64,000 nucleotides of DNA. It comes from Skermania sp. ID1734. Lineage in GTDB: Bacteria > Actinomycetota > Actinomycetes > Mycobacteriales > Mycobacteriaceae. A program made the translations under genes and the position numbers. The stretch is taken from positions 62,001-126,000 of the forward strand of contig NZ_VLIY01000003.1 of assembly GCF_007489285.1 (NCBI RefSeq), given 5' to 3'. Of this stretch, positions 1 to 64,000 are shown piece after piece. How positions within the stretch are numbered: position 1 is the stretch's first letter; each line of letters opens with the position of its first letter. Under the pieces are notes generated by a model. That model was not told the DNA's origin. It was given only the letters and a program-made list of their open reading frames with translations, and ran no database searches.

Positions 1-1293
<1,293 letters not shown>

Positions 1294-1294
1294 C

Positions 1295-1343
1295 GGCCGC
1301 GTGAGCATCGCAGCGCGGAACGCGCGAGGAGCGGAGCAAGGCC
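1295..1343 (-). repeat. Dispersed GC-rich repeat, single copy
   Basis: Read on the minus strand this 49-bp element contains GCTCCGCTCCTCGCG followed by CGCTGCGATGCTCACGCG. The same two blocks form the core of the units tandemly arrayed at 7029-7300 on the plus strand. It is bounded by GGCC on both sides and sits between two convergent genes (Pth2-like and thiolase), where it may act as a terminator-like structure. No protein is encoded. Confidence 0.75.
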
Positions 1344-1361
1344 AGAACCGACAGTTAAGCC

Positions 1362-2552
1362 CTATACCTGCACGATCACCGACGACCCGTGCCCGAACAG
1401 CCCCTGGTTGGCGGTGATCCCGACCCGCGCGCCCTCGACTTGACGTCCGGTGGCCTGCCCACGCAGCTGCCAAGTCAGCTCACAGACCTGGGCTAGTGCC
1501 TGCGCCGGGACCGCTTCACCGAAGCAGGCCAGCCCGCCCGAGGGGTTGACCGGGATACGGCCGCCCACGGAGGTGTCGCCCGCGCGCAGCAAATGCTCGG
1601 CCTCGCCGCGCTTGCACAGCGCGAGATCTTCGATCCAGTCCAGCTCGAGCGCGGTGGACAGGTCATACACCTCGGCGACGTCGACGTCCTCGGGCCCGAT
1701 GCCGGCCTCCTCGTAGGCCGCGTGACCGATCGACTCCTTGAACGTGCGCTCGGGGGCGGGCACGGCCGCGGTCGAGTCGGTGGAGAAGTTCGGCATGTCC
1801 ATGACGGTCTGTGGGAACGTCGGCGTGACAGTCGAAATCGCGCTTATCCGAACCGGATTGGTGAGGCCGCGCCGCCGGGCGAAGTCGAGCGATGTCAGCA
1901 GCACGGCCGCGCCGCCGTCGGAGGTGGCACAGATGTCGAGCAGGTGTAGCGGGTCCGCCACCACGGCCGACTCCAGCACGTCGGCGACGCTGACCTCTTT
2001 GCGGTAGCGCGCATTCGGGTTGTTCAGGCCGTGCTTGGCGTTTTTGACCTTCACGGCGGCGAAGTCTTCGGGCGTCGCGCCATAGAGGTCGATGCGTCGG
2101 CGCGCGTACAGCGCGAAATACGCCGGGTTCGTCATGCCGAGCAGCCGGAAACGCAGCCAGTCCGGGTCGTCCCAGCGCTCACCGGCGTTGGGCGCCAGGA
2201 AACCCTTGGGCGTGGTGTCGGCGCCGACCACGAGCGCGACGTCGCTGAGACCGGCCAGGATCCGCGCCCGCGCAGTGTCCAGTGCCTGGGCTCCCGTTGC
2301 GCAGGCGGCGTAGGACGTCGCCACCCGGGCGCCGTTCCAGCCGAGCGCCTGCGCGAACGTCGCGCCCGCGACGTATCCCCCGTATCCGTTGCGCACTGTT
2401 TCGCCGCCGACGACGAGGTCCACGTCGGTCCAGTTGATCCCCGCATCGGCCAGCGCACTGCGAGCGGCCGCGACGCCGTACTTCACAAACGGCTCACCCC
2501 ACTTGCCCCACGGGTGCATGCCGACTCCGGCGACGGCGACATCGTGGCTCAT
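1362..2552 (-). CDS. Thiolase-like lipid-transfer (Ltp/SCP2-type) protein
   Basis: A 396-residue thiolase-fold protein of the acetyl-CoA acetyltransferase/Ltp group. It shows SYAACATGAQAL (the usual nucleophile region), CATSDGGAAVLL, NPSGGLACFGEAVPA and a C-terminal NQGLFGHGSS. Proteins of this type often pair with a DUF35 OB-fold protein and act in thiolytic or retro-aldol chain shortening, including steroid side-chain removal. The ATG at 2552 follows the OB-fold gene with a 4-nt ATGA overlap, which fixes the start; the open frame running further upstream is an artefact. The KstR-like operator upstream of the pair suggests sterol-linked regulation. The exact substrate is unknown. Confidence 0.85.
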   Translation of the reverse strand: MSHDVAVAGVGMHPWGKWGEPFVKYGVAAARSALADAGINWTDVDLVVGGETVRNGYGGYVAGATFAQALGWNGARVATSYAACATGAQALDTARARILAGLSDVALVVGADTTPKGFLAPNAGERWDDPDWLRFRLLGMTNPAYFALYARRRIDLYGATPEDFAAVKVKNAKHGLNNPNARYRKEVSVADVLESAVVADPLHLLDICATSDGGAAVLLTSLDFARRRGLTNPVRISAISTVTPTFPQTVMDMPNFSTDSTAAVPAPERTFKESIGHAAYEEAGIGPEDVDVAEVYDLSTALELDWIEDLALCKRGEAEHLLRAGDTSVGGRIPVNPSGGLACFGEAVPAQALAQVCELTWQLRGQATGRQVEGARVGITANQGLFGHGSSVIVQV

Positions 2553-2995
2553 CGCGAGGCTCCTTCGGTTGTGACGGGCTTCCAGCGCCAGATGGTCCGA
2601 TCCCCGCGGTCGTCGGTGTAGAGGGTTTCGATGACGAGTTCCACCTCGCTGCCTACGTGCAGGTCGTCCACGCCGTAGCCGTCGGCGACCTGTCCGAGGA
2701 CGACGATTCCCTCCGCGAGCTCGACGGCTGCCAGGGCGAACGGCACGTACGGGTCGGTGCTGGGAATGTAGGGGGCCGGCGGGCGATAACGGGCGTCGGT
2801 ATAGGACCAGACGGTGCCGCGCCTGGACAGTTCGACGTCGTCGAATTCCATTGCGTCGCAAGCAGGGTTGCGGCAGAAGCCGGTCTCGCGCGGAAAGCAT
2901 ACGGTGCCGCACGCGCGGCAGGAACTACCGATCAGCGCGGGAGCGTCGCCGGTGCTGAACCAGCCGTCGATCACGGGAATTGCGGTATCGCTCAT
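2549..2995 (-). CDS. Zn-ribbon / DUF35 OB-fold acyl-CoA-associated protein
   Basis: A 148-residue OB-fold protein with a rubredoxin-like zinc ribbon: CRACG and then C-N-P-A-C about 15 residues later give four cysteine ligands, followed by the OB-fold segment with GTVWSYT. Such proteins are obligate partners of Ltp-type thiolases or of MaoC-like hydratases in mycobacterial sterol catabolism. ATG at 2995 is chosen because GGAG lies about 10 nt upstream; an in-frame ATG at 3019 abuts the operator and would imply a leaderless message. It overlaps the thiolase by ATGA. Confidence 0.85.
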   Translation of the reverse strand: MSDTAIPVIDGWFSTGDAPALIGSSCRACGTVCFPRETGFCRNPACDAMEFDDVELSRRGTVWSYTDARYRPPAPYIPSTDPYVPFALAAVELAEGIVVLGQVADGYGVDDLHVGSEVELVIETLYTDDRGDRTIWRWKPVTTEGASR

Positions 2996-3022
2996 GCACG
3001 CCTCAGCTCCGCTAGCCATAAC

Positions 3023-3036
3023 TGGAACGTGTTCTA
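3023..3036. promoter_or_regulatory. KstR-type operator (TnnAACnnGTTnnA)
   Basis: The 14-bp sequence TGGAACGTGTTCTA matches the published mycobacterial KstR consensus TnnAACnnGTTnnA at every fixed position. It lies just upstream of the OB-fold/thiolase pair. KstR is the TetR repressor of the cholesterol regulon, so the pair is probably induced by sterols. The operator call is by consensus match only. Confidence 0.65.
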
Positions 3037-3097
3037 GTATGGCATGCCGGGCCCGGTGCGCGCATCGGGCCGTCCCGCTCAGTGGACGCGCAGTCGT

Positions 3098-4927
3098 TCA
3101 GCCGGTGGCGCTGCTGTCGCCCAGCCACGCCGGACGGATGATGCGAATCCGCAGCTTGCGCTCGGAGTGGCGTTCCTCTTGGACGTCGCGCGCTCGCCCG
3201 GCCAGCAGCATGGTGGAGCTGATCAAGCCGACAACGCGGCGGGCATCGTTGCGGTCGACCACCGGCATGCGATCGATGTCGTTGGCGGCCATGTCGTTGG
3301 CCACCATGCGCAGGGTCTGATCCGAGTGCGCGACCCGCGGCGTGAGACAGAACTTTCCGACCGTCGCCGCGCCCCCGCCCTGATGGAACTCGGTTTCCAG
3401 GATCGTGCGGGTGATGACGCCGGCGAGTAGCCCCTCGACGTCGACGACCGGGTACAGCATCTGTCGTCGACCGGCGACGTTCGCGGGATCGTGGTCGGAG
3501 ATCGTGGCGAGGGCATCTTCGATGCTGAGGTCCGCTTCGAAGGTGACGATGTTGGTCTCCATCACTTCGTCGACGAACAAGATCTCGAGCGGGTCGACGT
3601 CGTATTCGCGGGTCAGGTGGAAGCCGCGTCGCGCGATCTTCTCGGTCAGCACGGAGCGCCGCAGCATCAGCACGGACACGGCGAAGGCGGTGGACGCGCC
3701 GATGATCATCGGGAACAGCGCGTCGAATCGCCCGGTCAACTCAGCGGCGAAAATGACGCCGGTTATGGGGGAGCGCATGACTCCGCCGAGTACGCCGGCC
3801 AGCGCGACGAGCGCCCAGAAGCCCGGTCCGACCGTCGGGAAAATGTGTGACTCCAACGCGCCGAGCGCGCCACCGATCATGAACATCGGCGCCAGCACAC
3901 CGCCGGAGGTGCCCGATCCCAGCGACAGCGACCAGATCAGCGTCTTGACGATGAGAATCCCGATGACGAGGTGCAATCCGATCGAGCCGTTGAGTTCGGC
4001 GCCGATCACGTTGTAGCCCACGCCCAGAGCCTGCGGGACGAACAGGCCGCCGATGCCGATCACGACGCCGCCGATTGCCGGCCACCACATCCAGTGCACC
4101 GGCAGCCGATGGAAGGCGTCCTCCGACGCGTACACGAGGGTGGTCGCCAGCACGGCGAGCAGGCCGGAAGCAATTCCCGAGGCGACCGCGAGACCGCAGG
4201 TAACCGCGGTGATGTGCAGCGCTCCGGTGGACGGGAACAGCGCGCCGGTGCCCAGAATGGGGTGGCGGATCAAGGTGGCGACCGTGACGGCGGCCGCCAC
4301 GGGCACGTAGCTGCGTGGCCGCCACTCGAATAGCAGCAGTTCGACCGCGAGCAAGATCGCCGCGAACGGCGTGTTGAAGGTGGCCGCCATGCCTGCCGCG
4401 GCGCCCGAGACCAGCAGTGTTTTGCGCTCGTCGGCGGTGAGCCGAAGGAACTGTGCCAGCAGCGAGCCCAGCGCCCCGCCGGTCATGATGATCGGACCTT
4501 CGGCACCGAACGGTCCGCCGGTACCGATGGCCACCGCCGACGCGATCGGCTTGAGCGCTGCCACCCGCGGTTGAACTGTGCTGCCGCCCAACAAGATCGA
4601 CTCGATGGCCTCCGGCATACCGTGCCCGCGGATTTTCTCCGAGCCGTAGCGTGCCATCACGCCGACGATCAAGCCGCCCACCACGGGCGCGCCCAAGATG
4701 AGCAACGGGTGGTGCGAAACGGCTCCCGGCGCGACCAGTTCGGTGCCGACGCGCTGGTAGAAGACCAGGTTCGTAATGAGGCCGATCAGCCGCAACAGCA
4801 CCCAGGCCGCTCCGGCGCCTACCGCGCCGACCGGTATCGCCAGCGCGGTGATGGTGAGCATGCGCGGCGTTGCAGTGAAGTCTGCAAGGTGTCGCACGTC
4901 GCGTGGTCGCTCGCCCGGGGCTGCCAC
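3098..4927 (-). CDS. ClC-family chloride channel/transporter with CBS domains
   Basis: A 609-residue membrane protein. Residues about 20-430 form the ClC transport core with many hydrophobic helices and the anion-binding signatures GPFGAEGPI (gating glutamate present) and GSGTSGGVLAP. Residues about 440-590 are a cytoplasmic CBS pair (DEVMETNIVTFE, then MPVVDRNDARRVVGLIS), which in the family senses nucleotides. In the AVELLLFEW segment a leucine appears to sit where proton-coupled members have their inner glutamate, so channel-like behaviour is possible, but this alignment was done by eye. GTG at 4927 has GGAGAAAAG just upstream. It is a single gene facing away from the ABC ATPase. Confidence 0.9.
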   Translation of the reverse strand: MAAPGERPRDVRHLADFTATPRMLTITALAIPVGAVGAGAAWVLLRLIGLITNLVFYQRVGTELVAPGAVSHHPLLILGAPVVGGLIVGVMARYGSEKIRGHGMPEAIESILLGGSTVQPRVAALKPIASAVAIGTGGPFGAEGPIIMTGGALGSLLAQFLRLTADERKTLLVSGAAAGMAATFNTPFAAILLAVELLLFEWRPRSYVPVAAAVTVATLIRHPILGTGALFPSTGALHITAVTCGLAVASGIASGLLAVLATTLVYASEDAFHRLPVHWMWWPAIGGVVIGIGGLFVPQALGVGYNVIGAELNGSIGLHLVIGILIVKTLIWSLSLGSGTSGGVLAPMFMIGGALGALESHIFPTVGPGFWALVALAGVLGGVMRSPITGVIFAAELTGRFDALFPMIIGASTAFAVSVLMLRRSVLTEKIARRGFHLTREYDVDPLEILFVDEVMETNIVTFEADLSIEDALATISDHDPANVAGRRQMLYPVVDVEGLLAGVITRTILETEFHQGGGAATVGKFCLTPRVAHSDQTLRMVANDMAANDIDRMPVVDRNDARRVVGLISSTMLLAGRARDVQEERHSERKLRIRIIRPAWLGDSSATG

Positions 4928-5087
4928 CTTTTCTCCGATCTAGCCAGTTATATCGTATTCCGACATTCAGACGATAGAGGGCAGATTTATCGTCCACAAA
5001 ATGTCGTGACCGGGGTCACGGCTTTCGCCGACGACACGAAGTGCGATCCGGAATGAATCCCACTCAAATCTAGGCAAAGATAGGTCC

Positions 5088-5912
5088 GTGCCGGTACCCG
5101 ATCCCGATTTGCTCGTCGATTTCACCGATGTGGTGATTCGCCGCTCCGGAGTGACGCTCGTCGGCCCGGTGAGTTGGCAAGTCGAACTCGATGAGAAATG
5201 GGTGGTCCTGGGACCCAACGGGGCCGGCAAGACCAGCCTGCTGCGGATCGCCGCCGCCGAGGTGCACCCGACGTCGGGGACCGCACACCTGCTGGGCGAG
5301 ACCCTCGGCCGCGTCGACGTTAGCGAACTGCGACCGCGCATCGGGCTGTCGTCGGCGGCGCTGGCCAGCCGAGTGCCGGCAGACGAGAAAGTGAGCGACC
5401 TGGTGGTGTCGGCGGGCTACGCGGTGCTCGGCCGCTGGCGCGAGCAATACGACCGTGTCGACACCGACCGCGCGGTAGATATGCTGGAAAGCCTTGGTGC
5501 CGAGCATCTTTCGGATAGATCCTATGGAACTTTGTCCGAGGGCGAGCGCAAGCGGGTGCTGATCGCGCGCGCCTTGATGACCGACCCAGAGTTGCTCCTG
5601 CTCGACGAACCGGCGGCAGGTCTGGATCTTGGTGGACGCGAAGAACTGGTCGCACGGCTGGCCCATTTGGCCGACGACCCGGATTCCCCCGCGACCGTTC
5701 TGGTGACCCATCACGTCGAGGAGATTCCGCCCAATTTCACCCATGGCCTGCTGCTCAAGGAAGGTCAAGTGGTGGCCCAAGGGCTGCTCGACGATGTGCT
5801 GACCAGTGCCAACCTCAGCGAGACGTTCAGTCAGGCGATCACGCTCGATCGCGCGGATGGGCGCTGGTTTGCGCGGCGGACCCGCGCGCCCGGCCGGCAC
5901 CGCGCGGGCTGA
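5088..5912 (+). CDS. ABC transporter ATP-binding protein
   Basis: A 274-residue ABC ATPase, orthologous by position to Rv3041c. Walker A is GPNGAGKTSLL (residue ~45), the signature is LSEGERKRVLIARAL, Walker B is LLLLDEPAAGLD, and the H-loop is in VTHHVEEI. The length and the HHVEEIPP ending resemble the iron-uptake (FhuC/ModF-like) group of soluble ATPases. No permease is adjacent, so its partner is unknown. The last codons and the TGA lie inside the first unit of a 54-bp tandem repeat, so the stop codon itself has been copied downstream. Confidence 0.9.
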   Translation: MPVPDPDLLVDFTDVVIRRSGVTLVGPVSWQVELDEKWVVLGPNGAGKTSLLRIAAAEVHPTSGTAHLLGETLGRVDVSELRPRIGLSSAALASRVPADEKVSDLVVSAGYAVLGRWREQYDRVDTDRAVDMLESLGAEHLSDRSYGTLSEGERKRVLIARALMTDPELLLLDEPAAGLDLGGREELVARLAHLADDPDSPATVLVTHHVEEIPPNFTHGLLLKEGQVVAQGLLDDVLTSANLSETFSQAITLDRADGRWFARRTRAPGRHRAG

Positions 5913-6117
5913 GACCGGCGTGGGTTCGCCGGTCCAGCCCACGCAAAGACCAACACAGCGGGCTGAGACCGGCGTGGGTTCGCCGGGCCAGCCCGCGCAA
6001 AGACCAACACCGCGGGCTGAGACCGCGTGGGTTCGCCGGGCCAGCCCGCGCAAAGACCAACACCGCGGGCTGAGACCGGCGTGGGTTCGCTGGACGAGCC
6101 CGCGCCCAGACAGCACC
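5904..6117. repeat. 54-bp tandem repeat, 4 units, spanning the ABC ATPase stop codon
   Basis: Units begin at 5904, 5958, 6012 and 6065 (periods 54, 54 and 53 bp; the third lost one base). Each begins GCGGGCTGAGACC, so each carries a copy of the ATPase stop codon. GCGGGCTG pairs with CAGCCCGC about 25 nt later to make a hairpin. The second and third units keep the perfect stem; the first has CAGCCCAC and the fourth is degraded (GAGCCCGC). The array fills the gap to the NUDIX gene. Open frames across it are repeat artefacts. Confidence 0.92.
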
Positions 6118-6148
6118 GCACGGATTAGCCGGGCGTAGCGTGCACGAT

Positions 6149-6949
6149 GTGACCGACACCGCCGTGCCCACGCCCAAAGATGCTGCGACCGTAATCCTGC
6201 TGCGCGACGCGGCGGCCGGGATCGAAGTGTTTCTGCTGCGTCGGGTCGGCGCCATGGCGTTCGCCGGCGGAATGACGGTCTTTCCCGGTGGCGGTGTCGA
6301 TCCCTCTGACGCCGACACCTCCATCGGCTGGGCGGGACCACCGGTCTCCTGGTGGGCGGACCGGTTCGGCGTCGACGAGCCGCGCGCGAAGGCGCTGGTG
6401 TGCGCCGCCGTTCGCGAGACGTTCGAGGAGTGCGGTGTGCTGCTGGCCGGTCCGTCGCCGGACACGGTTGTCGCCGACACGTCCGGATACCGCTCGGCCC
6501 GTGAGTTATTGGAGAAGCGCGAACTCAGCTTCGCCGATTTTCTCGCAGCCGAAAAGCTCGTACTTCGTGCGGATCTGCTGCGGCCCTGGGCGAACTGGAT
6601 CACTCCGGTGGGGGAGCCGCGTCGTTATGACACTCGCTTCTTCGTCGCCGTTGTTCCGGCCGGTCAACGCGCCGACGGGCAGACTCCCGAGGCGGCCGCA
6701 GTGGCATGGGCGACGCCGCAGGCCGCGATCGACGAGTGGCGGGCCGGCAGAAGCATCCTGTTGCCGCCCACGTGGACGCAGCTCAACACGTTGGCGCAGT
6801 ACGCCGACACCGACGCGGTCCTGGCGGCAGACCCGCGAATCGAACCAATCGAACCGACCCTGCACACCGTCGACGGCCAGCTGACGGTGACATTCCCCGG
6901 CCAGGACGGCTACTACGCCGAGGGGCCGCATCCCTGGAGCAGCCGCTAG
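6149..6949 (+). CDS. NUDIX hydrolase
   Basis: A 266-residue NUDIX-fold hydrolase, positional orthologue of Rv3040c. The Nudix box is split as in this subfamily: the glycine part FPGGGVDPSD is near residue 49 and the catalytic helix REtfEEcGvLL (R-E-T-F-E-E-C-G) follows about 40 residues later. The family hydrolyses nucleoside diphosphate-X or CoA-type substrates; the substrate here is unknown. GTG at 6149 gives VTDTAVPTPKDAATV, which fits the start I recall for the orthologue; GTG at 6140 is the alternative. No clear ribosome-binding site is visible, because the upstream DNA is the repeat array. Confidence 0.88.
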   Translation: MTDTAVPTPKDAATVILLRDAAAGIEVFLLRRVGAMAFAGGMTVFPGGGVDPSDADTSIGWAGPPVSWWADRFGVDEPRAKALVCAAVRETFEECGVLLAGPSPDTVVADTSGYRSARELLEKRELSFADFLAAEKLVLRADLLRPWANWITPVGEPRRYDTRFFVAVVPAGQRADGQTPEAAAVAWATPQAAIDEWRAGRSILLPPTWTQLNTLAQYADTDAVLAADPRIEPIEPTLHTVDGQLTVTFPGQDGYYAEGPHPWSSR

Positions 6950-6974
6950 CGCTCTTCGGCGTCGAGCGCATAGA

Positions 6975-7008
6975 TTTCGTCGTGAATTGGCACCTGGCGA
7001 CGACGAAA
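6975..7008. terminator. Hairpin downstream of the NUDIX gene
   Basis: TTTCGTCGT (6975-6983) and ACGACGAAA (7000-7008) are perfect 9-bp inverted repeats with a 16-nt loop, 26 nt after the stop codon. There is no long T tract beyond the arm, as is common for mycobacterial terminators. Confidence 0.55.
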
Positions 7009-7028
7009 AGTATGCGTTCGCCGGTGGA

Positions 7029-7300
7029 GCCGCTGCGATGCTCACGCGCGGCCTGACCGCCGGGTCACTTGGCTGGTCAGCTCCACGCGCTCCGCTCCTC
7101 GCGGCTGCGCCGCTGCGATGCTCACGCGCGGCCTGACCGCAGTGTCCCATTGGCCGGTCAGCTCCACGCGCTCCGCTCCTCGCGGCTGCGCCGCTGCGAT
7201 GCTCACGCGCGGCCTGACCGGCAGTGTTGGTTGGCCGGTCAGCTCCACGCGCTCCGCTCCTCGCGGCTGCGCCGCTGCGATGCTCACGCGCGGCCTGACC
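7029..7300 (+). repeat. Array of 64-bp repeats separated by variable 16-17-bp spacers
   Basis: This array occupies most of the 370-bp gene-free stretch between the NUDIX gene and echA17. Full units are 7075-7138, 7156-7219 and 7237-7300; a 5'-truncated unit is 7029-7058. Each full unit starts GGTCAG and ends CTGACC, so adjacent units form hairpins across the spacer. Spacers (7059-7074, 7139-7155, 7220-7236) are related but differ. The core is the same sequence as the single inverted copy at 1295-1343. The region encodes no gene; frames through it are open only because the unit lacks stops. Confidence 0.9.
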
Positions 7301-7319
7301 GGCAGTAGAGTTCGCTGTC

Positions 7320-8099
7320 ATGCCCGAGTTCGTGAGCCTGGCGGTATCCGACGGCATCGGCACTATCCGAATCGACCGGCCTCCGGTGAATGCGATCACC
7401 GTGCAATGCCATCGCGAACTGGTGGCGGCCGCACGAGCAGCCAGCGAGGATCCCGACGTGGCAGCGGTGATCATCGACGGCGGCCCCAAAGTTTTCTCGG
7501 CCGGTGACGATGTCGCCGAACTGGCGACCATCACCGCGAGTCAGATGCAATTGATGGCCGTCGACGTGCAGAAAGCACTCGGCGCGGTCGCGGAGATCCC
7601 TAAGCCCACGGTCGCCGCCATCAGCACCTACGCGCTGGGCAGCGGCCTCGAGATTGCGCTGTGCGCCGATCGTCGGGTGATCGGCGACAACGTCAAGCTT
7701 GCGATGTCGCAAGTACTGGTGGGCCTGATCCCCGGCGGCGGCGGCACCCAGCGCCTGACTCAGCTGGTCGGACCGAGCGTGGCCAAGGATCTGATATTCA
7801 CGGGCCGGTTCGTCGAGCCGGACGAGGCGTTACGGATCGGCCTGGTCGACGCGGTTGTCGCGCCGGACGACGTCTACACCAGCGCGCGTGAGTGGGCCGC
7901 GCAGTTTGTCGGCGGCCCAGCCCGTGCGCTCGCGGCGGCCAAGTCCGCGATCGACACCGGCCTCTCCGCGACGGCCGCGGCGGGCTTCGAGGCCGAACGG
8001 GAAAGTTGTGCGGCGTTGTTCGCGACCGACGATGCGCGCGCCGGGATGCAATCTTTCCTCGCCGATGGTCCCGGTCGGGCGCCGTTCGTGGGCAGATAA
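7320..8099 (+). CDS. echA17: Enoyl-CoA hydratase/isomerase-family protein (EchA17-like)
   Basis: A 259-residue crotonase-fold protein. The oxyanion-hole segments FSAGDDVAEL (~59) and ALGSGLEIAL (~105) and GLIPGGGGTQRL (~136) are present. By position it matches Rv3039c (EchA17), expected to act on acyl-CoA thioesters in beta-oxidation. Both glutamates that activate water in classical hydratases look substituted: Gln131 in MSQVLVGLIPGG and Asp157 in SVAKDLIF. It may therefore be an isomerase, hydrolase or altered hydratase. ATG at 7320 begins MPEFVSL, as in the orthologue. The gene starts 19 nt after the 64-bp repeat array, so its promoter must lie in or before that array. Confidence 0.88.
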   Translation: MPEFVSLAVSDGIGTIRIDRPPVNAITVQCHRELVAAARAASEDPDVAAVIIDGGPKVFSAGDDVAELATITASQMQLMAVDVQKALGAVAEIPKPTVAAISTYALGSGLEIALCADRRVIGDNVKLAMSQVLVGLIPGGGGTQRLTQLVGPSVAKDLIFTGRFVEPDEALRIGLVDAVVAPDDVYTSAREWAAQFVGGPARALAAAKSAIDTGLSATAAAGFEAERESCAALFATDDARAGMQSFLADGPGRAPFVGR

Positions 8100-8145
8100 A
8101 CAGCTGAACTTGTTCTCATAGAACTGGCTAGTAGGCTTGCCCACC

Positions 8146-9147
8146 ATGACCGTCAGCCCGCAGGAGCACGACCGCCACCTCGCCGCCGTGCCGGATCTGG
8201 ATCCGGCGCCCAACCCGCATGCCACGCAAGCGGAGGTCGAAGCGGCGCGCCATGACACCAAGCTCGCGCAGGTGCTTTACCACGACTGGGAAGCAGAGAG
8301 CTACGACGAGAAGTGGCACATCTCCTACGACGAGCGCTGCATCGAATACGCAAGGGACCGGTTCGACGCGGTCGCCGGCCCGCAGCCGCTACCGTACGGG
8401 CGCGCGCTGGAACTCGGCTGCGGCACCGGGTTCTTTCTGCTGAACCTGATGCAGGCAGGGGTGGCGGCGACGGGCTCGGTCACCGACTTGTCACCGGGCA
8501 TGGTGAAGGTCGCGCTGCGCAACGCCGAGCACCTTGGGTTGCCGGTGGACGGTCGGGTAGCCGACGCCGAGATCATTCCGTACGAGGACGAGACGTTCGA
8601 TCTGGTAGTCGGGCACGCCGTCCTGCACCACATTCCGGACGTAGAGCAGGCGTTGCGCGAGGTGTTGCGGGTGCTCAAGCCGGGCGGCCGGTTCGTGTTC
8701 GCCGGCGAGCCGTCGACCATCGGCAACCTGTACGCCCGTTGGTTGGGTTGGGCGACCTGGAAGATTACCACCAACGTCACTCGCATACCGGCACTAGCGG
8801 ATTGGCGGCGCACCCAGGAAGAGCTCGACGAGTCCTCGCGCGCGGCGGCTCTGGAGGCGGTTGTCGACCTGCACACCTTCGATCCGGCGGATCTGGAGAA
8901 GATCGCCGAGGCCGCGGGCGCCATTGCGGTCCATGCGCACACCGAAGAGTTCGCGGCCGCGCTGCTGGGCTGGCCGGTGCGGACGTTCGAGGCCGTCGTT
9001 CCGCCGGGCAAGCTCGGCTTCGGCTGGGCGAAGTTCGCGTTCAACGGCTGGAAGACGCTGAGCTGGGTCGATGACCACCTGCTCAACCGGATCGTGCCGC
9101 GTCGCTTCTTCTACAACGTCGCCATCACGGGTGTGAAGCAGAGCTGA
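8146..9147 (+). CDS. Class I SAM-dependent methyltransferase
   Basis: A 333-residue methyltransferase, positional orthologue of Rv3038c. The SAM-binding fold shows motif I ALELGCGTGFFLL (~88), SVTDLSPGMVKVA (motif II region), and LVVGHAVLHHIPDVEQALREVLRVLKPGG (post-motifs). The C-terminal 120 residues are specific to the family. The substrate is unknown. ATG at 8146 is preferred over a TTG at 8137. The palindrome GAACTTGTTC at 8106-8115 lies upstream but does not meet the KstR consensus. The next gene begins immediately after it and may be translationally coupled. Confidence 0.87.
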   Translation: MTVSPQEHDRHLAAVPDLDPAPNPHATQAEVEAARHDTKLAQVLYHDWEAESYDEKWHISYDERCIEYARDRFDAVAGPQPLPYGRALELGCGTGFFLLNLMQAGVAATGSVTDLSPGMVKVALRNAEHLGLPVDGRVADAEIIPYEDETFDLVVGHAVLHHIPDVEQALREVLRVLKPGGRFVFAGEPSTIGNLYARWLGWATWKITTNVTRIPALADWRRTQEELDESSRAAALEAVVDLHTFDPADLEKIAEAAGAIAVHAHTEEFAAALLGWPVRTFEAVVPPGKLGFGWAKFAFNGWKTLSWVDDHLLNRIVPRRFFYNVAITGVKQS

Positions 9148-9197
9148 GCTACCGGTTCGACGTTGCCGACGTCGAGTACCTGACCAGTTCGGCGGGG

Positions 9198-10328
9198 ATG
9201 GCCGCGCTGGAATCGGTGCAGCGTCTCGATTTCAGTACGCGCTCGCACGTGCGTGACGTCGAGGTGGTTCGGCGCGAATTCGGCGCCCGGGCGCCCGTGC
9301 TGGTGGAGACGGTGCGGCTGCGTCGCAAGTCCGTCGTGAAATTCCCGGACGGCCAGCGCCGACTGTTCACCGACGACGCCCTGCAGCAGGCGACCCCGAC
9401 TGTGGTTGCGCGGCACAGGGCTCGACGGTTGGCCGGGCGGATGGTGCACGACATCACCTGTTCGGTCGGTGCGGAACTCGACGCGCTGGTACCGGTGTGC
9501 CCAACCGTGCTGGGCAGTGACCTCGACCCGGTGCGCCTGGCCATGGCGGCCTACAACGTGCCCGGGGCCGCTCTGGCCCGGGCCGACGCCTTGACACCAT
9601 GCAGCCGGAATACGGTGGTGCTCGCAGACCCTGGCCGCCGGGCCGACGGCAAACGGACCCACGATCCGAATCGGCTGCAGCCGCCGTTGCCGGCCCTGCT
9701 GGACACCTACTGCGGGCGCGACCTCGTGGTGAAATGCGCACCGGGCCTTGATTTTGGTGCGTTGGACTGGTCCGGCGAGATCGAGGTCGTCTCCCTCGAC
9801 GGCGGCGTGCGCGAAGCGTGCCTGTGGTCGGCGGGGTTGTCCGAGAATGTGCGTCGTCGTGCGACCATGCTGAGTTCCGCCGGCCGCGCCACCACGCTCA
9901 CTGACGCCGATCCGGACGACATTCCGATTCGCGAACCGGGGGAGTGGATTATCGACCCGGACGGGGCGGTCGTGCGAGCAAGTCTGGTGCGCCACTACGC
10001 CGCTCGGCACGGGCTGTGGCAGCTCGACCCGCGAATCGCCTATGTGACCGGGAATGCGGTCCCGGCGGGTGTCCGCGGTTTTCGCGTGCTGGCCCGGCTC
10101 AAGTTCGCCGAGAAGGCGCTGTGCCAAGAGCTGAGTCGACTCGACGCGGGCACGCTGGAGATCCTGGTGCGTGGCGTCGACGTGGATCCCGACGCACTGC
10201 GAAAACGGTTGAAGCTGCGGGGAACTCGCCCCTATGCGCTCGTGGTCACCAGAATCGGCGATGCCGCAACGGTGTTCGTCTGCGAGCCCGGAGCCCAAAA
10301 CCCCGGATCACAAAACCCCTGTGCGTGA
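9198..10328 (+). CDS. THUMP-like / SAM-dependent methyltransferase family protein
   Basis: A 376-residue protein in the position of Rv3037c, which I recall annotated as a class I methyltransferase with a THUMP-like domain. DITCSVGAELDAL and GSDLDPVRLAMAAYNVP form the SAM-binding region, VLADPGRRADGKR is a DPPY-like region, and the C-terminal domain ends GTRPYALVVTRIG. In-frame sequence upstream of this first ATG (SYRFDVADVEYLTSSAG) looks like real N-terminal protein. The true start is therefore probably upstream, perhaps CTG at 9144 overlapping the previous stop as CTGA. The last codons (Pro-Cys-Ala-stop) lie in a palindrome shared with nirD. Confidence 0.82.
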   Translation: MAALESVQRLDFSTRSHVRDVEVVRREFGARAPVLVETVRLRRKSVVKFPDGQRRLFTDDALQQATPTVVARHRARRLAGRMVHDITCSVGAELDALVPVCPTVLGSDLDPVRLAMAAYNVPGAALARADALTPCSRNTVVLADPGRRADGKRTHDPNRLQPPLPALLDTYCGRDLVVKCAPGLDFGALDWSGEIEVVSLDGGVREACLWSAGLSENVRRRATMLSSAGRATTLTDADPDDIPIREPGEWIIDPDGAVVRASLVRHYAARHGLWQLDPRIAYVTGNAVPAGVRGFRVLARLKFAEKALCQELSRLDAGTLEILVRGVDVDPDALRKRLKLRGTRPYALVVTRIGDAATVFVCEPGAQNPGSQNPCA

Positions 10329-10365
10329 TTTTTCACCGCCCGCGGTGAACATTCACGCACAGGGG
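10316..10365. terminator. Long palindrome carrying the stop codons of two convergent genes
   Basis: The left arm CCCCTGTGCGTGA (10316-10328) pairs with 10353-10365, and the inner arm TTCACCGC (10332-10339) pairs with 10342-10349. The TGA of the THUMP-like gene is in the left arm and the stop of nirD is in the right arm, so both proteins end Pro-Cys-Ala. A near-identical element lies after ilvC. It probably acts as a bidirectional terminator. Confidence 0.85.
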
Positions 10366-10694
10366 GTGCTGGCCGGGGCCAGCGCTACCTCGATCCGTCC
10401 GTCGACAACCCTGGTTGGATATACCCGGACCGGCGCGACGCCGGCCGTCGTACAAGCACCGGTGTTCAGCGCGAACGAATACTGGTGCAGCGGACAGATC
10501 ACCACCGAGCTGTCTACCTGCCCGTCAGCCAAGGGCCCACCCCGATGCGGACAGACGGCATCGACCCCGCGCGCCGTGCCGTCGCCGAGCAGAAACACCG
10601 CGACCTGGCGGCCGTCCACCGTGTAGGTGCGGCCTTCGCCCGGCGTGAGGTCGGTGACCGGCCCGAGGTCGATGTAGGCGTCCACGCTGGTCAT
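10353..10694 (-). CDS. nirD: Nitrite reductase [NAD(P)H] small subunit NirD
   Basis: A 113-residue Rieske-like protein, the small subunit of cytoplasmic assimilatory NAD(P)H nitrite reductase. The fold keeps the CPHRGG and CPLHQYSF pair (C-x-H ... C-x2-H spacing), so a [2Fe-2S] centre may be bound, unlike enteric NirD, which I recall lacks these ligands. ATG at 10694 overlaps the nirB stop as ATGA, giving a nirBD operon. Its stop codon lies inside the palindrome shared with the convergent gene. In M. tuberculosis nirBD is elsewhere (Rv0252-Rv0253, from memory), so the locus placement differs here. Confidence 0.92.
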   Translation of the reverse strand: MTSVDAYIDLGPVTDLTPGEGRTYTVDGRQVAVFLLGDGTARGVDAVCPHRGGPLADGQVDSSVVICPLHQYSFALNTGACTTAGVAPVRVYPTRVVDGRIEVALAPASTPCA

Positions 10695-13165
10695 CGCACC
10701 GGCACCTGCGGGAACGGCAAAAGCGGCAGGGCCGAGGAGAACTGGGCCGCCGAACGCGGGGCCGTGCGGTCGAGCCACGGGTCGCGGTAACCGTCGACGG
10801 CGATCTGCATGCGCTCGTCCAGGCCGGCACACAGCCCGTCGGCATCCTCGATGAGCAGTTCGCGCAGTCTGTCGAGCCCGACGCGGGGCACGAAATCGTA
10901 GGTGCGTTCGAGCCACTTCGCGTTCTCGCGGTAGTACTGGATGAACCGACTCGCCAGGGTCAGCACCATCGCGGTGCCGTCGACCGTGGCCAGCAGGTCG
11001 CCCTTACGGACGTGCGCACCGGCGGCACCGCCAACGTAGACCTCCCAGCGATCCGCTCCCACCGAAACCACGCCGAAGTCCTTGCACAACGCTTCCGAAC
11101 AGTTGCGCGGGCAGCCGGCAACGGCCAGTTTCAGTTTCGCGGGAGTCTCGAGACCCTGGAAGCGTTCTTCGATCGCGATGCCCAAGGACGTGGAGTCGCC
11201 GAGGCCGTAGCGGCAGAAGTCGCTGCCCACACAGGTTTTCACGGTCCGGAAACTCTTGCCGTAGGCGAAACCCGACGGCATGCCGAGGTCGCCCCATACC
11301 TTGGGCAGGTCTTCCTTCTTGATGCCCAACAGGTCGATGCGTTGGCCGCCAGTCACTTTCACCAGCGGCACGCCGTACCGGTCGGCGACATCGGCGATGC
11401 GGCGCAACTGATCCGGCGTGGTCACCCCGCCCTTCATTTGCGGTACCACCGAAAACGTGCCGTCCCGTTGGATGTTCGCGTGCACGCGGTCGTTGATAAA
11501 CAGCGCGCCCTGCTCCTGCACCCAGTCCGGACCCCACACCACGCGTAGCAACGAAGCCAACGGCATCTTGGCGGTCGCGTCCTCGCCGGCAGGCGCCAAC
11601 TGTGCGAAAAGCTCCGAGACAGAACGTATCCCGCGCTCACGCACGGCTGATATCAACTCGGCCTTGGTCATCGGAATACACGGCACATACCAGTCGGCGG
11701 TCGGGTCGACGGCGCCGCCGCCAGCACATCCGACGATCTCCTTGACCAACGATTTACAAGAGCCGCAACCCTTTCCGGCGCGAGTGGTGGCCATGACGTC
11801 GGCGACCGTCGAGGCTCCGTTGCGGACGCAGGCCACGATGTCACCCTTGGACACCCCGTTGCAGTTGCATACCTGGGTCTCGTCCGGCAGGTCCGCGGCA
11901 CTGGCCGTCGCGCCATCGCCCGACACATCGAAGAGCACGCTGATTCGCTGCTCCGGCAGCGCCACCTTGTCGACGAACAGCTGCGTCAACAACGCCGCCT
12001 TGCTGACGTCGCCGAGCAGCATCGCCCCGATGAGAGTGTTGTCGCGTACCACCATGCTCTTGTAGACGCCGGTGCCCGGCTCGTAGATCTGCAGGAACTC
12101 GTCGTCGGGGTGCTCGGGGCCTTTGACGCCCATGGCGGCGACGTCGATGCCGGCGACCTTGAGTTTGGTTGCCGTGCGTGAACCACGGTAGCGCGCTTGC
12201 GGATTCGTGCCCGTGAGATTGTCGGCCAGGATGGCGGCCTGTTCCCACACCGGCGCCACGAGACCGTAGACCTCGCCGCGATGCTGGGCGCATTCACCTA
12301 CCGCGTAGATTGCGCTCTCGTCCTCGCAGCGCATCTGGTCGTCGACGACGATGCCTCGTTCGACGACAAGCCCACCAGCCCTGGCGAATTCGGTGTTGGG
12401 CCGGATCCCGGCGGTCACCACGATCATGTCGGCCGCCAACGTGCGGCCGTCGGCGAACTCCACACCGGTGACCCGCCTGCGCGCGTCCCGCAGTACCGCG
12501 CTGGTGCGAGTGCCGGTGTGCACCCCGATGCCGAGCTGCTCGATCTTGGTGCGCAGCACGTGTCCACCGCGCTCGTCGAGTTGCTGATTCATCAGGTGGG
12601 TGGGCGAGTGCACAACGTCCACCGACAAGCCTTGGGTCCGTAGGCCGTACGCCGCCTCGAGCCCGAGCAGCCCGCCACCGATCACCACTGCGGCGACATC
12701 ATCACAGGATTCGGCCATCTGCAGCATGCCGTTGGTGTCGGCGATAGTGCGAAACCCGAACACACCGCGGCCCAGCCGACCGTCGGACTCGCGCAGCCCG
12801 TCCATGTTGGGAAAGAAAGTGTTGCTGCCGGTGGCCACCACGAGCAGGTCGTATTCGACGACGCGGCCGCTCTCGCAGGTGACTGTCTTGGCAAAACGAT
12901 CCAGCCGCATCGCACGATCGCCCGCGTAGAGAGTCACCCCGTTTTCGCGGTACCAGCTCATCGGATTGATCAGCAGGTCGTCGTCCTCGAGGCCCGACGC
13001 GCCGGAAAGAACGTGCGACAACATGATCCGGTTGTAGTTGCCGTAGGGTTCGTCGCCGATCATGGTGATCGCGAACATGTCACCGCCACCGCGCGCCAGA
13101 ATCTCCTCCACGGCACGGGCACCCGCCATGCCGTTTCCGACGACGAGCAGTCTCGTGGGTGTCAT
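10691..13165 (-). CDS. nirB: Nitrite reductase [NAD(P)H] large subunit NirB
   Basis: An 824-residue siroheme nitrite reductase that reduces nitrite to ammonium in the cytoplasm. The order of domains is an FAD/NAD-binding module (VVGNGMAGARAVEEIL at the N-terminus; VVIGGGLLGLEAAYGL ~155), a BFD-type [2Fe-2S] domain (CNCNGVSKGDIV ... GCGSCK), and a siroheme/[4Fe-4S] domain with TCVGSDFCRYG and AGCPRNCSEALCKDFG supplying four cysteines. Length is usual for the family. nirD follows with a 4-nt overlap. The 79-nt gap upstream has no GlnR or other site I can name with confidence. Confidence 0.95.
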   Translation of the reverse strand: MTPTRLLVVGNGMAGARAVEEILARGGGDMFAITMIGDEPYGNYNRIMLSHVLSGASGLEDDDLLINPMSWYRENGVTLYAGDRAMRLDRFAKTVTCESGRVVEYDLLVVATGSNTFFPNMDGLRESDGRLGRGVFGFRTIADTNGMLQMAESCDDVAAVVIGGGLLGLEAAYGLRTQGLSVDVVHSPTHLMNQQLDERGGHVLRTKIEQLGIGVHTGTRTSAVLRDARRRVTGVEFADGRTLAADMIVVTAGIRPNTEFARAGGLVVERGIVVDDQMRCEDESAIYAVGECAQHRGEVYGLVAPVWEQAAILADNLTGTNPQARYRGSRTATKLKVAGIDVAAMGVKGPEHPDDEFLQIYEPGTGVYKSMVVRDNTLIGAMLLGDVSKAALLTQLFVDKVALPEQRISVLFDVSGDGATASAADLPDETQVCNCNGVSKGDIVACVRNGASTVADVMATTRAGKGCGSCKSLVKEIVGCAGGGAVDPTADWYVPCIPMTKAELISAVRERGIRSVSELFAQLAPAGEDATAKMPLASLLRVVWGPDWVQEQGALFINDRVHANIQRDGTFSVVPQMKGGVTTPDQLRRIADVADRYGVPLVKVTGGQRIDLLGIKKEDLPKVWGDLGMPSGFAYGKSFRTVKTCVGSDFCRYGLGDSTSLGIAIEERFQGLETPAKLKLAVAGCPRNCSEALCKDFGVVSVGADRWEVYVGGAAGAHVRKGDLLATVDGTAMVLTLASRFIQYYRENAKWLERTYDFVPRVGLDRLRELLIEDADGLCAGLDERMQIAVDGYRDPWLDRTAPRSAAQFSSALPLLPFPQVPVR

Positions 13166-13244
13166 GCCGTTCAGCGTCCGATCAACCGGTGACGGGACTG
13201 CTGCCGCAATGTTACGGGCACATAATCTTTAGCTCAGTCGCGGC

Positions 13245-14570
13245 TTATTTGAAGGTGAAGAGCTCGCCGATCAGCGTAGTGACCACGACTTCGCCCCTGG
13301 GGCCGATCGCGGTCCCGATGGTGGTGCCGCGCGCATCCGGCAGCACGTCGCTGTCCAACGTCTTGCCAGTCGCGGTGTCGAAGGTCAACAGTGCCAGACC
13401 GTCGTCGTCGTTAGCGCCGGCCCGAACCACGGTGTAGCCGGTGTTTCCCGACGTCTGCACGGGAACTCCGCGCTGCACCAGATCATCACGCTCCCAAGCG
13501 ACTTCGACGCTGTCGCCGCGGTCGCGCAGCGCAATCAGGTGGCCGTCGCGGCCGCCGCCCGGAATGATCAGGCCGTCACTGGACACCGACGAATTGCTCA
13601 ACGGCACGTAGCCGAGATTGTGCGTCCACTTTGTCCGGCCGTCTTTGGTGTCCATGGCGATGAGCAGGCCGGTGTTGTCGGTGATGTAGACGGTGTGGCC
13701 GTCGGCAGACAGGGCGGGCGCCGTCGCCGGGCCGTTGGTCAGGTTGTCGGCGCTCCAGTCCTGGCGGATCTGCGGCGGGTTCGTGCTTTTGTCGTAGCGC
13801 AGCGCAACCAGCGACGCCACCTTTGCGCCGGGGCGCCACAGCGTCACGTAGAACTTGCCGGTGGCCGGGTCGATCGCCGTAGCCTTCGCTACCGGACAAC
13901 CGGCGCCGCCCACGAAGCAGTCGGTGATGCCCTGATCGTTCGGCGGCAGCGGAGTGTTCGGCTGCGCCAGGAAGTCCGGTCGGCCCAGCAGCGCGAAGGG
14001 CGGCACTTCCTGGTGGCCGGTTTGCCGACTGACGACGTCGATCTGCCCGAGTTGGGTGACGTAGAGAACGTTTCCGTCGCCGGTGAAGTGCGCGGAGATC
14101 GGTGTGCCCAGTACCGGCGTATGCCAGCGCGGTTGGCCGACTTCGTTGTAGGAGTCCAGCGAGCCGTTCTGCCCCAGATACGCGTTGGCATCGCCGTCGA
14201 TGAGCGGCGTCGCCGCCGCGACGCCGGGGGTCAGCCGGTCACAGAAACGCTTGCGGCCGTTGTCCATTTGGAACGAAAACAGGTTGCACCCGGCCTGCAC
14301 GTTCGATGTCACAAAGACTTGGCCGTTGTCGGCGATGGTGGCGTTGGCCTGTACGGTGCCGCCGATCGGACGCATCCACGCGAGCGCGAGTGATCGCGAC
14401 CCCGTTTCCGTGCTGGTGTTGCTGTTGCGCGCGTCGCCGTTGGCCGCGGGCCAACCGCTGGCGACAACCTCGTCGACCTGGCGCTCGGGCGCCCCACAAG
14501 CACCGATCAACAGACAGAGGATTGCGACGAACGCCGCCGACGTGATTCGACCGATGGTGCAGCGCCGCAA
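13245..14570 (-). CDS. PQQ-like beta-propeller lipoprotein
   Basis: A 441-residue secreted lipoprotein, positional orthologue of Rv3035. A signal peptide with lipobox LLIGAC places the lipidated cysteine near residue 25. The rest is built of repeated blades with motifs such as GHTVYITDNTGLLIAMDTKDGRTKW, typical of PQQ/BamB-like beta-propellers. No catalytic residues of quinoprotein dehydrogenases were identified, so binding or scaffold function at the outer face of the membrane is likely. It faces away from the acyltransferase gene. Confidence 0.87.
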   Translation of the reverse strand: MRRCTIGRITSAAFVAILCLLIGACGAPERQVDEVVASGWPAANGDARNSNTSTETGSRSLALAWMRPIGGTVQANATIADNGQVFVTSNVQAGCNLFSFQMDNGRKRFCDRLTPGVAAATPLIDGDANAYLGQNGSLDSYNEVGQPRWHTPVLGTPISAHFTGDGNVLYVTQLGQIDVVSRQTGHQEVPPFALLGRPDFLAQPNTPLPPNDQGITDCFVGGAGCPVAKATAIDPATGKFYVTLWRPGAKVASLVALRYDKSTNPPQIRQDWSADNLTNGPATAPALSADGHTVYITDNTGLLIAMDTKDGRTKWTHNLGYVPLSNSSVSSDGLIIPGGGRDGHLIALRDRGDSVEVAWERDDLVQRGVPVQTSGNTGYTVVRAGANDDDGLALLTFDTATGKTLDSDVLPDARGTTIGTAIGPRGEVVVTTLIGELFTFK

Positions 14571-14740
14571 GGGTGACCTTCCTCCTTGTTGGTGACCGTC
14601 CTAGGTGGTGACCGCCCGACTCGATGATCACTGCGACGAGACTATCCCGGCCGCCGGAGCGCTCTCCTACCGGCGAGCCGGGAGGTCGGCCGCGAAAGTA
14701 GGATCTGCCGTGACGCCGGGATTCGATGGGAGAACGATCA

Positions 14741-15478
14741 GTGACGAGCATGTGGAATGCGCCGCTGCGTTCGCGGTGGCGCGGATCGCGGCGTTCCGAC
14801 AGCGAGCAGGCGAAGTTCCTGACCATGGCTTCACTGCGATGGGTGCTGGCCAACAAGGCGTACACCCCGTGGTATCTGGTGCGCTACTACCGGTTGTTCC
14901 GTTTCAAGCTGGCCAACCCGCACATCGTGCTGCGCGGCATGGTGTTTCTGGGCCGCGACGTGGAGATTCACGCTACGCCCGAACTTGCACGCATGGAGAT
15001 CGGCCGCTGGGTGCACATCGGCGACGGCAACGCCCTGCGCTGTCACGAGGGATCCCTGCGCATCGGCGACAAGGTGGTATTCGGCAAGGACAACGTCGTC
15101 AACACCTACCTCGACATCGAATTCGGCGAGTCCGCTCTGATTGCCGACTGGTGCTACATCTGCGATTTCGACCACAAGATGGACGACATCAACATGCCGA
15201 TCAAGGATCAGGGCATCGTGAAGTCGCCGGTGCGGATCGGCCCGGACACCTGGATCGCCACCAAGGTCACCGTGCTGCGCGAGACCCGTGTCGGTCGCGG
15301 CTGCGTGCTGGGCGCGCACGCCGTGGTAAAGGGCGACATCCCGGACTACAGCATCGCGGTCGGCGCCCCCGCACGGGTGGTGAAGAACCGCAAGCAGGCT
15401 TGGGAGGCCGGCGCGGAGGAGCGGGCGAAATACATTGCGGCGCTGGAGGACATCGAGCGCAAAAAAGCCGCCCGCTGA
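14741..15478 (+). CDS. Left-handed beta-helix acyltransferase
   Basis: A 245-residue hexapeptide-repeat acetyl/acyltransferase, positional orthologue of Rv3034c. A 60-residue N-terminal region is followed by a beta-helix with repeats such as IGRWVHIGDGNALRC, IGPDTWIATKVTVL and GRGCVLGAHAVVKG, ending in YSIAVGAPARVVKNR. It is the proposed acyltransferase of methylglucose lipopolysaccharide synthesis and faces the glucan operon. GTG at 14741 is chosen because GGGAG lies 8-12 nt upstream and VTSMW fits the orthologous start; ATG at 14726 is an alternative. The stop codon is the loop of a perfect hairpin that is then repeated. Confidence 0.85.
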   Translation: MTSMWNAPLRSRWRGSRRSDSEQAKFLTMASLRWVLANKAYTPWYLVRYYRLFRFKLANPHIVLRGMVFLGRDVEIHATPELARMEIGRWVHIGDGNALRCHEGSLRIGDKVVFGKDNVVNTYLDIEFGESALIADWCYICDFDHKMDDINMPIKDQGIVKSPVRIGPDTWIATKVTVLRETRVGRGCVLGAHAVVKGDIPDYSIAVGAPARVVKNRKQAWEAGAEERAKYIAALEDIERKKAAR

Positions 15479-15538
15479 GCGGGCACATCCAACACCGCCC
15501 GCTGAGCGGGCTACATCCAACACCGCCCGCTGAGCGGT
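15470..15538. repeat. 27-28-bp tandem repeat spanning the acyltransferase stop codon
   Basis: Units start at 15470, 15497 and 15525. Each contains GCCCGC-TGA-GCGG; in the first two the stem closes perfectly as GCCCGC/GCGGGC with TGA, the stop codon of the first copy, as the 3-nt loop. The linker is ACATCCAACACC. The third unit is cut short and runs into the next palindrome. Confidence 0.92.
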
Positions 15539-15600
15539 TTCGCGTCTCTTTCCGACGGCTCGCGTCCCGGGCACGGGCCGCGAAGTGCGCAGTCGAGACG
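15539..15600. terminator. Nested palindrome between convergent genes
   Basis: GCGTCTC is matched by GAGACGC about 50 nt later, enclosing TCGCG...CGCGA with a CCCGGGCACGGG centre. It shares TTCGCGT-, CGCGTCCCG- and GCGAA-blocks with the elements at 41228-41284 and 42310-42366. It lies between the acyltransferase and the glycosyltransferase, which converge, and probably terminates both. Confidence 0.6.
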
Positions 15601-15605
15601 CGAAC

Positions 15606-16892
15606 TCAGTTGCCGGTGTCCCGTTCGGGCAGTGGTCGCTCGATGATGTCCGGCCGACCCAGCGGGTGCCGCACCCGACGCTTGGCGCCCTGATACACCT
15701 GCACAGTCTCGGTGGCCACGACGTGCCAGTCGAAGTCCGCAGTTAGCCGTGCGCGCGCGGCGATGGCCCGCTGTTGTGCGGCGTCCGGATCGTCGAGCAG
15801 CTCGCGCACGGCGGACGTCAGACCCGCGACGTCGCCCGGCTGGAACGACAGGCCGGTAACCCCGTCGACGACGGCCTCGCCGAGCCCGCCGGCGGTCGAG
15901 GCGATCAACGGCGTGCCCGCGGCCGCGGCCTCAAGCGCGATGATGCCGAAGGGTTCGTAGCGACTGGGCAGCACGATCGCGTCGGCGCCGTGCAGCCAGC
16001 CGAGCAGTTCGTCGTGACCGAGCTTGCCCAGGAATTGCACAGACCGGGTAACGCGGTGCTGCCGGACGAGTTTCTGCAGCCAGTCGTACTGGGTGCCCTC
16101 ACCCGCGATGGCCAGCGTGGTGCCGGGGTGGCTGCGTCGGATCCGCGGCAGTGCCGCGATCGCGTCCTGAATGCCTTTCTCGTACTCGAGCCTGCCGACA
16201 TAGAGCAGCGTCGCCGGCCCGTTGCGCGGTCCGCGCTCGCGAAAGCGCCAGGTGGACACGTCGATTCCGTTGCGGATGACGGTGACGGGTGCGAGTTCCG
16301 GACCGAAGAGACGGGTGACCTCGTCCTTCATCGATCCACAGCAGGTGATCAGCGCGTCGGCCTCGTTGGCCAGCCACCATTCGACGGAATGCACCTGCCG
16401 GTTGATCTTTCCGGACACCCACCCGCTGTGCCGGCCGGCTTCGGTGGCGTGAATCGTCGCCACCAGCGGGACGTCGTAGTGCTCGGCCAGGGTGATGGCA
16501 GGGTGGGCGACGAGCCAGTCGTGGGCGTGCACGACGTCGGGCTCCCAGCCTTCCCCGACACCCGGCTTGGCCAGCGCCAGTCCCGCGCGGACCATGGCAT
16601 GCCCCATCGCCAACGTCCAGGCCATCATGTCCTCGCCGAAGATGAGGTGCGGCGGGTCCTCGGCAACAGCGACCACGAGGACGCCGTCGGCAATGTGAGT
16701 GACGGTGGGGTGACTCACCGCATCGGTACCCGACGGGCGTCGGGACAACACCACCACTTCGTGTCCGGCCGCCGCCAGTTCGGTGGCCAAGTGATGCACG
16801 TGCCGTCCCAGCCCGCCGACCACCACCGGCGGGTATTCCCAGGACACCACGAGAATCTTCAGTCGGCCGCTGCCCGTGGGCTTGGCTCTCAT
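15606..16892 (-). CDS. GT4-family alpha-glucan glycosyltransferase
   Basis: A 428-residue GT-B glycosyltransferase, positional orthologue of Rv3032, the alpha-1,4-glucosyltransferase linked to methylglucose lipopolysaccharide and capsular glucan. Features are the N-terminal PPVVVGGLGRHVHHLA acceptor loop, HAHDWLVA, the sugar-nucleotide region LLYVGRLEYEKG, and the EX7E-type motif PSRYEPFGIIALEAAAAGTP. It is cytoplasmic. ATG at 16892 overlaps the GH57 stop by one base (TGATG), which excludes the longer open frame upstream. It is the last gene of a three-gene operon. Confidence 0.93.
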   Translation of the reverse strand: MRAKPTGSGRLKILVVSWEYPPVVVGGLGRHVHHLATELAAAGHEVVVLSRRPSGTDAVSHPTVTHIADGVLVVAVAEDPPHLIFGEDMMAWTLAMGHAMVRAGLALAKPGVGEGWEPDVVHAHDWLVAHPAITLAEHYDVPLVATIHATEAGRHSGWVSGKINRQVHSVEWWLANEADALITCCGSMKDEVTRLFGPELAPVTVIRNGIDVSTWRFRERGPRNGPATLLYVGRLEYEKGIQDAIAALPRIRRSHPGTTLAIAGEGTQYDWLQKLVRQHRVTRSVQFLGKLGHDELLGWLHGADAIVLPSRYEPFGIIALEAAAAGTPLIASTAGGLGEAVVDGVTGLSFQPGDVAGLTSAVRELLDDPDAAQQRAIAARARLTADFDWHVVATETVQVYQGAKRRVRHPLGRPDIIERPLPERDTGN

Positions 16893-18430
16893 CAAGGCAC
16901 CGCCGAGTCGTTGTCGGGCAAACGTCGTGCATCGAGGCCGGGAAAAAGATTGTCGGCCATCGACCACCCTGCCGCCAACCGTTGTGCCCGCGCAACCTGT
17001 CGTGACGAAACGGCTTCGGCGATCTCGCGTGTCGCGTGCGCGTGCAGGTGGGCCCGGTCGCGGGCGTATCCGGCGGCGGAGTCCTTGCTCACCATGAACG
17101 CCCAGTCGCTCGACACTGCCAGCAGCGCCTCGCGCAGCAGTTGATCGTTGACCCGGTCGCGCAGTTCCACCTCGCCGGGCACCTTAGCGGCGGCGCGGGC
17201 CTTGTCCACGGTTTCGAGTGCGGTGGCAACCACCTCGTCGTTGAGCTGCACCAGATCGGCGACCTGCTCACCGGCCCACACCCGCCAGTCCTTGCCCGAG
17301 CCCCAGGACGATTCCCGCAGGTCGACCGGCGTGCCGACATAGCCTTCTTTGCGCGCGTCATCGAGGGTGCCGATCGTGACCCCGGCCTCCGGCAAGGCGC
17401 GCAGCACCTGCTCGAGCCATTGCGGTCCTTCGTGCCACCAATGGCCGTAGAGCTCGGTGTCGAAGGCCGCGACGACCAGCGCTGGGCGGCCGATGCGTTC
17501 CGACTCGCTGGTCAGGCGCCTGCGCACGGTGTCGACAAAATCGGCGACATCGCGGCGGACCGCAGCGGCGGCCAGTTCGGGGTCGTAGGGCGCCTTGTCG
17601 GGTCCGGCGACGTTTCGGCCGGTTACCCGGGCTGCCTTCAGTCCGGTGTCGTGGTCGTAGGTATGAAAATCGCGGTAGGCGGCGTGACCGGGATAGCCCG
17701 ACTTCGGCGACCACACCCGGTAGCTGACTTGCAGGTCGCGGCCGAAGGCGACGACATCCGAGTCGCGCACGGTCCGGCCTAGCGAGGTGTCGCCGCGCAA
17801 GGATGGGCCGTCGACCATGAAATGACGCACACCGGCGGCCTGGTAGCCGCGTTCCATGCCGGGGGCGAACCCGCATTCCGGCGCCCAGATGCCGGCAGTC
17901 CTACTGCTCCAGCGCAATTCGGCGTCGGCGAGGCCCTCGGCGAGCGAAAAAGCCCGCATCCGTGGGTCGAGCAGCGGCTGGAACGGGTGGGCCAGGGGCC
18001 CGCCGAGGAGTTCGATGGTGCCGGCGTCGATGAGTTCGCGCAGGATCGGCGACGCGCCGTGGCGCCAATGAGTCTCGAAGTCGGCAAGCGCCGACGTGGC
18101 CAGGTGGTGTTCGCGTCGACCGAGCGTGCGGTGACGGCGCTGCATGGCGGCTTCGTGCGCGCGTAGCTGCCAGTTGCCGAGCCAATGGTGCATTCCGTTG
18201 AGGCAGTGCGGGTCGTCGAGTTGAGCTGCCAGCACGGGCGTCACGCCGAGGGTGAGCAGCCCGGTTCGTCCTTCGTCGGCGAGTGTGCGCAGCACGCGCA
18301 GCACCGGCAGGTAGGACGCGGCCCAGGACTGGTACAGCCACTCCTCGCCGACGGGCCAGCGGCCGTGGTTGGCGAGCCAGGGTAGGTGCGAGTGCAGTAC
18401 CAGGCAGAATTTGCCGGGGGTGGTACTCAC
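16892..18430 (-). CDS. GH57-family alpha-glucan branching enzyme
   Basis: A 512-residue GH57 protein, positional orthologue of Rv3031. It starts with the family's LVLHSHLPW segment, has GIWAPECGFAPG around residue 190 carrying the catalytic glutamate, and FDTELYGHWWHEGPQWL around 340 with the acid/base aspartate region. GH57 branching enzymes form alpha-1,6 branches; in mycobacteria this one is assigned to methylglucose lipopolysaccharide. The GTG start overlaps the methyltransferase stop (GTGA), and the stop overlaps the glycosyltransferase start (TGATG), so all three are tightly coupled. Confidence 0.93.
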   Translation of the reverse strand: MSTTPGKFCLVLHSHLPWLANHGRWPVGEEWLYQSWAASYLPVLRVLRTLADEGRTGLLTLGVTPVLAAQLDDPHCLNGMHHWLGNWQLRAHEAAMQRRHRTLGRREHHLATSALADFETHWRHGASPILRELIDAGTIELLGGPLAHPFQPLLDPRMRAFSLAEGLADAELRWSSRTAGIWAPECGFAPGMERGYQAAGVRHFMVDGPSLRGDTSLGRTVRDSDVVAFGRDLQVSYRVWSPKSGYPGHAAYRDFHTYDHDTGLKAARVTGRNVAGPDKAPYDPELAAAAVRRDVADFVDTVRRRLTSESERIGRPALVVAAFDTELYGHWWHEGPQWLEQVLRALPEAGVTIGTLDDARKEGYVGTPVDLRESSWGSGKDWRVWAGEQVADLVQLNDEVVATALETVDKARAAAKVPGEVELRDRVNDQLLREALLAVSSDWAFMVSKDSAAGYARDRAHLHAHATREIAEAVSSRQVARAQRLAAGWSMADNLFPGLDARRLPDNDSAVP

Positions 18431-19197
18431 TGCGGTTTCACCGCAATGGCCAGCAGATCCAGGCTGGTGTCGATGTCCTCGGGATGCAGGTCGAAGTCGT
18501 CGATGGTGACCGCGGCGACGTCTGCTGTCAGCTCGTCGGGCCAGGGCTCACCGGCGAGCGCGCGCTGAATTTGCGCGTCGATGAGGGAGCCGCCGTGCTT
18601 GGCGTCGAGGTAGCGCAATCGTTCGCCGTGGTGCACCCCGATCATGTCGGTGACCTCGAAACCCGCGTCGATCAGCAGCTCGGTCAATTCGACGGCGTTG
18701 AGTTCGCGGGTGTGGAAGGGATTGAGCGGGGTGTCGCGGCCGGGGGAGAAGGTGATCCGGTTTGGTGTGCTGATCAAGAGTTCGCCGCCGGGCGCTAGTA
18801 CCCGCAGACACTCGCGCAGGAACTGTCCTTGGTCCCACAGGTGCTCGATGACCTGAAAGTTCACGACGACGTCAACACAGCCGCTGGCGATGGGTAGCGC
18901 GGCGAGGTTGCCGTGGCGCATGTCGACGCGGGGGTAGCGGGCGCGCACGTGGGCCACCGCGGAATCGTCGTAGTCGACTCCGATGACCGAGCTGGCGACG
19001 TCGGCAATCATGTTGGCGCCGTAGCCTTCTCCGGAGCCGGCCTCGAGGACTCGCTTGCCGGCGCAGCGGGAGAGCAGCCGTGCGTATACCACTTCGTGGC
19101 GGCGGAACCAGTAATTCTCCTCCGCGATCCCGGGCACCGTCCGCTCGCCGGTCAGCGGCAGCGGGTCGGTGGGTAGCGCGGTTGACGGTTCGCTCAT
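18427..19197 (-). CDS. SAM-dependent methyltransferase of the glucan operon
   Basis: A 256-residue class I methyltransferase, positional orthologue of Rv3030 and a candidate methyltransferase of methylglucose lipopolysaccharide. Motif I is VLEAGSGEGYGANMIA (~50), then GVDYDDSAVAHVRARYP, VVNFQVIEHLWDQGQFLRE and LAPGGELLISTPN. It is first in the operon with GH57 and GT4. ATG at 19197 is the natural start. The intergenic region with etfB contains a strong palindrome that could serve either direction. Confidence 0.88.
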   Translation of the reverse strand: MSEPSTALPTDPLPLTGERTVPGIAEENYWFRRHEVVYARLLSRCAGKRVLEAGSGEGYGANMIADVASSVIGVDYDDSAVAHVRARYPRVDMRHGNLAALPIASGCVDVVVNFQVIEHLWDQGQFLRECLRVLAPGGELLISTPNRITFSPGRDTPLNPFHTRELNAVELTELLIDAGFEVTDMIGVHHGERLRYLDAKHGGSLIDAQIQRALAGEPWPDELTADVAAVTIDDFDLHPEDIDTSLDLLAIAVKPQ

Positions 19198-19263
19198 CGT
19201 GACGAGGGTAGTGCAGGAGGCGTTTTTACTGTACCCGCGGGTTTATACGCTGCACATTCGGCT

Positions 19264-19283
19264 AAGTTACTAGCGAGTAACTT
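19264..19283. promoter_or_regulatory. 20-bp palindromic operator upstream of etfB
   Basis: AAGTTACT-AGCG-AGTAACTT is a perfect 8+8 inverted repeat. It overlaps a TTGACA hexamer (19282-19287) and lies 74 nt before the etfB start. The shape is that of a TetR-type operator. No regulator gene is adjacent. Confidence 0.6.
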
Positions 19284-19356
19284 GACATGGGGTAATCTCA
19301 CGCTCCGAAGCTATGCGGTTTTCTTTGCAGCTACTACAGGAGGTCGACGTAGACCC

Positions 19357-20142
19357 ATGCCAAACATCGTCGTATTGATCAAGCAAGTCCCGGACACCTG
19401 GTCCGAGCGCAAGCTCACCGAGGGGGATTTCACGCTTGACCGCGAGGCCGCCGACGCCGTGCTCGACGAGATCAACGAGCGCGCCGTTGAAGAAGCCCTG
19501 CTGATCAAGGAAGCCCAGGGCGGCGAGGTCACCGTGCTGTCGGTCGGCCCGGACCGCGCCACCGACGCCATTCGTAAGGCGCTGTCCATGGGTGCCGACA
19601 AGGCCGTGCACGTCAACGACCCGGCCATCCACGGCTCCGATGCGGTGCAGACCGCGTGGACCATCGCCGGTGCGCTCGGTCAGATCGAGGGCGTCGAGTT
19701 GATCATCGCGGGCAACGAGGCCACCGACGGTCGCATGGGCGCGGTGCCGGCGATCATCGCCGAGTACCTCGGGATCCCGCAGCTCACCCACCTGCGCAAG
19801 CTGACGGTCGAGGGTGACAAGGTCACGGGCGAGCGCGAGACCGACGAAGGCGTGTTCCACCTCGAGGCCACCCTGCCGGCCATCGTCAGCGTCACCGAGA
19901 AGATCAACGAGCCGCGCTTCCCGTCTTTCAAGGGCATCATGGCCGCCAAGAAGAAGGAAGTGCAGACCTTCACGCTGGCGGACCTGGGTATCGACGCCGA
20001 CACCGTGGGCGTGGCAAACGCCGGCTCGGCGGTTACCTCGGCCACCCCGAAGCCGCCGCGGACCGCGGGCGAGAAGGTTGTCGACGAGGGTGACGGTGGC
20101 GTGAAGATCGCCCAGTACCTCGTGGCGCAGAAGATCATCTGA
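19357..20142 (+). CDS. etfB: Electron transfer flavoprotein beta subunit
   Basis: A 261-residue ETF beta subunit (FixA in older mycobacterial naming, Rv3029c). It starts MPNIVVLIKQVPDTWSE and has the AMP-binding segment GNEATDGRMGAVPAIIAEYLG and LPAIVSVTEKINEPRFPSFKGIMAAKKK, the family signature near the C-terminus. With EtfA it carries electrons from acyl-CoA dehydrogenases to ETF:quinone oxidoreductase. ATG at 19357 follows an AGGAGGT site. etfA follows 40 nt downstream with its own ribosome-binding site. Confidence 0.95.
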   Translation: MPNIVVLIKQVPDTWSERKLTEGDFTLDREAADAVLDEINERAVEEALLIKEAQGGEVTVLSVGPDRATDAIRKALSMGADKAVHVNDPAIHGSDAVQTAWTIAGALGQIEGVELIIAGNEATDGRMGAVPAIIAEYLGIPQLTHLRKLTVEGDKVTGERETDEGVFHLEATLPAIVSVTEKINEPRFPSFKGIMAAKKKEVQTFTLADLGIDADTVGVANAGSAVTSATPKPPRTAGEKVVDEGDGGVKIAQYLVAQKII

Positions 20143-20182
20143 CCCGCACCCAATCGAGAATTACCTAGGAGAAGAGCAACTA

Positions 20183-21139
20183 ATGGCAGAGGTACTTGTG
20201 CTCGTCGAGCACGCCGAGGGTGCGCTCAAGAAGGTCAGCACCGAACTCATCACCGCCGCGCGGGCGCTCGGTGAGCCGTCGGCAGTCGTCTTCGGCCCCG
20301 CCGGGACCGCGGACGCGCTGGCCGACAAGTTGAAGGAAGCCGGCGCCGAGAAGATCTACGCAGCCGAGGGCGACGCCGCTGAAGGTTTCCTGGTGACCCC
20401 CAAGGTCGACGTTCTCGCGTCGCTCGTGGAGTCCGCCAGCCCCGCCGCAGTGATCACCGCGGCGAGTGCCGAGGGCAAGGAAGTTTCCGGCCGCCTGGCC
20501 GCGCGCATCGGCTCCGGCCTGCTCTGCGACGCAATCGAGGTCCGCTCGGACGCCACCGTGCTGCACTCGATCTTCGGTGGCGCGTTCACGGTTGAGGCCA
20601 AGGCAAACGGTGACGTCCCGGTCATCTCGGTTCGTCCGGGTGCCGTCGAGGCCCAGCCGCAGGCCGGCGCGGGCGAACAGGTGTCGGTGGAGATCCCGGC
20701 GCAGGAAGACGGCGTTACCAAGGTCACCTCGAAGGAGCCGGTGGTCGGTGGCGATCGTCCGGAGCTCACCGAGGCCTCGGTGGTCGTCTCCGGTGGCCGC
20801 GGTGTGGGCAGCGCCGACAAGTTCTCGGTGGTCGAGGAACTCGCCGACTCGCTCGGTGCTGCGGTCGGCGCCTCGCGTGCCGCCGTCGACTCGGGGTACT
20901 ACCCGGGTCAGTTCCAGGTCGGCCAGACCGGTAAGACGGTCTCCCCGCAGCTCTACATCGCCCTGGGCATTTCCGGCGCCATCCAGCACCGCGCGGGCAT
21001 GCAGACCTCGAAGACGATCGTCGCCGTCAACAAGGACGAAGAGGCGCCGATCTTCGAGATCGCCGACTACGGCATCGTCGGTGACCTGTTCAACGTCGCT
21101 CCGCAGTTGACCGAGGAAGTCAAGAAGCACAAGGGCTGA
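20183..21139 (+). CDS. etfA: Electron transfer flavoprotein alpha subunit
   Basis: A 318-residue ETF alpha subunit (FixB, Rv3028c). The C-terminal FAD domain shows [55 protein letters not shown] and [16 protein letters not shown], the ETF-alpha signature. It binds FAD and pairs with EtfB. ATG at 20183 has GGAGAAG upstream. A 20-bp-armed palindrome follows 11 nt after the stop and is a likely terminator. Confidence 0.96.
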
Positions 21140-21150
21140 CCAGCCCCGCA

Positions 21151-21220
21151 CTGTCGCGCGCGACTTTGCTGAACTGCACCCCGTATGGGCGGTGCACCGA
21201 AGCAAAGTCGCGCGCGACAG
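21151..21220. repeat. Palindromic element 3' of the first DUF559 gene
   Basis: The arms 21151-21170 and 21201-21220 are perfect 20-bp inverted repeats beginning CTGTCGCGCGCGAC, with an inner GCACC/GGTGC stem. It lies between etfA and the convergent DUF559 gene. A closely related element lies upstream of the same DUF559 gene at 22264-22333. Confidence 0.9.
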
Positions 21221-21238
21221 CTTTATGCGGCCGGCAGT

Positions 21239-22171
21239 TTATGCGGCCCGCCCACCCAACCCGCGGGCGAACGCGTGCAGAATCCGGTCGCGCAATGCAA
21301 GCGGTCGCGCGAGGTCTTGCCACGTCCACCGCACCACTTCCCACCCCTGTTCGCGGAGCCGGTCCTCGCGCAGCTTCTCCCGGAACACCACCTCACCGGC
21401 GTGCTCGCCCTCCCGAAGATGCTTGCCGTACTTGACCTTTCCATCGAATTCACCGATCACGCCCTGCTCCTCGAAGAAGAAGTCGGCGCGGCCGATGAAG
21501 CTGCCCTGACGGTCGAAGAAGGGCTCTTGCAGCACGGGCCGCGGTAAACACAGCCGCTCGAAGAGCACGCGGCTGCGTGACTCACCGATGCTTTCGCTGC
21601 GCCCATCGAAGAGTGCGATGGCTCGCCTGGCAGCCGGATACCCTTTGCGACCCTCGGCATAGGACAAGGCAGCCAGCACGTCATCGCGCGAGCACAGCCC
21701 CTGTCGTAGCGCCATGTCGCCCAGCACCACCGCTGCATCGATCGGCTCGGTTCGCGCGATGTCCGCAAGCGCGCGGGCTAAAGGCAGCGTCCGCACGCCG
21801 GCGATCGAGAGCACCTCATTGGTGTCGAACGGCGCGCAGTGCACGTGCAGCCCGCGGGTTCGGCGTCCGCCGGAGGGCCGGTCCCGGGTGACGTGCACGC
21901 GGTCGAGCGGCACCGCCCACGGCGTCAGGCCGTGCAGCACGGTCGCGGACTGATGGCTCACGACCGCATGCGGTGATACCGCCGCCATGGTGGCGCGGAC
22001 GAGTTCGCGATGGCGCTCGACGGAATCCAACGTCGCGTCGAGTTCGGGTGGCAGATACCAGCCCAGTCGCAGACGCGACCACCCTTCCCGTTCGGTGAGC
22101 CGGCGCAACTGGGCATCGGTGTAGCCGCGGTCGAGAGCGCGACGACGTTCGACTGGGATCGGTTCGCTCAT
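21239..22171 (-). CDS. AbiEi-like wHTH plus DUF559 (Vsr/PD-(D/E)XK-like) protein
   Basis: A 310-residue protein. Residues 1-150 look like an AbiEi-type winged-helix region (YTDAQLRRL, then SHQSATVLHGL). Residues 190-310 are a DUF559 nuclease-like domain with SESIGESRSRVL, RADFFFEE (D230), IGEFDGKVKYG (E241) and VVRWTW, the arrangement of Vsr/restriction-like folds. No catalytic residue looks lost. Function is unproven; DNA nicking or repair is an inference. ATG at 22171 has GAGG upstream; ATG at 22189 is possible. It is a paralogue of the gene at 41387-42301, and each is bracketed by palindromic elements. Confidence 0.82.
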   Translation of the reverse strand: MSEPIPVERRRALDRGYTDAQLRRLTEREGWSRLRLGWYLPPELDATLDSVERHRELVRATMAAVSPHAVVSHQSATVLHGLTPWAVPLDRVHVTRDRPSGGRRTRGLHVHCAPFDTNEVLSIAGVRTLPLARALADIARTEPIDAAVVLGDMALRQGLCSRDDVLAALSYAEGRKGYPAARRAIALFDGRSESIGESRSRVLFERLCLPRPVLQEPFFDRQGSFIGRADFFFEEQGVIGEFDGKVKYGKHLREGEHAGEVVFREKLREDRLREQGWEVVRWTWQDLARPLALRDRILHAFARGLGGRAA

Positions 22172-22222
22172 GAGCCGATCCTCTGGCATCACCACCGGTG
22201 GACGACCGCTCGAGCACACAGC

Positions 22223-22249
22223 TGTGGATGGATTTGCCCGTGTGGATAA
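22223..22249. promoter_or_regulatory. Two DnaA-box-like sites upstream of the DUF559 gene
   Basis: TGTGGATGG (22223-22231) and TGTGGATAA (22241-22249) are direct repeats 18 bp apart. The second is the exact complement of the classical DnaA box TTATCCACA. They lie 52-78 nt upstream of the gene. Chance occurrence is possible. Confidence 0.35.
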
Positions 22250-22263
22250 CGCCGTTACCCCAG

Positions 22264-22333
22264 CTGCCGCGCGCAACTTTGCGGATCTGCACTCCGTCCG
22301 GGGAGTGCAGTCGAGCAAAGTCGCGCGCGGCAG
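22264..22333. repeat. Palindromic element 5' of the first DUF559 gene
   Basis: The outer arms 22264-22282 and 22315-22333 are 19 bp with a single mismatch (a G-T pair in RNA). The inner arms CTGCACTCC (22287-22295) and GGAGTGCAG pair perfectly. The outer arm (CTGCCGCGCGC-ACTTTGC) is a clear relative of the element at 21151-21220. It lies between the divergent DUF559 and OlsB-like genes. Confidence 0.88.
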
Positions 22334-22420
22334 GGGAAACGTCCGGAATTCATCGAAGCGGCACCGCCTCGACACGTCGCCGATGCCGCAACGCTGCACG
22401 CGCTCAGTAGATCTCGTGGC

Positions 22421-23233
22421 ATGACTACAACGTCTGTCATCCAACCCGTCCAGCGACTCCTCGACACCCAGCGGTATTCGCTGGTCGTTGCTTCCGATGC
22501 CGAGCATCGCGAAGCCGCTCAGCGGCTGCGGTTCGACGTATTCGCGGCCGAGCCCGGATTCGCGATTCCGTCGCACCCGAGCGGGCGGGACGTCGACCGC
22601 TTCGACGGGTTCTGCGACCACTTGTTGGTCCGCGACAACGCCACCGACGAATTCGTCGGGTGCTACCGCATGCTCGGACCGGACCAGGCCGGCAGAGCGG
22701 GCGGGTATTACACAGCCACCGAGTTCGACATCACCGCGCTCGACGCGCAGGCCAACCGGATTGTGGAAATGGGTAGGGCATGCGTGCGACCGGCGCACCG
22801 CAATGGTTCGGTGCTGACACTCATGTGGGCCGGCATCCTGCGCTACATCGAGCTGACCGGTTACCACTGGGTCATGGGCTGTGTATCGGTGCCTATGCAA
22901 ACCACGCAGATCGACGTCCCAGGCCAAAACGTTCGTGGCGTGCGTGACTACCTGTTGAGCCGCCACGCCACGGCCAAGCGCGTCCGCCCCTACCGGCCGG
23001 TCAGCGTGAACGGCGTCGCGCTCGATGACATTGCGGCGCCAGCCAAACCTGACATTTCGCCACTGCTGCGCGGGTACTTGCGCCTGGGCGCGTCGATCTG
23101 CGGTGAGCCGGCGCACGATCCGGACTTCGGGGTGGCGGACTTCGTCGCATTGCTGGGCTATCACGAGGTCAACCAGCGGTACCTGCAGCGCCTGCAACAG
23201 GCGGCGGCGAGCCTGGATCGGCCGGCCGGGTGA
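22421..23233 (+). CDS. GNAT/OlsB-like acyltransferase
   Basis: A 270-residue protein of the hemolysin/OlsB-like N-acyltransferase group (Rv3027c position). Visible features are LRFDVFAAEPGF, the EFVGCYRML core strand, and IVEMGRACVRPAHRNGSVLTLMWAGI, the acyl-CoA/ACP binding region. OlsB proteins acylate ornithine; here the lipid acceptor is unknown. It precedes a PlsC-family gene with a GTGA overlap, the common OlsB/OlsA-like pairing, so a two-enzyme lipid synthesis module is likely. ATG at 22421 has no strong ribosome-binding site. Confidence 0.82.
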   Translation: MTTTSVIQPVQRLLDTQRYSLVVASDAEHREAAQRLRFDVFAAEPGFAIPSHPSGRDVDRFDGFCDHLLVRDNATDEFVGCYRMLGPDQAGRAGGYYTATEFDITALDAQANRIVEMGRACVRPAHRNGSVLTLMWAGILRYIELTGYHWVMGCVSVPMQTTQIDVPGQNVRGVRDYLLSRHATAKRVRPYRPVSVNGVALDDIAAPAKPDISPLLRGYLRLGASICGEPAHDPDFGVADFVALLGYHEVNQRYLQRLQQAAASLDRPAG

Positions 23234-24081
23234 GCCACGCCTGGCTGCCGGTCAGCCCCTGCGGACCGCGGTGCTGCCCAGACCCGGATCGGCCGGTGCA
23301 CATGGTTCGGCTCGCGGCGCGACTGATCGGTCTGATCAGCTTGTTTGCGGTAATGCCGGTCCTCGTCACCACTCCGAAGCGTTTTCACCCCCACTACGCC
23401 CGCGCGATGCTGCGCTGCTGCGGAATCCGGCTACGGGTGATCGACGGACGCGGCGACAACCCGGCAACTGCGCCGATCATCGTGGCCGGACACACCAGTT
23501 GGGCAGATGTCCTGGTTCTCGCCGCGCTGCGACCGGCCAGTTTCGTCGCGCGAGCCGACCTGCTCACCTGGCCGGTGCTGGGGCGCCTCACGGAGCGCAA
23601 GGTCATCCCGATCGATCGCGACAGCCTGCGCGGCCTCCCGGCGGTGATCGCGACGATCACCGACCGAGTTCGCGCGGGCGAAACGGTGGTGTTCTTCCCG
23701 GAGGCGACGACCTGGTGCGGGCGCGCATACGGTTCGCTGCGCCCGGCGCTGTTCCAGGCGGCGATCGATGCCCCGGTACCGGTGCAGCCGGTTGGCCTGC
23801 GCTACCTCGACGCTGACGGGTCGACCACCACGACGGCGGCTTTCGTCGGCTCCCAGACGTTGGCGGATTCGCTGTGGCGGGTGCTGCGAAGCTCGGGCAT
23901 CACCGCGGAGGTGGTGTTGGCCCCGCCCCAGGAGCCGGGCCGAGATCGTCGGGAACTTGCCGCCCGGTGTGAGCGGGCAGTGCGTGGACGCACATTTTCG
24001 CCAGCCGGATGGCTCGACGTACCCTTGACGGGATATGACGCCGCCAAGTTTGCCAGATCGGGCTCACCGGCAGGCGGGTAG
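23230..24081 (+). CDS. PlsC-family 1-acylglycerol-3-phosphate acyltransferase
   Basis: A 283-residue lysophospholipid acyltransferase (Rv3026c position). One or two hydrophobic segments near residues 20-45 anchor it to the membrane. Motif I is GHTSWADVL (HX4D) and the third motif is FPEATTWC, where most PlsC proteins have FPEGT; the alanine is unusual but conservative. GTG at 23230 overlaps the previous stop, indicating translational coupling. Its 3' end overlaps the cysteine desulfurase frame by 47 nt. Confidence 0.87.
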
Positions 24082-25297
24082 TGGTGCGCCCAGCCCGTCG
24101 GCAGCTGTCTACCTCGATCACGCCGCAACAACACCCATGCGGGTTGCCGCCCGCGCGGCGATGCTCGACGTGTTCGACACCGTCGGCAATGCGTCGTCGC
24201 TGCATGGCTCCGGTCGCGCGGCCCGTCGCCGGGTCGAGGAATCACGCGAATCGATAGCCGAGTGCCTCGGCGCGCGGCCCTCGGAGGTGATCTTCACCTC
24301 GGGCGGCACGGAGAGTGACAACCTGGCCGTGAAGGGCATCTACTGGGCCCGCCGCGCCGCCGATCCCCGGCGCCGGCGAATTTTTGCCAGCGTGATCGAA
24401 CATCACGCGGTGCTCGACGCGGTCGAGTGGCTCGAGCGGCACGACGAGGCCCTGGTGACCTGGCTTCCGGTCGACAGCGACGGCTACCTGGCCCCGGAGA
24501 CGCTGCGCGGGGCGCTGGCGGAGCACGCCGACGAGGCGGCGCTGGTCACCATCATGTGGGCCAACAACGAAATCGGGACCGTCTTGCCGATTGCCGAACT
24601 CGCATCCGTAGCTGCGGAATTCGGGGTACCGATGCACAGCGACGCGGTGCAGGCCGGCGCGCACGTGCCTATCGACTTTGCCGCCAGCGGGCTCGCTGCC
24701 GCGAGCTTCGCCGCGCACAAGTTCGGCGGTCCGACAGGCACGGGCGTGCTACTGCTCGGTCGCAGCGTCGGGTGCGTGCCGATTCTGCACGGCGGCGGTC
24801 ACGAGCGCGACGTGCGATCGGGCACCATCGATGTCGCAGGCGTGTCGGGAATGGCTGCGGCCCTTGCCGAAACCGTGTGCGACCTCGATGGTCAGGGCAG
24901 CCAACTGCGCAGCCTGCGGGACAGGTTGATTCAGGGCGTGCGCGCAATTGCCCCTGACGCCGTCCTGAACGGCTCGCCCGGCCGTCCGCAGCTGCCGGGG
25001 ATAGCGCACTTCACTTTCCCTGGCTGCGAAGGGGATTCGCTGCTGATGCTGCTCGATGCCGCGGGTATCGAGTGTTCCACCGGGTCGGCCTGTACCGCGG
25101 GAGTGGCCAAGCCGAGTCATGTGCTCGTCGCGATGGGTGTCGACGCGCTGCAGGCGCGGGGGTCGCTGCGATTTTCGTTGGGACACACCTCGACCGAGGC
25201 CGATGTCGATGCTTTGCTGGACGCGCTGCCGCATGTCGTGGAGCGCGCCAAGGCCGCGGGGTTGGCGGGTGTGAGTAGCAGGGGAGGTGTTGGCTAG
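24035..25297 (+). CDS. iscS: Cysteine desulfurase (IscS/NifS-like)
   Basis: A 420-residue PLP-dependent desulfurase, positional orthologue of Rv3025c. It converts cysteine to alanine and an enzyme persulfide. The PLP lysine is in [12 protein letters not shown] (~229), the substrate region is [13 protein letters not shown], and the catalytic cysteine is in [16 protein letters not shown]. Conserved sequence starts at [11 protein letters not shown], so about 23 N-terminal residues are extra. ATG at 24035 is the only visible start and overlaps plsC. mnmA follows with a one-base overlap (TAGTG), so sulfur transfer to tRNA is the likely role. Confidence 0.93.
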
Positions 25298-26382
25298 TGC
25301 GGGTTTTGGCCGCAATGAGCGGTGGGGTGGATTCCGCCGTCGCGGCGGCGCGCGCAGTGGCCGCCGGCCACGACGTAGTGGGCGTGCACCTGGCGCTGTC
25401 GCAGGCGCCGGGAACGCTGCGAACCGGCTCGCGCGGATGTTGCTCCCGCGAGGACGCCGGCGACGCCCGTCGCGCGGCGGACGTGCTCGGAATCCCTTTC
25501 TACGTCTGGGATTTTGCCGACCGGTTCAAGGCCGAAGTCATCGACGACTTCATCGAGTCCTACGCCAACGGGCAGACGCCCAATCCATGCCTGCGCTGCA
25601 ACGAGAAGATCAAGTTTGCCGCGCTCGCCGACAGGGCGATCGCGCTGGGCTTCGATGCCGTTGCCACCGGCCACTACGCACGCCTGCAGGGCGGCGTACT
25701 GCGCCGGGCCGTCGACGCCGAGAAAGACCAGTCCTATGTGCTGGGAGTGCTGAGCGCCCAACAACTTTCCCGCGCCATGTTTCCGGTGGGCGATACTCCC
25801 AAGGAGCAAATCAGGGCGGAGGCGGCCGCGCGCGGGCTTGCGGTCGCGAACAAGCCCGACAGTCACGACATCTGCTTCATCCCGTCGGGCGACACCAGGG
25901 CGTTTCTCGGCGCGCGGATCGGTGTCCGAGCGGGCGCCGTGGTTGACGCCGAAACCGGCACGGTGCTTGCCGAACACGAAGGCGTACACGGCTTTACGAT
26001 CGGTCAGCGCAAGGGTCTGGGACTGCCCGGCCCGGCCCGCGACGGCAAGCCGCGCTATGTCACCGACATCGACCCCGAAACGGCGACCGTACGGGTCGGC
26101 ACCGCAGATCGCTTGCAGGTCTGGGCAATCCAAGCCGATCGGGCAATCTGGACGTCGGGTGCCGCACCGGGCGGTCCCGTCGAGTGCGTGGTGCAGGTGC
26201 GCGCGCACGGCGGCACTGCCGAGGCGGTGGCCGAGGCGGTTGATGACGGCATTGTCATCCGGTTACGCGAACCGTTGACCGGGGTCGCGCGTGGGCAGGC
26301 CGCGGTGCTCTACCTACCCGATCCCGACGGCGACGTGGTTCTCGGCAGCGGCACCATCGCCGACACGGACCACCGCAGGTGA
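25297..26382 (+). CDS. mnmA: tRNA-specific 2-thiouridylase MnmA
   Basis: A 361-residue enzyme that thiolates U34 of Lys, Glu and Gln tRNAs (Rv3024c, TrmU). The ATP PP-loop is [14 protein letters not shown] (~5), the first catalytic cysteine is in [13 protein letters not shown] (~104), and the second is in [10 protein letters not shown] (~193). TVLGQRKGLG-like sequence [14 protein letters not shown] follows. GTG at 25297 overlaps the desulfurase stop, so the sulfur donor and acceptor genes are coupled. The following gene overlaps by GTGA. Confidence 0.95.
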
Positions 26383-27392
26383 GCTTCCCCGCCGGCGTCG
26401 CCACGGGCATCGGATCCTGGCCGGGCACCGATCCACGTGAGGCCGCCGCCGTCATCGTCGGCGAACTCGTCGAATTGCCGCACCTCGCGGAACTCCCGGC
26501 GCGTGGCATCGGCGCCGACATGATCGGACGAACCGGAGCCTTGCTGGTGGACTTGCCGTTCGACACCACCACGCGCGGCTACCGGATCGCCGCGCATCGC
26601 GGCGCGGTGAGCAAGCGGGCCACAGATCTGCTCAATCGTGACCTCGACGCTCTCGAGGAGGCCTGGGAGACAGCGGGTTTGGTTGACGCCCAGCGACACA
26701 TCAAGGTGCAGGCGGCCGGGCCGTGGACACTGGCGGCCGAGGTGGAATTGGCCAACGGTCACAAGGTCTTGACCGACCGCGGCGCGGTTCGCGAATTCGC
26801 CGAGTCGCTCGGTGAGGGGTTGGTTCGGCACGTCACCGAAGTGCGGCGTCGTCTCGGCGCCAGCGTCGTGCTGCAACTCGACGAGCCGCTGCTCGCGTCG
26901 GTCCTGGCCGGAACGATCTCGGGTGTCACCGCCCGGGAACGGATACCGGCGATCCCGGCACCGGACGCGCTGGTCCTGCTGGACGCGGTGATTGCTCAGG
27001 CCGACGTGCCGGTGGTGGTCCACGACTGCTCGTCCGCGCCGCCGTGGGAACTGTTTCGGCGCAGCCGTGCGGACGCGGTCAGCTTCGATCTGAACCTGAT
27101 CGATTCGGCCGACCTGGACCCGATCGGAGAGTTGCTCGACGCCGACAAGAACCTGATCCTAGGTATCGTGCCGACGCGGCCGCTGACCCCCGCGCCCACC
27201 TGGCGCGACTGTGCCGCGCCGGCGGTCAAGCTCGTCGACCGGTTGGGTTTTCCGCGATCCGCGCTGGGCGGGCGCGTTTCGGTGTCACCCGCCTGCGGTC
27301 TCGCGGGGGCATCGGAGTCGTGGGCGCGGAAGGCGCTGGCGCTGTGCAACGACGTGGCGCGGGCGCTGGTTGAGGAGCCGGAGAAGCTGTAG
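26379..27392 (+). CDS. MetE-like (cobalamin-independent methionine synthase C-terminal fold) protein
   Basis: A 337-residue single-domain protein, positional orthologue of Rv3015c. It has the UROD/MetE-type barrel with zinc-ligand motifs [10 protein letters not shown] (His and Cys) and VSPACGLAG (Cys) and a LQLDEP segment. It is much shorter than MetE (about 750 residues) and lacks the N-terminal half, so a methyltransferase with another methyl donor is more likely than methionine synthase. The GTG start overlaps mnmA (GTGA). Confidence 0.82.
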
Positions 27393-27495
27393 ATCAATCG
27401 ATGCTTCCACGCGGGACAACCCACGCAACGGATTGACCGGTGGTTTCGGCGATGTGATCGAAACCGATTGGCTTCCCCGGGAACCGGCGACCCGT

Positions 27496-27518
27496 GAGAC
27501 CCTTGGTTCGAGGGTCTC
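27496..27518. promoter_or_regulatory. Perfect 8-bp inverted repeat upstream of the mntA-like gene
   Basis: GAGACCCT (27496-27503), a 7-nt spacer, and AGGGTCTC (27511-27518). It lies 29 nt before the mntA-like start in the 155-nt gap after the MetE-like gene. It could be an operator for autoregulation by the pair, or a terminator of the preceding operon. Confidence 0.45.
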
Positions 27519-27547
27519 GACAGTGCTCGGCGTCGAGGAGGCGGATC

Positions 27548-27961
27548 GTGACCGAATCGGTGAACAGACTTCGCGCAGCCGCCAGCAGTGCCTTCGTCGA
27601 TTCGCCGGTGTTGTTTGCCTATCTTTTCGGCTCGCACGCCGCGGGTACGGCGACCGCGCGCAGTGACATCGACGTCGCCGTGTACTGCCGACCGCTGCCA
27701 GACCTGCTCGCACTGCGGTTACGCATGGCGAGCGTGCTGACCGAGAGCTCTGGTCTTGCTGGGATCGAGGTGGTCGTGCTCAACGGCGCGCCGCTGGCGC
27801 TGGCCGGACGGGTCTGCGAATGCCACGTGCCGATCTATTGCGTCGACAGAGCTGCTCGCGCGCGCTACGAAAGCCTGATCAACCGCCGGTACCGCGAATA
27901 CAAGGTTCATGAGGAACGAATTGCGCGGGACTTGTTGGCGCGCATGGCGGTCGGAATCTGA
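27548..27961 (+). CDS. MntA-like nucleotidyltransferase antitoxin
   Basis: A 137-residue minimal nucleotidyltransferase. The active-site pattern GSX10DXD is complete: GSH at residues 28-30 and SDID at 39-42. In MntA/HepT toxin-antitoxin pairs this enzyme transfers AMP to the HEPN toxin and silences it. GTG at 27548 follows GAGGAGG at a good spacing, which excludes the longer open frame. The stop codon lies in an 18-bp tandem duplication, and the HEPN gene follows 24 nt later. It is inserted between the MetE-like gene and ligA, which are neighbours in M. tuberculosis as I recall. Confidence 0.87.
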   Translation: MTESVNRLRAAASSAFVDSPVLFAYLFGSHAAGTATARSDIDVAVYCRPLPDLLALRLRMASVLTESSGLAGIEVVVLNGAPLALAGRVCECHVPIYCVDRAARARYESLINRRYREYKVHEERIARDLLARMAVGI

Positions 27962-27987
27962 AACGACATCGGAATCTGAAACGACAT
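27952..27987. repeat. 18-bp tandem duplication spanning the mntA-like stop
   Basis: Two perfect copies of CGGAATCTGAAACGACAT lie at 27952-27969 and 27970-27987. The first contains the stop codon of the mntA-like gene. The second ends with the first two bases of the HEPN ATG; the first copy ends ATC at the same place, so only one start exists. Confidence 0.95.
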
Positions 27988-28408
27988 GGTGGACCTGGCT
28001 CGTATCGCGACACTGCTGCAACGGATCCGCATCGAGCGCGAACATCTGGTGCGGGCGGGCAAGCGCTCGGACGAGGAGTTGCTGACCGATCCGGATGCGC
28101 TGCCGGCCGCCAAATATCGGATGATCGTGTGCTTCGAGTCAGCGATCGGCGCGGCAGACCACGTGATCGCAAGTGAGGGGCTGCGGACGGCGACGAGCTT
28201 TGTCGACAGTTTCCGCATTCTGGGCGAGGCGGGGGTGATCTCGCTCGAACTGTCGACGACGCTGCAGGATGCGGCACGGTTCCGCAATCTGCTGGTTCAT
28301 CAATTTGGCGACGTCGACGACCACCGGGTGATCGAAATGGTGCGAACCGGGCTGACAAGTTTGGACAGCTTCGTGCAGTCGCTGGCCAGCTACCTCAGTG
28401 CCCGGTGA
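27986..28408 (+). CDS. HepT-like HEPN-domain (DUF86) toxin
   Basis: A 140-residue all-alpha HEPN protein of the DUF86/HepT group. The ribonuclease motif RX4H is present (Arg100 and His105 in RFRNLLVHQF). In characterised HepT the motif continues X-Tyr and that tyrosine is the site modified by MntA; here the residue is Phe107. The toxin may therefore be silenced at another residue, by binding alone, or be inactive. The ATG at 27986 has only a weak GGAAT upstream; GTG at 27989 is possible. It forms an operon with the nucleotidyltransferase. Confidence 0.83.
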   Translation: MVDLARIATLLQRIRIEREHLVRAGKRSDEELLTDPDALPAAKYRMIVCFESAIGAADHVIASEGLRTATSFVDSFRILGEAGVISLELSTTLQDAARFRNLLVHQFGDVDDHRVIEMVRTGLTSLDSFVQSLASYLSAR

Positions 28409-30577
<2,169 letters not shown>

Positions 30578-30633
30578 CCTCAACAATGGTTTAGGTTTCA
30601 CGATGGACTCCAGACCCGAGAGAAGGAGTCCTC

Positions 30634-31362
30634 ATGGCACACCCCGTGTCCGCCGGACCGGCAGCAGAACGCAAGGTTGCCCTGATCACCGGCGGTTCGG
30701 CCGGTTTCGGACGAGCGGTGGCTCGTCGTCTGGTTGCCGATGGCTGGTCGGTCATCCTGACCGCACGTGGCATCGACCGATTGCGATCGGTGCAACGCGA
30801 ACTCGGCGAACAGGCAACAGCCATCGCCGGGGACGTCGCCGATGAACGCCACCGTGCGGACGTTGGCGCGGCCATTGCCGCGGCGGGGCGCCTCGACCTG
30901 CTGGTGAATAACGCCAGCGCGCTCGGGCCGAGTCCGCTGCCTGTCCTGGAGCACTACCCACTGGACGCGTTCACCCAGGTGCTGCAGACGAATGTCGTTG
31001 CGCCCCTTGCGTTCCTACAGCTCTGCCTGCCGTACCTGCGAGCGTCGCGCGGAATCGCCGTGCAGATCAGCTCGGATGCCGCGGTCGGCGGATACCAGGG
31101 GTGGGGCGGTTATGGATCGTCGAAGGCTGCACTGGACCAACTCAGCAACGTTGCGGGCGCGGAGAACCCCGACGTCGCCATCTACGCACTCGATCCCGGC
31201 GACATGCGCACGGAGATGCACCAAGCAGCGTTTCCGGGCGAGGACATTTCCGACCGGCCCGAGCCGTCGGTGGCGGTGCCCGCGCTGATCCACCTGCTCG
31301 AATACCGCCCGCCCAGCGGACGCTACATCGGGTCACAACTACTCGAGCAGGTGCAGGCATGA
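30634..31362 (+). CDS. Short-chain dehydrogenase/reductase
   Basis: A 242-residue classical SDR. The NAD(P) motif is LITGGSAGFGRAVARRL (TGxxxGxG), NNAS is present at ~91, and the catalytic tetrad includes a serine in QISSDAA and YGSSK (Tyr-x-x-x-Lys). LDPGDMRTEM is the region after the active site. The Thr/Arg pattern after strand 2 (TARGIDRLR) favours NADP. ATG at 30634 follows GAAGGAG. It overlaps the QueA-like gene as ATGA, so the two probably act together. The substrate is unknown. This pair is absent from the M. tuberculosis order as I recall it. Confidence 0.88.
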   Translation: MAHPVSAGPAAERKVALITGGSAGFGRAVARRLVADGWSVILTARGIDRLRSVQRELGEQATAIAGDVADERHRADVGAAIAAAGRLDLLVNNASALGPSPLPVLEHYPLDAFTQVLQTNVVAPLAFLQLCLPYLRASRGIAVQISSDAAVGGYQGWGGYGSSKAALDQLSNVAGAENPDVAIYALDPGDMRTEMHQAAFPGEDISDRPEPSVAVPALIHLLEYRPPSGRYIGSQLLEQVQA

Positions 31363-32375
31363 TGGATTTCGCACTGCCACCGGAACTTCAGGCGGCCGGC
31401 CCGCCGGAGTCGCGTGGGCTGGCGCGCGACGAAGTCCGGCTACTGGTTTCAGACACCGCAGGCCTGACGCACGCGGTCTTTCGCGAGCTGCCGACCTTCC
31501 TGCGTCCGGATGACATTGTGGTGGTCAACAATTCGGCGACACTGTCTGCCGCGGTCGATGCCCGGTTGGGCGAAGCCGCTGTGGTAGTGCACTTTTCGAC
31601 CTGGCTCGATGATGGCTCGTGGGTCATCGAGGTCCGCACCACGGACGGCAGACCGGTGCCTTGGCACATCCTCGACATCGGTACCGAGCTGCGTCTTTCC
31701 GGCGGCGCGACAGCAGTTCTGCGCCAACCCTGGCTTCCGCCCGCGCGCCGACTGTGGACGGCCGACATCGACGTCGCAATACCCGCTTATCTGGCGCGGC
31801 ATGGCCGGCCTATCACCTACGCCTACCTGCGGCAACGCTGGTCGGCGCAGTACTACCAGACCGCCTTCGGCACCGTAGCCGGCAGCGCGGAAATGCCTAG
31901 CGCAGGACGACCTTTCACCGCCGAACTGGTTGCCCGGCTGGTGTCGACCGGCATCGCCGTAACGCCGATCACGCTGCACTGTGGGGTGTCCTCGCCTGAA
32001 ACCGGCGAACCGCCGAGCCCCGAACGGTTCGCCGTTTCCCAGCAGACTGCGGATCGGGTAAACGCGACCCGTGCCGCTGGTGGTCGGGTCATAGCGATCG
32101 GCACCACGGTCACTCGCGCGCTCGAATCAGCTACTGGCAGTGACGGAATCGTGCATGCAGCGTCGGGCTGGACGGACGTGGTGCTCGGTCCGCAGCGGCC
32201 GGCCCACGTGGTCGACGGGCTCGTCACCGGCTGGCATGCGCCCGGCGCATCACACCTCGATCTGCTGGAGGCCGTCGCGGGCGCCGAGGTGGTTCGTGAC
32301 GCCTATGCCGCGGCGCTGGACGCCGGCTATCTCTGGCACGAGTTCGGAGACAGCGCACTGCTCGTGCGGTACTAG
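31359..32375 (+). CDS. QueA-like S-adenosylmethionine:tRNA ribosyltransferase-isomerase
   Basis: A 338-residue QueA-family protein. It carries the family's DFALPPELQA start, RDEVRLLV, FRELPTFLRPDDIVVVNNSATL, the RPITYAYL segment, the GRPFTAELV region, and the C-terminal AIGTTVTRALESA and GWHAPGASHLDLLEA. QueA makes epoxyqueuosine in tRNA. No other queuosine gene is in the window and mycobacteria are generally thought to lack the pathway, so the true role may differ. The start is ATGATG at 31359, overlapping the SDR stop. Its stop TAG and that of the convergent ACT gene share CTAG. Confidence 0.82.
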   Translation: MMDFALPPELQAAGPPESRGLARDEVRLLVSDTAGLTHAVFRELPTFLRPDDIVVVNNSATLSAAVDARLGEAAVVVHFSTWLDDGSWVIEVRTTDGRPVPWHILDIGTELRLSGGATAVLRQPWLPPARRLWTADIDVAIPAYLARHGRPITYAYLRQRWSAQYYQTAFGTVAGSAEMPSAGRPFTAELVARLVSTGIAVTPITLHCGVSSPETGEPPSPERFAVSQQTADRVNATRAAGGRVIAIGTTVTRALESATGSDGIVHAASGWTDVVLGPQRPAHVVDGLVTGWHAPGASHLDLLEAVAGAEVVRDAYAAALDAGYLWHEFGDSALLVRY

Positions 32376-33022
32376 CTCAACACGGTGGCGATGATTCCGG
32401 CGAGATAGCCGAGTCGGGCGACCTCGGACGGCCGGAACTCCGGGCCGCCGGGCCGGCCGAGCAGCAGCACCTTGCCAGTGTCGCCCAGCGGTGCGGCCGC
32501 CAGCTTCGTATCCATATCGCGCCAGATCTGCGGCGACCAGTCGGCCTCATCGTCGAGGACGGTGGGCTTCTGCAGCGGCATCCACGGGGTATCGGCGGCG
32601 TGCGTTTCCGGTGCCCCCGAGCTGCCGACAACGCGATACGCCCCTTCGGGGCCCATCGCGACAACGATGCACCAGCCGACGCGAAGAATCCGCGGCGCCC
32701 CGTCGACCAGCACCTGCAGCCGGTCGTGCCGTGCGGCGGCCACCCGATCGATCAGTTCCAGTTCGCGGTGGGTGTCCAGGACGCCCGCGTAGGGCCGGAT
32801 GGAATCGACGTGCACGCCGTCGAGCGCCTCGGCGGCGGTGAGCAGTGTGTCGGGCAACGAACCCGGCTCGACGTCAACGACCAAATCGTCGACCGCGTAG
32901 CCCATCCCGCGTTCGACGACGTCAAGGGACAGAATGTCGGCGCCCACCGAGCCGAGGGCAAGCGCCAGGGCGCCCAGACTTCCGGGCCGATCCGGAAGTT
33001 GCACGCGAAGCAAAAATGACAC
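32372..33022 (-). CDS. ACT-domain amino acid-binding protein
   Basis: A 216-residue protein, positional orthologue of Rv3013. The N-terminal ACT domain shows LLRVQLPDRPGSLGALALALG and SLDVVERGMGYAVDDLVV, with a second half ending GRPGGPEFRPSEVARLGYLAGI. ACT domains bind amino acids and usually regulate enzymes; no catalytic domain is present. GTG at 33022 is chosen because GGGGAAAGG lies upstream and VSFLLRVQL fits the orthologue; ATG at 33040 is the alternative. It converges on the QueA-like gene with a 4-nt overlap and diverges from gatC. Confidence 0.82.
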   Translation of the reverse strand: MSFLLRVQLPDRPGSLGALALALGSVGADILSLDVVERGMGYAVDDLVVDVEPGSLPDTLLTAAEALDGVHVDSIRPYAGVLDTHRELELIDRVAAARHDRLQVLVDGAPRILRVGWCIVVAMGPEGAYRVVGSSGAPETHAADTPWMPLQKPTVLDDEADWSPQIWRDMDTKLAAAPLGDTGKVLLLGRPGGPEFRPSEVARLGYLAGIIATVLS

Positions 33023-33172
33023 GCGCGTCCCTTTCCCCATGCGATAAGCGCACTACACGCCAACGCAATCCTTACACCGCCAGCCGTGTAGTTTCGACTC
33101 GAGACGCCCGGCGTGACCAATTCGACAGCTACGCCGCAAGCTTTGACCTGCTCGAACGGAAAGGGGCCCACG

Positions 33173-33472
33173 GTGCCTGCCATCTCCCGTGACGAGGTTG
33201 CCCACCTCGCCCGGCTGTCCCGGCTCGCTCTGCGCGATGACGAACTCGACCATTTCGCCGGTCAACTCGACTCGATCCTGAGCCACGTCAAGGCGGTCTC
33301 GGAAGTGGCTGCCGACGATGTGCCGCCCATGGCGCATCCAAACCCCGAGGTGAATATCACGCGGCCCGATGTCGTCGTGCCCGGCCTGACCCCGGAGCAG
33401 GCGCTGTCGGGTGCTCCGGCGGCCGAAGACGGTCGATTCCAGGTCCCGCAGATCCTCGGGGAGGGCGAGTGA
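33173..33472 (+). CDS. gatC: Asp/Glu-tRNA amidotransferase subunit C
   Basis: A 99-residue GatC subunit. The signature [17 protein letters not shown] is at the N-terminus, and [11 protein letters not shown] and LRPD-like ITRPDVV follow. GatC wraps around GatA and stabilises the GatCAB complex, which amidates Glu-tRNA(Gln) and Asp-tRNA(Asn). GTG at 33173 has GGAAAGGGG upstream. It is translationally coupled to gatA (stop and start overlap as TGATG). gatB lies 4 kb downstream beyond four intervening genes, pfkA being the last. Confidence 0.95.
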
Positions 33473-34941
33473 TGAGCGACCTGACAGCACTGTCCGCCGC
33501 CGAATTGGCCCACGGGATCCATTCTCGCGAGGTTTCCAGCGTCGAGGTCACCCAGGCGCATCTCGACCGCATCGCCGAGGTAGACGGCGAGTACCACGCC
33601 TTCCTGCACGTGGCGGCGGAGTCGGCGCTGGATGCCGCCCGCAGTGTCGACGGCGCGCTGGCCGCCGGTGAGGAGCCGCGGTCCGCGTTGGCCGGGGTGC
33701 CGTTGGCGCTCAAGGACGTCTTCACGACCACCGACATGCCCACCACCTGCGCATCGAAGATCCTCGAGGGTTGGGTCGCGCCGTACGACGCGACGGTGAC
33801 CCAGCGCTTGCGCGCGGCCGGGATCCCGGTGCTGGGCAAGACCAACATGGACGAGTTCGCGATGGGCTCCTCGACCGAGAACTCGGCGTACGGTCCGACG
33901 CGGAACCCGTGGGACACCACCCGGATTCCCGGCGGGTCCGGCGGTGGCTCGGCCGCGGCGCTGGCGTCGAATCAGGCGCCGCTGGCGATCGGCACGGACA
34001 CCGGCGGCTCGATTCGCCAACCCGCCGCCGTCACCGCGACGGTCGGCACCAAGCCGACCTACGGCACCGTGTCGCGCTACGGACTGGTGGCCTGCGCATC
34101 GTCGCTGGACCAGGGCGGCCCCTGCGGGCGCACGGTGCTCGACACCGCGCTCCTGCACGAGGTGATCGCGGGATATGACCCCCGGGACTCGACCTCGCTG
34201 AAAGCGCCGGTGCCACCGGTTGTTTCGGCCGCCCGGGAGGGCACAGCCGGCAACCTTAACGGCGTTCGGGTCGGGGTTGTGAAGGAGTTGCATTCCGACA
34301 GTTACCAACCCGGGGTGATCGCATCGTTCGATGCGGCCGTGGCGACCCTGACCGAGCTGGGCGCCGAGGTGGTCGAGGTGTCTTGCCCGCACTTCGAATA
34401 CGCCCTTGCCGCTTACTATTTGATTTTGCCGAGCGAGGTGTCATCGAACCTGGCGCGGTTCGATGCCATGCGGTACGGCCTTCGGGTCGACGACGGCAAG
34501 TCGAGTGCCGAACAAGTGATGGCCGCGACCCGCGCCGCCGGGTTCGGTCCGGAAGTCAAGCGCCGCATCATGATCGGCACGTACGCGCTGTCGGCCGGGT
34601 ACTACGACGCCTACTACGGGCAGGCCCTGAAGGTCCGTACCCTGATCGCCCGCGACTTCGACAAGGCATACGAGTCCGCGGACGTGTTGATTTCGCCGAC
34701 GAGCCCGTTCACGCCATGGAAGCTCGGCGAGAAGGTCGACGATCCACTGGCCATGTACCTGTCCGACTTGTGCACCCTGCCAACGAATCTCGCTGGTCAT
34801 TGCGCCATGTCGGTGCCGTCCGGACTGTCTGCCGACGACGGGCTGCCGGTGGGACTGCAGATCATGGCGCCCGCGCTTGCCGACGACCGGTTGTACCGGG
34901 TGGGCGCGGCCTACGAGGCGGCGCGCGGCGACATCGGTTAG
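33472..34941 (+). CDS. gatA: Asp/Glu-tRNA amidotransferase subunit A
   Basis: A 489-residue amidase-signature enzyme that releases ammonia from glutamine for tRNA amidation. The Ser-cisSer-Lys triad is visible: Lys in ALKDVFTT (~80), the serine loop [13 protein letters not shown], and [26 protein letters not shown] precedes the loop. Start: ATG at 33472 immediately follows an in-frame GTG at 33469; both overlap the gatC stop. The gene converges on an SDR gene after a 15-nt gap. Confidence 0.96.
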
Positions 34942-34956
34942 ACGGTATGGGTGAGG

Positions 34957-35760
34957 TTACAGCGCTCGGCGCAGCACCGCGTCGACGACGGGCACCGGAA
35001 GCTTGTCCAAGACGGCTCTGGCCCGGTTCGGCTTGACAGAGTAGCGAATTCGCGGTCGGGGCGCGGTCGCCGCGGCGAAAATCGTGTCAGCGAGAAGGGC
35101 CGGTTCGGATGCCGTTGCGTGCTCTTTGCGCGCCATTCGACCCGACTTGCGGGCCATCGCCGCGAACGGTGAGTCGGGTGGCGTTGCCCGCGCGAACGCG
35201 TCTTCGATCGATGCCGTCATCGAAGTGCGGAAGGGTCCCGGCTCAACGATGCTCACCGGCATCCGCACCGCTGCGAGTTCGCGGCGCAACGCATCGCCGT
35301 AGGCCTCGACGGCATGCTTGGTCAGCGCGTAGGCGCCGTTGAAGGGCATCGCATGCTGCCAGCCGGTCTCCGAACTGATCAGGATCACCCGGCCGTTCCC
35401 CTTGCGCAGCAACGGAAAGCACGCACGCACGCTGCGGTGCGTGCCCATGACGTTGATGTCGATGACGCGCTGTAGTCGGTCGTCGGGCATTTCGGCGAGC
35501 GGCCCGATGTCCAGGACGCCGGCCAGGGTCACCAAGGCGCCAAGGCCCGCGGGAGACAGTTCGGCGATTCGGTTGGCCGCGACGTCGACCGACTCGGTAT
35601 GGGTGACGTTCAGCTGGATCGGCACGACGTTGTTAGCTGCCGGTGGGGGTGTGAGGTCGGCGGCGAAGACGGTCCAACCGGACCGGACGAATCGCTCGGT
35701 GGTTGCGGTGCCGAGACCGCCGGCTGCGCCGGTGATGAGAACGGTCTGTGGTGTGGACAC
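34957..35760 (-). CDS. Short-chain dehydrogenase/reductase behind a KstR-type site
   Basis: A 267-residue SDR with VLITGAAGGLGTATTERF (TGxxxGxG) at the N-terminus, a catalytic serine in VILISSETGW and YALTK (Tyr-x-x-x-Lys), then VEPGPFRTSM. It resembles fatty-acid/steroid-type SDRs in general, but the substrate is unknown. GTG at 35760 is preferred because AGGAGG lies 9 nt upstream. A perfect KstR-consensus operator lies 36 nt before the start. It is divergent from the DinB-like gene, and the pair is inserted between gatA and pfkA relative to M. tuberculosis. Confidence 0.85.
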   Translation of the reverse strand: MSTPQTVLITGAAGGLGTATTERFVRSGWTVFAADLTPPPAANNVVPIQLNVTHTESVDVAANRIAELSPAGLGALVTLAGVLDIGPLAEMPDDRLQRVIDINVMGTHRSVRACFPLLRKGNGRVILISSETGWQHAMPFNGAYALTKHAVEAYGDALRRELAAVRMPVSIVEPGPFRTSMTASIEDAFARATPPDSPFAAMARKSGRMARKEHATASEPALLADTIFAAATAPRPRIRYSVKPNRARAVLDKLPVPVVDAVLRRAL

Positions 35761-35795
35761 GCTGGGCCTCCTGGTCAGGGATTCGGGCCAATAGT

Positions 35796-35809
35796 AGAAC
35801 AAGTTCTAA
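35796..35809. promoter_or_regulatory. KstR-type operator upstream of the SDR gene
   Basis: TAGAACAAGTTCTA fits TnnAACnnGTTnnA at all fixed positions and is a near-perfect palindrome. It lies 36 nt upstream of the SDR start and 12 bp from a separate SOS-box palindrome. Sterol or lipid control of the SDR is inferred. Confidence 0.6.
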
Positions 35810-35820
35810 ATTGCTGGCAG

Positions 35821-35836
35821 TCGAACAATAGTTCGA
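35821..35836. promoter_or_regulatory. Perfect mycobacterial SOS (LexA) box
   Basis: TCGAACAATAGTTCGA matches the published mycobacterial LexA consensus TCGAAC-N4-GTTCGA exactly. It lies 40 nt upstream of a DinB-domain gene. LexA repression and induction by DNA damage are expected. Confidence 0.75.
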
Positions 35837-35876
35837 GTAGGTTTGGGGTATCGGTGTGACGGACAAGGGAGGGTGT

Positions 35877-36383
35877 ATGGATCACGTTGCAGTACTTACC
35901 GACGCGTTCGGCCGGGTGCGGGACGAGGTGCACGCGGTTCTTGACGGTTTGCCGGAGGCGGCGCTGACGTACCGGATCGACGGGGACGCGAACACGATTG
36001 CGTGGTTGGTGTGGCATCTCACCCGAGTGCAGGATGACCACGTTTGCGATGTGGCAGGCCGGCAACAGGCCTGGACGGAAGGTGGTTGGAGCGAGCGATT
36101 CGCACTCCCGTTCTCGGCCGAGGCGATCGGCTATGGCCAGTCGTCTCAGGAGGTCGCGCAGGTCCGTGCTGACGCCGACCTGCTGCGCGGCTACTACGAC
36201 GCCGTCCACGACCGAACGCTGGACTACCTACGTACCGTGACGGCAGAAGACCTCGACCGCGTCGTTGACCGGCGCTGGGACCCGCCTGTGACGCTGGGCG
36301 TGCGACTGGTCAGCGTCATCTCCGACGATCTTCAGCACGTCGGCCAGGCAGCATTCGTCAGAGGCGTCTTCGAACGACAATGA
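35877..36383 (+). CDS. DinB-superfamily (mycothiol-dependent type) protein
   Basis: A 168-residue four-helix protein of the DinB/DUF664 superfamily. Candidate metal ligands are His47 in WLVWHLTR, Asp54/His55 in QDDHV and His154 in LQHVGQ. Family members include mycothiol S-transferases and damage-inducible DinB proteins of unknown chemistry; this is not DNA polymerase IV. ATG at 35877 follows GGGAGG and is preferred over GTG at 35856. The perfect SOS box upstream makes DNA-damage induction likely. pfkA follows 7 nt later and might be co-transcribed. Confidence 0.83.
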
Positions 36384-36390
36384 TGGAGCC

Positions 36391-37422
36391 ATGCGCATCG
36401 GAATCCTCACCGGCGGCGGTGACTGCCCGGGCCTGAACGCGGTGATCCGCGCGGTCGTACGGACCGCCAACGGTCGATACGGCGATTCGATCGTCGGCTT
36501 CCGCGACGGTTGGCGCGGTCTGCTGGAAGACCGGAAGGTGCAGATTCAGAACGATGACCGGATCGACCGGTTGCTCACCAAGGGCGGGACCATGCTGGGC
36601 ACCGCGCGGGTGAATCCGGACAAGCTGCAGGCGGGCATCGAACAGATCAAACAGACGCTCGACGACAACGGCGTCGAGGTGCTGATTCCGATCGGCGGCG
36701 AGGGCACCCTCACCGCGGCGCGGTGGTTGTCCGAGAGCGGTGTCGACGTGGTCGGTGTGCCCAAGACGATCGACAACGACATCGACTGCACCGACGTCAC
36801 ATTCGGCCACGACACGGCGCTGACTATCGCCACCGACGCCATCGACCGTCTGCACACGACCGCCGAGTCGCATCAGCGCGTCATGCTGGTCGAGGTGATG
36901 GGACGCCACGCCGGCTGGATCGCGGTGAACGCCGGGCTCGCGTCGGGCGCACACCTGACGTTGATTCCCGAGCAGCCGTTCGACGTCGATGAGGTATGCC
37001 GACTGGTGAAGCGCCGGTTCCAGCACGGAGACTCGCATTTCATCTGCGTGGTCGCCGAGGGGGCCACCCCCAAGGCTGGGTCGATGACCCTGCGGGAGGG
37101 CGGGATCGACGAGTTCGGCCACAAGATCTTCACCGGCGTCGCCCAACAACTCGGCGATGAGATCCAGCGCCGGATCGGTAAGGAGGTCCGCACCACCGTC
37201 CTCGGGCACGTGCAGCGTGGCGGCACCCCGACGCCGTACGACCGCATCCTGGCCACCCGGTTCGGCGTGCAGGCCGCCGAGGCGGCTCATGCTGGAAAAT
37301 ATGGCGTCATGGTGGCTCTGCACGGCACCACGATTGATCTCGTGCCGCTGGCGGAGGCGACTCGTCAACTGAAAACCGTGCCGACCGACCGATACCGGGA
37401 GGCTGCCGCCTTCTTCGGCTGA
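36391..37422 (+). CDS. pfkA: 6-phosphofructokinase
   Basis: A 343-residue phosphofructokinase (Rv3010c position) that makes fructose 1,6-bisphosphate in glycolysis. It starts [19 protein letters not shown] (phosphate loop), has GGEGTLTAA where the glycine after the acidic residue is typical of ATP-dependent rather than PPi-dependent enzymes, PKTIDNDID (catalytic aspartates), and [14 protein letters not shown]. Length is that of the actinobacterial group. It starts 7 nt after the DinB-like gene and precedes gatB by 21 nt. Confidence 0.95.
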
Positions 37423-37443
37423 ACTGGCGATAGCCTTTTGCAC

Positions 37444-38943
37444 ATGACTGATCTCCTCGACTACACCGACGTCCTCGATCGCTACGAACCGGTGCTCGGG
37501 ATGGAAGTGCATGTCGAGCTGGGCACGGCGACCAAGATGTTCTGCGGATGCCCAACGACGTTCGGGGCCGAGCCGAACACGCAGGTCTGCCCGGTGTGCC
37601 TGGGCCTGCCGGGAAGCCTGCCGGTGGTCAACCAGGCCGCGGTGGAGTCGGCGGTCCGGATCGGGCTTGCGTTGAACTGCGCCATCACGCCGTGGGGCCG
37701 CTTCGCGCGCAAGAACTACTTTTATCCGGACCAGCCGAAGAACTACCAGATCTCTCAGTACGACGAGCCCATCGCCACCAACGGCCACCTCGATGTGGTG
37801 CTCGATGGCGGGAGCACCTTCCGCGTCGACATCGAGCGCGCGCACATGGAGGAAGACACCGGTAAGTCGTTGCACGTCGGTGGCGCGACCGGCCGGATAC
37901 ACGGCGCGAGCCATTCGCTGCTCGACTACAACCGGGCCGGTGTGCCGCTCATCGAGATCGTCACCAAACCGATCACCGGTGCTGGCGAACGCGCACCCGA
38001 GGTCGCCCGGGCCTACGTCACTGCCCTGCGGGACCTGTTGAAGGCGTTGGGAGTTTCCGACGTCAAGATGGAGCAGGGTTCGCTGCGCTGCGATGCCAAC
38101 GTTTCGCTGATGCCCATCGGCGCAGCGGAATTCGGCACCCGTACCGAGACGAAGAACGTCAACTCGCTGCGCAGCGTCGAGACCGCCGTACGGTTCGAAA
38201 TGCGCCGCCAGGGCACGGTTTTGGCCAACGGCGGCACCATTGTGCAAGAGACTCGGCACTTCCAGGAGTCCGACGGCACCACCTCGCCGGGCCGGCGCAA
38301 GGAAACCGCCGAGGATTACCGCTACTTCCCGGAGCCTGACCTCGAACCTGTTGCACCGGACGCTGATTGGGTGGAGTCGCTGCGCGTCACGATTCCGGAG
38401 ATGCCGTGGTTGCGGCGCGCGCGCATTCAGCAGGAGTGGGGAGTTTCCGACGAGGTGATGCGTGACCTGGTCAACGCGGGCGCGCTGGATCTCATCCTGG
38501 CGACCGTGGACGCGGGCGCGCCGGCGAAGGAGGCGCGCTCGTGGTGGGTCGCCTACCTGACCGAACGGGCGAACGCGAACGACGTGGCGCTCGACGAGTT
38601 GCCGATTACGCCGAAGCAGGTGGCTGCGGTCATCGCCCTCGTGGACAGCGGCAAGATCAGCAACAAGATCGCCCGTCAGGTAATCGATTTCGTGCTGGCC
38701 GGCGAAGGTGAACCGGCCGACATCGTCGAGGCGCGGTCGCTCGGCATGGTGAGCGACGAGGGCGCCCTGCAGGCCGAGGTCGACAAGGCGCTGGCGGCGA
38801 ACCCCGACATTGCCGACAAGATCCGCAGCGGCAGGGTGCAGGCGGCCGGAAAGATTGTGGGCGACGTGATGAAGGCCACGAAAGGCCAGGCCGACGCGGC
38901 GCGGGTCCGCGAGTTGGTTCTCGCGGCCTGCGGCGCGCAATAG
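37444..38943 (+). CDS. gatB: Asp/Glu-tRNA amidotransferase subunit B
   Basis: A 499-residue GatB, which phosphorylates the tRNA-bound glutamate or aspartate before amidation. It has [12 protein letters not shown], the zinc-binding CGCPTTF...CPVCLGLPG cysteines, [18 protein letters not shown], and the C-terminal YqeY-like tail. ATG at 37444 is preferred to TTG at 37438. The last 14 codons and the stop are the first unit of a 53-bp tandem repeat that continues for 150 bp beyond the gene. Confidence 0.96.
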
Positions 38944-39092
38944 GCACAGTGGCGCGGGTCCGCGAGTTGGTTCTCGCGGCCTGCGGCGCGCAATAGGCAC
39001 AGCGGCGCGGGTCCGCGAGTTGGTTCTCGCGGCCTGCGGCGCGCAATAGGCACAGCGGCGCGGGTCCGCGAGTTGGTTCTCGCGGCCTGCGG
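38899..39092. repeat. 53-bp tandem repeat spanning the gatB stop codon
   Basis: Units start at 38899, 38952, 39005 and 39058 with a period of exactly 53 bp; the last is 35 bp. Copies are almost identical. Each unit holds the hairpin CCGCGAG-TTGGTT-CTCGCGG, which in the first copy is coding sequence for the last residues of GatB, followed by the TAG. The period is not a multiple of three, as expected outside a gene. Frames across it on either strand are artefacts. Confidence 0.95.
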
Positions 39093-39129
39093 AACCGGTT
39101 AGGCGCCGCGCAGCCAGCCTGCGCCGCTG

Positions 39130-40263
39130 CTAGTCGTGCCCGCCACCACCACCGGGCATCTGGATCTTGACTACCCGGTCGTCGTTCGGGCCTGGGTTGC
39201 CCCCGGACTTGTTGACCGTCGACACCCAGAGCGCGCCGTCGGGACCTGCTGCGGCGCTACCGAGTTGGCCGTAGCGATCCTGCGCGACGAGTGACGGCGC
39301 TGCGGTCACGGTACCGGTCTGGCCGTCGATGGCCACTGCAGCGACGGCCTTGCCGACCGTCAACGCGACGGCGACAGCGTCTTGGGTCGCCGCGCAGCCG
39401 TCGACGCCCGGTCGGTCGGGCCAGCTCCAGGCTGGCGACACGACGCTGCCGTCCTTGTTGATCTTTTGCAATCGGTCCTCGGCGGGCAGCCGGTCGGTCA
39501 CCCAGGTGGCGCCGCCGGGGCCGAGGCAGACCGCGCCTGCACCGCCGATACCGGTTAAGACGACTTGCGGCGGCGGACGGTCGCCGACCACGTCCGGCTT
39601 GGACAGCCGCAGCAGTTTGCCCGCCAAGGATCCGGGGTCGTTCGCGGCTGCCGGGTTTCCCGCGTCTCCGGTCAAAACCAGCATGTTGTTGTCGTCGGTG
39701 AACACGATGGAGCCGGCGTTGTCCGATTGCCCCTTAGGGATGCCGGCGAGGACGTCCTTGGGTACGTCACCAGGTGCAATCCGCACGACGCGGTTGTCGG
39801 TCGCGGTGGTGACGTAGGCGTAGAGCAGGTTGTCCTCGTCGTAGGTGGGCGAGAGCGCCAAACCGGTCAGGCCCCCGTCGGTGGACCCGTCGACATCGAT
39901 GTGCGCGATCTCGACCGGATCGCGCTCCGGTTCCACTCGGAGAATCCGGCCGGTGCGGCGTTCGGCAACAAGCGCCGAATTGCCGTCGGGGAGCACGACC
40001 AACGCGCCGGTGGCGTCGAGGCACGTCGCAACGACGGCCGGATCCGGGTCGACGCAGGGCCCCGGCGGGCGCTTCGGCTTGGTGGTCGTCGGCGGGCTCG
40101 ACGGTGTGCGCGGGTGCAGATCGCTGCCGCTGAACGTCGGTGCGGGACTGAACGGGCTGGCCGACGCATCGTCGAAACGCGCGCATCCCGCGGTGGCCAG
40201 TACAGCTGCGGCAGTTACCGCCAGAGCTGCCCGGAAGGCGGGACCCGAACGCGCGAACGTCAT
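39130..40263 (-). CDS. lppZ: Lipoprotein LppZ, beta-propeller (sorbosone/glucose dehydrogenase-like)
   Basis: A 377-residue lipoprotein (Rv3006 position). The signal peptide ends in the lipobox LATAGC, lipidated cysteine near residue 27. A Pro/Ser/Thr-rich linker follows, then a six-bladed propeller with GGLTGLALSPTYDEDNLLYAYV and VLTGDAGNPAAANDPGSLAGKLLRL, features of soluble glucose/sorbosone dehydrogenase-like folds. PQQ binding is not certain. ATG at 40263 is chosen because it gives a proper signal peptide. It diverges from the DoxX gene. Confidence 0.88.
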   Translation of the reverse strand: MTFARSGPAFRAALAVTAAAVLATAGCARFDDASASPFSPAPTFSGSDLHPRTPSSPPTTTKPKRPPGPCVDPDPAVVATCLDATGALVVLPDGNSALVAERRTGRILRVEPERDPVEIAHIDVDGSTDGGLTGLALSPTYDEDNLLYAYVTTATDNRVVRIAPGDVPKDVLAGIPKGQSDNAGSIVFTDDNNMLVLTGDAGNPAAANDPGSLAGKLLRLSKPDVVGDRPPPQVVLTGIGGAGAVCLGPGGATWVTDRLPAEDRLQKINKDGSVVSPAWSWPDRPGVDGCAATQDAVAVALTVGKAVAAVAIDGQTGTVTAAPSLVAQDRYGQLGSAAAGPDGALWVSTVNKSGGNPGPNDDRVVKIQMPGGGGGHD

Positions 40264-40363
40264 GGTGGAAACGTTACGGAAACTCCTGCGCGCACGCTCG
40301 GATGGGGTGCGCAGGGAGTGTTGCAGTCGAGATGTCGCGTTCGCGGGTCTTATCGTGAGGACC

Positions 40364-41209
40364 GTGACCGACGCGGAGGAACCCAAGAAGGTGCCGACTG
40401 GGCGCGACGCGTCCAGTCCGTTCGACGAGCCGACCGAGCAGCTGTCTCGACCGGTTGCGGGCCGAACCATCCCGGAGACCGACGACGATCTCAATCCCGT
40501 GCCGACCGAGCAACTGCCGGTGTATCGACCGCGCGAGGGGGAGGTTCCGCGCCCCCCGAGTCAACCGACCGAGGCCTACACCGCCTACACGCCACCGCCC
40601 ACCGCGGTGCCGCCGGCGAGGGTGGAAACGGTGCGTACCGACACCGCGCCGCAGGTGCCGGCCTATTCGAAACGCGACCTCGATCCGGGTCTCGGTCGCG
40701 GCACGCTGGATTTGGGACTGCTCATTTTGCGGATCACCGTCGGCGGGCTGTTCCTCTTCCATGGTTTACAGAAGCTGACTGGCTGGTGGGGTGGGCCGGG
40801 CCTGGACAAGATGCCCGACATGGTCGAGCACCTGGGCTGGAAGCAGCCGCAGATCTCGTCGGTATTGTTGATGGTCGGCGAAATCGGCGGTGGTGCGCTG
40901 CTGATCCTGGGCTTGGCGACACCGTTGGCGGCCGGTGCGGTGCTGGCGGTGATCATCGACGCCTGGTTGGTGCGTCAGGCGGCGGCGCCGGGTCTGCAGT
41001 TCACAGCGCCGGGCGGCGTCGAATACGAGACGATGCTGGTCGCCGCGTCGGCGTCGTTGATCCTGACGGGTCCAGGCCGGATAGCAGTGGATGGCGGGCG
41101 AGGGTGGGCGACTCGGCCCTACGTCGGTTCGTTCGTCGTGCTGCTCATCGCGATTGCGGCGGCCGCGTGCATGTGGATCTTCATGCACGGCGGGAATCCG
41201 TTCATCTAG
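40364..41209 (+). CDS. DoxX-family membrane protein
   Basis: A 281-residue protein (Rv3005c position). Residues 1-100 are Pro/Thr/Glu-rich and probably disordered; the rest has four hydrophobic helices beginning LGLLILRITVGGLFLFHGLQKL. In M. tuberculosis the DoxX protein at this locus has been linked with SodA and SseA in an oxidative-stress membrane complex (from memory). GTG at 40364 is chosen; GTG at 40355 is possible. A palindromic element starts 18 nt after the stop. Confidence 0.83.
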   Translation: MTDAEEPKKVPTGRDASSPFDEPTEQLSRPVAGRTIPETDDDLNPVPTEQLPVYRPREGEVPRPPSQPTEAYTAYTPPPTAVPPARVETVRTDTAPQVPAYSKRDLDPGLGRGTLDLGLLILRITVGGLFLFHGLQKLTGWWGGPGLDKMPDMVEHLGWKQPQISSVLLMVGEIGGGALLILGLATPLAAGAVLAVIIDAWLVRQAAAPGLQFTAPGGVEYETMLVAASASLILTGPGRIAVDGGRGWATRPYVGSFVVLLIAIAAAACMWIFMHGGNPFI

Positions 41210-41227
41210 GGATTGTCGCGTTCCGCC

Positions 41228-41284
41228 TTCGCAGTTCGCGTTCCGTGCCCGAAACGCGAACTGCCGACACGGTAAGCGGACGTG
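41228..41284 (+). repeat. Palindromic element 5' of the second DUF559 gene
   Basis: It contains the perfect hairpin GCAGTTCGCGTT (41231-41242)/AACGCGAACTGC (41253-41264). A 57-base segment of it beginning TCGCGTTCCGCC aligns without gaps to the element after the gene (42310-42366) at about 79% identity by my count. It lies between the DoxX gene and the DUF559 gene. Confidence 0.75.
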
Positions 41285-41386
41285 CACAGTGGTTCGCACG
41301 TACCAGAATCGATGCACAGGCACGAAGTAGTCCACATTTGATCGTGTCGGCAGTCCCGGCTCGACGTGATGCTCAATCGTTGACCC

Positions 41387-42301
41387 ATGGAGGTTTTCGA
41401 CACCAGGCTGATACTGCGACGCGACGCACTGGATCGGGGCTTCACCGACCGCGAACTCGCTCGGGCGCGGCAGTCGGGCGAGCTGCAGACGATCCTGCGT
41501 GGGGTGTACACGCCAATGACTAGCCTTGACGCGGCGCAGCGGCATCGGCTCGCGATCGAAGCGGCGTTGGCCACCACGCGGCGAGGCGTCGTCGTCAGCC
41601 ACACGTCGGCCGCAGTCCTGCACGGGCTTGCGATGTGGCGCCCCAACCTCGATCTGGTGCACGTGTGGCTGAATTCGGTTGCCGGCGGTAAGCGCACGCG
41701 CACCCGGCACGTGCACGTCGGGAGGTTGGCCAGCGCGGACGTCACCGTCATCGACGACATTGCGGTCACCTCAGTCGCGCGAACCCTCGTGGATTGTGCG
41801 CTCCTCCTCCCGTTCGAGGAGGCGGTGGTGCTCGGCGACTCCGCCCTGCAGCAAGGGTTGGTGACGCGTACCGACGTCGAGGAAGCGATGGCCCGAGCCC
41901 GTGGACGCCACGGACTCGCTGCGGCAGCCCGCGCGGTTGCCTTTCTGGACGGTCGAAGCGAGTCGGTCGGTGAATCACGCAGCCGAGTCCTGATTCACCG
42001 TGCGGGGTTGCCCCGGCCGCAGTTACAGCACACCGTTTACGAGCCTGGTGGCGAATTCGTCGCACGGGTGGACTTCTTCTTCGACCAGTTCAAAACGGTC
42101 GGCGAATTCGACGGCATGGGCAAATACGCCGCCGACGGAAGGGATCCTCGCGCAGCTCTACGGGCCGAAAAGGCGCGTGAGGACGCGCTCCGAGCGTTAG
42201 GGCTCACCGTTGTTCGGTGGACGTGGCACGACCTCGACCGCCCGGAATGGGTGATCCAGCGGTTGCAGAATGCGTTCGGCCTCGGCCGTCGCGCGGCCTG
42301 A
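41387..42301 (+). CDS. AbiEi-like wHTH plus DUF559 protein, second paralogue
   Basis: A 304-residue paralogue of the gene at 21239-22171 with the same layout: wHTH-like N-terminus (RGFTDRELARARQSGELQ; SHTSAAVLHGL) and C-terminal nuclease-like domain with SESVGESRSRVL, ARVDFFFDQ (Asp229), VGEFDGMGKY (Glu240, Lys246), and VVRWTW. One lysine of the first paralogue (EFDGK) is a methionine here, so catalysis may depend on the later lysine. ATG at 41387 is a clear start. Both sides carry copies of one palindromic family. Confidence 0.82.
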   Translation: MEVFDTRLILRRDALDRGFTDRELARARQSGELQTILRGVYTPMTSLDAAQRHRLAIEAALATTRRGVVVSHTSAAVLHGLAMWRPNLDLVHVWLNSVAGGKRTRTRHVHVGRLASADVTVIDDIAVTSVARTLVDCALLLPFEEAVVLGDSALQQGLVTRTDVEEAMARARGRHGLAAAARAVAFLDGRSESVGESRSRVLIHRAGLPRPQLQHTVYEPGGEFVARVDFFFDQFKTVGEFDGMGKYAADGRDPRAALRAEKAREDALRALGLTVVRWTWHDLDRPEWVIQRLQNAFGLGRRAA

Positions 42302-42304
42302 ACC

Positions 42305-42376
42305 GTTTTCGCGTTCCGCCTACACACTTCGCGTCCCGCGCCCGGGGAGCGAACTGCTCAAACGGGGAGCGAAAAC
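42305..42376 (+). repeat. Palindromic element 3' of the second DUF559 gene
   Basis: GTTTTCGC (42305-42312) pairs with GCGAAAAC (42369-42376), enclosing a second imperfect stem (TTCGCG/AGCGAA). It aligns with 41228-41284 in the same orientation. It separates the DUF559 gene from the convergent ilvD and may also terminate both. Confidence 0.75.
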
Positions 42377-42383
42377 CAAGAAC

Positions 42384-44240
42384 CTACGGCACCCGCCGCA
42401 CCGCACCCTTGTCCGCTGAGGTCGCCAACGCCGCGTACGCCCGCAGCGCGGTGGTCACCTTGCGGTCGCGGTCGACCGGCTGCCACGGCCGTTCAGAGGC
42501 TTCCATCTTCGCCCGGCGCTCGGCCAGCACGGCGTCGTCCACCAGCAGTTCCAGCGTCCGGGTGGCGACGTCGATCCGGATGCGGTCACCGTTTTCGACC
42601 AGGCCGATGACACCGCCGCTGGCCGCCTCGGGGGAGACGTGGCCGATCGACAACCCGGAGGTCCCACCTGAAAACCGGCCGTCGGTGATCAGCGCGCACA
42701 CCTTGCCCAGTCCCTGGCCCTTCAAGAACGACGTCGGGTGCAGCATCTCCTGCATGCCCGGCCCACCGGCTGGTCCCTCGTAGCGCACCACGATCACGTC
42801 GCCGGGCTTGACCTTTTTGCCCAGGATCACTGACACGGCCTGTTCCTGCGACTCGACCACCAGCGCGGGGCCTTCGAAGGTGTACAGGTCCTCGTCGATG
42901 CCCGCGGTCTTCAAGATGGCGCCGTCCGGCGCCAGGTTGCCGCGCAACACACACAGTCCGCCTTCGACGGTGTAGGCGTGTTCGAGGTCGCGGATGCACC
43001 CACCTTCGGCATCGAGATCCAGCGACGACCAGCGGTTCTCGGTAGAGAACGGCACTGTGGTGCGCACGCCACCCGGCGCGGCGTGGAACAACTCGACGGC
43101 CTCGTCGGACGCCTTGCCGGAGCGAATGTCCCAGGTGTCCAGCCACTCGTCGAACGACCGCGTGTGCACGGTCGCCACGTCAGTTTCCAGCAACCCGGCG
43201 CGACGGAGTTCACCGAGGATCGCGGGAATCCCGCCAGCCCGGTGCACGTCCTCCATGTGGTAGTCGGAGTTCGGGGAGACCTTCGCCAGGCACGGCACAC
43301 GACGGCTGATTTCGTCGATGGTGCCGAGGTCGAAGTCGACCTCGCCCTCCTGCGCCGCAGCCAAGGTGTGCAGCACCGTGTTGGTCGACCCGCCCATCGC
43401 CACATCGAGGGCCATCGCATTGCGAAAGGCCTTGGGAGTGGCGATGTTTCGCGGCAGCACCGACTCGTCGCCATCGCGGTAGTAGCGCAGTGCGGCGTCG
43501 ACCACCACGGTTCCGGCGCGCTCGAACAAGCGTCGGCGGGCGGCGTGGGTGGCCAGCGTCGAACCGTTGCCGGGCAACGCCAGCCCAAGCGCCTCGGTGA
43601 GGCAGTTCATCGAGTTCGCGGTGAACATGCCCGAGCAGGAACCACAGGTCGGGCAGGCGCTGCGTTCGACCTCGGTCAGCCCTTCATCGCTCACCGAATC
43701 GCTGGCGCTGGCCGCAATTGCCGTGATGAGGTCCGTCGGGGCCTGCGCGACGCCGCCGACCACCACCGCCTTGCCCGCTTCCATCGGCCCGCCGGAGACG
43801 AACACGGTCGGGATGTTCAGTCGCATCGCGGCATTGAGCATGCCCGGGGTGATCTTGTCGCAGTTCGAGATACACACCAGCGCATCAGCGGTGTGCGCGT
43901 TGACCATGTATTCGACCGAATCGGCGATGATCTCCCGGCTCGGCAGCGAGTAGAGCATGCCGCCGTGGCCCATCGCGATGCCGTCGTCCACCGCGATCGT
44001 GTGGAACTCGCGGGGCACGCCGCCGGCGACTCGCACGGCCTCGGCCACGATCTCGCCGACGTCCTTGAGGTGCACGTGACCGGGCACGAACTGGGTGTAG
44101 GAGTTGGCGATCGCGACGATCGGCTTGCCGAAATCCGAGTCGGTCAAGCCGGTGGCACGCCACAGCGCGCGGGCTCCGGCGGCATTGCGGCCGGCCGTAG
44201 TGGTGCGGGAGCGCAGGCGAGTAAGAGGCTGGTCAGCCAT
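42384..44240 (-). CDS. ilvD: Dihydroxy-acid dehydratase
   Basis: A 618-residue Fe-S dehydratase for the third step of valine and isoleucine synthesis. The cluster cysteines are in [11 protein letters not shown] (~123) and [18 protein letters not shown] (~195), with the carbamylated-lysine region [12 protein letters not shown] and the C-terminal [22 protein letters not shown]. At about 618 residues it resembles the enterobacterial-length type rather than the shorter M. tuberculosis IlvD (575 residues, Rv0189c, from memory). It sits beside ilvBNC but on the other strand. Confidence 0.95.
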
Positions 44241-44260
44241 AGAGGGAAGCTCCTCGAGAT

Positions 44261-44725
44261 TTATTCGGCGTAAGGGTCAGGGATGCGGCCGTTGGACGCG
44301 GCGGCGAGTTCACGGATTCGGTCGAAGCCGACCGCCGGCAGGGCTACCTCGGCGCCGTCGCCGAGATCCGCCCGCGCCCAACCGCGCTTGGGAAAACGCA
44401 CCCCGCGTACCTGTGTCCAGGAAAGGTTCTGCGCGCCGAACACGCTGCGCAGCTCCAGGCCGTCGGGGGTGACCGTGGTGCGAATGCGGGCCACCCAAAT
44501 TCCTACCGCGACGGGAATCAATAGCAACCAAGCGAACGCAGCGGGCCACGCGATGACCGGAAGGCTGACGCAGAAAAACAGCATCACCACGGCGATCCAG
44601 GCCAGCCGGGAGATCCGGATGACGTAGCGCGACCTGCGCTGCGCGGGCTGTACCTGCGCGGTAGCGGAGCTGGCCGTATGGGAAGATGGTTCCGGTGGCA
44701 CGGGCTGATGCGGTGATGACACCAC
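44261..44725 (-). CDS. cfp6: PH-domain membrane protein Cfp6-like
   Basis: A 154-residue protein in the position of Rv3004 (low-molecular-weight antigen Cfp6). After a 30-residue Pro/Ser/Gln-rich N-terminus come two hydrophobic helices ([19 protein letters not shown] and [17 protein letters not shown]) and a small PH-like domain with [15 protein letters not shown] and the [15 protein letters not shown] strand pair. It is probably anchored in the membrane. Function is unknown. The GTG at 44725 is the furthest start; downstream starts are possible. It lies 20 nt upstream of ilvD on the same strand. Confidence 0.75.
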
Positions 44726-44800
44726 ACCATCTTCGCACTTCGGCGAAACGCACCCACATGATGGGATGTCTCACACTCTGGGATTGGCGTGATCGCCGGT

Positions 44801-44830
44801 TTGACTGTGCGGGCCGCGCGCGCATAACGT
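44801..44830 (+). promoter_or_regulatory. Promoter of the ilvB leader
   Basis: TTGACT (44801-44806) and TAACGT (44825-44830) are separated by 18 bp. The predicted transcription start, about 7 nt after the -10 hexamer, falls at or next to the G of the leader GTG at 44838, so the leader mRNA is probably leaderless. Confidence 0.65.
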
Positions 44831-44837
44831 CGAGCGC

Positions 44838-44885
44838 GTGATCCGTACTGAGTTGCTCGTAATCGGCTGGCGCGTCGTCGCGTGA
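44838..44885 (+). CDS. Branched-chain leader peptide of the ilvB operon
   Basis: A 15-residue leader peptide MIRTELLVIGWRVVA read from GTG. Eight of its residues are Ile, Leu or Val (I, L, L, V, I, V, V plus the GTG-encoded start as Met), which fits sensing of branched-chain aminoacyl-tRNAs by ribosome stalling. Two Val codons lie at the end, inside the 5' arm of a downstream hairpin. It has no ribosome-binding site and probably starts at the first base of the transcript. Leader-peptide attenuation of ilvB has been predicted for actinobacteria. Confidence 0.8.
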   Translation: MIRTELLVIGWRVVA

Positions 44886-44918
44886 GTCGATAATCAGCCA
44901 ACTCGCCTACGACGCGCC
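44869..44918 (+). promoter_or_regulatory. Leader hairpin in the ilvB attenuator
   Basis: GGCGCGTCGT (44869-44878) and ACGACGCGCC (44909-44918) are perfect 10-bp inverted repeats. The 5' arm overlaps the two Val codons of the leader peptide, so a stalled ribosome would prevent this helix. How this controls the adjacent terminator cannot be settled without folding the RNA. Confidence 0.65.
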
Positions 44919-44919
44919 A

Positions 44920-44952
44920 CCCTCGCACAGCGAATGCTGTCGGGGGTTTTTT
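44920..44952 (+). terminator. Attenuator terminator upstream of ilvB
   Basis: A stem of CCCTCGCACAGC with GCTGTCGGGGG around a GAAT loop (two internal mismatches), followed by six T residues (44947-44952). The T tract is rare in this GC-rich DNA. It lies 49 nt before the ilvB start. Confidence 0.75.
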
Positions 44953-45001
44953 GTTGTCCGGAACAGTTTCCACACAGTTCTCATCACGAGGAAGCATCAA
45001 C

Positions 45002-46912
45002 GTGAGCGCACCAACCGCACGGCCGGGGCAGACCCGCAAGGCGACGCCCCCTAGCCAACCGACGCCCGCAGCCGCAGCGCAGTCGGGTCCACGTCGACAG
45101 TTGCCGCCCGAACGCGTGACCGGAGCACAGTCCGTCGTCCGCTCGCTCGAGGAACTCGACGTCGACACCGTCTTCGGTATTCCGGGTGGTGCGGTGCTTC
45201 CGGTCTACGACCCGCTGTTCGACTCGACCAAGGTGCGCCACATCCTCGTTCGGCACGAGCAGGGTGCGGGCCATGCCGCCACCGGTTACGCGCAGGCCAC
45301 CGGAAAGGTCGGCGTCTGCATGGCCACTTCCGGCCCAGGCGCCACGAACCTGGTCACCCCGCTGGCAGACGCCCAAATGGACTCCGTCCCGGTGGTCGCC
45401 ATCACTGGGCAGGTGGGCCGCGCCATGATCGGTACCGACGCCTTCCAAGAGGCCGACATCTCCGGCATCACGATGCCGATCACCAAGCACAACTTCCTCA
45501 TCACCGACGGCGCGGATATCCCGCGGATCATCGCCGAGGCGTTCTACCTGGCCGCCAGCGGCCGCCCGGGCGCGGTGCTCGTCGACATCCCCAAAGACGT
45601 GCTGCAGGCGCCGACCGTGTTTAGCTGGCCGCCGGAGATGCGGCTGCCCGGCTACCGTCCGGTGACCAAGCCGCACGGCAAGCAGGTGCGTGAGGCCGCG
45701 CGACTCATCATGGAATCGCACTCGCCAGTGCTGTACGTCGGCGGTGGCGTGATCAAGGCCGAGGCGTCCGAGCAACTGCTGGAGCTGGCCGAGTTGACCG
45801 GCATCCCGGTGGTTACCACCCTGATGGCGCGCGGCTCGTTCCCGGACAGCCACCGTCAGAACCTGGGCATGCCCGGCATGCACGGCACCGTGGGCGCGGT
45901 CGCGGCGCTGCAGCGCAGCGACTTGCTGATCACCCTCGGCGCGCGGTTCGACGACCGCGTCACCGGCAAGCTGTCGTCCTTCGCGCCGGACGCCAAGGTC
46001 ATCCACGCAGACATCGACCCGGCCGAGATCGGCAAGAACCGGCACGCGGACGTCCCGATCGTGGGCGACTGCAAGGAGGTCATCACCGAGCTGATCGAAG
46101 CGTTGCGCGCCGACATGGCCACCGGCACCCGGCTGTCGCTGGACAAGTGGTGGGAGTACCTCGACGGGGTGCGCAAGACGTACCCGCTGGCCTACGACCG
46201 GCCCGCCGACGGTTCGCTCTCGCCCGAGTTCGTCATCGAAGCCGTCGGGCGCCTGGCCGGACCAGATGCGATCTACTGCGCCGGCGTCGGTCAGCACCAG
46301 ATGTGGGCCGCGCAATTCATCCACTACGAAAAGCCGCGCACCTGGCTGAATTCCGGCGGTCTCGGCACGATGGGCTACGCGGTTCCGGCCGCCATGGGAG
46401 CCAAGCGTGGGCTGCCCGACGCGGAGGTGTGGGCCATCGACGGTGACGGCTGCTTCCAGATGACCAACCAGGAGTTGGCCACCTGCGCGGTGGAGGGCAT
46501 CCCGATCAAGGTCGCGTTGATCAACAACGGCAACCTGGGCATGGTCCGGCAGTGGCAGACGCTGTTCTACGAAGAGCGCTACTCCAACACCGACCTGGCC
46601 ACCCACAGCCGGCGCATCCCGGACTTCGTCAAGCTCGCCGAGGCATTGGGCTGCCACGGCATTCGGGTCGAGCGCGAGGAAGACGTCGAGGCGGCAATCC
46701 GCGAGGCGCAGGCGATCAACGACAAGCCGGTGGTCATCGACTTCATCGTTGGCGCCGACGCGCAGGTGTGGCCGATGGTTGCGGCCGGCACCAGCAACTC
46801 CGAGATCCAGGCCGCGCGCGGCATTCGCCCGCTGTTCGACGAGGATGAAAGCGCCGCCGAGCCGGCGGTCATCCATGAAGCAATGGAACGTTCCCAGGAG
46901 GACGGTCAGTGA
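45002..46912 (+). CDS. ilvB: Acetolactate synthase large subunit
   Basis: A 636-residue thiamine diphosphate enzyme (Rv3003c, IlvB1) that makes acetolactate or acetohydroxybutyrate. The catalytic glutamate is in [15 protein letters not shown], the FAD region follows ([26 protein letters not shown]), and the ThDP motif is [14 protein letters not shown]...NNGNLG. A 40-residue Pro/Ala/Gln-rich extension precedes the fold. GTG at 45002 has GAGGAA upstream. ilvN follows with a GTGA overlap. Expression is probably controlled by the attenuator before it. Confidence 0.96.
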
Positions 46913-47412
46913 GTACGTCACACACCCTGAGTGTGCTTGTCGAAGACAAGCCCGGCGTGCTCGCGCGGGTGGCCGCGCTGTTCTCCCGCCGCGGGTTCAA
47001 CATCGAGTCGCTCGCGGTGGGCGGCACTGAGATCCCGGACATATCCCGCATGACCATCGTGGTGACCGTCGAGGAACTGCCGCTCGAACAGGTGACCAAG
47101 CAGCTCAACAAGCTGATCAACGTGATCAAGATCGTCGAGCAGGACACCGAAGCCTCGGTCGCGCGTGAACTGATCCTGGTGAAGGTGCGGGCCGACGCCA
47201 GCGTGCGCACTCAGGTGGTCGAGGCCGTTACGCTGTTCCGAGCGAAGGTCATCGACGTGTCTCCGGACTCGTTGACGATCGAGGCCACCGGTACTCGGTC
47301 GAAGCTCGACGCGCTGCTACGCATGCTCGAGCCGTACGGCATCCGCGAGATCGTGCAATCCGGCGTCGTCGCCATGGGGCGCGGTCCCAAATCAATCACG
47401 GCCGCCCGCTAG
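46909..47412 (+). CDS. ilvN: Acetolactate synthase small regulatory subunit
   Basis: A 167-residue regulatory subunit with an N-terminal ACT domain ([34 protein letters not shown]) and a C-terminal ALS_ss domain. It binds valine and confers feedback inhibition on IlvB. GTG at 46909 overlaps the ilvB stop. The stop codon TAG is in the first unit of a 35-bp tandem repeat that separates it from ilvC. Confidence 0.96.
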
Positions 47413-47490
47413 CGACGGCCACCGAGTCCACCACGGCCGCCCGCTAGCGACGGCCGCCGAGTCCATCACGGCCGCCCGCTAGCGACGGCC
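47398..47490. repeat. 35-bp tandem repeat spanning the ilvN stop codon
   Basis: Units start at 47398, 47433 and 47468 (35-bp period; the last has 23 matching bases). Each contains ACGGCCGCCCGCTAGCGACG; the TAG in the first is the ilvN stop and lies at the centre of the dyad CGCTAGCG flanked by GGCCG and CGGCC. The array lies inside the ilvBNC operon, so it may attenuate or process the message between ilvN and ilvC. Confidence 0.92.
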
Positions 47491-47506
47491 GCGAAACAAC
47501 CTTTAG

Positions 47507-48535
<1,029 letters not shown>

Positions 48536-48541
48536 AACCGC

Positions 48542-48585
48542 CTGTGCGTGAAATTCCACCGCCCGCGGTGGAATTTCACGCACAG
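48542..48585. terminator. 44-bp perfect palindrome after ilvC
   Basis: Arms of 21 bp (48542-48562 and 48565-48585) are perfectly complementary around a CC centre; the left arm begins CTGTGCGTGAAATTCC. It is the same family as the element at 10316-10365. It probably terminates the ilvBNC message. Confidence 0.85.
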
Positions 48586-48665
48586 CGGGGACGGGGGCTG
48601 GAGAGCCAGTCACTAGGCTGTTGACCGCAATATTCGTATAAATCAATCACCGGGAGTCGTACACC

Positions 48666-50261
48666 GTGAGCCAGAATGGCCGCCCCATTGTCCTGATCGC
48701 CGACAAGCTCGCCCAGTCCACCGTTGCTGCGTTGGGTGACGGCGTCGAGGTGCGCTGGGTCGATGGGCCTGACCGGCCCGCGCTGCTCGCGGCTGTTCCG
48801 GAGGCCGACGCGCTGCTGGTGCGGTCGGCCACGACCGTCGATGCCGAGGTGCTCGCGGCCGGTACCAACCTGAAGATCGTCGCCCGCGCCGGCGTCGGCC
48901 TGGACAACGTGGACGTACCGGCGGCCACCGAGCGCGGCGTCATGGTGGTCAACGCGCCCACCTCGAACATCCACACCGCGGCCGAGCATGCAGTGACGCT
49001 GCTGCTGGCCGCCGCGCGCCAGATTCCCGCTGCCGACGCCACGCTGCGCGAGCACACCTGGCAGCGCAGCAAGTTCAACGGTGTGGAGATCTTCGGCAAG
49101 ACCGTGGGCGTCGTCGGACTCGGCCGCATCGGCCAGCTGTTCGCCCAGCGGCTGGCGGCGTTCGAGACGCACATCATCGCCTACGACCCCTACGTGTCGC
49201 CGGCCCGCGCGGCCCAGCTGGGCATCGAACTCGTCAGCCTCGATGAACTGCTCGAGCGCGCCGACCTCATCTCCGTGCACCTGCCGAAGACGCCCGAGAC
49301 CAAGGGCCTCATCGGTACCGAAGCGCTGGCGAAGACGAAGAAGGGTGTCGTGATCGTCAACGCGGCCCGCGGTGGGCTGATCGACGAGGCGGCCCTGGTC
49401 GAGGCGATCAAGTCGGGCCACGTACGCGCGGCGGGTCTGGACGTGTTCGAGACCGAACCGTGCACCGACAGCCCGCTGTTCGAGCTGCCGCAGGTCGTCG
49501 TCACCCCGCACCTGGGGGCTTCCACCAGCGAGGCGCAGGACCGGGCCGGTACCGACGTAGCCAAGTCGGTGCTGCTGGCGCTGGCCGGCGAGTTCGTGCC
49601 GGACGCCGTCAACGTGTCCGGCGGCGCGGTCGGTGAGGAGGTGGCGCCGTGGCTCGAGATCGTGCGCAAGCAGGGTGTACTGGTCGGCGCGCTGTCACGC
49701 GAGCTGCCGGTGAGCCTGTCGGTGGACGTCCGCGGTGAGCTGTCCTCGGAGAACGTCGAGGTCCTGGGGCTTTCCGCGTTGCGCGGATTGTTCTCGGCGG
49801 TGATCGACGACGCCGTCACCTTCGTCAATGCGCCCGCCCTGGCCGAGGAGCGCGGTGTTCGGGCCGAGGTCACCAAGGCTACCGAGAGCCCCAACCACCG
49901 CAGTGTCGTCGACCTGCGCGCCGTGTACGGCGACGGCTCGGTGCGCAACGTGGCCGGCACGCTCAGCGGGCCGACGCAGGTGCAGAAGATCGTCAACATC
50001 AACGGCCGCAACTTCGACCTGCGCGCCGAGGGCCTCAACCTGGCCATCCACTACGACGACCGTCCGGGCGCGCTCGGCAAGATCGGCACCCTGCTGGGCA
50101 ACGCGAACATCGACATCCAGGCCGCCCAGCTGAGCCAGGACGCCGAGGGTCCGCAGGCGCTGATTCTGCTTCGTATCGACCAGCCCGTCCCCGACGACGT
50201 CAAGTCGGCCATTGCCGACGCGGTCGGGGCCACCCAGATCGAACTCGTCGACCTGAACTGA
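48666..50261 (+). CDS. serA: D-3-phosphoglycerate dehydrogenase
   Basis: A 531-residue SerA of the long type (Rv2996c, SerA1), first step of serine synthesis. NAD binding is VGVVGLGRIGQLFAQRL (~145), with substrate-site and catalytic segments VVIVNAARGGLIDEAAL and HLGASTSEAQDRAG, then an intervening domain, then a C-terminal ACT domain (LNLAIHYDDRPGALGKIGTLLG) that binds serine. The GTG at 48666 follows GGGAGT. The window also starts with serB2, so two of the three serine enzymes are here. Confidence 0.96.
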   Translation: MSQNGRPIVLIADKLAQSTVAALGDGVEVRWVDGPDRPALLAAVPEADALLVRSATTVDAEVLAAGTNLKIVARAGVGLDNVDVPAATERGVMVVNAPTSNIHTAAEHAVTLLLAAARQIPAADATLREHTWQRSKFNGVEIFGKTVGVVGLGRIGQLFAQRLAAFETHIIAYDPYVSPARAAQLGIELVSLDELLERADLISVHLPKTPETKGLIGTEALAKTKKGVVIVNAARGGLIDEAALVEAIKSGHVRAAGLDVFETEPCTDSPLFELPQVVVTPHLGASTSEAQDRAGTDVAKSVLLALAGEFVPDAVNVSGGAVGEEVAPWLEIVRKQGVLVGALSRELPVSLSVDVRGELSSENVEVLGLSALRGLFSAVIDDAVTFVNAPALAEERGVRAEVTKATESPNHRSVVDLRAVYGDGSVRNVAGTLSGPTQVQKIVNINGRNFDLRAEGLNLAIHYDDRPGALGKIGTLLGNANIDIQAAQLSQDAEGPQALILLRIDQPVPDDVKSAIADAVGATQIELVDLN

Positions 50262-50270
50262 GTGCCAAAG

Positions 50271-51278
50271 ATGAAACTCGCTGTCATCCCGGGCGACGGA
50301 ATCGGCCCGGAAGTTATCGCTGAGGCGCTCAAGGCGCTGAACGTCGTGGTCCCGGACGTGGACAGCACCTCCTACGACCTCGGTGCGCGCCGCTATCACG
50401 CCACCGGGGAACTGTTGCCGGACAGCGTGCTCGACGAGATTCGGCAACACGACGCGATCTTGCTGGGCGCGATCGGTGACCCCTCGGTGCCGAGCGGCGT
50501 GCTCGAACGCGGCCTGCTGTTGCGAGCCCGGTTCGCGCTCGACCACCACGTCAACCTGCGTCCGTCACGGCTGTACCCGGGCGTCACCGGGCCGCTGCGC
50601 GAGAATCCGCCGATCGACTTCGTCGTCGTCCGGGAGGGCACCGAAGGCCCCTACACCGGAACCGGGGGAGCGATCCGCGTGGGAACACCGCACGAGGTGG
50701 CCACCGAGGTCAGCACCAACACCCGCTTCGGTATCGAACGGGTGGTGCGCTATGCCTTCGACAAGGCGCAGCAACGGCGCAAGCACCTGACCCTCGTGCA
50801 CAAGACCAACGTGCTCACGTTCGCGGGCTCGCTGTGGCAGCGCACGGTCAACGATGTCGCCGCCGAGTACCCCGAGGTCGAGGTCGCCTACCAGCACATC
50901 GACGCCGCGACCATCCACATGGTCACCGATCCCGGCCGCTTCGACGTGATAGTCACCGACAACCTGTTCGGCGACATCATCACCGACCTCGCGGCCGCGG
51001 TCACCGGCGGTATTGGCCTAGCGGCGAGCGGCAACATCGACGCGACGCGGGCCAACCCGAGCATGTTCGAGCCGGTGCACGGCAGCGCGCCCGACATCGC
51101 CGGGCAAGGCAAGGCCGACCCGACCGCCGCGATCCTGTCGGTGTCGCTGCTGCTTGAGCACCTGGGCAACGCCGACGCCGCCAACCGCGTCGCGTCCGCC
51201 GTGGCTCGCGACCTCGAGAATCGCACCGCACCGGCGTCGACCACCGAGATCGGCGACCGGATCGCCGCACTGCTGTAA
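50271..51278 (+). CDS. leuB: 3-isopropylmalate dehydrogenase
   Basis: A 335-residue LeuB, third step of leucine synthesis. It starts [15 protein letters not shown], has [13 protein letters not shown], the arginine-rich substrate region LRPSRLYPG, and the metal-binding signature [31 protein letters not shown] at 50271 matches orthologues; GTG at 50262 is an alternative directly after serA. It converges on the molybdopterin gene with a 1-nt gap between stops. Confidence 0.96.
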
Positions 51279-51279
51279 G

Positions 51280-53013
51280 TCAGATCGACTGCCGGTAGCC
51301 GAAGAACTCGTGGTCCTCGTTGTAACCGCCGTAGCCGCCGCCGATGTCGGCAAAGTGTGCGACGAAGTCGATCCCGGAAATCCACTTCACCTGTTTGAAG
51401 CCGAGCTGGTTTTCGTTGCGCAGGCGTAGTGGCGCACCGTGGCCGAAGCTGAGCGGCTGGTCGTTCATGTCGAAGGCGAGCATGACCAGGTGGTGGCTCA
51501 TCTGCTCCATGGCGTGGGCGTCGTAGTAGGAGCCGCCGTCGGCGCCTTCGGCCAGTGAGTAGAACACCACCCACTTGGCTTCGGGGAGCGGCTTGACCAG
51601 GTCCATGATCGTGCGCATCGACACCCCGCCCCACTTCGCCACTCCTGACCAGCCCTGGATGCAGAAGTGTTGGGTGATCTGCTCGTGCCGCGGCAGCGCC
51701 CGCAGCTGCTCCAGCGAAAGGTCGACCGGGTTGTCGACGAGTCCTGATATCCGCAGCCGGTAGTCGGCAAAACCGTTGTCCTGCAGGGCTCGGTACGCGT
51801 CGCTATCCGGGTAGGTGCCGTTGTGCCAGAAGTACGGCGAGATGTCCTTCTCGCTGTATTCCCCGGGTTTCGCATCCACATGCTCGAACAACCGCTGAGC
51901 CGGACCGATCAATGCGAATCCGACGCGCTGCACGATGCGCGGATGACGAATGGTGAACGGGGTCGCCGCGACCCAGCAGACGATCACGACGATCATTGCC
52001 ACGCAAAAGACGCCGAACCCAATCCAGTCGTCGCTGTCGCGGCTGGCGAATATGTGATTGAAGTTGCGCAGCGCGCCGGTGGTCACCACGAGGGTCACGT
52101 GGATGAGGATGAAAATCAAAAACCAGCACAACACCAGAAAGTGCAGAGAGCGGGCGGCCTGGATGCTCAGCACCTTGCTGACCGGGCGGAACCGCGTGGA
52201 CAGCGCCGGTGACATGCCGAGGCCGGCCAGCATGGCGGCCGGCGCCGCAACGAAGACGGTGAAGCCGTAGGCGAGCAACTGCAGATCGTTGTAGACGACC
52301 CAGCCATGTTCCAGCGGCCAATCCAGCGACAGGTATTTGATCAGCACTGTCACCGAGCCGGGGAAGACGTCCCAGCTGGTCGGCAGGATTCTGCGCCATT
52401 GGCCGGTGAGAAACAACAGGATGTAGAAGACGACGCCGTTGAGCAGCCACAGGGTGTCCATGCCCAGATGCCACCAACGGGCCAATCCGATGGAGTGCCG
52501 GATTCCGGGCAAACCGAGCTGTCCGGGTAAGCCGACCGAATCCTGCTTCGCGGTCCACAGTGCGTCATCGGGCACCGGCTTGGAGATGCGCATCCACTCC
52601 TTGCCCGGGGTACTGTTGCGGGTCCAGTACAGCCTGGGATGGTCGGCGAGAATCTGAATTCCGGACCGGATGATGAACGTCATCAGCAACAGGTTGAAGA
52701 AGTGCTGCCAGTCCAGCCACCCAGGCATGCCCACCGGCGCCCGGGGGTCGCGATGTTCGCCGGGGTATCGGCTCATGAAGTCTTGGACCGCCGGCATGTT
52801 GCGCAGGCCCTTCGCCACGGCGATCGCCGTGATGAGCATGACGAATCCGATCGGCAGTAGCCACAAGATATTGAGCCAGCGCTCGCGACCGATGCGCACG
52901 TGCGGTGCGGTGGCGCGCGCAGGAGGGATACCGCCCGCCCAGGTCGAGCGATTGATCGTGTTTTCACCTGGTTCCAGCCGCGCCTGGTAGGCAGGCCGAG
53001 GATCGGTGGCCAT
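51280..53013 (-). CDS. Cytochrome b561-type / sulfite-oxidase-type molybdopterin fusion
   Basis: A 577-residue fusion. Residues about 45-390 contain several hydrophobic helices with histidines (ILLFLTGQWRR, RSLHFLVLCWFLIFILIHVTLV) like cytochrome b561/hydrogenase b subunits. Residues about 420-577 resemble the molybdopterin domain of the sulfite oxidase/MsrP family, with the candidate Mo-ligand cysteine in ITQHFCIQGWSGVAKWGG. No signal peptide precedes the first helix, and the catalytic side is uncertain. It lies 18 nt after the MFS gene and may share its transcript. The substrate is unknown. Confidence 0.8.
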   Translation of the reverse strand: MATDPRPAYQARLEPGENTINRSTWAGGIPPARATAPHVRIGRERWLNILWLLPIGFVMLITAIAVAKGLRNMPAVQDFMSRYPGEHRDPRAPVGMPGWLDWQHFFNLLLMTFIIRSGIQILADHPRLYWTRNSTPGKEWMRISKPVPDDALWTAKQDSVGLPGQLGLPGIRHSIGLARWWHLGMDTLWLLNGVVFYILLFLTGQWRRILPTSWDVFPGSVTVLIKYLSLDWPLEHGWVVYNDLQLLAYGFTVFVAAPAAMLAGLGMSPALSTRFRPVSKVLSIQAARSLHFLVLCWFLIFILIHVTLVVTTGALRNFNHIFASRDSDDWIGFGVFCVAMIVVIVCWVAATPFTIRHPRIVQRVGFALIGPAQRLFEHVDAKPGEYSEKDISPYFWHNGTYPDSDAYRALQDNGFADYRLRISGLVDNPVDLSLEQLRALPRHEQITQHFCIQGWSGVAKWGGVSMRTIMDLVKPLPEAKWVVFYSLAEGADGGSYYDAHAMEQMSHHLVMLAFDMNDQPLSFGHGAPLRLRNENQLGFKQVKWISGIDFVAHFADIGGGYGGYNEDHEFFGYRQSI

Positions 53014-53031
53014 GCAGCCGAGTGTAGGAGG

Positions 53032-54228
53032 CTAACGCTTATCGGGTGGCACCAGCGGAACCGCGCACACCGCGAACAGGGCTGCGCATGCGAAGGCCGC
53101 CGCATACCCGCCCGTGCTGATGAGCAAGCCGAACACCGGCGGGATCGCCGCTGCCGCAAGGTTTTGGCCGGTGTTCTGCACGCCCAGCCCGCGCCCGCTC
53201 CAATACGGACCCGCGATCTCGGCGACCGCGGTGAAGGCCAGGCCGTTGTCGGCGACGGTTACCACGGAGGCGACCACGAGCAGCGGGATCGCCAGCCACC
53301 ACCAACCGGCCCAGGCGGCGAGTCCGAGCGCGCCCATGCTCACCACGGCCGCGATCGCGACGCGGCGCAGCGGACCCATCCGGCTGCCCACCCGGTCCGA
53401 CCAGGCGCCCGCCCCGATCCGCCCGAGTGCGCCCAGCACCTGGGTCACGGTGACCAGCGCGCCGGCGACCGGCAGTGACATTCCGACGTCGTGGTTGAGC
53501 CACACCAGGGCAAAGGTCCACACGGTGGCCTGCGGGATGACCAAAAGCACTGACACGCCATGGATCCGCCACAGCGTCGCATCCCCGCGGTAGGGGTTGG
53601 CCAGTAACCCGCTGCGCCGGGCATCCGTGGCCGGTGGGCGCGGCGGGTTCACGATGCCGACGAGGCAGCCGATGGCGCCGAGCGCGGCCATTGCCGCGGG
53701 CAACAGCAGCGCCGCAGAGACACCGTGGGCGGCAGCGATATTCGGAATCGTGACCGCGCCCAAGGCGACACCGAGGGGTTGCGCGGTTTGCCGGATGCCC
53801 ATGGCCAGACCGCGCCGGTGCGGCGGGAACCAGCCGACGATCACCCGGCCGCTCGCGCCGTTGGTGCTCGCCGCGGCCATGCCGCCGAGCAGCAGAAACG
53901 CGCCCAGCATCAGGTACGACGACGTCATCGCGGCCGCCAGCGCGGCCAGGCCCATCAGCGACAGGCCCAGCACCAGCACCTTGCGCTCGCCGATGCGGTC
54001 CACCACCCAGCCCCATGCGATGAGCGTGGTGACCAGGCCCACCATCGGCATCGCCACGAGTAGGCCCGCGGTGGCCAGGTGCAGGCCCCGATCGGTCAAC
54101 GCCGGAAGCAGAAAGGCGGTGCCGTGCACAAAAAGCGCGCTGGTGCACTGCCCGAAGACGCCGAGGGCGAGCATCGACCACCGTCGCCGATCCGAAATGT
54201 CTCGGTTCGCAACGGCTGCCATGGTCAC
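53032..54228 (-). CDS. Major facilitator superfamily transporter
   Basis: A 398-residue protein with about 12 hydrophobic segments, positional orthologue of Rv2994. The loop between helices 2 and 3 has WGWVVDRIGERKVLVLG, the MFS motif A-like D-R-x-G-x-R/K pattern, and a second copy is near GAWSDRVGSRMGPLRR. The substrate is unknown. ATG at 54228. A palindrome, TCTCAA-TAT-TTGAGA, lies 16 nt upstream in the region shared with the FAH-family gene. Confidence 0.87.
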   Translation of the reverse strand: MTMAAVANRDISDRRRWSMLALGVFGQCTSALFVHGTAFLLPALTDRGLHLATAGLLVAMPMVGLVTTLIAWGWVVDRIGERKVLVLGLSLMGLAALAAAMTSSYLMLGAFLLLGGMAAASTNGASGRVIVGWFPPHRRGLAMGIRQTAQPLGVALGAVTIPNIAAAHGVSAALLLPAAMAALGAIGCLVGIVNPPRPPATDARRSGLLANPYRGDATLWRIHGVSVLLVIPQATVWTFALVWLNHDVGMSLPVAGALVTVTQVLGALGRIGAGAWSDRVGSRMGPLRRVAIAAVVSMGALGLAAWAGWWWLAIPLLVVASVVTVADNGLAFTAVAEIAGPYWSGRGLGVQNTGQNLAAAAIPPVFGLLISTGGYAAAFACAALFAVCAVPLVPPDKR

Positions 54229-54244
54229 GACCCACTCCTAGCCA

Positions 54245-54259
54245 TCTCAATATTTGAGA
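54245..54259. promoter_or_regulatory. Palindrome TCTCAA-TAT-TTGAGA between MFS and FAH genes
   Basis: A perfect 6+3+6 inverted repeat in the divergent promoter region. It resembles the site before leuC (58384-58398) in length and half-site (TCTC...GAGA), so both might be bound by the IclR-type regulator in this window. Confidence 0.5.
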
Positions 54260-54339
54260 CATCGTCCTAGCAAATGGAAACTACAGGCGAGGATACACCG
54301 TTGGCAGGCGGCAAGTCAGCCGCCGATAGACTGACCGGC

Positions 54340-55116
54340 ATGCGCTTGGGACGGATCGCCAGCCCCGATGGGGTGGCCTTTGTGGCCATCGAAGACGCCG
54401 AAGGGGACGCTCGGGCCCGCGAGATCGCCGAACATCCGTTCGGCACACCGACTTTCACCGGACGCAGCTGGCCGCTCGCCGACGTTCGCTTGCTCGCCCC
54501 GATTTTGGCGACGAAGGTGATCTGTGTCGGAAAGAACTACGCGGCACACGCCGCGGAAATGGGCGGTACCGCGCCGGAACAGCCGGTGATCTTCCTGAAG
54601 CCGAACACCTCGATCATCGGGCCGGGTGCCGCGATCGTCGTGCCGCCGAGCTCGAACGAGGTGCACTACGAGGGCGAATTGGCCGTGGTGATCGGTCGGC
54701 CCTGCAAGGACGTGCCGGCCGCCCGCGCGGCCGATGTCATTCTCGGCTACACGATCGCCAATGACGTGACCGCGCGCGATCAGCAGCGCCTCGATGGCCA
54801 ATGGACGCGGGCCAAAAGCTACGACACTTTCTGCCCGTTGGGTCCGTGGATCGAAACGGACATCGACCCGGGCGATCTGGAGATCACCACCACCGTCGAC
54901 GGCGAGACCAAACAGCACAGTCGGACGTCGTTGCTGCTGCACAGTGTGGGCGAACTCGTCGAGTGGGCGTCGACCATCATGACTTTGCTGCCCGGAGACG
55001 TGATCCTCACCGGCACCCCAGAGGGCGTCGGCCCGATCGTCGCCGGCCAATCGGTCTCGGTCACGGTCACGGGCATCGGCACGCTGACCAATCCGGTTGC
55101 GGCCAAGAAGAATTGA
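54340..55116 (+). CDS. Fumarylacetoacetate hydrolase-family protein
   Basis: A 258-residue FAH-fold protein, positional orthologue of Rv2993c. The core starts at [18 protein letters not shown], with metal-binding acids in [13 protein letters not shown] and [11 protein letters not shown], and ends [13 protein letters not shown]. Such proteins hydrolyse or decarboxylate beta-diketo acids (2-hydroxyhepta-diene dioate isomerase or oxaloacetate decarboxylase types). ATG at 54340 gives [14 protein letters not shown], the orthologous start; the open frame upstream is not used. gltX follows 17 nt later. Confidence 0.87.
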
Positions 55117-55133
55117 CAGGAGTCTCCAAGCGC

Positions 55134-56600
55134 ATGACCGCCAGTGGTTTACGAGTCCGATTCTGCCCGTCGCCGACCGGAACTCCGCATGTGGGCCTGA
55201 TCCGGACCGCGCTGTTCAACTGGGCCTTCGCCCGACATCATCAGGGCACCTTCGTCTTTCGCATCGAGGACACCGACGCCGCGCGCGACAGCGAAGAGTC
55301 CTTCCAGGCGCTGCTCGATGCGTTGCGCTGGCTGGGGCTGGACTGGGACGAAGGCCCCGAGGTCGGCGGACCGTATGGGCCGTACCGGCAGTCGCAGCGT
55401 CGGGAGCTGTACCTCGAGGTCGTGCAGAAGTTGCTGGCCGCGGGGGAGGCCTATGAATCCTTCTCCACCGCAGAAGAAGTGGAGGCCCGCCACCGCGCCG
55501 CCGGCCGCGACCCGAAGCTCGGTTACGACAACTTCGACCGCGATCTCACCCACGCCCAGCGCCAGGAATTTCTCGACGCCGGCCGCGGACCGGTCGTGCG
55601 GCTGCGCATGCCGGACCATGACCTCACCTGGAACGATCTGGTCCGTGGCGAAACCACCTTCCGGGCCGGCAGCGTCCCCGACTTCGCGCTGACCCGCGGC
55701 TCCGGCGATCCGTTGTACACGTTGGTCAACCCGGTCGACGACGCGCTCATGAAGATCACCCATGTGCTGCGCGGCGAGGACCTGTTGCCGTCGACCCCGC
55801 GCCAACTCGCCCTGTACGCGGCACTTCAGCGCATCGGTGTCGCCGACTTCACACCGGAATTCGGCCACCTGCCGTTCGTCATGGGCCAGGGGAACAAGAA
55901 GCTGTCCAAGCGCGACCCCGAGTCCAGTCTGTTCGTGCATCGCGACCGCGGCTTCATCCCCGAGGGCCTGCTCAATTACCTTGCCCTGCTGGGCTGGAGC
56001 ATCGCCGAGGACCGTGACGTCTTCTCGCTCGGGGAAATGGTGGCGGCGTTCGACATTTCCAAGGTGAACGCGAATCCGGCGCGGTTCGACCAGAAGAAGG
56101 CGGACGCGATCAACGCCGAGCACATCCGCATGCTCGCGCCCGACGACTTCGCGCAGCGGCTGCGACAGTTCCTGGTCGAGCACGGACACCTCACCGAACC
56201 GGTGGACGAGACGGTTTTTGCGACGGCCGCCGAGTTGGTGCAGACCCGCATCGTCGTGCTGTCCGACGCCTGGGGTCTGCTGCAGTTCCTTTTCGTCGAC
56301 GAGGCCGACTTCGCCGTCGACCCGGCCGCGGCGGCGAAGAATCTGGGTGCCGACGCGACGCCGGTGCTCGAGGCCGCGGTGGCAGCGCTCGACTCGCTGT
56401 CCGAATGGACCACGGCGGCCGTGGAAGCGGCCCTGAAAGCGGCGCTGATCGACGATCTGGGCCTCAAGCCCCGCAAGGCCTTTGCGCCCGTTCGGGTGGC
56501 CGTCACGGGCTCGCACATCAGCCCGCCGCTGTTTGAGTCGATGGAATTGCTCGGCCGGGATCGGTCGCTGTCCCGGTTGCGGTCGGCGCTACCGGCCTGA
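55134..56600 (+). CDS. gltX: Glutamyl-tRNA synthetase
   Basis: A 488-residue class I synthetase. The HIGH-like motif is PTGTPHVG (~15) and the KMSKS-like motif is KKLSKRD (~253); [11 protein letters not shown] follows the first. Because gatCAB is also present, it is probably non-discriminating and charges tRNA-Gln with glutamate as well; that is inferred from pathway logic. ATG at 55134 follows AGGAGT. tRNA-Gln and tRNA-Glu genes follow directly downstream. Confidence 0.96.
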
Positions 56601-56648
56601 CCGGCTGGTTTGCGGAACTACGGCAGGGGTTTGGTACCCTCTACTGCG

Positions 56649-56671
56649 GTCCGAACGAGCTAGCCGGACCA
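56649..56671. terminator. Hairpin between gltX and tRNA-Gln
   Basis: GGTCCG and CGGACC are 6-bp inverted repeats around an 11-nt loop, ending just before the tRNA-Gln acceptor. It may terminate gltX or be a processing signal. Confidence 0.4.
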
Positions 56672-56672
56672 T

Positions 56673-56744
56673 TGGGGTATGGTGTAATTGGCAACACAGC
56701 TGATTCTGGTTCAGCCATTCTAGGTTCGAGTCCTGGTACCCCAG
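56673..56744 (+). tRNA. glnU: tRNA-Gln (anticodon CTG)
   Basis: A 72-nt cloverleaf: acceptor TGGGGTA/TACCCCA, anticodon arm CTGA-TTCTGGT-TCAG with anticodon CTG, T-arm with GGTTCGAGTCC, discriminator G. CCA is not encoded. In bacteria with GatCAB this tRNA is first charged with glutamate. Confidence 0.93.
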
Positions 56745-56831
56745 CGGAAGCAGCAACTCCAGCGAATTCGATTTGGTACTGCTGATCGCGCCAGCTAAGC
56801 TGGTGCAGCTTCCAAGCAAGAGTTGGTTCTC

Positions 56832-56907
56832 GGCCCCGTCGTCTAGCGGCCTAGGACGCCGCCCTCTCAAGGCGGTAGCGCGGGTTCGAATCCCGTCGGG
56901 GCTACCA
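56832..56907 (+). tRNA. tRNA-Glu (anticodon CTC)
   Basis: A cloverleaf with acceptor GGCCCCG/CGGGGCT, anticodon arm CCGCC-CTCTCAA-GGCGG (anticodon CTC), T-loop GGTTCGAATCC, discriminator A and an encoded CCA (56905-56907). It lies 87 nt after tRNA-Gln and close to gltX, the usual mycobacterial arrangement. Confidence 0.94.
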
Positions 56908-56916
56908 GAACAACTC

Positions 56917-57096
56917 TCACCCGCTCTTCCGGCGAAATTCCCGTTTGTGCTCCGCAGGCCCGTGCGTGCCGTGCACTTTGGACTGGGCGTCACGGTGTTC
57001 GATCGCCTGGGCATGATTGTGATTCTTGCGATCGAGCGCCTCGCGGAACTTCTGTTTCACTGCGTCGCTGTTTTCACGGGCCGGTTTGTCTCGCAT
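56917..57096 (-). CDS. Small DUF5302-like protein
   Basis: A 59-residue, highly charged small protein. It begins MRDKPARENSDAVKQKFREA, continues with an Ala/His/Gln-rich middle, and ends HGPAEHKREFRRKSG, the pattern I recall for the actinobacterial DUF5302 family. It is rich in Lys, Arg, Glu and His with no cysteine and is probably a short helix followed by a disordered tail. Function is unknown. ATG at 57096 has AAAGGGGAT upstream. It ends 9 nt from the tRNA-Glu CCA, on the opposite strand. Confidence 0.75.
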   Translation of the reverse strand: MRDKPARENSDAVKQKFREALDRKNHNHAQAIEHRDAQSKVHGTHGPAEHKREFRRKSG

Positions 57097-57159
57097 GGCG
57101 ATCCCCTTTCGCGCCGGTATCGCTGAAGGTACCGCCGCGGGCAGGCGCCGTCACGCAAA

Positions 57160-57657
57160 TTACCGGGGACGCGCGGTGCTGCCGCTGTAGGGCATGGCCG
57201 GCAACCCCAGTTTGCGGTGGTCCCAGGACCGAACGCGAAGCGGGCGAACGCGAACTGCCACCCGCTTGTTCATCATCGCGTCGACGGCGGGACGCATCTC
57301 TTCGCTGTAGGGGCCGGTGTAGCGCTCCCAGACGCTGACGCCTACCGCGAAGAGCGTGTCCGGGTCCTCGACGATGTCGGCCCGGCCCTCGATGGAAACC
57401 CCGCGTAGTTGGTCGTAGGTGTCGCCGGCCTCGACGAGGCAGGTGATCCGATCGTCCCGGCGCAGGTTCACGACCTTCTGCGACTTGGCCTTTGTCTCGA
57501 TCCAGATCTCTCCGTCGATGAGGCCGTACCACATGGCAACGAGATGCGGTGTGCCGCTGGGACCGAGGGTCGCAAGAGTGGCGACTCGGCTCGACTCGAG
57601 AAATTCGGCGATCTCCGCGTCGGTCATTGTGATCTGTGCTCGCTGGTTGACGCCCAT
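57160..57657 (-). CDS. PNPOx-like / FDOR-B flavin- or F420-dependent oxidoreductase
   Basis: A 165-residue split-barrel protein, positional orthologue of Rv2991, which I recall as an FDOR-B family member. It has FLESSRVATLATLGPSGTPHLVAMWYGL, KSQKVVNLRRDDRITCLVEAG and SIEGRADIVED, typical of the PNPOx-like fold. Whether it uses F420, FMN or heme cannot be told from sequence alone. The ATG at 57657 is natural. It lies 9 nt downstream of the IclR gene on the same strand, so they may be co-transcribed. Confidence 0.83.
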   Translation of the reverse strand: MGVNQRAQITMTDAEIAEFLESSRVATLATLGPSGTPHLVAMWYGLIDGEIWIETKAKSQKVVNLRRDDRITCLVEAGDTYDQLRGVSIEGRADIVEDPDTLFAVGVSVWERYTGPYSEEMRPAVDAMMNKRVAVRVRPLRVRSWDHRKLGLPAMPYSGSTARPR

Positions 57658-57666
57658 GAGCGGACT

Positions 57667-58368
57667 CTACAAGCGCTTGTGCAGCGCATCGGCAGCCGCC
57701 AGGAGATCCGCGGCCCAGCGGGCGCCCGGCCGGCGGCCCATCCGGTCGATCGGACCGGAAACCGAAATTGCCGCAACGACGTTGCCGTCGCGGTCGCGCA
57801 CGGGCGCCGACACGCTGGCGACACCCGGTTCGCGCTCGCCGGCGCTCTGCGCCCAGCCGCGGCGGCGAACGTCGAGCAACGCCCGCTCGGAGAAGACGGC
57901 GTCGGCCAGGACGCTGCGCTGGGTCTGTGGATCCGCCCAGGCGAGCAGCACTTTCGCGCCGGACCCCGCGGTCATCGGCAATCGGGCGCCGACCAGCACG
58001 GTGTCGCGCAAGCCGGTGGGCGGCTCCATGGCCGCAACACACACCCGGGAGGAACCGTCGCGGCGGTACAGTTGCACGCTTTCGCCGGTGATTTCGCGCA
58101 GTCGCGGCAGGATCGAACCGGCCGCGGCGACCAGGGCGTCGCCGGCGCCCACGGCGAGTTCGGACAGCGCGGGTCCGGGCCGCCATGATCCGTCGCTGTC
58201 GCGGGCGAGTAGTCGGTGCACCTCGAGGCCCACCGCGAGCCGGTGCGCCGTGGCGCGCGGCAGCCCGGTGCGGTCACACAGTTGCGCCAGGCCGCATGGG
58301 CCTTCGGCTACCGCATGCAGCACGGTCACCGCTTTGTCGAGCACGCCAATGCCGCTATGCTGTCCCAT
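57667..58368 (-). CDS. IclR-family transcriptional regulator
   Basis: A 233-residue IclR regulator (Rv2989 position). The N-terminal winged helix has GIGVLDKAVTVLHAVAEGP and LPRATAHRLAVGLEVHRLL; the C-terminal effector domain has SGAKVLLAWADPQ and SVSAPVRDRDGNVVAAISVSGP. It is divergent from leuC. In Corynebacterium an IclR protein at the same position (LtbR) regulates leucine and tryptophan genes, so this is a plausible leuCD regulator. A TCTC...GAGA inverted repeat lies 16 nt from its start. Confidence 0.88.
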   Translation of the reverse strand: MGQHSGIGVLDKAVTVLHAVAEGPCGLAQLCDRTGLPRATAHRLAVGLEVHRLLARDSDGSWRPGPALSELAVGAGDALVAAAGSILPRLREITGESVQLYRRDGSSRVCVAAMEPPTGLRDTVLVGARLPMTAGSGAKVLLAWADPQTQRSVLADAVFSERALLDVRRRGWAQSAGEREPGVASVSAPVRDRDGNVVAAISVSGPIDRMGRRPGARWAADLLAAADALHKRL

Positions 58369-58383
58369 AGAGCGATATTAGCG

Positions 58384-58398
58384 TCTCGAATTGTGAGA
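58384..58398. promoter_or_regulatory. Candidate IclR-type operator before leuC
   Basis: TCTCGAATTGTGAGA is a 15-bp dyad (TCTC/GAGA with partial inner symmetry) in the 59-nt region between the divergent iclR-type gene and leuC. Ten of its 15 bases are identical to the palindrome at 54245-54259. Confidence 0.5.
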
Positions 58399-58427
58399 TT
58401 TCAAACGAAGCGGCCAAGGTGGAGGAA

Positions 58428-59852
58428 ATGAGCGACAAGCCACGCACGCTGGCGGAAAAGGTATGGGACTCCCATGTCGTGGTTCGCGGTGAGGGAGAAG
58501 GTGACGCCCGCAAGCCGGACCTGATCTACATCGACCTACACCTCGTGCACGAGGTCACCAGTCCGCAGGCCTTCGACGGTCTGCGGTTGGCCGGGCGGGC
58601 AGTGCGCCGGCCGGATCTGACCATCGCGACCGAAGATCACAACGTGCCCACCGTCGATATCGACAAGCCCATCGCCGACCCGATTTCGCGCACCCAGGTG
58701 GAGACTTTGCGCCGAAACTGCGAAGAGTTCGGAATTCGGTTGTACCCCATGGGCGATCTCGAGCAGGGCATCGTGCACGTCGTCGGGCCGCAATTGGGCC
58801 TGACACAGCCCGGCACGACGGTGGTCTGCGGGGACAGCCACACCTCCACGCACGGCGCATTCGGTGCGCTGGCAATGGGAATCGGCACCAGCGAGGTCGA
58901 GCACGTGCTGGCGACCCAGACGCTGTCGCTGCGCCCGTTCAAGACGATGGCCATCACCGTCGACGGTGAACTGCCGCCGGGCGTCACCAGCAAGGACCTC
59001 ATTCTCGCGGTGATCGCCAAGATCGGCACCGGTGGCGGGCAGGGATATGTGCTCGAATATCGCGGCGACGCGATCCGCAAGCTGTCGATGGAAGCCCGAA
59101 TGACCATCTGCAACATGTCGATCGAGGCCGGCGCCCGCGCCGGCATGATCGCGCCGGATGAAACCACCTACGAGTTCCTCAAGGGACGCCCGCACGCGCC
59201 ACAGGGCGCCGAATGGGATGCTGCGGTGGCCGCGTGGGAGCAGCTCAAGACCGACGAGGGCGCGGTTTTCGACAACGAAGTGCACATCGACGCAAGCACT
59301 CTGACGCCGTTCGTCACCTGGGGTACCAACCCCGGCCAGGGTGCGCCGCTGGGGGCATCGGTGCCGGACCCTGCCGAAATCGTCGACGAGAACGAGCGGG
59401 CCGCGGCCGAAAAGGCGTTGCGGTACATGGATCTGCAGCCGGGCACGCCGTTGCGACAGGTTGCCGTCGACACCGTGTTCGTCGGGTCGTGCACCAACGG
59501 TCGCATCGAGGATCTGCGCGCCGTCGCCGACGTGCTGAAGGGCCGCAAGATCGCCGAGTCCGTGCGAATGCTGGTGGTCCCCGGCTCGATGCGGGTGCGC
59601 GCGCAGGCCGAAGCTGAGGGCCTCGGTGAGATCTTCACCGCTGCAGGCGCCGAGTGGCGCGCTGCCGGTTGCTCGATGTGTCTGGGAATGAATCCGGACC
59701 AGCTCGCCCCGGGGGAGCGCTCCGCGTCGACCTCCAACCGCAACTTCGAAGGCCGCCAAGGCAAAGGTGGCCGCACCCATCTGGTCTCGCCCGCGGTGGC
59801 CGCCGCCACCGCGGTGCGCGGCACGTTGTCGGCGCCGGCCGATCTGGACTGA
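58428..59852 (+). CDS. leuC: 3-isopropylmalate dehydratase large subunit
   Basis: A 474-residue [4Fe-4S] aconitase-family enzyme, second step of leucine synthesis. It has [36 protein letters not shown], the first cluster cysteine in [15 protein letters not shown], and the other two in [15 protein letters not shown] at 58428 is chosen, although GGAGGA lies closer than usual; GTG at 58419 is an alternative. leuD follows 18 nt later with its own ribosome-binding site. Confidence 0.96.
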
Positions 59853-59870
59853 AAGCAAGGAGAGACAACT

Positions 59871-60479
59871 GTGGAACCCTTCACCGTGCACAAGGGAATT
59901 GGCGTGCCGCTGCGGCGCTCCAACATCGACACCGACCAGATCATCCCGGCCGTCTACCTCAAGCGGGTGACGCGAACCGGTTTCGAGGACGGTCTTTTCG
60001 CCGCCTGGCGCAACGATCCGGAGTTCATTCTCAACGTCGAGCCCTACACCCGCGGCAGTGTTCTGGTGGCCGGCCCGGACTTCGGCACGGGCTCGTCCCG
60101 CGAGCACGCCGTGTGGGCGCTGTCCGATTTTGGCTTCCGGGTGGTGATCTCGTCTCGGTTCGCCGACATCTTCCGTGGCAACGCCGGCAAGGCAGGGTTG
60201 TTGGCCGCGACCGTGGCCCAGCCAGACGTGGAACTGCTGTGGAAACTGCTCGATGAACAACCGGGTCTGGAATTGGTTGTGGATCTTCGCGAACGGACCG
60301 TCACTGCGGGAAATACGGTGGTGCGCTTCGACATTGACGATTACACGCGTTGGCGGCTGCTGGAAGGACTCGACGATATCGGCCTGACTTTGCGGCAAAC
60401 GGAGGTAATTTCGGACTTCGAAAAGACAAGGCCGTCATGGAAACCGACGACTACCGCGACCGGAGTTTATCGGCCGTAA
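59871..60479 (+). CDS. leuD: 3-isopropylmalate dehydratase small subunit
   Basis: A 202-residue swivel-domain subunit that partners LeuC. It has [22 protein letters not shown], the substrate loop [17 protein letters not shown], and [17 protein letters not shown] at 59871 follows GGAGAGA. The 145-nt region after it contains the hupB promoter. Confidence 0.96.
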
Positions 60480-60554
60480 ACGGCAGTAATTAGGCCGTTA
60501 TTGGCCCGCTACGTTATGTCACGTCGCATGAAAATTCGCGTGGCACATAGACTC

Positions 60555-60583
60555 TTGCCGTTTTCCGGTTTACCGTGTAACTA
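60555..60583 (+). promoter_or_regulatory. Promoter of hupB
   Basis: TTGCCG (60555-60560) and TAACTA (60578-60583) are separated by 17 bp, a good sigma-A-type match. The start would lie about 35 nt before the hupB ATG, leaving room for the GGAGGAA ribosome-binding site at about 60613. Confidence 0.6.
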
Positions 60584-60624
60584 GTCGGTCCGACAGCGGG
60601 CCATTAGTTTGCGGAGGAATTGGA

Positions 60625-61269
60625 ATGAACAAAGCGGAGCTCATCGATGTGCTCACCGAGAAGCTCGGCGCCGACAGGCGCACCGCTACCGAGGCAGTCG
60701 AGAATATTGTCGACATCATCGTGCGCGCCGTGCACAAGGGCCAGAGCGTCACGATCACCGGCTTCGGAGTCTTCGAGCAGCGCAAGCGCGCCGCGCGGGT
60801 AGCGCGCAACCCGCGGACCGGAGAAACGGTGAAGGTCAAGCCAACTTCGGTGCCGGCGTTCCGTCCCGGGGCACAGTTCAAGGCTGTTATCGCCGGCAAG
60901 CAAAAGCTGCCCGCGAGTGGTCCGGCGGTCAAGCGCGGTTCGGCTGCCACGGCAACCAAGGCGACTGCGGCCAAGAAGAGTGCTGCCAAGAAGGCCACTC
61001 CGGCCAAGAAGGCCAGCAAGGCGGCCGCCGCCAAGGCTCCGGCAAAGACGGCTGCTCGCAAGACAACTGCCAAGGCGACCGCCAGCAAGGCCACCAAGAG
61101 CACGGCTAAGGCGACCAAGGCAACCGCCGCGAAGTCGGCGACCAAGTCGGCGGCAAAGACCACCAAGAAGGCCGCGGCCAAGGCTCCGGCTAAGACCACG
61201 GCCAAGAAGACCACAGCCAAGAAGACGGCAGCGAAGAAGGCCCCAGCCAAGCGTGCCACCAAGAAGTAG
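60625..61269 (+). CDS. hupB: Histone-like protein HupB (MDP1) with lysine-rich tail
   Basis: A 214-residue nucleoid protein. Residues 1-90 are the HU fold ([52 protein letters not shown]). Residues about 100-214 are a disordered tail of Ala/Lys repeats such as [10 protein letters not shown] and [14 protein letters not shown], the mycobacterial extension that binds DNA and RNA and is heavily modified. ATG at 60625 has GGAGGAAT upstream. A strong terminator follows 24 nt after the stop. Confidence 0.96.
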
Positions 61270-61292
61270 CCGCTGGCTCAACGGATCCGACT

Positions 61293-61326
61293 GAAAACGG
61301 CCCCCGCCAACGCGGGGGCCGTTTTC
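61293..61326. terminator. Bidirectional intrinsic terminator between hupB and mutT1
   Basis: Perfect 15-bp arms (61293-61307 and 61312-61326, reading GAAAACGGCCCCCGC) around a CAAC loop. The arm ends in A/T runs on both strands (GAAAA and TTTTC), so it can work in both directions. It lies between convergent genes. Confidence 0.9.
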
Positions 61327-61329
61327 TCG

Positions 61330-62322
61330 CTATTCGGACTTCCCGGAGTATTCGGGCGGCAGCGGACTGTCTATGTGGTCGGCGGTGATCAGCCGCCCGT
61401 TGCGCAGCGAGAGAACCCACATGCTGCCCTTACGATTCCGGGCGGGCGGCAATTCGACGCCGTCGCGGTCGGCCCACCACTGCATCAGGTCGGGAATGAC
61501 CTTGCCCTGACTGCAGACCACCCGAACGCCGTCTTTCTGGGCGATTTTGCAGGCCCGCGCGCGCCCGGCATCCCGGTCGTTCGCGTAACCCTCCTCGGAT
61601 AGCAGCGGCTCGAGCTTGATGGAGACATCGAGGGCGTCGGCCAACCGTTGCACGGTCTGCACACAGCGGGTCCGGTCGGCCGAATGCACGTGCGTCGCAC
61701 CGAATGCGAGCAGTTGCGGGACGAGTGCCTGCGCCTGCTGCCGACCCAGCTTGTCCAGCGGCCGCTGCGTGTCGTCCCCGCGATACCGTTCGCTACGACC
61801 AGCGCGGGCATGTCGCACGAGCAACATGGTGCTGGTATCGACCGGGTGCCGCAGGAAGGACCGCAACACCCGGCGGTCCATCGGGTAGGAGAGCTGATCC
61901 AGCGCCAACGAGCTTGGCAACCAGAGCAGTTCATCGACCTCCTTGTTGGGGGTGAATCCGCCGCCGGTGACCTCGGCCGCCCAGTAGTCCACGCGCTTGA
62001 GCTTGCGGTGCCCGGTCACCGGATACGTCACCCGCGTCAGGTGGCGACCCAGACGGCAGTCGAATCCGGTCTCCTCGCGCACCTCGCGGACCGACGCGAG
62101 CACCACGGTTTCGTCGCGTTCCAATTTGCCTTTGGGAAACGACCAATCGTCGTAACGCGGGCGATGCACGAGCGCCACTTCGAGGCTGTCTGGATCGGTG
62201 GGCGACTTGCGCCAGAGCACGGCGCCGGAGGCAATGATATTCGCTTTGGCGATATTGGCCTTGGTGGCATTCTGATTCGCGGCATTCGCTTTTGCATTGC
62301 CGGTCGACTTGCTCGGGCTCAC
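61330..62322 (-). CDS. mutT1: MutT1: NUDIX plus histidine phosphatase
   Basis: A 330-residue two-domain enzyme (Rv2985 position). The NUDIX domain has GKLERDETVVLASVREVREETG (the Nudix box, ~67). The C-terminal histidine phosphatase domain starts LLVRHARAG (~165, the catalytic RHG-like RHA) and contains STMLLVRHARAGRS. It cleans 8-oxo-GTP and dGTP pools and hydrolyses diadenosine polyphosphates. GTG at 62322 follows AAGGAAAT. It lies downstream of ppk1 on the same strand. Confidence 0.95.
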   Translation of the reverse strand: MSPSKSTGNAKANAANQNATKANIAKANIIASGAVLWRKSPTDPDSLEVALVHRPRYDDWSFPKGKLERDETVVLASVREVREETGFDCRLGRHLTRVTYPVTGHRKLKRVDYWAAEVTGGGFTPNKEVDELLWLPSSLALDQLSYPMDRRVLRSFLRHPVDTSTMLLVRHARAGRSERYRGDDTQRPLDKLGRQQAQALVPQLLAFGATHVHSADRTRCVQTVQRLADALDVSIKLEPLLSEEGYANDRDAGRARACKIAQKDGVRVVCSQGKVIPDLMQWWADRDGVELPPARNRKGSMWVLSLRNGRLITADHIDSPLPPEYSGKSE

Positions 62323-62381
62323 TGATTTCCTTCGCGGTGGACGTGCGGAGAAGAGGGTGGGACCTGGCGATGCGTGCGCGC

Positions 62382-64000
62382 TCAGGTGGCTGGTGTGCGC
62401 CGCTTGCGCATCAGATCTTCCTGATATTCGCGCACCTGCTCGCCCCGGGCGGGCGAAGCCTGCCAACTTCCGTCCGACTGCAGGACCCAGCATCGGGTGG
62501 TGGGATCCAGAGCCGAATCGAAGATGTCGTTGAGTTGAGTCGTCAACCGCGGATCCTTCACCTGCGCCATGACTTCCACGCGTCGATCGAGGTTGCGATG
62601 CATCATGTCGGCGCTGCCGATCCAGAATTCATCGGCGGCCTGGAAATGCAGAATTCGCGAGTGCTCCAGAAAGCGGCCGAGGATCGAGCGGACATGAATG
62701 TTGTCGCTGAGACCCTTCACCCCGGGCTTGAGGGCACAGATGCCGCGCACCACGATCTGCACCTCCACACCGGCCTGGGAGGCGCGATAGAGCGCGTCGA
62801 TGACCTGCTCGTCGACCAAAGCGTTGGCCTTCAGCCGAATCCGCCCGGTGCGTCCGGCGCGCTGGTGCTCGATCTCCCGGTCGATGCGCTCGATGATTCC
62901 GGAGCGAACGCCATAGGGCGCCACCAGCAAATTGCGGTATTCCGCCTTACGGGAATACCCGGTGAGCGAATTGAACAGGTCGGTAAGGTCGGCGCCGATA
63001 TCCGGTGCGGCGGTGAACAACCCGACGTCCTCGTACAGCCGGGCGGTCTTGGGGTTGTAGTTGCCGGTGCCGATGTGGCAATAGCGCCGGATGGCCGACC
63101 CTTCCCGCCGCACCACCAGGCAGGTCTTGCAGTGCGTCTTGAGCCCGACGAGGCCGTAAACGACGTGCACGCCAGCCTGTTCCAGGGCCCTGGCCCACTT
63201 GATGTTGGCCTGTTCGTCGAAGCGGGCCTTGATTTCGACCAGAGCCACCACCTGCTTGCCGGCCTCGGCCGCGGCGATCAGCGCGTCGACGATCGGGGAG
63301 TCACCCGAGGTGCGGTAGAGCGTCTGTTTGATTGCCAGCACTTGGGGATCGGCGGCGGCCTGCTCGATGAACCGTTGCACGCTCGTGGAGAACGAATCGT
63401 AAGGATGGTGCACGAGGATGTCGCCCTCGCGCAGCGTGGCGAAGACGCTCTTGGGCGTCTCGCGCTCACCGAACGCGGGATGGGTGGCGGGCACGAACGG
63501 AGCGTCTTTCAGATTCGGCCGGTCTACGCCATACACCTGCCACAGGCAGGTGAGGTCGAGCAATCCGGGTACCTGAATCACATCGGCGGGATCCACATCC
63601 ATTTCCCGCAACAGCAATTCGAGCATGTGCTCGGTCATGTCGTCGGCCACCTCGAGCCGCACCGGCGACCCGAACCGGCGCCGGGCGAGTTCGCGCTCGA
63701 GCGCCTGCAGTAAATCCTCGTCGCGGTCCTCGGTGACCTCGAAGTCGGCATTGCGGGTGATGCGAAAGGCGTGGTGCTCCAGCACTTCCATGCCCGGAAA
63801 CAGCACGTTCAGGTGCGCGGAAATCAGTGCCTCCATGGGCAGGAATGCCGCAATGTTGGAAGCCGCTTCTTCGCGGCGGACCCGGACGAACCGTTCGACG
63901 TTGTCGGGCACCTTGACGCGGGCGAAATGTTCGCCGCCGGTTTCGTCGTCTTTGACGGTCACGGCCAGGTTCAGGCTCAGGCCGCTGATGTAGGGGAACG
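62382..64000 (-). CDS. ppk1: Polyphosphate kinase 1, 3' part
   Basis: The frame is open to the window edge; about 539 codons of a family that is usually around 700-740 residues are visible, so the N-terminus is outside. It makes polyphosphate from ATP. The autophosphorylated histidine is in [14 protein letters not shown] and the second catalytic histidine is in [32 protein letters not shown] and [13 protein letters not shown] are also diagnostic. The stop lies 59 nt before mutT1. Confidence 0.95.

Follow-up and report, generated by a model that had tools for sequence, protein, structure and literature searches.

An array of short repeats occupies positions 7029–7300 of the window, the whole 64,000-nucleotide stretch of the Skermania sp. 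ID1734 genome that was analysed, and lies between a gene that we take to be NUDIX-like and an echA17-like enoyl-CoA hydratase gene. The features of the region, numbered by window position, are as follows.

1288–1351, minus strand: related single element with different arms, overlapping the last bases of a plus-strand gene (stop at 1293)
6140–6949, plus strand: presumed NUDIX-like gene upstream of the array (open reading frame; adjoins echA17 in most relatives)
7029–7058, plus strand: 3′-terminal 30-bp fragment of the 64-bp unit, identical to the corresponding part of the full units
7059–7074, plus strand: spacer 1, 16 bp
7075–7138, plus strand: 64-bp unit 1 (15-nt arm, 35-nt conserved core, 14-nt arm)
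7139–7155, plus strand: spacer 2, 17 bp
7156–7219, plus strand: 64-bp unit 2
7220–7236, plus strand: spacer 3, 17 bp
7237–7300, plus strand: 64-bp unit 3
7306–7311, plus strand: TAGAGT, candidate −10 box of a putative echA17 promoter of the leaderless type
7320–8099, plus strand: echA17-like enoyl-CoA hydratase gene that follows the array (open reading frame, supported by relatives; the name is that of the original prediction)

The array had been described from its letters as identical 64-bp units, bounded by GGTCAG and CTGACC and separated by spacers unlike one another. Both observations hold: three such units are present with 0 differences between neighbours, and the spacers of 16, 17 and 17 bp have partly common edges and differ most in their middles. 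Tandem Repeats Finder (TRF) reports a period of 81, 3.4 copies and a 94% match, and a 25-bp sub-motif of the unit, searched for with ≤3 mismatches allowed, was found at 4 places in the window, whereas 100 shuffles yielded 0.00 on average. A CRISPR-like array was set aside on the repeat layout alone: the spacers share edge parts, and units are also dispersed singly. Plasmid and phage collections contained no match to positions 7069–7306. The 79 bp separating the NUDIX stop from the array (6950–7028) contain a 24-nt inverted repeat (83%) and are part of extra sequence absent from relatives.

Other repeats are found in the same window. A copy of the core had also been predicted on the opposite strand at 1295–1343; the core is indeed shared (blastn against the own genome aligns 40 nt at 88% identity), but it belongs to a related element with different arms, which precedes a convergent gene ending at 1362. 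A second tandem array (5903–6119; ~54 bp × 4.1, palindromic by eye) extends from where the preceding gene ends up to the NUDIX gene, and an own-genome search at E ≤ 0.01 matched it only to its own locus. Further TRF arrays lie at 38896–39092 (53 bp × 3.7, 98% match) and 47395–47492 (35 bp × 2.8, 95% match).

The echA17 array is one member of a dispersed family. Searched against its own genome (G000; 5,121,956 bases in 56 contigs, the sole genome of its genus compared), one unit gave 68 hits by blastn at E ≤ 10 (chance may account for the weakest), and nhmmer recovered 60 copies from 38 own-genome stretches together with the window. These copies group into 35 element or array sites, of which 18 hold at least two copies. 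As judged with a crude gene caller, 33 of the 35 sites are intergenic and 2 fall inside genes; the element is thus not confined to the position at which it was first noticed. Among the arrays compared, periods range from 69 to 86 bp and are most commonly 77; L068, like the window array, has a period of 81. A core-pattern search of 401 genomes from the taxonomic family matched 8, with 41 matches in G000 and 1 to 6 in each of the seven others. For comparative analyses, 44 representative loci were assembled, comprising 28 of the 35 G000 sites (core recognised by regular expression) and 16 sites of other genomes. At one locus (L066), two arrays with window-like arms lie in opposite orientation (2033–2152, minus strand; 4030–4148, plus strand) and flank an open reading frame resembling a membrane protein; the next frame resembles a response regulator.

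The unit is built around a core of ~35 nt (29 to 53 nt in variants), consisting of CTCCGCTCCTCGC, a variable stretch and GCTGCGATGCTCA, with an arm of 15 nt on one side and one of 14 nt on the other. The arms vary by locus yet tend to remain complementary: duplexes between the two arms of one copy average −16.1 kcal/mol, against −11.9 kcal/mol (s.d. 0.42) with arms swapped among the 44 loci (0 of 10,000). The best partner of a 5′ arm is its own 3′ arm in only 7 of 44 cases, with a median rank of 8.5. A 13-pair structure, proposed by inspection, was evaluated on an alignment of the 26 loci (of 44) with 35-nt cores. It pairs 68.6% of cells against 52.5% when shuffled, a measure on which the slid controls favour the structure by construction, and its covariation score is 0.338 against 0.121 (s.d. 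0.019) shuffled (0 of 500) and ≤0.135 when slid. The arms and apical loop covary. Pairs changed on both sides are not above shuffles in this 26-sequence alignment (10 versus 9.1), from which RNAalifold retrieved six conserved core pairs only, none with changes on both sides, and no covarying pair unaided. The apical hairpin forms in part of the cores; several cores that come from other genomes, or are short or long, form none or another hairpin.

These data refine the pairing scheme originally drawn for the array, in which neighbouring unit ends pair across each spacer into alternating hairpins. The sequence does allow pairing across the spacer, but the scheme is incomplete, for GGTCAG and CTGACC pair inside one unit too, and in single copies elsewhere only this within-unit pairing is possible. 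Alternating hairpins can form, but covariation favours within-unit pairing and neither fold energy reaches significance (z −0.64 for a single unit and −1.58 for the array, both unremarkable). Base pairs show no G–U excess (12 GU versus 14.4 shuffled; AC 9 versus 8.5), and RNA and DNA hairpins are therefore not discriminated. The covarying stems would also suit a structured cis-acting RNA, an attenuator or a device for Shine–Dalgarno sequestration that regulates downstream genes, with the unit conserved for its RNA function; in copies at stop/start overlaps of the DTGA type, the 3′ arm (GAAGGA, GGGAGG) lies at the position expected of a Shine–Dalgarno sequence and pairs with the 5′ arm. Such an RNA is improbable, in our judgement, given the missing G–U excess and a search of 8 sources against Rfam that found only two tRNAs and no match to the element. 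In addition, no bias of orientation relative to genes is evident in the tally of sites (a tally only, with no statistic), and at echA17 the probable leaderless start lies downstream of the array, which would therefore probably not be part of that mRNA.

We then compared the sequences on either side of the element. In a free-register test of 39 loci, five with partial copies being left out, the similarity of left and right flanks was reached by 0 of 20,000 shuffles (110 of 20,000 for the 23 G000 loci, among which the partial next unit of L049 and L053 inflates the score, and 1 of 20,000 for the 16 others). An extra set, the 10 of 32 loci with the core by regular expression, gave a mean of 6.6 versus 5.2 (21 of 20,000), with one member (L218) representing the same site as L142 and the nine loci of genus g2 scoring 3 to 8. 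The boundaries of a 64-bp body and 13-nt flanks, and the exclusion of genus g2, were picked after the free-register result. The fixed-register set of 37 loci consists of the 44 minus the five partial-copy loci, L049 and L053; removal of the nine g2 loci leaves 28. In these 28, the 13 nt to the left and right of the body share 4.64 of 13 positions at the predicted offset, against 3.64 (s.d. 0.28) shuffled (0 of 4000), and the next-lowest value among offsets −8 to 8 is found at +1 (261 of 4000). When the g2 loci are retained (37 loci), 17 of 4000 shuffles reach the value at the predicted offset, and +1 (30 of 4000) and −5 (69 of 4000) are low too; the nine g2 loci contain no long perfect flanking repeat. 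Two copies are flanked by perfect repeats: at the zwf–opcA junction of G393 (L141), the element is bracketed by TCGATGATCACGG (13/13), and in G062 (L142) the flanking repeat is a perfect 12/12. Both lie one base off the predicted offset and so are not the drivers of its peak.

Flanks could also be alike over 13 nt because translation signals (DTGA, start codons) are selected at the two ends of MIRU-type sites, with no target duplication, and DTGA does fall within several of the better matches (L065, L074, L139, L145). We consider this unlikely, although less so than a cis-acting RNA: the perfect 12–13-nt repeats of L141 and L142 reach well past DTGA, L056 matches at 9 of 13 positions with no DTGA, and shuffling among loci, which keeps part of the shared DTGA, still gave 0 of 4000 at the predicted offset for the 28 loci. 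A signature of target-site duplication, as known from MITEs, is found at the level of the family, in L141, L142 and the fixed-register excess. MITEs and REP-type palindromic elements are short, dispersed and hairpin-forming, with flanking direct repeats. The present family has these same properties; it differs in that some subfamilies have complementary arms that do not lie at the ends.

Junctions with and without the element were also identified (10 of 14 junctions parsed). The zwf and opcA genes overlap directly, without the element, in G067, G381 and G405 (L257, L254 and L260), and G084 carries a different MIRU-like unit at the same point. At four further zwf–opcA loci (L251, L252, L253, L261), short extra sequence resembles the element ends without the hairpin core and may represent element remnants. 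Between argB and argD, the element is present in G000 and G062, and another MIRU-like one in G084; in the other 23 of 25 relatives, none was recognised in the 60 nt displayed. In G062, the element of L142 (~1462–1560) lies in frame in the N-terminus of a biotin carboxylase gene and adds 26 residues; five sister genomes are without it but differ in the N-terminus. Three perfectly identical units with a truncated end unit are typical of slippage, as would be expected of an ordinary VNTR, that is, a local, immobile minisatellite whose likeness to sequences elsewhere reflects the shared ancestry of old repeats. The 35 dispersed sites, the occurrence of the same gene pairs (argB–argD, zwf–opcA) with and without the element, and the flanking repeats at fixed ends disfavour this possibility and leave it with little probability.

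With 13-nt direct repeats in the flanks, at the predicted ends of a 64-bp body, the unit looks like a mobile body and the spacer like target-derived sequence. In our reading, the 64-bp body and 13 bp of target-like sequence together complete the common 77-bp repeat. The original proposal that the unit, and not the spacer, is being copied is strengthened by a body dispersed genome-wide with direct repeats at its ends over many loci; as a whole, that interpretation is partly supported. The duplication signal belongs to the family, and the window array itself has a truncated left unit and spacers of 16–17 rather than 13 bp, which makes it an outlier in spacer length, as is L068. Across all arrays, spacers differ at 51 of 180 positions and units at 13 of 1139, a contrast that is overstated because the left 'spacer' of the first copy is chromosomal flank. 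A hand count restricted to two-sided spacers gives 12 of 70 against 2 of 447 for units, with differences of 10/20 in the window, 0/20 in L049, 1/20 in L076 and 1/10 in L072. As 10 of the 12 differences come from the window, strong internal divergence is special to its array and not general. It could stem from drift of old target copies between homogenised bodies, or from repeated insertion.

MIRUs were reportedly described by Supply et al. in 1997. They range in size from 46 to 101 bp and are dispersed, often tandem and intergenic. The present family shares their hallmark position. In 8 of 14 loci checked (L054, L055, L057, L059, L064, L065, L074, L077), an open reading frame runs through the core and ends in TCATGA over the start of the next gene; in L063 it ends likewise in GCATGA. 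Five of the eight (L055, L057, L059, L064, L074) have at their other end an ATGA that contains the upstream gene's stop. Neighbouring genes, named by sequence, presumably include argB–argD, rodA–pbpA and recC–recB. Some copies are in reverse orientation, and the reverse strand of L141 (G393) reads as a chain of short frames overlapping at GTGA between the zwf-like and opcA-like genes. Sequences following DTGA are also similar in 11 loci (identity 38 versus 25.4, 4 of 10,000; common prefix 12 versus 7.3, 337 of 10,000), in a test designed after inspection and with two-copy loci represented by the gene-adjacent copy. No such overlap is present at the window array, which has a stop at 6949 on one side and a start at 7320 on the other.

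In the accessible part of a review (PMC12548453), MIRUs are said to be apparently mobile, to insert at start codons, to contain a reading frame coupled at −4 nt, and to occur in many mycobacteria; the start-codon insertion and coupled frame are what 8 of our 14 loci display. The accessible part of PMC4213456 places the MIRUs of the senX3–regX3 region in M. leprae and the M. tuberculosis complex only, and the family seen here fits the wider distribution given in the review. Tandem units of 77 bp, the commonest period here, are likewise recorded for MIRUs in the accessible parts of PMC2453075 and PMC4213456, and a 2008 stem-loop survey, in the portion available, lists an M. tuberculosis family containing MIRU repeats (PMC2267715). 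The element class, MIRU, is already known, and the array is probably a variant of it. There are also differences: the window array has an 81-bp period, precedes a promoter and is not at DTGA, and the core is weakly similar to the M. tuberculosis-style units in G084. Against M. tuberculosis-style units of 77/53 bp, between 8 and 287 of 2000 shuffles score as high as the core, depending on the pair, which is no more than suggestive of homology between the core and the M. tuberculosis-style MIRU unit. We take L212 and L256 to be units of that style. Our literature search found neither a 64 + 13 architecture nor arm covariation reported for MIRUs, nor a paper linking MIRUs with target-site duplication; subscription papers were mostly beyond its reach, and such reports may exist in print.

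At echA17, the array abuts a putative promoter. The TAGAGT box lies 8 nt before the ATG, and the array ends 5 bp before the box. Relatives of the locus numbered 30, of which 5 were not alignable at the start; in 22 of the remaining 25, a TANNNT box is found 6–10 nt before the start, compared with 0.7% at random window positions. This conserved spacing makes a leaderless promoter likely. The box is conserved across genera (L163–L184), and in L177 and L178 its TAG comes immediately after the last NUDIX codon in the alignment, where it may also serve as the stop codon. The gap between NUDIX and echA17, start codon included, measures 15–83 nt in 24 of the 30 relatives and 107 in 1; it is 141–189 in 2, where the NUDIX match ends early, and >600 nt in 3. 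In G000 it is 370 bp. Core words are absent within 400 nt upstream of echA17 in all 30 relatives, and the gap in G001 holds a short GCGAGCGGAGCGA resembling part of the reversed core. A search of genome contigs for EchA17 returned 36 loci, with a single Mycobacterium record at 28% identity; none was used.

The best precedent for a function of the array is probably found in M. tuberculosis, in tandem repeats that precede leaderless promoters; according to the accessible part of PMC12817950, their copy number varies and an influence on promoter strength has been proposed. The echA17 array resembles them in standing directly upstream of a leaderless-type promoter and differs in that its repeat unit contains no TANNNT (−10) box and the array is known from one genome. 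By analogy, the array possibly tunes the strength of the echA17 promoter through its copy number, which would be its most likely present effect, if it has any.

Taken as a whole, the array probably arose when a short mobile element of the MIRU type expanded in tandem beside a promoter, possibly with copy-number tuning. In the mechanism we propose, the 64-bp body would insert as a whole, with stop/start overlaps (DTGA) and promoter edges either preferred as targets or the places where insertions survive. Each insertion would duplicate ~13 bp of target. Arrays would then grow by slippage or unequal exchange into body–spacer–body repeats, in which the spacer, as an old target copy, would be free to drift and the body would stay alike. 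At echA17, the array would have landed directly upstream of the leaderless-type −10 box. A broader proposal, which we find credible while leaning slightly against it, is that MIRU-type repeats in general are transposable hairpin elements with a 64-bp body, covarying arms and a 13–14-bp target duplication, that their arrays arise from body plus target copy (64 + 13 = 77), that some enzyme moves the body, and that the echA17 array represents the capture of a leaderless promoter.

Mycobacterial strain typing is based in part on MIRU loci, whose spread is described, in the accessible part of PMC12548453, only as apparent mobility. A 64-bp body with 13-bp target copies would offer a concrete and testable transposition model that explains the 77-bp repeat length. 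If true, the spacers of MIRU-VNTR loci would be insertion footprints. The echA17 locus further suggests that members of such a family can lie right beside a leaderless promoter, with copy number as a possible genetic dial.
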